Positions 1 to 21,277 of a stretch of DNA of 21,277 nucleotides are shown one piece after another. Each line of letters starts with the position of its first letter. Position 1 is the first letter of the stretch. Made by a program: the position numbers and the translations under genes. A model generated the notes under the pieces. The model searched no databases and had not been told where the DNA came from. It was given only the letters and a program-made list of their open reading frames with translations. Where the stretch lies: positions 1 to 21,277 of IMG/VR virus record IMGVR_UViG_3300042382_000100; one strand, 5' to 3'. Origin of the DNA: a virus.

Positions 1-2064
1 ATTCTCAAACGCTACCGTGATGACCGTACAACAACTACGGCTCAATCTCACTACAACATCTTGTGGGCTAATGTACAGACTCTGAAGGCTGCAACCTTTA
101 GCCGTATGCCTAAACCAGATGTGTCACGCAGACACAAGGACAGTGACCCTGTTGCTCGTGTTGCGTCTATGTTGCTAGAGAGAGCCTTAGACTTTGAGAT
201 AAGCAATACAGAAGACTTCTACCACTCTCTTAATTCATGCGTCTATGATCGCTTCCTAGGTGGTCGTGGTACATCATGGATCCGTTACGAGCCAATCATT
301 GAAACAGATGACACATTCGTGTCTGAAGACGAGCTAGACAGTGACTCTGTATCTGAATACCTAGACATTGAGCAAACACCAGTAGACTATGTGCATTGGC
401 GTGACTTCGGTCATAACTCTGCCAGGACATGGGACGAGGTATCATGCGTATGGCGTAAAGTCTACATGACACGCCAAATGCTTAAAGAGCGCTTTCCTGA
501 AGACAAGTTTGATGACTTGTGGAAAAGAATACCGTTAGACGCTTCACCTGATGAGCCTCGTACTAAGATGACTGAGGGTGTCACTAAGCGTGGTCTAATC
601 TACGAGGTATGGGACAAAGAAGAGAAGTGCGTCTACTGGATTAGTAAATCCATGGGCAAGATACTAGACAAGCGTGAAGACCCATTGCAATTAGAGGAGT
701 TCTTCCCATGTCCAGAGCCTATCTACTCTACGCTCACTAACGAAACACTTGTACCAGTTCCAGACTTTACTCTATACCAAGACCAAGCTAACGAGCTAGA
801 CACGCTATCAGACCGTATTAAGGGTCTAGTAGACGCTATGAAGGTTCGTGGCTTCTATGACGCTGCAAATGCTGACCTAGGCCGTCTATTCACAGAGGGT
901 GACAACAATACACTTATCCCTGTTAAGAACTACGCTGCCTTTGCTGAAAAAGGTGGCTTGGGTGGTGCTGTAGAATTCGTTGATCTAACACCTATTGCTA
1001 ACGCATTGAACATGGCCTACCAGGCTATGGGTCAAGTTAAGCAGCAAATCTACGACATTACAGGTATATCTGACATTGTTCGTGGTGCAAGTAACGCTAA
1101 CGAAACAGCTACTGCTCAACAAATCAAAGGCCAATACGCTACATTGCGTCTTAAGACTTACCAAGACGAAGTGGCTCGATTTGCCTCACAAATACTTAAG
1201 ATCAAGGCACAGATTATCTGCCAACACTTCCAACCTGAAACCATCGTTAAGATTGGTGGTGCAGAGTTGCTAAGTCAAACAGACCAACAACTAGTTCCTC
1301 AAGCTATTGAGTTGCTAAAAGACAGCCCTATGCGTACATTCCGCATTGAGATTGCTACTGACTCCATGCTATACGCTGATGAAGCTCAAGAGAAGCAAGA
1401 CCGTGTAGAGTTCTTACAGGCCACTAGCTCGTTCATTGAGAAAGCCATACAAGGCGCACAAGCTGTGCCTGAATTAACTCCATTGTTAATGGACTTGCTC
1501 AAGTTTGGTGTGCAAGGCTTCCGTGTTGGTCGTACGCTTGAGGGTGAGTTTGATACATTCGCTGATGCAGAGAAAGAAAAACAAATGCAAGCGGCTGCTA
1601 ACCCACAACCACCAGCTCCAGACCCTGAAATGATTAAAGCCCAGGCTGAACAACAAAAAATGCAGATGGAAACGCAGTTAGAACAAATGCGTATGCAGTT
1701 GGAAGGTCAAAAGCTTGAGTTTGAGAAATACAAGGCTGACCTTGACAATCAAACTAAGGTCGTTGTAGCCGAGATTAACGCTAAGACAGACCTACACCTC
1801 AAGTCACTAGATATTAACGCTGGCAAAGAGCAAGAAGGTCTTACTGAAATCAGCATGGGTGGCGTTGAGCAACCTACATCTGCGTTATCAGGCTTGGTTG
1901 AGGCTATTAACAACAACATGGCTACTATGGTGGCCGTACAAGCTCAACATAACACTGACCTATTGACGCAACAACAAATGGCTCATCAAAACTTAGTGCA
2001 ACAATTAACTAAACCTAAGCAAGTGGTAAGAGGCGCAGACGGTAAAATAGTCGGGGTGGCATAA
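1..2064 (+). CDS. Portal protein, P22-type, 5'-truncated by window edge
   Basis: The frame is open from the first base with no start codon, so the N-terminus lies outside the window; 687 residues are visible. The protein should form the dodecameric ring at the capsid vertex through which DNA is packaged and ejected. I recognise the family from the overall pattern: an N-terminal DDRTTTTAQSHYNILWANVQ stretch, a VHWRDFGHNSARTW segment, and a TGISDIVRGASNANETATAQ segment (about residues 355-375) typical of long P22-like portals. From about residue 540 to 610 it becomes Gln/Met/Glu/Lys-rich and is predicted coiled coil, as in the barrel-like C-terminal extension of large portals. A TTG at position 61 is not a credible start, because conserved sequence continues upstream of it. 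The stop overlaps the next gene's ATG (TAATG). The large terminase gene is probably just upstream, outside the window. Confidence 0.88.
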   Translation: MLKRYRDDRTTTTAQSHYNILWANVQTLKAATFSRMPKPDVSRRHKDSDPVARVASMLLERALDFEISNTEDFYHSLNSCVYDRFLGGRGTSWIRYEPIIETDDTFVSEDELDSDSVSEYLDIEQTPVDYVHWRDFGHNSARTWDEVSCVWRKVYMTRQMLKERFPEDKFDDLWKRIPLDASPDEPRTKMTEGVTKRGLIYEVWDKEEKCVYWISKSMGKILDKREDPLQLEEFFPCPEPIYSTLTNETLVPVPDFTLYQDQANELDTLSDRIKGLVDAMKVRGFYDAANADLGRLFTEGDNNTLIPVKNYAAFAEKGGLGGAVEFVDLTPIANALNMAYQAMGQVKQQIYDITGISDIVRGASNANETATAQQIKGQYATLRLKTYQDEVARFASQILKIKAQIICQHFQPETIVKIGGAELLSQTDQQLVPQAIELLKDSPMRTFRIEIATDSMLYADEAQEKQDRVEFLQATSSFIEKAIQGAQAVPELTPLLMDLLKFGVQGFRVGRTLEGEFDTFADAEKEKQMQAAANPQPPAPDPEMIKAQAEQQKMQMETQLEQMRMQLEGQKLEFEKYKADLDNQTKVVVAEINAKTDLHLKSLDINAGKEQEGLTEISMGGVEQPTSALSGLVEAINNNMATMVAVQAQHNTDLLTQQQMAHQNLVQQLTKPKQVVRGADGKIVGVA

Positions 2065-4556
2065 TGGCATTAGTCCTAGCGGATAGAGTATTAGAAACGA
2101 CTACTGTCGCTGGTACAGGGAACGCTGCATTATCAGGCGCTCAAGCAAACTATCAACCATTCTCCGTAATTGGCAATGGTTCTACTACCTACTACACGAT
2201 TGTAGACAATACAAACAACGAGTGGGAAGTTGGTGTTGGTACATATGTATCAGCAGGTAACTACATTTCCCGTGACACGGTATTGTCATCATCTAACGGT
2301 GGTGCATTAGTTTTCTTTGGTAGCGGTGACAAGGATATATTCCTAGACCTGCCATCAGAGGCCGTGTTATTGAGTGCTGGTGATGTAACTGGCCCTGCTA
2401 GTGCTGTAGCCAACAACTTTGCTGCGTTCAACATGACCACAGGCAAGCTGATCAAGGATAGTGGCTATAACGCCTCTAGCTTTGCTACTGCTGCTCAAGG
2501 TACATTGGCTGATACGGCTGTGCAACCAGGCTCACTAGGTTCGGCTGCTTACTTAACTGCTGGTGCAGCTAACGGTGTAGCTACACTAGACGCTGGTGGT
2601 AAAGTGCCAACAAGTCAAATCCCACAAATGGGTGACTTAAACTACCAAGGCACATGGAACGCATCTACCAACACGCCTACATTGACTAGCTCTAGTGGCA
2701 CTAAAGGCTTTTACTATGTCGTGTCAGTTGCTGGCTCTACTAACCTAAACGGCATTACCGATTGGAAAGTAGGCGATTGGGCTGTGTTTAACGGCTCTGT
2801 ATGGGAAAAGATAGATAACACTGATGCTGTAACCTCTGTAAACGGTTACACAGGCACTGTCGTATTAACGGCTGGTGATGTAGGCGCTCAACCTGCTGGC
2901 ACTTATGTGACATCTGTAGGCGCTACAAGCCCTGTTACAAGCTCTGGTGGCACAACCCCTACTATTGCTATGCCAGCGGCTACTACAAGCGTGTCAGGTT
3001 ACCTTACTAGCGCTGATTGGACTACATTTAACGGCAAACAAGATGCGTTTGGAAGCCAAACAGCTAATTATGTTTACGCAGCTCCTAATGGCTCTGCTGG
3101 CTTGCCAACATTTAGAGCGTTAGTTAGTGCTGACATTCCATCGTTGTCAGGCGCATACATACCTTACACAGGTGCTAGTGCGGCAATAGATTTAAACGCA
3201 CAAACAGTAGTAAACATTAACCATTTAGGTATAGGCACTACATCAGTTCCTACAATTTTACTAAGAGCTGTTGGCGATAACAATTCAACATCTCGCATAG
3301 CAGTTCGTGGCTATTCTAGCAATGCTAATAGCTCATCAATGCGAGTTACTAAATTCAGAGGCACTGCTGGTGCGCCTCAAGCACCACAAAGCGGAGATAG
3401 CTTAGGTAAGTTTGAGTTAGCAGGTTACGGCACTACATCTTCAGAAGGTTACCCACAAGCGTCATTTGAAGGCGTTGCTACACAGAGTTGGGGTGCTACT
3501 GCTAGGGGAGCTAAGACTTTAATTAAAGTTACGCCTAACAATACAATAACGCAAGTTACAGCCGTAACTGTAGACCAAGATAGCAAAGTAACCTTGGCTG
3601 GTGCATTAGATGTAACAGGCACAACTACACTAGCTACATCATTAAGTGGTTTGGCTAAACTAACATCGGGTGTAGTGTCTGCTGCAACAAGTGGCACAGA
3701 TTACGCTCCAGCTACATCAGGCACATCTATTCTTTACGGTAACGGCTCTGGTGGCTTTAGCAATGTAACAATAGGCACAGGCGTATCATTTGCTGGTGGC
3801 ACACTATCTGCTACAGGTTCAGGTGGCACAGTCACTAGCGTAGCAGCAACTGCAGGAGCTGGCATTAGCGTAACTGGTAGCCCTATTACATCTAGTGGCA
3901 CATTAACCATAACAAACACAGCTCCTGACCAAACTGTAGCGATTACAGGTGCTGGTGGTGCAGTAGTGACAGGGACATATCCTAACTTCACTATCACGAC
4001 ACCTAGCGGTACAGTAACTAGCGTAACAGGCACAGCGCCTATTGCGTCTACTGGTGGTGCTACACCTGCTATCAGCATTAGCCAGGCTACTACATCTACT
4101 GACGGTTACTTGTCTAGCACAGATTGGAATACCTTTAACGGCAAAGGCTCAGGCACTGTAACTAGCGTAGGCGGTACAGGCACAGTCAATGGCATTACGC
4201 TAACAGGCACAGTCACTAGCTCAGGCAACCTTACATTAGGTGGCACATTAGGTGGCATTGGTAACAGTCAGCTAACTAACTCTGCTGTAACGGTAGGTAC
4301 GACAGCGATCAGTTTAGGCAGTAGCTCTACTACACTAGCTGGCTTGACTTCGGTTACCTCAACTAACTTAACAGCAACGGCTGCGGTAACAGGTTCAGTA
4401 GTATCAGCAACAAATGGGTTAGTAATTAACAACATGACAATTGGTGCAAGCTATACCATCCCTTCAGGCTACTCTGCTAGTTCTGTAGGCGCAGTAACGA
4501 TAGCAAGTGGTGTAAGTGTAACCGTGCCTAGTGGCTCTAGATGGGTAGTTTTATAA
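2064..4556 (+). CDS. Long tail fibre protein with N-terminal anchor and repeated trunk
   Basis: 830 residues, starting at an ATG that overlaps the portal stop. Residues 1-100 (MALVLADRVLETTTVAGTG; WEVGVGTYVSAGNYISRDTV; VLSSSNGG) match the N-terminal virion-attachment domain that recurs in many phage fibres. The trunk is Gly/Ser/Thr-rich beta sequence. A VTSVNGYTGTVVLTAGDVGA unit lies near residue 257. A GYL-(T/S)S-(A/T)DW-x-TFNGK unit occurs twice, near residues 310-325 and 678-693. Multiple GTVTSV units fill residues about 590-730. A different module, RGTAGAPQAPQSGDSLGKF, lies near residues 430-450. The last 42 residues align without gaps to the C-terminus of the fibre protein at 18495-19190, ending VTVPSGSRWVVL. 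The role is host recognition or carrying a receptor-binding tip. The position next to the portal rather than beside the tail genes is unusual for T7-like order. Confidence 0.85.
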   Translation: MALVLADRVLETTTVAGTGNAALSGAQANYQPFSVIGNGSTTYYTIVDNTNNEWEVGVGTYVSAGNYISRDTVLSSSNGGALVFFGSGDKDIFLDLPSEAVLLSAGDVTGPASAVANNFAAFNMTTGKLIKDSGYNASSFATAAQGTLADTAVQPGSLGSAAYLTAGAANGVATLDAGGKVPTSQIPQMGDLNYQGTWNASTNTPTLTSSSGTKGFYYVVSVAGSTNLNGITDWKVGDWAVFNGSVWEKIDNTDAVTSVNGYTGTVVLTAGDVGAQPAGTYVTSVGATSPVTSSGGTTPTIAMPAATTSVSGYLTSADWTTFNGKQDAFGSQTANYVYAAPNGSAGLPTFRALVSADIPSLSGAYIPYTGASAAIDLNAQTVVNINHLGIGTTSVPTILLRAVGDNNSTSRIAVRGYSSNANSSSMRVTKFRGTAGAPQAPQSGDSLGKFELAGYGTTSSEGYPQASFEGVATQSWGATARGAKTLIKVTPNNTITQVTAVTVDQDSKVTLAGALDVTGTTTLATSLSGLAKLTSGVVSAATSGTDYAPATSGTSILYGNGSGGFSNVTIGTGVSFAGGTLSATGSGGTVTSVAATAGAGISVTGSPITSSGTLTITNTAPDQTVAITGAGGAVVTGTYPNFTITTPSGTVTSVTGTAPIASTGGATPAISISQATTSTDGYLSSTDWNTFNGKGSGTVTSVGGTGTVNGITLTGTVTSSGNLTLGGTLGGIGNSQLTNSAVTVGTTAISLGSSSTTLAGLTSVTSTNLTATAAVTGSVVSATNGLVINNMTIGASYTIPSGYSASSVGAVTIASGVSVTVPSGSRWVVL

Positions 4557-4566
4557 AGGAAAAAAT

Positions 4567-5163
4567 ATGGCTTCAATAATTAATGCCTCTACAAGCGGAG
4601 TTGGTGGTGTCATCACTACAGCCGACAATAGCGGTGATTTAAACATACAAAGCGGTGGCTCTACCAAGATTGCTGTGACATCAGCAGGTGTAGCGGTAAC
4701 TGGCACATTGAGTGCGAGTGGTGGTGTTACTGTTGGTGCTACGGCTGCTCCAGCGTTTAGTGCATATTCTTCATCATATACATCAGTAGCAACCGCAACT
4801 AATACAAAGATTACTTTTAATTCTGAATCATTTGATACAGCTTCTGCTTTTGATTCCACTACAAATTCTAGATTTACACCACAAGTGGCAGGATATTATC
4901 AATTTAATGCTTGCTTAGTTTCACTTGCAACTACTGGAGTATCACAACTTTTATTTTATAAAAATGGTGTAGCAGTATCAAATGGCGCGCAAGTAGGAAA
5001 TAATGCTGGTGGAGTTATATTAAGTGTTGGTGATTTAATTTATTTAAACGGGTCTACTGATTATGTAGAAGTTTATATGTATCAAACTCAAGGAAGTAAT
5101 GCCAATATGGGTTCTAACTCAGCAAAGTATGCTTTCTCAGGTTTCTTAGCGAGGAACGCATAA
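4567..5163 (+). CDS. C1q-like fibre/receptor-binding protein 1
   Basis: 198 residues; AAGGA ribosome site 10 bases before the ATG. It has two parts. Residues 1-59 are Gly/Ser/Thr/Val beta-repeat sequence (SGGSTKIAVTSAGVAVTGTL) like fibre trunk. From PAFSAY (about residue 62) onward it is a C1q/TNF-like jelly-roll domain, shown by FDTASAFDSTTNSRFTP, VAGYYQFNA, LLFYKNGVAV and STDYVEVYMYQTQG. Such domains trimerise and cap fibres. The trunk-coding part is GC-richer (28 of 60 bases in 4621-4680) than the C1q part (17 of 60 in 4801-4860), which suggests the head was acquired separately. It is paralogous to the protein at 5347-5961. Its stop overlaps the next ATG (TAATG). Receptor binding is inferred from fold and position. 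Confidence 0.78.
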   Translation: MASIINASTSGVGGVITTADNSGDLNIQSGGSTKIAVTSAGVAVTGTLSASGGVTVGATAAPAFSAYSSSYTSVATATNTKITFNSESFDTASAFDSTTNSRFTPQVAGYYQFNACLVSLATTGVSQLLFYKNGVAVSNGAQVGNNAGGVILSVGDLIYLNGSTDYVEVYMYQTQGSNANMGSNSAKYAFSGFLARNA

Positions 5164-5345
5164 TGCCTAAAGACGAGTTGATAAATAAAATTAAAACAAT
5201 ACTTAAAGGCATTGATGAAGATGAATGTGCTAACCAAGACGGGTGGTGGGAAACTTCTGAAGGCGCAAGTTTTGGAAAAACAAAATTAGCAGAAGTTATC
5301 AACGCTTGCGAAGAGGCTTTGGCAAATACAGAAGGAGTTAAATAA
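5163..5345 (+). CDS. Small hypothetical protein between the two C1q fibre genes
   Basis: 60 residues, starting at an ATG overlapping the previous stop, with GAGGA at 5151-5155 as ribosome site. It is acidic and probably helical, with a central NQDGWWETSEGASFGKTKLA stretch and helices on either side (ELINKIKTILKGI; AEVINACEEAL). I do not recognise a family. Placement between two C1q-type fibre genes, in the same operon with a good ribosome site on both sides, suggests a small fibre-associated or chaperone protein, but no sequence feature shows this. Its base composition resembles the AT-rich C1q heads rather than the trunks, so it may have arrived together with one of them. Confidence 0.62.
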   Translation: MPKDELINKIKTILKGIDEDECANQDGWWETSEGASFGKTKLAEVINACEEALANTEGVK

Positions 5346-5346
5346 T

Positions 5347-5961
5347 ATGTCGGGTGTAATAATAGCAGGAGATACATCGGGTAGCGTTACCTTACAAGCG
5401 CCAGCAGTAGCAGGGTCTACGGTTATCACTCTGCCATCAACGAGTGGCACTATGGCTTTGTCAGGTGGTGCAGTATCAGGAACTACTGGTACATTTAGTG
5501 GTAATGTGACAGCTCCTAACTTACAAGGCCCTGCATTTAGTGCTTACGGAAATGGAGGGCAATCTATTTCACCAAGCACAGCAACTAAAATTGCACTGCA
5601 AAATGAATATTTTGATACAGCAAATTGTTTTGATTCTACTACCAATTATAGATTTACTCCTAATGTTTCTGGTTATTATCAAGTTAATGGAAATGTAGGT
5701 ATTGGCGTAGCAAGTGGCTCAGGATATACAGCCGCAGTTCTATATAAAAATGGTTCGCCTTATACAGCAGGAGCTATTATTTTAAATAATGCGACATACG
5801 GGTCAAATAGTAATTTTTCAGCAGTAGTTTATTTTAATGGCACTACCGATTATGTTGAAATGTATATTTATTTAGGCGCTGTTTCTGGAACTACTCAAGC
5901 TAATTTTATTGGTAGCTACGAAAAAATACAATTTTCAGCAGCAATGGTAAGGGGAGCATAA
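5347..5961 (+). CDS. C1q-like fibre/receptor-binding protein 2
   Basis: 204 residues with a strong AAGGAG at 5332-5337. The plan is the same as in the protein at 4567-5163. A trunk of about 58 residues (GDTSGSVTLQAPAVAGSTVI; LPSTSGTMALSGG) is a repeat type frequent in phage fibres. It leads through GPAFSAYG into a C1q-like jelly roll with FDTANCFDSTTNYRFTP, VSGYYQVNG, AVLYKNGSPY and TTDYVEMYIYLG. The two heads are clearly homologous but diverged, while the two trunks differ, so the pair looks like mix-and-match assembly rather than a recent duplication. The trunk DNA is GC-richer (32 of 60 bases in 5401-5460) than the head (19 of 60 in 5821-5880). Its stop overlaps the next ATG. A role in host adsorption is inferred. 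Confidence 0.78.
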   Translation: MSGVIIAGDTSGSVTLQAPAVAGSTVITLPSTSGTMALSGGAVSGTTGTFSGNVTAPNLQGPAFSAYGNGGQSISPSTATKIALQNEYFDTANCFDSTTNYRFTPNVSGYYQVNGNVGIGVASGSGYTAAVLYKNGSPYTAGAIILNNATYGSNSNFSAVVYFNGTTDYVEMYIYLGAVSGTTQANFIGSYEKIQFSAAMVRGA

Positions 5962-6779
5962 TGGCTATAGTTTTAGACGGAACAAGTGGGATAAACACCC
6001 CAAATACATTTGGCTATAAAAACCTGCTTATTGACGCTGGCTTTACAATCAATCAACGAGCCTATGTTTCAGGTGCTACTCTTGCTTCAGGTTCTTACGG
6101 TCACGACAGATGGAAAGCTGGTGCAAGTGGTGGTAACTACACATTTACACAGTTAGCATCAAGCACAACCATTACTATTGCGTCAGGCAAGTCTTTAATT
6201 CAAGTGGTAGAAGACAAGAATGTAAACGGCACTAGCTTTGTACTGTCTTGGACAGGCACAGCTCAGGCTCGTTACGCTGTTAATAGTGCTACACCTTCAG
6301 GTTCTTATGCAGCTAGTCCTATAGTAATTACTGGTCAAACTGTTGGCACAACTATGAGTGTTGAGTTTAATACAGGCACTTTAACTAATCCTCAATTGGA
6401 GTTAGGTGCTGTGGCCACATCGTTTGATTACAGACCTTATGGTACAGAGTTAGCTTTGTGTCAAAGGTATTATGAACAATGGACTTTTGGTAGTTCTGTT
6501 GGATTTATTGTTACTGGTCAAGCTTATTCAACCACAGTAGTTCAAGCTGGATTAACTTATACAATTCAAAAAAGAGCCGCACCAACCATTGCAACTTCAG
6601 GAACAACAACAAATTATTCGGCTACTGGAAGTGGTACTGCATCAACTTATGTTTTTAGCCAAATTACTTCTAGTACAGCAATTATTACTGGTACAACATC
6701 ATTAATGGTTGCTGGTAATGCCTCATTATTTTATATGTCAAGTGCAAATTCATTTATTAGTTTTAGTGCGGAGTTATGA
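5961..6779 (+). CDS. Tail fibre-like protein with NPQLELG...CQRYY module
   Basis: 272 residues; AAGGGGAG at 5949-5956 precedes the ATG, which overlaps the previous stop. The start [15 protein letters not shown] is a common opening of phage fibre proteins. Residues about 20-165 form a beta-rich region ([25 protein letters not shown]) resembling carbohydrate-binding-like fibre domains. They end in [19 protein letters not shown] followed by [12 protein letters not shown], a junction motif seen widely in phage tail proteins. The last 95 residues are a variable, AT-rich beta domain (19 of 60 bases G or C in 6661-6720 against 25 of 60 in 6181-6240), likely the exchangeable tip. It is the fourth fibre-type protein in a row after the portal. 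Function as an adhesin is inferred. Confidence 0.72.
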
Positions 6780-6781
6780 TT

Positions 6782-6937
6782 ATGTATAAATTAATTAAAG
6801 ACTTTTTAACAAAACAAGAATCATCTGTTCAACGCCTATCGGACAACGCTTGCATACCATTTGACACAGCCAACACAGACTACCAACAATACTTAAAGTG
6901 GGTAGAAGAAGGTAACACGCCTGAGGCTGCTGACTAA
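6782..6937 (+). CDS. 51-residue XkdW-like small tail protein
   Basis: ATG at 6782 with GGAG at 6770-6773; an in-frame ATG at 6776 overlaps the previous stop but sits too close to the ribosome site. The product runs [12 protein letters not shown]... and ends [20 protein letters not shown] followed by NTPEAAD. The IP-x-D-x-x-N-x-DY-Q-x-YL-x-W-x-x-x-GN-x-P-x-x-AD pattern is the hallmark of a small phage family (XkdW-like). It is often found at the end of fibre genes or as a separate small gene beside them, sometimes annotated as tail fibre assembly. It directly follows four fibre-type genes, consistent with a fibre accessory or assembly role. Its stop overlaps the next ATG (TAATG). Family recognition is from memory of the motif. 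Confidence 0.72.
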
Positions 6938-7221
6938 TGGAAAAATTTATAGCTAAAGTAAACGCTTTCTTAAGCCAATTCTGCATCGTGTGCAAAATAC
7001 CTTGCGATAAGCAACTTCACTTCATCTGTGGCTTTATCATAGCTGCTGTATTGACACCTTTCATCGGTTTTTACGCTGTTGTTGTCGTGGCTATTATTGC
7101 GCTACTTAAAGAGATATACGATGCACTACATCCTGAGTCACATACTGCTGACTTTTGGGATTGGGTAGCAACTACACTAGGCGGATTAGTAGGATTTGTT
7201 GTTGTAAGTTTATTAGGATAA
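6937..7221 (+). CDS. Small multi-spanning membrane protein (YfiM/VanZ-like pattern)
   Basis: 94 residues starting at an ATG that overlaps the preceding stop. After an N-terminal stretch with three Cys (CIVCKIPC), it has the pattern DKQLHFICGFIIA, then a hydrophobic helix (about residues 42-57, FIGFYAVVVVAIIALL), then KEIYDALHPESHTADFWDW, then a last hydrophobic helix (ATTLGGLVGFVVVSLLG). The arrangement D-K-x-x-HF-x-x-G ... KE-x-x-D ... H-x-x-D-x-x-D ... GG-x-x-G is shared with YfiM (DUF2279)-like and VanZ-like small membrane proteins and recurs in phage genomes. About three transmembrane helices are predicted. The job in the phage is unknown; a holin or lysis-associated role is possible but unproven, as the endolysin lies 14 kb away. 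Confidence 0.66.
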   Translation: MEKFIAKVNAFLSQFCIVCKIPCDKQLHFICGFIIAAVLTPFIGFYAVVVVAIIALLKEIYDALHPESHTADFWDWVATTLGGLVGFVVVSLLG

Positions 7222-7224
7222 TTT

Positions 7225-7584
7225 ATGTTTGGATTTAACGCATTTGCATCAACAGCGTTTAGTTCATTATTAAGTGCAATTGTCCCACCTCCACCTCCAG
7301 TTACATGGGGAACTACAGGTGGCATAGGTAAGAAGAAACACATACGCAAGTCAGCTAGAGCTGAGATGCAAGACCATGTTAAAGAGTTATTTGCAGAGCC
7401 AGTAGCAGCAGAGTTAAAAGAAGAAGTCGCTAAGTATGTTAAGCCATCACAAGGCTTGTCTATCCATTCCATTGATTACGGTAAGTTAGCTCAAGACGCA
7501 GAGCTAGTGCAACGGATCATTGGCAGATTTAAAGAAATGCAACAAGAACAGGAGGATGAAGCATTACTACTAATGCTCATGTAA
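7225..7584 (+). CDS. Conserved phage hypothetical protein, acidic C-terminus
   Basis: 119 residues, ATG preceded by AGGA at 7214-7217. The opening MFGFNAFASTAFSSLL is a short Phe/Ala/Ser-rich repeat of a kind I associate with small proteins beside phage fibre genes. It is followed by a PPPPP run and a glycine stretch, a basic segment (KKKHIRKSARAEMQDHVK), and two predicted helices (ELKEEVAKYVKP; LVQRIIGRFKEMQQEQ) that end in an acidic-hydrophobic tail EDEALLLMLM. I recognise no enzymatic motif. Its position between the fibre cassette and the scaffold module points to a virion or assembly role, but this is only context. Confidence 0.62.
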   Translation: MFGFNAFASTAFSSLLSAIVPPPPPVTWGTTGGIGKKKHIRKSARAEMQDHVKELFAEPVAAELKEEVAKYVKPSQGLSIHSIDYGKLAQDAELVQRIIGRFKEMQQEQEDEALLLMLM

Positions 7585-7586
7585 CC

Positions 7587-8033
7587 ATGGCAGCAATCAA
7601 CGAGATAACAGGCGATTCTATACAGACTCGCATGAAGGGTAAAACCTTTGATGACAATTACGACAAAATAGACAGAACAGTAAGATTAGAAGAAAAGAAA
7701 GACGAGCAAGAAGACGATTTAGTAACAATGAAAGCTGACTTCCTAGAACGATGGAATCTTAGTGGCGAAGAAGGCGAAAAGGTTTGGCAAGAAAAGCTAA
7801 CCATGATGTACAGACAAGGCACTGTATCGTTGCCTTATGTTCGTGAAGACTACAAGCCCTATCAGTCAATGATTGATGGTCGCATGATAGAGGGCAAGAA
7901 AGCCCATAGAGAGCATCTAAAGCGTAACAACTGCATAGAGGCAGGTGATATGCCTATAAAGAATCCAGAAAGACCCAAGGATAACTTGAAAGAGCATATT
8001 GCTAGAGAAGTTTACAACAAATTGCGTTATTAA
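7587..8033 (+). CDS. Conserved small phage protein with two recurring motifs
   Basis: 148 residues; the ATG lies two bases after the previous stop and has little ribosome-site sequence, so coupled translation is likely. Residues 1-30 (INEITGDSIQTRM ... YDKIDR) match a short motif that opens many small uncharacterised phage proteins. Residues about 85-122 (PYQSMIDGRMIEGKKAHREH, then LKRNNCIEAGD) match another recurrent phage motif, DG-x-x-I-x-x-x-x-x-HREHLKRN, here without the zinc-ribbon cysteines sometimes associated with it. Between them is an acidic, probably helical linker (EEKKDEQEDDL). It looks like a fusion of two small-protein themes. Function is unknown; a structural-module location is all that can be said. 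Confidence 0.66.
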   Translation: MAAINEITGDSIQTRMKGKTFDDNYDKIDRTVRLEEKKDEQEDDLVTMKADFLERWNLSGEEGEKVWQEKLTMMYRQGTVSLPYVREDYKPYQSMIDGRMIEGKKAHREHLKRNNCIEAGDMPIKNPERPKDNLKEHIAREVYNKLRY

Positions 8034-8046
8034 CAAGGAGCAACAA

Positions 8047-8403
8047 ATGGCAAAAGTTTCAAATTTAACAGGTTCAGGTATCGCTGGTGGTGCTGCACAA
8101 TCTGTAGTTGGTTATGTATCATTAGCTCAAACAGCTAGTGGTACTGCACAAGGCGGTCAAACAGTTGTAAGTGACATCGTTCAATACACAACATCTACAT
8201 CTAACTACGGCCCTACATTGTCAGCCACAGCAGCACCTGGCGACACAGTAACTATCGTAAACGGTTCAGCTAACACAATCAAAGTATGGCCAGCATCAGG
8301 CTTTTCAATTGATGGTGGTACAGCAGACGCTGCGGTAACTCAAACAACATTAGTTACTAAACAATATGTTTCACTAGGTAACGGTAACTGGGTAACGCTA
8401 TAA
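8047..8403 (+). CDS. Beta-rich putative capsid decoration or head-fibre protein
   Basis: 118 residues. I chose the ATG at 8047 because AAGGAG lies at 8035-8040 and MAKVSNLTGSGIAGG looks like a natural N-terminus; upstream extension to a TTG would overlap the previous gene. The sequence is nearly all Gly/Thr/Ser/Ala/Val with no Cys, and ends ANTIKVWPASGFSIDGG ... YVSLGNGNWVTL. The N-T-I-x-V-x-P-x-x-G-x-x-I-(D/N)-G-x-x-A pattern is common in small virion-surface or fibre-associated phage proteins. Its place just before the scaffold and coat genes favours a head decoration or head-fibre protein. This is inference; a fibre accessory is the alternative. Confidence 0.62.
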   Translation: MAKVSNLTGSGIAGGAAQSVVGYVSLAQTASGTAQGGQTVVSDIVQYTTSTSNYGPTLSATAAPGDTVTIVNGSANTIKVWPASGFSIDGGTADAAVTQTTLVTKQYVSLGNGNWVTL

Positions 8404-8409
8404 ACAACC

Positions 8410-8430
8410 GACACATAACAACAATGTGTC
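8410..8430 (+). promoter_or_regulatory. Perfect 7-bp hairpin after the 118-residue gene
   Basis: GACACAT at 8410-8416 pairs exactly with ATGTGTC at 8424-8430 around a 7-base loop. It begins six bases after the stop codon. It is followed by a run of seven A, not T, so it is not a standard + strand terminator. It may shield the 3' end of the upstream mRNA, mark an RNA-processing site, or be part of the regulatory leader with the direct repeats that follow. The role is unproven. Confidence 0.45.
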
Positions 8431-8431
8431 T

Positions 8432-8495
8432 AAAAAAATCAGTTTTGTATACATATAAATAAAATATGTACAAAAAAATCAGTTTTATATACATA
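8432..8495 (+). repeat. Two 24-bp direct repeats in the scaffold leader
   Basis: Copies at 8432-8455 and 8472-8495 begin AAAAAAATCAGTTTT and end TATACATA, and differ at one base (G at 8447, A at 8487). Their start-to-start distance is 40 bp, close to four helical turns, so both would face the same side of the DNA. The second copy runs straight into the ribosome site of the scaffold gene. I see no good sigma-70 -35/-10 pair. A tandem promoter for a phage or modified polymerase, or a protein-binding site, are the plausible roles. Confidence 0.7.
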
Positions 8496-8505
8496 AGGAA
8501 GCAAA

Positions 8506-9537
8506 ATGGAAAACCAGACTACTCTGGATGAGCCAATTAGCCTAAGAGATACAATTGAAAACGCTATTGAATCAACAGAATCAGCAGTAACAGAAAATAC
8601 GACCTCACAGGACGCTGTAGAAAGCGATAAAACTTCTCGCCCTAGGGATGAGTCAGGTAAATTCGCTAAATCCTCTCAAAACGCTTCAAAAGAGCTTACA
8701 GAGGCATCTGATGACAATGTTGTAGAAAATGATACAAATGTAGCAGAAATAACTACAAAACCTCGTCCTAGTTCTTGGAAAAAGGATTATGAAGAGCATT
8801 GGGGTAAGTTAGACCCAACTTTGCAGGATTATATTCAACAAAGGGAAGCTGATTACGCTAAAGGCGTGTCAACTTACAAGAATCAATGGGACATGGCTCA
8901 ACCAGTAATGGAAAGCTTGCGTCAATTTGAACCTTTGTTACAACAATATGGCGTAGCTCCGCAACAATGGATTACGCAGCTAGGTAATGCTCATGCCAAA
9001 TTGGTTATGGGTACACCTGAGCAAAAGATGCAAACCTTTCAACAATTAGCTAATGACTACGGTATTAACTTAGGCGCTGTAACTGGCCAAACAGGTTACG
9101 ATCCACAGTTCTCACAATTAGCTCAAGAGTTGGCGCAAATAAAGAATCAATGGTCAAGCTTTCAAAGTTCGCAAGAACAATTAGAGCAAGCCCAATTGCA
9201 GAATGAGATTTCGTCATTTAAAGATGACAAACCTTATTTTGAGGAAGTTCGTGAAACCATGGCTGGACTACTCCAAAGCGGAATGGCAAACGACCTTCAA
9301 TCAGCTTATGACAAAGCTATCCGATTAAACGATGATGTATTTCAGAAAGTAAGTGCTGAACAGGCGCATAAATCTGAAGCAGCTCAACGAGAAAAGGTAG
9401 CAGCCGCAAAAGCAAAGGTACTTTCACCTAAGTCAACAACGCCTACAGCGTCAATGTCTAGTGGTGGTAAGTCCGCAAGTTCCGCTAGAGATGCAATTAT
9501 GCAAGCTTTTGAACAGCACTCTAGTGGTTTAATCTGA
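8506..9537 (+). CDS. Scaffold protein
   Basis: 343 residues, ATG preceded by AAGGAA at 8495-8500. Scaffold proteins direct coat assembly inside the procapsid and leave before or during DNA packaging. The evidence is fourfold: an acidic, low-complexity N-terminus (residues 1-80) containing RDESGKFAK; the segment RPSSWKKDYEEHWGKLDP and LQDYIQQREADYAKGVSTYK (about residues 87-125), recurrent in podovirus scaffolds; a long Gln-rich, helical, largely coiled-coil middle; and a basic Ala/Ser-rich C-terminus (AAAKAKVLSPKST) of the type that binds coat. It lies immediately upstream of the coat gene, the canonical place. No protease domain is seen. Confidence 0.86.
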   Translation: MENQTTLDEPISLRDTIENAIESTESAVTENTTSQDAVESDKTSRPRDESGKFAKSSQNASKELTEASDDNVVENDTNVAEITTKPRPSSWKKDYEEHWGKLDPTLQDYIQQREADYAKGVSTYKNQWDMAQPVMESLRQFEPLLQQYGVAPQQWITQLGNAHAKLVMGTPEQKMQTFQQLANDYGINLGAVTGQTGYDPQFSQLAQELAQIKNQWSSFQSSQEQLEQAQLQNEISSFKDDKPYFEEVRETMAGLLQSGMANDLQSAYDKAIRLNDDVFQKVSAEQAHKSEAAQREKVAAAKAKVLSPKSTTPTASMSSGGKSASSARDAIMQAFEQHSSGLI

Positions 9538-9558
9538 CAATAAATAAGGAGTGACATT

Positions 9559-10554
9559 ATGGCTTTCGCCAATTCAACCGTGTCAGACATTATTGCAACT
9601 ACCATCCAAAGTCGTAGTGGCAAACTGGCTGATAATGTAACATTAAACAACGCAGTATTAGATCGTTTACGCAAGCGTGGCAATGTACGCCCATTCTCTG
9701 GCGGTAATGTGATTTTAGAAGAAATCATGTATAACGACAGCAATACAAACAACACAAACTCATACAGCGGTTATGAAACTCTGAACATTGCGCCTAACAG
9801 CCCAATTTCAGCAGCTCAATTCTCTATCGCTCAATATGCGTCTGCTGTTACCATCTCTGGCTTGGAAATGTTGCAAAACAGTTCTAAAGAGGCAATCATT
9901 GACTTGTTAGAAGGTCGTGTACAAGTTGCTGAAGGTCAATTGATGAATCGTATCCAAACTGACATCTACGGTGACGGTACTGGTAACGGTGGTAAAAACT
10001 TAACTGGTTTGGCTGCTGCTGTTGCAGATAGTCCATCTACTGGTGTTTACGGTGGTATTAACCGTGCAACATGGTCATTCTGGCAAAACCAAGCTTTCTC
10101 TGGCGTAACCAATGGCGGTGCTGCTGTTTCTGCTGCTAACATTCAATCTTACATGACTCAACTAGCTATTAAATTAGTTCGTGGTCAAGATAAGGCTGAT
10201 TTGATTGTAGCTGACAACAACTACTACTCACTATATGTAAACTCATTGCAAGCTATCCAACGCGTAACTTCAGTTGATGAAGGCGCTGCTGGTTTCGCAT
10301 CATTGAAATTCTACGGTGGTGGTACATCTGCCGATGTAGTTTTAGGTGGTGGTATTGGTTCTCAAGCAACTGCAAACCACATGTGGTTCTTGAACACTAA
10401 CTACATCTACTTCCGTCCTCATACAGACCGTAACTTTGCCCCTATCGGTGGCGAGCGTCAATCTGTAAACCAAGACGCTGTAGTTAAACTAATCGGTTGG
10501 GCTGGTAACTTAACTAGCTCTGGTCCACAATTCAGTGGCGTTCTTAAGGCTTAA
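9559..10554 (+). CDS. Major capsid protein (HK97-fold type)
   Basis: 331 residues with a strong AAGGAG at 9546-9551, fitting a highly expressed product. It follows the scaffold gene directly. Features seen: an N-terminal arm with a short helix (STVSDIIATTIQSRSGKLAD), an N-LRKRGNVRPFSGG region, the long spine-helix region SKEAIIDLLEGRVQVAEGQL, and the TGVYGGINRATWSFWQN stretch (about residues 158-175) that is typical of one large clade of phage coat proteins. The C-terminal part has the usual FLNTNYIYFRPHTDRNF segment and ends with a Gly/Ser/Leu-rich strand. Length is within the normal range for uncleaved HK97-fold coat proteins. No prodomain or maturation protease is seen. Confidence 0.92.
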   Translation: MAFANSTVSDIIATTIQSRSGKLADNVTLNNAVLDRLRKRGNVRPFSGGNVILEEIMYNDSNTNNTNSYSGYETLNIAPNSPISAAQFSIAQYASAVTISGLEMLQNSSKEAIIDLLEGRVQVAEGQLMNRIQTDIYGDGTGNGGKNLTGLAAAVADSPSTGVYGGINRATWSFWQNQAFSGVTNGGAAVSAANIQSYMTQLAIKLVRGQDKADLIVADNNYYSLYVNSLQAIQRVTSVDEGAAGFASLKFYGGGTSADVVLGGGIGSQATANHMWFLNTNYIYFRPHTDRNFAPIGGERQSVNQDAVVKLIGWAGNLTSSGPQFSGVLKA

Positions 10555-10565
10555 GGGGAAATAAC

Positions 10566-10856
10566 ATGGCATATTCAGTAACCCCACTTGCTGGGATTGA
10601 TTTAGTTGACACCGTAACAGCAGTAGAAATTGCTGCTGGCTCACCTGTAAACGCTTTACTTGGTACTCAAGTATGGGGTTCAGACGGTCGTCGTTATGTT
10701 TTTGCAAAAGCAAGTGATTCTATTGCAGCATCAGATACAACTTGCTCTATAGATGCAACTACATTTGCAGCAACTAATGTTGGCGGTACATACGATTCAC
10801 CAGCAACAGCAATGGTTGTTGGCGATTACGGTTGGTTCAGCGAAGCATCAGTGTAA
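10566..10856 (+). CDS. Small capsid-associated protein downstream of coat
   Basis: 96 residues, ribosome site AAGGGGAA at 10553-10560. Ala/Thr/Val/Ser-rich with a predicted mostly beta fold: GIDLVDTVTAVEIAAGSPVN, LLGTQVWGSDGRRYVFAK, then a terminal MVVGDYGWFSEASV. I have no firm family name; similar small proteins are common immediately after phage coat genes, where they are usually annotated as hypothetical or decoration proteins. It is the last gene before a strong terminator and so shares the high-expression coat transcript, which suits a stoichiometric head component. Function is inferred from this position only. Confidence 0.66.
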   Translation: MAYSVTPLAGIDLVDTVTAVEIAAGSPVNALLGTQVWGSDGRRYVFAKASDSIAASDTTCSIDATTFAATNVGGTYDSPATAMVVGDYGWFSEASV

Positions 10857-10860
10857 TCTA

Positions 10861-10892
10861 AAAGACTCTCACCTCTTCGGAGGTGGGTTTCT
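10861..10892 (+). terminator. Rho-independent terminator with UUCG loop after the coat module
   Basis: CACCTC (10870-10875), TTCG loop (10876-10879), GAGGTG (10880-10885), extended by a T-G pair and a C-G pair (10869/10886 and 10868/10887). It is followed by TTTCT and preceded by AAAG. The C(UUCG)G tetraloop is exceptionally stable. The U run is short, so partial read-through into the tail genes is expected. Confidence 0.82.
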
Positions 10893-10942
10893 AGGTAGTT
10901 TTCATTTCGAGAGCTATCTACAAACCCCAAACCACTTTGGAG
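10892..10942 (+). promoter_or_regulatory. Two further hairpins leading into the next ribosome site
   Basis: TAGGTAG (10892-10898) pairs with CTATCTA (10914-10920) with one G-U pair around a 15-base loop. Then CCAAA (10927-10931) pairs with TTTGG (10936-10940) around CCAC. The second stem contains part of the ribosome site GGAG (10939-10942) of the gene starting at 10949, so it could lower its translation. The stems are short and AT-rich; their effect is inferred. Confidence 0.4.
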
Positions 10943-10948
10943 ATTCAA

Positions 10949-11542
10949 ATGCAATACAACACAGATGTAAATAACCCCGATTCACGATTAAATGTGAAGT
11001 TTTATCAACGAGCAATAAGTAACGAGTTTAAGAGTGCTTTAGAAGGCCGTCCTATCATGGAGATGGCAGACTTTATCTTAATAGAAGTTCCAGGCAACAC
11101 TCACACAGTAATTGACACCTTTGCAGCAGCAGAACACAAAGAGCGCTTCCCTATACAATGGGCAAGGTATCAGAACGAGAAAACAGATGGCGATATTGAA
11201 GGCACATTGCTTCACGATTGGCCAGTTTTAAATGCAGCTTCAGCGGCAGAGTTAAAACACTTTAAATTTTACACAGTAGAGCAAGTAGCACAAGCGTCTG
11301 ACGCTCAATTAGGTGCAATGGGTATGGCAGCAGGTATGTCACCACTAGCTCTGCGTGACAAGGCAAAAGCTTTCTTATCTAGCGCCAAAGGCACAGCATT
11401 AGTTCAACAACAAGCAGACGAGCTTCGTAAGCGTGATGAAGAGCTATCAGCAGTCAAGGCTCAACTAGCAGAGTTAGCACAAAAAATGAATCAACCTAAA
11501 GCTGCGCCTAAAAAGGCTAAAGCAGAGGAATTAGAGGAATAA
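10949..11542 (+). CDS. Uncharacterised virion-module protein with C-terminal coiled coil
   Basis: 197 residues. The start is the ATG at 10949, seven bases after TTTGGAG; a TTG at 10937 would place the ribosome site inside the gene. The N-terminal half (NPDSRLNVKFYQRAISNEFK; MEMADFILIEVPGNTHTVID; HKERFPIQWARYQ) is a compact conserved-looking domain. The C-terminal part is a short helical segment (LGAMGMAAGMSPLALRDKAK) and then heptad-like coiled coil (ADELRKRDEELSAVKAQLAE) with a Lys/Ala-rich tail. Similar proteins occur between coat and adaptor genes of environmental podoviruses, but I know no tested function. A head-completion or assembly role is likely from context. Confidence 0.7.
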   Translation: MQYNTDVNNPDSRLNVKFYQRAISNEFKSALEGRPIMEMADFILIEVPGNTHTVIDTFAAAEHKERFPIQWARYQNEKTDGDIEGTLLHDWPVLNAASAAELKHFKFYTVEQVAQASDAQLGAMGMAAGMSPLALRDKAKAFLSSAKGTALVQQQADELRKRDEELSAVKAQLAELAQKMNQPKAAPKKAKAEELEE

Positions 11543-11543
11543 T

Positions 11544-12461
11544 ATGGCAACAACTCTCTTGCAATTAGTGCAACAAGCATCAGCCGAGATGGGCTTGGCT
11601 ATCCCCAATGCGGTGGTAGGCAATACAGCGGCAGATGTTACCCAACTTTATTATTTAATTAATGCGGCAGGTAACGAAGTTGCGAGAGAGTACCCATGGG
11701 AAGCTCTAAACACAGAATACGATTGGTATTCACAATACTCTGAATCAGATGGTGCTATCGTGTATGGCGCTACCGTCATTACAGGTGTTGATCCTGCTAC
11801 TGTAGCGTTTATCAATGCGGCTGGCGCAACTAACTTCCAAGTGCAAGGTGAAGGTGTCATTCAAAGCACTGCTGTGGTGTCTGCTACTGGAACTACCGTT
11901 ACAATCAATAGTGCTGCAACTAGCGATGGTTCAGGCAATTATGTATTTGGTCAAGTTATGTATGACTTGCCTACAGGCTTTGACCGTATTACTGATCGTA
12001 CACAATACGACAAATCTAAACGCTGGGAGATGTTAGGCCCTGAAACACCACAACAATGGCAATGGCTCAAGTCTAGCTACATTTCAACTGGCCCTCGTAT
12101 TCGTTGGCGTATCATGGGTCAGAAGTTTCAAATATGGCCACTTACATCTACTAACGAATACTTAAGCTTTGAGTACATCTCAACAAACTGGGCAACATCT
12201 GCTACAGGCACAACTCAAGCGCAATTCTTTGCTGATACTGACACTTGTATTTACCCAAACCGTTTAATGGTTTTGGCGCTCAAAAAGAAATACTTTGAAA
12301 TAAAAGGTTTTGATACATCATCATTCCAGCGTGATTATGATATGCAACTTAACATCGCTAAAGCTAACGATGCAGGTTCTGCTACACTATCACTAGCACC
12401 AAGAACAGCCAATGTCCTAATTGGTTGGGAGAACATTCCAGACGCTAACTACGGAGCTTAA
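11544..12461 (+). CDS. Head-tail adaptor / tail tubular A-like protein
   Basis: 305 residues, ATG after GAGGAATAAT. This class docks under the portal and links it to the tail nozzle (T7 gp11 or P22 gp4 role). The helical start TTLLQLVQQASAEMGLAIPN and the ADVTQLYYLINAAGNEVARE segment, with YPWEAL at about residue 50, are typical of adaptor proteins. The middle is an Ala/Thr/Gly/Val-rich beta insertion (about residues 70-130). The C-terminal part carries LPTGFDRITDRTQYDKSKRW, then WLKSSYISTGPRIRWRIMG, QKFQIWP, and a helical ending LMVLALKKKYFEIKGFDTSS. It is followed two bases later by the gp10-like tail gene, the usual order. Confidence 0.82.
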   Translation: MATTLLQLVQQASAEMGLAIPNAVVGNTAADVTQLYYLINAAGNEVAREYPWEALNTEYDWYSQYSESDGAIVYGATVITGVDPATVAFINAAGATNFQVQGEGVIQSTAVVSATGTTVTINSAATSDGSGNYVFGQVMYDLPTGFDRITDRTQYDKSKRWEMLGPETPQQWQWLKSSYISTGPRIRWRIMGQKFQIWPLTSTNEYLSFEYISTNWATSATGTTQAQFFADTDTCIYPNRLMVLALKKKYFEIKGFDTSSFQRDYDMQLNIAKANDAGSATLSLAPRTANVLIGWENIPDANYGA

Positions 12462-12463
12462 TA

Positions 12464-13984
12464 ATGGCTAGAGCTAAAAGAGCTGTATCACAGCCAGTAT
12501 CATTACCAGCACCAGTGGGTGGATGGAACGCTAGAGATGCGTTGCCAGCAATGGCCCCATCCGATGCAGTTGTATTAAATAACTGGTTTCCAGCTACAAC
12601 AGAATGTGTAATGCGTAAAGGTTACACAAAACACGCAACAGGTATCACAGGCCAAGTAGAAACCATCATGGCATACTCTGGAGGCGCTACAGACAAGTTA
12701 TTTGCTATCGCTGGTGGCAGTGTATACGATGTAACATCTACAGGCGCTGTAGGGGCTGCTGTGTTGACAGGGCTAACTAATTCTAAATGGGGTTATTGCA
12801 ACATTGCAACCTCTGGTGGCAACTTCTTATCCATGGCTAATGGTGTAGATGCACCTCGTAACTATAACGGCTCTACATGGTCTACACCTGCTATAACAGG
12901 TGTTACGGCTACTACATTGCGTGACCCTATCCTATATGCTGAAAGACAATTCTTTATTGAGGATAACAGCCTAAAGGTATGGTATCTACCAGTTGACTCT
13001 ATTGCTGGTGCTGCCAATGTTGTAGATGTTGCATCATTTATGACTAAAGGTGGTTTCATTGTAGCTCATGGCACATGGACAATTGATGCTGGTAACGGTG
13101 TAAACGATCACTATGTAATTATGACTAACAAAGGTCAGATTATCGTGTATCAAGGCATAGACCCTTCATCTATAACAACTTGGTCTATGGTAGGTGTGTG
13201 GGATATTGGTGCGCCAGTAGGCCGTAGAAGCCTATACAAATACGCTGGTGATATGCTTATCATCTGCCAAGACGGTGTAGTGCCATTATCAGGTGCTTTG
13301 CAATCATCTAGGGTTCAACCTAGAGTAGCGATCACCGACAAAATACAATACGCAATTAGTACGGCTGTTACAGATTACGCTGCTAACTTTGGTTGGCAAT
13401 TAATGTATGTGCCAACAATTAATCAATTATGGTTGAATGTGCCAATAGAGCAAGGCAACAATCAACAACAATATGTAATGAACACAATTACAGGTTCATG
13501 GTGTAACTACACCAACTGGAACGCTAATTGCATGGAGATGTTTGATGATGAGCCTTACTTTGGTGGTAATGGTTATGTTGCTCATGCTTATTACAGTAAC
13601 ACAGACGGTGGCAATAACATTGCAGCGTTTGGCTTACAAGCGTTCAATAACTTTAACAGCGCAGGTACATTAAAACGCTTTACTATGTCACGCCCTATAC
13701 TAAGGGCTGATGGAGCGCCTTCTGTATACGCTGGTATCAATATAGACTTTGACTTAGCTGACAATTCTACAATCTTAAATTATGTGCCTGTAAATTATGG
13801 TGTATGGGATAGCGGAACTTGGGATGCGTCATTGTTTGGTGGTGGTCAAACTGTTTATCAAAACTGGCAAGGTTTAAATGGTGTTGGCTATTATGGCGCA
13901 CCTGTTGTTAAAACTTTATCAGCACAGCTAAATGTAAGTTGGGTAGGTACTGACATTGTTATTGAGGGCGGTGCAATTCTGTAA
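12464..13984 (+). CDS. Tail nozzle/stabilisation protein, P22 gp10-like
   Basis: 506 residues, ATG with GGAG at 12452-12455. The opening SLPAPVGGWNARDALPAMAP followed by DAVVLNNWFPATTECVMRKG is characteristic of P22 gp10-like/tail tubular B-like proteins that seal the portal channel and hold the tail spike. Beta-propeller-like repeated strands run through the protein: LFAIAGGSVYDVT, FLSMANGVDAPRNYNG, GQIIVYQGIDPSSITTW, MLIICQDGVVPLSGAL, QLWLNVPIEQGNN, and NTITGSWCNYTNWNANCMEM. The length matches the family. Its stop overlaps the following acetyltransferase start (TAATG), so the two are probably translationally coupled. Confidence 0.84.
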   Translation: MARAKRAVSQPVSLPAPVGGWNARDALPAMAPSDAVVLNNWFPATTECVMRKGYTKHATGITGQVETIMAYSGGATDKLFAIAGGSVYDVTSTGAVGAAVLTGLTNSKWGYCNIATSGGNFLSMANGVDAPRNYNGSTWSTPAITGVTATTLRDPILYAERQFFIEDNSLKVWYLPVDSIAGAANVVDVASFMTKGGFIVAHGTWTIDAGNGVNDHYVIMTNKGQIIVYQGIDPSSITTWSMVGVWDIGAPVGRRSLYKYAGDMLIICQDGVVPLSGALQSSRVQPRVAITDKIQYAISTAVTDYAANFGWQLMYVPTINQLWLNVPIEQGNNQQQYVMNTITGSWCNYTNWNANCMEMFDDEPYFGGNGYVAHAYYSNTDGGNNIAAFGLQAFNNFNSAGTLKRFTMSRPILRADGAPSVYAGINIDFDLADNSTILNYVPVNYGVWDSGTWDASLFGGGQTVYQNWQGLNGVGYYGAPVVKTLSAQLNVSWVGTDIVIEGGAIL

Positions 13985-14391
13985 TGCTAGTCCAAGGCGA
14001 ATATGTAGCTCGTTGGGTAATGGAAAAGGTAGGCTCTTACACCGAGGGCATGACTGCTCTTGGTTGGGAAATTGATGGTGTTATTGTTGCTGGTACGGCT
14101 TTTGAAAACTGGAATGGCAACAATATGTTTGGCCATCAAAGGATAGACTCACCACCGCCTAAAGGCTATTGGCTGACAGTAGTTGATTACATATTTAATC
14201 AAGTAAAGGTTAAACGCTTTACGGCTACCGTAGAGGCTGATAACCACAAAGCAATAAGCCTTAACCACAAGATAGGTTTTGTAATAGAAACAACTTTAAA
14301 AGACGCAGGTCGTAACGGTGATTTACTTATAATGACCTTATGGCCTGAAAACTGCAAAATGTTAAACTGGAGTAAAAAAAATGCTAGGTAA
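13984..14391 (+). CDS. GNAT-family N-acetyltransferase in the tail module
   Basis: 135 residues, starting on the last base of the gp10-like stop. The fold signature is in the C-terminal half: beta strand RFTATVEADNHKAISLNHKI then GF (residues 78-99), the N-x-x-A-x-x-(L/Y)-x-x-K-(I/L)-GF motif of GNAT enzymes, followed by VIETTLKDAGRNGDLLIMTL. The acetyl-CoA loop (Q/R-x-x-G-x-G/A) is not obvious; GYWLTVVDYIFNQV occupies that place. Known GNAT proteins transfer acetyl from acetyl-CoA to amines. The phage substrate is unknown; virion or host protein modification are both possible. It overlaps the next gene by 11 bases, so it is embedded in the virion operon. Confidence 0.78.
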   Translation: MLVQGEYVARWVMEKVGSYTEGMTALGWEIDGVIVAGTAFENWNGNNMFGHQRIDSPPPKGYWLTVVDYIFNQVKVKRFTATVEADNHKAISLNHKIGFVIETTLKDAGRNGDLLIMTLWPENCKMLNWSKKNAR

Positions 14392-15277
14392 ATTCGTGCA
14401 ATTAAGATTGCAAGGTGTTCGTGATCCATTTATATCTATGGCCAATGGTAAAGCTAAAGCACCACCAGCTCCTGACTATACTGCTGCGGCTAGAGAAACA
14501 TCTGCTGGTAACTTAGAGTCTGCAAGGGCTACTGCTGCTGCTAACCGTACTAATCAAGTTACTCCTTACGGCAATTTAACTTACACAGCCAACCCAGGCA
14601 CTGATCCATACGGCAATACTTTGTATACAGCCACACAAACATTATCTCCAGAGCAACAAAAAATTTACCAGCAAGAAAGTCAACTTAACGAAGGTTTGAT
14701 GTCTACCGCCAATAAAGGCTTAGATTACGCTAACGAAGTGTTAAGCAAGCCTGGGGTAGATACATCTAAATTGCCATCTTACGGCATTAATCCTGGCGAA
14801 ACATACTCTGACGCTATTATGCGTAGATTAGCTCCACAAATTGCTCAAGAGAGCGAAATGTCTGACGCTCAACTAGCTAACCAAGGTATTGCTCAAGGCA
14901 CACAAGCTTATGAGAACGCTAAACGACAATTGGCCATGAGTCAAAATGACCGTCAACTTGGTGCTATTACAAGTGGCATGAATGTAGGTTTAGGTGCTAA
15001 TCAACAAGCTTTTCAACAACAAGCTTACAATCAAATGCAACCTATCAATGTTATTAACGCATTGCGTACAGGTTCACAAGTGCAAAATCCAAGCTTTGCT
15101 GCTACGCCTCAACAAGCCAATACTGGCGGTGCTGATATATTAGGTGCTACACAAGCAGGTTATAACGCTCAACTAGCCGCTACAAACGCTGCTAATGCGT
15201 CTAGAGGCGGATTTATGAGTGGGTTAATGGGTTTAGGCGGTGCTGCTTTAATGTCACCAACAGGAACATTCGGATAA
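14381..15277 (+). CDS. Putative ejection/internal virion protein 1
   Basis: 298 residues, ATG with GGAG at 14369-14372 inside the acetyltransferase gene. Rich in Ala, Gln, Asn and Thr. An N-terminal domain carries TNQVTPYGNLTYTANPGTDP and YTATQTLSPEQQKIYQQ, a pattern recurrent in phage proteins of this position. Then come long helical Gln/Ala-rich stretches (AQLANQGIAQGTQAYENAKR; GLGANQQAFQQQAYNQMQ). It closes with a hydrophobic Gly/Ala helix (GGFMSGLMGLGGAALM), which could insert in a membrane. Composition and place after the tail hub genes fit the smallest of the three proteins ejected with the genome in P22 or T7-like phages. This is inference, with no catalytic motif seen. Confidence 0.7.
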   Translation: MLGKFVQLRLQGVRDPFISMANGKAKAPPAPDYTAAARETSAGNLESARATAAANRTNQVTPYGNLTYTANPGTDPYGNTLYTATQTLSPEQQKIYQQESQLNEGLMSTANKGLDYANEVLSKPGVDTSKLPSYGINPGETYSDAIMRRLAPQIAQESEMSDAQLANQGIAQGTQAYENAKRQLAMSQNDRQLGAITSGMNVGLGANQQAFQQQAYNQMQPINVINALRTGSQVQNPSFAATPQQANTGGADILGATQAGYNAQLAATNAANASRGGFMSGLMGLGGAALMSPTGTFG

Positions 15278-15286
15278 GGATTTAAT

Positions 15287-16693
15287 ATGAATTTTGCAAA
15301 ATACTTACCATCAGCATTGCAAGGCTTAGTGCCTAGTCAATCAAGTGGTACGCCTAATCAAATGCCACAAGATGACACAATGATGGAGCTTGAACTAAAG
15401 CGCAGAATGAAATTTGCTGATGCTTTGCGTGGTCAAGAAGCGCCTCAAGGTCAAATGGTATCAGGTATATATGTAGCGCCATCAATAACGCAACAACTTG
15501 CTGGATTAGCTAATAAATATATTGCTGGGAAAAATGAAGAAAATGCTATTAAACAATATGGTGATTATCAAACAGCGCAAAAAACTAAACGAGCAACTGC
15601 TTTAGGTGACCTTATAGAAGGCATGGGTCCAGAAAAAGTTACTACAACAACAGAGCAAGCTGTTAGCAAGCCTTTAGAAATGGGCGCTAATGTCCCAACA
15701 TCTCCATTTGGAACTACAGATCAAGTTGCTCAAACAGCACCTAGCTTTGGCGGTACAGCACCTCAAAGTTATACTGGTGAAACAACATCTATGCAACCAG
15801 TTACATCAACAACAATGCGACCAAGAACGCAACAAGAATTGATGGCTAATATAATTAGATATGGTACTGCTACTGGTGACAGTAAAATAGGTGAGGATTT
15901 AGCACTTGGTTTAGCTAAACAAGCATTTACTCCAAAAGAAATTGAATATAAAGATTTAGGTAATCAATTGTTGCCTGTTTACAAAACAACTGGTGAGCCT
16001 GTGCCTGGATTAAAACCATTGCCTAAAGGCATGACTCCAGACCAAGAGCAACAAGCTAAATGGGATCAATTCAAATACGCTAATCCATCAGCAACTGATT
16101 TAATGCAAAATAAAACATCATTGCGTGGTCAAGACATTACGGTTCGTGGTCAAAATATGACCGACTTGCGATCTAAACAGCAAAATGAAATAAATGCTGG
16201 TAAAACAGTATTTGAGCGCACCAATACGCTTCGTAATGACTTTGCTGGCTTGCCTGAAGTTAAATCTTGGAATGTTGTGCAGCCATTGCTTGTATCTGCT
16301 AGGGACGCTGCTAAAGATACTACTGGCGGTAGTGATTTGAATTTGATTTACGCTATGGGTAAAGTAATGGACCCAGGCTCTGTGGTTCGTGAAGGTGAAT
16401 TGCAATTAGCTGGCAACACAGGTTCATTTGGCGAAAAACTTAAAGGTTATTACAAATCTGTTGCGGCTGGTGGTAACTTATCTCCAGCAGTTAAAAAAGA
16501 TTTATTAAATCAAATTGAAAGCCGTGCTAAAAACCAACAGCAATTATATACAAACACCAAAAATAAATACGGTGAAATTGCTAAACAGTATGGCCTTAAT
16601 CCTAATGAATTATTTGTTGAAGGCATTACAACTCCACCTACAGCTACAAGCTCACTTCGCTCACAAGCTGATGCAATTTTAGGAAATAAATAA
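15287..16693 (+). CDS. Putative ejection/internal virion protein 2
   Basis: 468 residues; AAGGA nine bases before the ATG. Ala/Gln/Thr/Lys-rich, no Cys. Segments: an amphipathic start MNFAKYLPSALQGLVPS; a helical region LKRRMKFADALRGQE; the conserved-looking QLAGLANKYIAGKNEENAIK then QYGDYQTAQ (about residues 68-100); a Thr/Pro/Ser-rich linker (about 115-180); and a helical C-terminal domain with DLNLIYAMGKVMDPGSVVRE (about residues 348-370) and LSPAVKKDLLNQIESRAKNQ. The last region resembles the helical domain found in other phage internal virion proteins. Second of three large non-catalytic proteins before the fibre gene, so an ejection role is the best reading. Confidence 0.68.
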   Translation: MNFAKYLPSALQGLVPSQSSGTPNQMPQDDTMMELELKRRMKFADALRGQEAPQGQMVSGIYVAPSITQQLAGLANKYIAGKNEENAIKQYGDYQTAQKTKRATALGDLIEGMGPEKVTTTTEQAVSKPLEMGANVPTSPFGTTDQVAQTAPSFGGTAPQSYTGETTSMQPVTSTTMRPRTQQELMANIIRYGTATGDSKIGEDLALGLAKQAFTPKEIEYKDLGNQLLPVYKTTGEPVPGLKPLPKGMTPDQEQQAKWDQFKYANPSATDLMQNKTSLRGQDITVRGQNMTDLRSKQQNEINAGKTVFERTNTLRNDFAGLPEVKSWNVVQPLLVSARDAAKDTTGGSDLNLIYAMGKVMDPGSVVREGELQLAGNTGSFGEKLKGYYKSVAAGGNLSPAVKKDLLNQIESRAKNQQQLYTNTKNKYGEIAKQYGLNPNELFVEGITTPPTATSSLRSQADAILGNK

Positions 16694-16694
16694 T

Positions 16695-18413
16695 ATGGCA
16701 AATGCAGATGATTACGCACAATGGATTGTAACTAATCAAGATAAAAAAGGCACACCTGAATTTAATACTGTTGCTCAAGCTTACCAAGAGGCAAAGTCTG
16801 AAGGCAGTATGCCTAGTCAAGAAATGCAAGCACCTGTTCGTGGTCCTGCAACACCTAGACAAGAAATAGTAGCTTCTACTGGTGGCAGAGTATTACAAGG
16901 TATGCGTGATCCAATAGACGAGGCTGCTGCATTATTGCCTAAAGGTTTACAAGCAATTACATCTTTAGGTGGTTACGCTCCAAATCCAGTAAGTGAATTC
17001 TTAGGTTCTGAAGCTGGTCGTGTGCAAGGCATAAACAAGGCAAACGAAGCGGATTATCAAGCAGCTAAACAAGCTACAGGTTTTGAAGGTAGCGATGTAT
17101 CAAGGTTTGCTGGCAATGTTTTAAGCCCTGCTAATGTGGCTATTGCATCTAAACTTCCAATGGCATTGCGTGGCGTTCAAGCTATAAAAGCTGGTGCAGG
17201 TGTTGGTGCTATTGGCGGTGCTTTAACACCATCTGGCGATGTCAATGATGAAAATTATTGGATGAACAAAGCAAAAGAAGTTGGTAAAGGCGCAGCATTT
17301 GGCGCTGGTACATCAGGATTGCTTGCAGGTGTAGCAAGAATGGTTAGACCTGAAACTAATCCTATGGCAGCACAATTAATGAAAGAAGGCGTTACACCTA
17401 CACCAGGTCAAATACTTGGTGGGGTTTATAATACGGTAGAAGAAAAACTACAAAGCTTACCAATTTTAGGTGATGCAATTAGTTATTCAAAACGCAAAAC
17501 GCAAGAAGAGTTTAATAAAGCGGCTTTAAACCGTGCATTAGAGCCTATTGGGGAAAAAGCAACTCAAGCTGGCCGTGCTGGTGTATTAGAAGTTAAAGAA
17601 AAACTAGGCAAAGCCTATGAATCATTGTTGCCTAAAATTTCATTTAAACCTGATCAACAATTTGTACAAGAATTTAACAATTTAAAACAAATGGCAACTG
17701 GTCTTGGGCCAAAAGAACAAGCTAAATTTAATTCAATTATTGATGATGTAATGAGCAAAGCTTCTCCTAACGGTTCAATGCTTGGCACAACATTTAAAAC
17801 TGTTGAGTCAAAATTAAACAAAGAAGCTAAAAACTTTACTAGGTCATCAGATGCTTATCAACAAGAGTTAGGCGGTGCATTAAATGAAGCGTTACGCATA
17901 TTGCGTGATACTTTGCCTAGGGTAAACCCAGGCTTTTCTGACGAGCTAAAAGCCATTAATACTGGCTATGCTAATTACACTAGGATTCGTCAAGCAGCAA
18001 GCTCAACAGCAGCAGGTGCAAGAGAAGGTATGTTTACACCAGCTCAATTAGCTCAAGCCGTAAGAGCGCAAGACACTAGCGCAGGTAAAGGTGCAAGTGC
18101 AACAGGTCAGGCTTTAATGCAAGATTTAGCAGAACGAGGCACAAATGTATTGGGGGCAAAAGTTCCTGATTCTGGAACTCCTGGCAGAGCTGCTTTAGCA
18201 GGTGGAGGTGTACTTGCTGGAGCTACTGGGACAGCTTTACCTTTAGCGGCTGCTTTAACGGCTAGTACCTTGCCTTATTTAGGAAGAAAAACAGCGGCAG
18301 CAGTGCTTACAAAACGCCCAGAATCTGCCAAAAAACTTGCCGAGCTTATAAGGAAAAGTAGCCCTTATATCGCTGGTGCAGCTAATCCTGCGCTGTCTGA
18401 TAAAGGACAATAG
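16695..18413 (+). CDS. Putative ejection/internal virion protein 3
   Basis: 572 residues, AGGAA at 16680-16684 before the ATG. The N-terminus contains KGTPEFNTVAQAYQEAKSE (about residues 18-36), a short motif that recurs at the start of phage internal virion proteins, often ones with a transglycosylase; here no lytic motif follows. Three Gly/Ala-rich hydrophobic stretches could cross or line a membrane: AIKAGAGVGAIGGAL (about 165-179), GKGAAFGAGTSGLLAGV (about 194-210) and ALAGGGVLAGATGTALPLAA (about 502-521). Between them are charged helical regions. This alternation suits a protein that is ejected and builds the trans-envelope conduit. The enzyme for cell-wall passage is not evident in any of the three proteins. 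Confidence 0.7.
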   Translation: MANADDYAQWIVTNQDKKGTPEFNTVAQAYQEAKSEGSMPSQEMQAPVRGPATPRQEIVASTGGRVLQGMRDPIDEAAALLPKGLQAITSLGGYAPNPVSEFLGSEAGRVQGINKANEADYQAAKQATGFEGSDVSRFAGNVLSPANVAIASKLPMALRGVQAIKAGAGVGAIGGALTPSGDVNDENYWMNKAKEVGKGAAFGAGTSGLLAGVARMVRPETNPMAAQLMKEGVTPTPGQILGGVYNTVEEKLQSLPILGDAISYSKRKTQEEFNKAALNRALEPIGEKATQAGRAGVLEVKEKLGKAYESLLPKISFKPDQQFVQEFNNLKQMATGLGPKEQAKFNSIIDDVMSKASPNGSMLGTTFKTVESKLNKEAKNFTRSSDAYQQELGGALNEALRILRDTLPRVNPGFSDELKAINTGYANYTRIRQAASSTAAGAREGMFTPAQLAQAVRAQDTSAGKGASATGQALMQDLAERGTNVLGAKVPDSGTPGRAALAGGGVLAGATGTALPLAAALTASTLPYLGRKTAAAVLTKRPESAKKLAELIRKSSPYIAGAANPALSDKGQ

Positions 18414-18494
18414 CCATGAGTAAAACGCTACACCTATTAATGTGGTCAATATAGTCATGCTTAATAATACAATAAAATGTAAAAGGAATCAATT
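18414..18494 (+). promoter_or_regulatory. AT-rich gap before the second fibre gene, possible weak promoter
   Basis: This is one of the few gaps in the late block. It holds TACAAT at 18468-18473, near the -10 consensus, but the region 17-19 bases upstream (GGTCAA / TGGTCA) is a poor -35. AAGGA at 18482-18486 is the ribosome site for the gene at 18495. A promoter that uncouples fibre expression from the ejection genes is possible but weakly supported. Confidence 0.22.
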
Positions 18495-19190
18495 ATGAGT
18501 CGTAACGGTAGTGGTGTATATTCTTTACCAGCAGGTAATCCTGTTGTCACGGGAACGACAATTTCCTCAACTTGGGCTAATGGCACATTAAACGATATAG
18601 CGTCTGCTCTTACAGCATCGCTTACATCAGACGGTCAAACTACACCTACGGCTAACTTGCCTATGGGTGGGTATGTGTTGTCGGGTGTAGGATCGGCTAC
18701 ATTACGAACGCAATCAGCTTCAGCAGGTCAGATACAGGACTCCACATTTCAATACTTAACTGGCATTAGTGGTACTAATACAATCGTAGCTACGGCTGCT
18801 TTAGGCATGACAGCCTATGCTGCTGGCCAAGTGTTTAGGTTTATATCAGCAGGGGCTAATACAGGCGCTGTAACAATTAACATAAACGCTATTGGTGCTA
18901 AAGCTATTACTAAAAATGGCACAGTTGCGCTAGTGGCTGATGACATTGTAGCTAGTTCCGTAATACAAGTAGTTTACGATGGCACGCAGTTTCAGTTACT
19001 AAGCGGTGCAGGTGGAGGTGGCGGTGCTACTGGTGGTGGTTCAGATGAAGTGTTTATTGAGAACGACCAAACAGTTACAACAAGCTATTCTATTCCAGCA
19101 ACTAAAAATGCTATGAGTACAGGGCCAATCACTATTGATTCTGGCGCAACCGTAACCGTTCCTAGCGGCAGTCGTTGGGTAATACTTTAA
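18495..19190 (+). CDS. Second tail fibre/anchor protein
   Basis: 231 residues. The N-terminus MSRNGSGVYSLPAGNPVVTG, followed by TTISSTWANGTLNDIASALT and GQTTPTANLPMGGYVL, is the well-known virion-attachment module of podovirus tail fibres and spikes. The middle (about 75-170) is a beta-rich domain (GTNTIVATAALGMTAYAAGQ; FRFISAGANTGAVTININA; VVYDGTQFQLLSG). A Gly-rich hinge (GGGGGATGGG) separates it from a C-terminal 42-residue module that matches the C-terminus of the long fibre at 2064-4556 (about 24 of 42 identical, no gaps, ending VTVPSGSRWVIL). It is short for a complete fibre, so it may be a connector onto which other fibre parts load. Confidence 0.82.
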   Translation: MSRNGSGVYSLPAGNPVVTGTTISSTWANGTLNDIASALTASLTSDGQTTPTANLPMGGYVLSGVGSATLRTQSASAGQIQDSTFQYLTGISGTNTIVATAALGMTAYAAGQVFRFISAGANTGAVTININAIGAKAITKNGTVALVADDIVASSVIQVVYDGTQFQLLSGAGGGGGATGGGSDEVFIENDQTVTTSYSIPATKNAMSTGPITIDSGATVTVPSGSRWVIL

Positions 19191-19199
19191 GAGAGTGCC

Positions 19200-19433
19200 A
19201 TGGAATCCCAAAGCTTAATTAACATAGTAATTGGTACGGTTCTTTCGGTTCTAGGCTGGTTTGCTAGACAACTTTGGGATGCCGTCCAAGACCTTAAGCG
19301 TGATGTCAAAGCCATTGAGGTTGACTTACCTACAACTTATGTTCGTAAGGAAGACCTAGAGGCTAGACTAGACCGTTTAGAGGCCGTTCTTAACCGTATA
19401 TTTGAGAAGCTTGACCACAAAGCTGACAAATGA
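19200..19433 (+). CDS. Single-TM coiled-coil small protein (XhlA-like layout)
   Basis: 77 residues. One hydrophobic helix near the N-terminus (about residues 6-25, LINIVIGTVLSVLGWFARQL) is followed by a charged coiled coil (LKRDVKAIEVDLPTTYVRKE; LEARLDRLEAVLNRIFEKL) and a KADK end. This layout, with YVRKEDLEARLDRLE near the middle, recurs in small phage proteins next to fibre and lysis genes. It resembles hemolysin XhlA-like or accessory lysis proteins, but could also be a fibre-linked coiled-coil protein. The stop overlaps the next ATG (ATGA). No signal peptide or lipobox is seen, so it is not an evident spanin. Confidence 0.66.
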   Translation: MESQSLINIVIGTVLSVLGWFARQLWDAVQDLKRDVKAIEVDLPTTYVRKEDLEARLDRLEAVLNRIFEKLDHKADK

Positions 19434-19606
19434 ATCAACAACAAAAATTAGAGGCATTGTTTGACAAGTTAGTTGGTCAAAGAATTGAAGAAGTAGGTAT
19501 TGACAACGATGAGTTTGTAATGTATACAGAGGATGGCACTTGCGTAGTGCTTTTCTCTGATGAGGACTTACAACTATATTATGAGCTTCCTGACAAAACC
19601 CACTAA
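19430..19606 (+). CDS. Small acidic hypothetical protein
   Basis: 58 residues from an ATG that overlaps the previous stop as ATGA. The sequence (MNQQQKLEALFDKLVGQRIE; DEFVMYTEDGTCVVLFSDED) is acidic and looks like a small alpha/beta domain: helix, then three or four strands. I do not recognise the family. Its 3' end overlaps the metallophosphoesterase start by 26-47 bases in a different frame, depending on the true start of that gene. The ATGA coupling to the gene before it and sensible composition are the evidence that it is real. Confidence 0.58.
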   Translation: MNQQQKLEALFDKLVGQRIEEVGIDNDEFVMYTEDGTCVVLFSDEDLQLYYELPDKTH

Positions 19607-20360
19607 GACGCACTTTGTGTTGCCTGATGTCCAGGCTAAAGATGGTAATGACTTTACATTCCTAACCTGCATAGGTAAATACCTTGTAGACAAAAAGCCT
19701 GATGTAATTATATGTATAGGGGACTTCGCTGATATGGAGTCCCTTTCTTCTTATGATGTGGGTAAAAAGTCATTTGAAGGTCGTAGCTACCAAAAAGATA
19801 TTTTGGCTGCTAGAGAGGCTATGGATGCCCTTCTACAGCCTATATATGACTACAACAATCAAGCTAAAAGTTTTAAGCAAAAGCAATACAAACCTCGCAT
19901 GGTTTTAACCCTAGGTAATCACGAAGACCGTATTAATCGTGCTATTAACGAGGATAGGAAGCTAGACGGCCTTATCTCCATTGATGACTTGCCTTACCAA
20001 GATTGGGAGGTTATCCCTTTCCTAGAAGTGATAGTGATTGACGGTATAGCGTATGCTCACTACTTTACATCGGGTGCTATGGGCAGACCTATTGGCTCTA
20101 GTGCAGCATTACTATCTAAAAAGCACATGAGTTGTTTTGCTGGTCATCAACAAGGCAGACAAATCTCTTACGCTATGAAAGCTAACGGCCAAGAGATGAC
20201 AGCCATTATATGTGGGTCATGTTACGAGCATAATGAGGACTACTTAGGCGCTCAAGGTAACAATCACTTTCGTGGGTGCTATATGCTATACGATGTAGAG
20301 GATGGCCGTTTTGACGAATTGCCACTAACACTCAAATATCTTAAGAGTAAGTATGCTTAG
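19581..20360 (+). CDS. Calcineurin-like metallophosphoesterase
   Basis: 259 residues from the ATG at 19581; an in-frame ATG at 19560 would add seven residues but lacks a ribosome site and overlaps the preceding gene more. The metal-binding motifs are in family order (numbered from the longer start): DVQ at 23-25 where DxH is usual, GDFAD at 54-58, GNHED at 119-123, a lone His in YAHYF at 167, and GHQQG at 195-199 in place of GHxH. The fold fits a two-metal phosphoesterase acting on phosphomono- or diesters. Gln at the DxH and GHxH positions makes activity or metal choice uncertain. Such genes are common in phages; the substrate is unknown. The stop codon lies inside the next terminator's stem. 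Confidence 0.84.
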   Translation: MSFLTKPTKTHFVLPDVQAKDGNDFTFLTCIGKYLVDKKPDVIICIGDFADMESLSSYDVGKKSFEGRSYQKDILAAREAMDALLQPIYDYNNQAKSFKQKQYKPRMVLTLGNHEDRINRAINEDRKLDGLISIDDLPYQDWEVIPFLEVIVIDGIAYAHYFTSGAMGRPIGSSAALLSKKHMSCFAGHQQGRQISYAMKANGQEMTAIICGSCYEHNEDYLGAQGNNHFRGCYMLYDVEDGRFDELPLTLKYLKSKYA

Positions 20361-20377
20361 CCCTTCGGGGCTTTTTT
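20359..20377 (+). terminator. Rho-independent terminator with UUCG loop
   Basis: AGCCC (20359-20363), TTCG loop (20364-20367), GGGCT (20368-20372), then a T run through 20377. The first two stem bases are the last two bases of the metallophosphoesterase TAG stop. Stem, tetraloop and U tract are all canonical, so this should be an efficient end of the long late transcript. Confidence 0.9.
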
Positions 20378-20380
20378 ATT

Positions 20381-20515
20381 ATGATTTTATACCGTATGCG
20401 TAAATTAAACGGCAAAAACCTGTGGGATGGTAGGCATACTATTGTCAGGCGTGTAGATAGGACAGCTCGTAAAATTGCCCGTCTATACAAACTACGAGGG
20501 AAGTTACGGCTATGA
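20381..20515 (+). CDS. Small basic protein after the terminator
   Basis: 44 residues, ATG at 20381 (an alternative ATG is at 20396). The sequence is very basic: MRKLNGKNLWDGRHTIVRRV then DRTARKIARLYKLRGKLRL, about one third Arg or Lys. No ribosome site is visible upstream because the start follows the terminator directly. Evidence for a real gene is the ATGA overlap with the next gene and the uniform tight packing of the four genes here. A nucleic-acid-binding role would fit the composition, but no known family is recognised. Confidence 0.45.
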   Translation: MILYRMRKLNGKNLWDGRHTIVRRVDRTARKIARLYKLRGKLRL

Positions 20516-20652
20516 AACAAATTAAACTCTGCGAGTGTTGCGGAGAGCCATACGAAATGGATGATGCTGACATAGACTTCCATGTCTGCCATGAGTGTAA
20601 TGTATACGATGAAGATTTAATTGGAATTATTGATATTGAGGATGAAATATGA
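20512..20652 (+). CDS. Small zinc-ribbon protein
   Basis: 46 residues with two CxxC knuckles: C7-x-x-C10 (CECC) and C26-x-x-C29 (CHEC), 15 residues apart, the spacing of a small zinc ribbon. The remainder is strongly acidic (EMDDADIDF; YDEDLIGIIDIEDEI). It overlaps the neighbours on both sides by ATGA. Small zinc-ribbon proteins are common in phages and may bind nucleic acid or host polymerase; with such an acidic surface, protein binding is more likely. The function is not known. Confidence 0.62.
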   Translation: MKQIKLCECCGEPYEMDDADIDFHVCHECNVYDEDLIGIIDIEDEI

Positions 20653-21011
20653 TTGGTGAATTTATAGCAACATTGTTTTTAGCTAGGGATGTAGCACACA
20701 GAGAACATCTACGCACTAAAAGCTATTCTCAACACAAGGCTTTAGGTCACTTTTATGAAGACATAGCAGAGTTAGCAGACAAGCTAACAGAAGCTTACCA
20801 AGGCCGTCATGGAATTATTAAAGAGATACCCATACTGACTGAAGAAGAAAAGTATAAAGAGCCTATTTACTGCATAGCTGAAAAACTAGCTTATGTTGAG
20901 AAGAATCGTTACAAGTGCATACCTAAAGATGACTCTGCGTTACAGAACATTGTGGACGAAATAATAGGTGAATTCTTAAGCCTAATCTACAAGCTGGAAA
21001 ACCTTAAATGA
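20649..21011 (+). CDS. Conserved helical phage protein, possibly DUF5856-like
   Basis: 120 residues; ATG overlaps the preceding stop. All-helical prediction. Notable segments are MIGEFIATLFLARDVAHREH, LRTKSYSQHKALGHFYEDIA, ELADKLTEAYQGRHGIIKEI, and a C-terminal NIVDEIIGEFLSLIYKLENL. The His/Glu spacing (AHREH, QHKALGHFYE, NIVDEI) looks like a ferritin/Dps-like four-helix bundle that could hold metal. I recall a phage family (DUF5856) with this same HKALGHFY ... EAYQGRHG pattern, but cannot confirm it. The function is unknown. It is directly coupled to the endolysin gene that follows. Confidence 0.7.
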   Translation: MIGEFIATLFLARDVAHREHLRTKSYSQHKALGHFYEDIAELADKLTEAYQGRHGIIKEIPILTEEEKYKEPIYCIAEKLAYVEKNRYKCIPKDDSALQNIVDEIIGEFLSLIYKLENLK

Positions 21012-21277
21012 AGTTGAGCAAGCATTTTACGCTTGAGGAGCTAACCTTCTCACAAACAGCAGTTCGTAACGGTATCAACAACAACCCATCCCAGGCAGTT
21101 AAAAACAACCTAAAAACACTAGCTGACAACCTTGAGAAAATACGCACATTCTTAGGCCATCCATTACGGATTAGCTCTGCCTTTCGTTGCATGGAGCTTA
21201 ATCGCAAAATAGGCGGTTCTGTAAACTCTGCTCACATGGACGGTCTAGCTGCTGATTTTACTTGCGCTGGATTTGCC
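21008..21277 (+). CDS. Peptidase M15-type endolysin, 3'-truncated by window edge
   Basis: ATG at 21008 overlaps the previous stop (ATGA); 90 residues are visible and the frame is open at the window end. The M15A (D-alanyl-D-alanine carboxypeptidase-like) signature is clear: LSKHFTLEELTFSQTA at the start, ISSAFRC (R60), and SAHMDGLAADF with zinc ligands H76 and D83 of H-x-x-G-x-A-x-D. Enzymes of this family cleave peptide cross-links of peptidoglycan and act as phage endolysins. The third zinc ligand (His in a later W-x-H-type motif) must lie beyond the window. No signal peptide is seen, so a holin would be needed for release. Confidence 0.88.
   Translation, partial: MKLSKHFTLEELTFSQTAVRNGINNNPSQAVKNNLKTLADNLEKIRTFLGHPLRISSAFRCMELNRKIGGSVNSAHMDGLAADFTCAGFA

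Follow-up and report, generated by a model that had tools for sequence, protein, structure and literature searches.

A phage virion takes hundreds of capsid subunits, all made from a long late transcript. The question raised by this locus is what the gap ahead of the scaffold and capsid genes does, since the initial annotation had noticed a hairpin and direct repeats in it and suspected a tandem phage-specific promoter or a binding site that controls these genes. The DNA analysed (hereafter the window) is a virus record of 21,277 bases, in which the portal gene, a putative scaffold gene, the major capsid gene, a 96-aa gene and the tail and lysis genes follow one another in one direction. The capsid cassette consists of:

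8506–9537, + strand: putative scaffold gene, 343 aa (position ahead of the major capsid gene; all-helical, low-confidence model)
9559–10554, + strand: major capsid gene (phrog_9953, major head protein)
10566–10856, + strand: 96-aa gene, the last of the cassette (open reading frame)

The scaffold label rests on gene position, because none of the 20 members of the scaffold protein set had a scaffold family in PHROGs, the window protein had no match in Pfam, and its predicted structure, although all-helical, was of low confidence (pTM 0.27). The grouping of portal, major capsid and scaffold genes in related podovirus modules is consistent with the excerpted text of PMC10386132. The nearest named phages of the capsid protein were BUCT555, Mx8 and ppBjS10J-1 (52–54% identity). 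The window DNA from 8000 to 10600 had no match in the phages collection, and a host or prophage search of GTDB genomes with the capsid protein gave 29 pattern-matching stretches, none of which was confirmed. The small gene ahead of the gap (7999–8403 in the window) is highly variable, with about 37 to 97% identity among close relatives; the window version had no tblastn match in L013, L014 and L016, yet the scaffold genes of these three are nearly identical to that of L070.

Hairpin units in the gap ahead of the putative scaffold gene

The gap was confirmed to comprise 102 bases, between the TAA at 8401–8403 and the ATG at 8506. It contains the following elements:

8407–8446, + strand: repeat unit 1, 40 bp, composed of hairpin 1, an A-tract and CAGTTTT (sequence, self-comparison and unit alignment)
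8410–8430, + strand: hairpin 1, GACACAT-AACAACA-ATGTGTC, 7 bp, perfect (sequence and folding)
8432–8455, + strand: first copy of the 24-bp direct repeat (repeat search)
8447–8498, + strand: repeat unit 2, composed of hairpin 2, an A-tract, CAGTTTT and ATATACATAAGG, reaching the Shine-Dalgarno sequence (register of the 52-nt unit of relatives)
8450–8470, + strand: hairpin 2, TACATAT-AAATAAA-ATATGTA, 7 bp, perfect, A-T rich (folding and copy comparison)
8472–8495, + strand: second copy of the 24-bp direct repeat (repeat search)
8495–8499, + strand: Shine-Dalgarno sequence AAGGA of the scaffold gene (read from the sequence)

The perfect 7-bp hairpin and the two 24-bp repeats, with one difference (G/A) and a spacing of 40 bp, were found as the initial annotation had described them, and the second copy indeed adjoins the ribosome site, extending into AAGGA. 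When the window was shuffled 100 times by dinucleotides, no such match appeared. The description was right but incomplete, as it had overlooked the second hairpin. The true repeat is larger than 24 bp, being a 40-bp tandem unit (8411–8450 and 8451–8490, 80% identical), each copy of which is a hairpin followed by AAAAAAATCAGTTTT.

Folding of the + strand of the gap was more stable than that of shuffled sequences (z −3.2, 300 shuffles), also when the ATG was included (z −2.8, 200 shuffles). The two 27-nt hairpins of the window differ at 11 positions. Four of the differences lie in the stems, where they form exactly two compensating pairs, so that all seven pairs are kept; in a simulation, four random stem changes kept all pairs with a chance of 0.0097 when G-U was allowed and of 0.0023 when only Watson-Crick pairs were counted. 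We rejected a terminator as the role of the hairpins, because they lead into A-tracts with no T-run and no intrinsic terminator-like site was detected on the + strand of the gap. In Rfam 15, no match in the window exceeded the gathering score, and the one sub-threshold match lies outside both 8404–8505 and 10857–10937 (the region of the downstream RNA described below). Among the papers listed by the literature searches, none dealt with the gap element.

Distribution and variation of the unit among relatives

A search of IMG/VR with the capsid protein gave 164 related stretches, from which 80 loci were retained, and the pre-scaffold sequence was compared in those that include it. A set of close relatives carries a single unit before the scaffold gene (ATCGACA..TGTCGAT, an A-tract, CAGTTT and AACACAAGG), and in other close relatives, without the unit, the stop codon almost directly precedes the ribosome site. 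Scanning the whole of IMG/VR with a unit-core pattern returned 28 stretches, 13 of them before this scaffold gene and 15 unrelated and without the hairpin; a second pattern, made from the 3ʹ part of the unit, returned 16 stretches (14 in the clade described next, 2 unrelated) and yielded L133. The scaffold genes were then placed in a DNA tree of 35 rows (protein identity of 50% or more; too-short rows and those with no upstream stretch were excluded). The unit was present in 14 of the 17 rows of a single clade with full support and in 0 of the 18 rows elsewhere, a distribution that three state changes are enough to explain. The unit is thus dispensable, being missing in 21 of the 35 rows, including three inside the clade, which counts against an RNA leader. 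The two-copy form was seen in the window, in L008, L010 and L011, whose scaffold sequences are identical, and in L133, whose short length kept it out of the tree. L133 represents a second, diverged two-copy allele, with 7 differences from the window over the two 52-nt units and none in the 7-bp stems.

In relatives the unit stands only before the scaffold gene, which supports the earlier suggestion of a cis-element tied to the scaffold and capsid genes; the repeat did not turn up ahead of other late genes of the genome or its relatives, where the initial annotation had proposed to look for it.

The 11 distinct units could be aligned without gaps over 52 nt. Their invariant columns include A5, C6, A7, T21, G22, T23 and the CAGTTT motif (11/11). 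Stem length and outer arms are constant, and loops, bulges and the orientation of the hairpin vary: the bulge lies in the 5ʹ or the 3ʹ arm depending on the allele, and the 27-nt hairpin shared by L006 and L070 appears in L093 as its reverse complement. In 8 single-copy alleles, three of which share one unit, the 14 outer stem bases were identical in all 28 pairwise comparisons, with whole units differing by 0 to 31%. A covariation analysis of the 11 units in one fixed register, which ignores bulges in either arm, found one pair with a double change, and 483 of 500 shuffles scored as high. The predicted exposure of the Shine-Dalgarno sequence overlapped between alleles with and without the unit (2 of the 20 unit-less rows were not scorable). 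Both results count against an RNA leader, and on the second of them ribosome-site exposure was rejected as an explanation.

The two-fold symmetry, the constant length of 27 nt and the preservation of the symmetry after inversion would suit a DNA operator for a dimeric protein, from phage or host, that regulates transcription entering the capsid genes or passing through them. We consider such an operator improbable, as the palindrome occupies a single place per genome: the strict hairpin pattern was found in 5 of 16 records, in one place each, and a covariance model of the unit (R2), run against 31 sources, revealed no other convincing place once matches with E above 0.2 were set aside. Moreover, hairpin 2, rich in A-T, departs from hairpin 1 at 11 of its 27 positions.

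In L006 (about 8480–8945; 21340–21795 in G002) and also in L088, a free-standing GIY-YIG/NUMOD3 homing endonuclease gene separates the hairpin from the scaffold gene and is flanked on both sides by similar ribosome-site sequence. Hairpins precede several endonuclease genes of T4-like phages, according to the available portions of PMC3014915 and PMC2988022. The latter also describes a hairpin that precedes seg43(25) in Aeromonas phage 25, as well as the mobE and segB hairpins, which sequester the ribosome binding site. Like the seg43(25) hairpin as presented there, the one studied here lies upstream of the ribosome site and leaves it uncovered. Those three hairpins stand ahead of endonuclease genes, and such a gene is absent from most alleles here. 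The unit could have been the leader of an endonuclease gene since lost, which would fit the hairpin lying directly ahead of that gene in L006 and L088; we regard this as highly unlikely. Relatives of the endonuclease elsewhere (L126–L128, 45–46% identical) had no such hairpin in the upstream sequence examined, on which ground the leader role was rejected, and the L006 unit is identical to the unit of L070, which has no endonuclease at the joint; an insertion beside a pre-existing hairpin is therefore the simpler explanation.

The mean difference of the whole unit (0.165) exceeded that at fourfold-degenerate sites of the scaffold gene (0.103), which speaks against selection on the unit as a whole. 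Between L014 and L015, 0 of 138 fourfold sites of the scaffold gene differ but the units do so by 25%, and the upstream gene of the window had a tblastn match in L015 and none in L014. From this mosaic and from the excess of unit variation over fourfold sites we infer that the gap is a recombination joint, at which the stem is kept and the remainder turns over. The arms of a palindrome can stay alike by template switching, without selection. The hairpin may then be functionless: it would be a palindromic insertion, or a recombination joint, where the variable upstream gene meets the conserved scaffold gene, with template switching preserving the palindrome and slippage producing the second copy. 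Such neutrality, the main and a serious rival of an RNA leader although it seems to us somewhat unlikely, would fit the L014/L015 mosaic, the inverted hairpin of L093, the endonuclease gene located there in L006 and the three alleles of the clade without the unit. It fits less well with outer arms that are unchanged among alleles otherwise different, with a CAGTTT invariant in every one of the 11 units, and with the second hairpin of the window, which retains its stem through paired changes.

Promoter scores and late transcription

The lack of a good sigma-70 promoter in the gap, noted in the initial annotation, was borne out by scoring. The gap has no near-consensus −35 and −10 hexamers at a spacing of 16–18 bp, and its best score (5.29, on a hand-written matrix) is below both the mean over stretches of this phage (5.94) and the value for shuffled gaps (7.72). 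Over the 17 element-bearing contigs, including the window, the scores ranged from 4.83 to 7.01, the values of L006 and L088 being those of the endonuclease gene end and not of the unit. A tandem promoter for the scaffold and capsid genes, either of host sigma-70 or of phage-specific type and used in the manner of T7, would agree with the position before the scaffold gene and with the A-T richness, and in L005, L007, L015 and L070 TCGACA-17-GATAAA arises fortuitously from the hairpin sequence. The window, L004 and L093 do not keep these −10-like bases, other genes have no copy of the motif ahead of them, as they would with a phage-specific promoter, close relatives do without the unit, and the scores are low in comparison with the 12.05 reached ahead of the terminase gene in three of five relatives. 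The promoter once suspected here was therefore left unsupported and, by its scores, its conservation and the absence of further copies, rejected; we now give it very little probability.

The late genes run in a single direction starting at terminase. Upstream of terminase, three of five long relatives carry TTGACA-17-TAATAT (score 12.05) and a fourth carries TTGACT-17-TACCAT (10.23); the best score in the fifth, G008, was 7.23. Thus, a clear sigma-70-like promoter precedes terminase in four of the five, and it is probably the late promoter. In G003 the scaffold gene lies about 8.6 kb downstream of it, and late mRNA probably passes through the gap.

A stem with a T-run follows the promoter, ahead of terminase, in G004 (L115 16444–16472 and the next 100 bases) and also in G001, G002 and, in a weaker form, G003. 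In G004 the stem GGACTC..GAGTCC is accompanied by ATTTTTTT; the tool scan, which has a shorter loop limit, shows only the promoter. Judged by its layout, this arrangement resembles an antitermination-controlled late promoter, and it may recall the lambda late promoter with its early terminator. A T7-type polymerase family was found in 0 of 8 records, in a search that likewise gave 0 of 14 for control genomes. The open reading frames of G003 include three of at least 600 aa, all in the late region, and none of phage-RNA-polymerase size outside it. At the end of its early region, just ahead of the late promoter, G003 has a 131-aa open reading frame (11630–12025) with no Pfam or PHROGs match, which by its position is a candidate late regulator.

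The RNA behind the cassette and the reading of the gap

The gap of 80 bases that separates the 96-aa gene from the gene behind it folds into two hairpins (−29.2 kcal/mol, z −5.5), a structure more strongly conserved than the one ahead of the cassette:

10870–10885, + strand: hairpin A, CACCTC-TTCG-GAGGTG, followed by GGTTTCT (folding and alignment)
10886–10926, + strand: hairpin B, 17 pairs in the window fold and 18 in the alignment (folding and alignment)

A pattern search collected 26 distinct sequences, of which L051 and L061 were dropped, as they have a plain terminator there, and 24 were aligned. Covariation in this alignment was very strong: 12 of 23 pairs showed changes on both sides, and pairing was kept in 98.4% of 549 cells, in comparison to 90.5% in shuffles and no more than 59.7% for the slid structure; 0 of 500 shuffles attained any of the five measures. 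A model of the two-hairpin RNA, run against 48 sources, matched 15 contigs, in one place each and always in the gap behind the cassette, and reached as far as L035, L036, L038, L060 and L071. On the opposite strand the same places gave weaker matches, which are shadows of these, and a match at 20342 of the window had an E of 0.45. Among 21 chosen relatives, mostly more distant ones, the gap behind the cassette held a terminator-like stem with a T-run in 9. One of these nine, L038, has a stem followed by TTTCTAGT and is, to judge from its sequence, an intermediate form between the terminator and the two-hairpin RNA; GGTTTCT behind hairpin A of the window could be a weakened remnant of such a T-run. 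Should the upstream hairpin turn out to be neutral, the two-hairpin RNA is still a well-supported motif that has no match in Rfam.

Two systems described in excerpts of PMC5927463 offer a comparison. In the E. coli papBA mRNA, papA is protected by an intercistronic hairpin, upstream of which RNase E cuts, and between malE and malF lies a protective 3ʹ structure. As in papBA, so far as described there, the element here is a short hairpin between two genes of one transcript, ahead of the gene of a bulk product and near its start; it differs in being optional, in being duplicated and in being known from sequence alone. Similarly, 10870–10926 resembles the malE-malF element, within the same excerpts, as a stable structure that ends a segment with no real U-tract, and differs as a specific covarying two-hairpin fold.

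Given this likeness and the probable passage of late mRNA through the gap, we hold an RNA leader to be the most likely reading, and we hold it tentatively: the gap would consist of short RNA hairpin leader units, optional and here in tandem, which act on the scaffold-capsid part of the late mRNA. Counted in favour of it were the location before the scaffold gene only, the presence in 14 of 17 clade rows, the compensating stem pairs, the unchanged stems of L133, the gapless alignment of the 11 units, the constant outer stem, the one direction of the late genes with the sigma-70-like promoter ahead of terminase in four of five relatives, and the covarying RNA at the other end of the cassette. 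The leader units would lie inside the polycistronic late mRNA, transcribed through the gap from the promoter upstream of terminase. Each would combine a 7-bp hairpin with an A/U-rich stretch that stays unpaired, and the final such stretch would reach the scaffold ribosome site. Their action would likely be post-transcriptional, the hairpin setting the scaffold start apart from the upstream gene. After a nearby cleavage, the hairpin might keep nucleases away from the 5ʹ side of the scaffold-capsid segment, by way of processing or stabilisation, and the segment could then outlast its neighbours or be translated better than they are.

In T7, the scaffold and capsid genes are surrounded by phi9, phi10 and Tphi. 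As in T7, the capsid cassette here is flanked by a front element and a terminator-like rear element; unlike in T7, no promoter signature was seen in the gap, and no open reading frame of phage-RNA-polymerase size outside the late region of G003. A bolder proposal, which we consider unlikely as a whole, is that the genes for scaffold, capsid and the 96-aa protein form a separately stabilised message within a host-transcribed late mRNA, with the hairpin leader at its 5ʹ end and the two-hairpin RNA at its 3ʹ end, so that capsid dosage would be set by RNA structure and not by dedicated promoters. If the hairpins do set the share of scaffold and capsid mRNA, RNA structure would be doing the job of the T7 promoters. 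The alleles with zero, one and two units in otherwise similar genomes offer a natural series for comparison.
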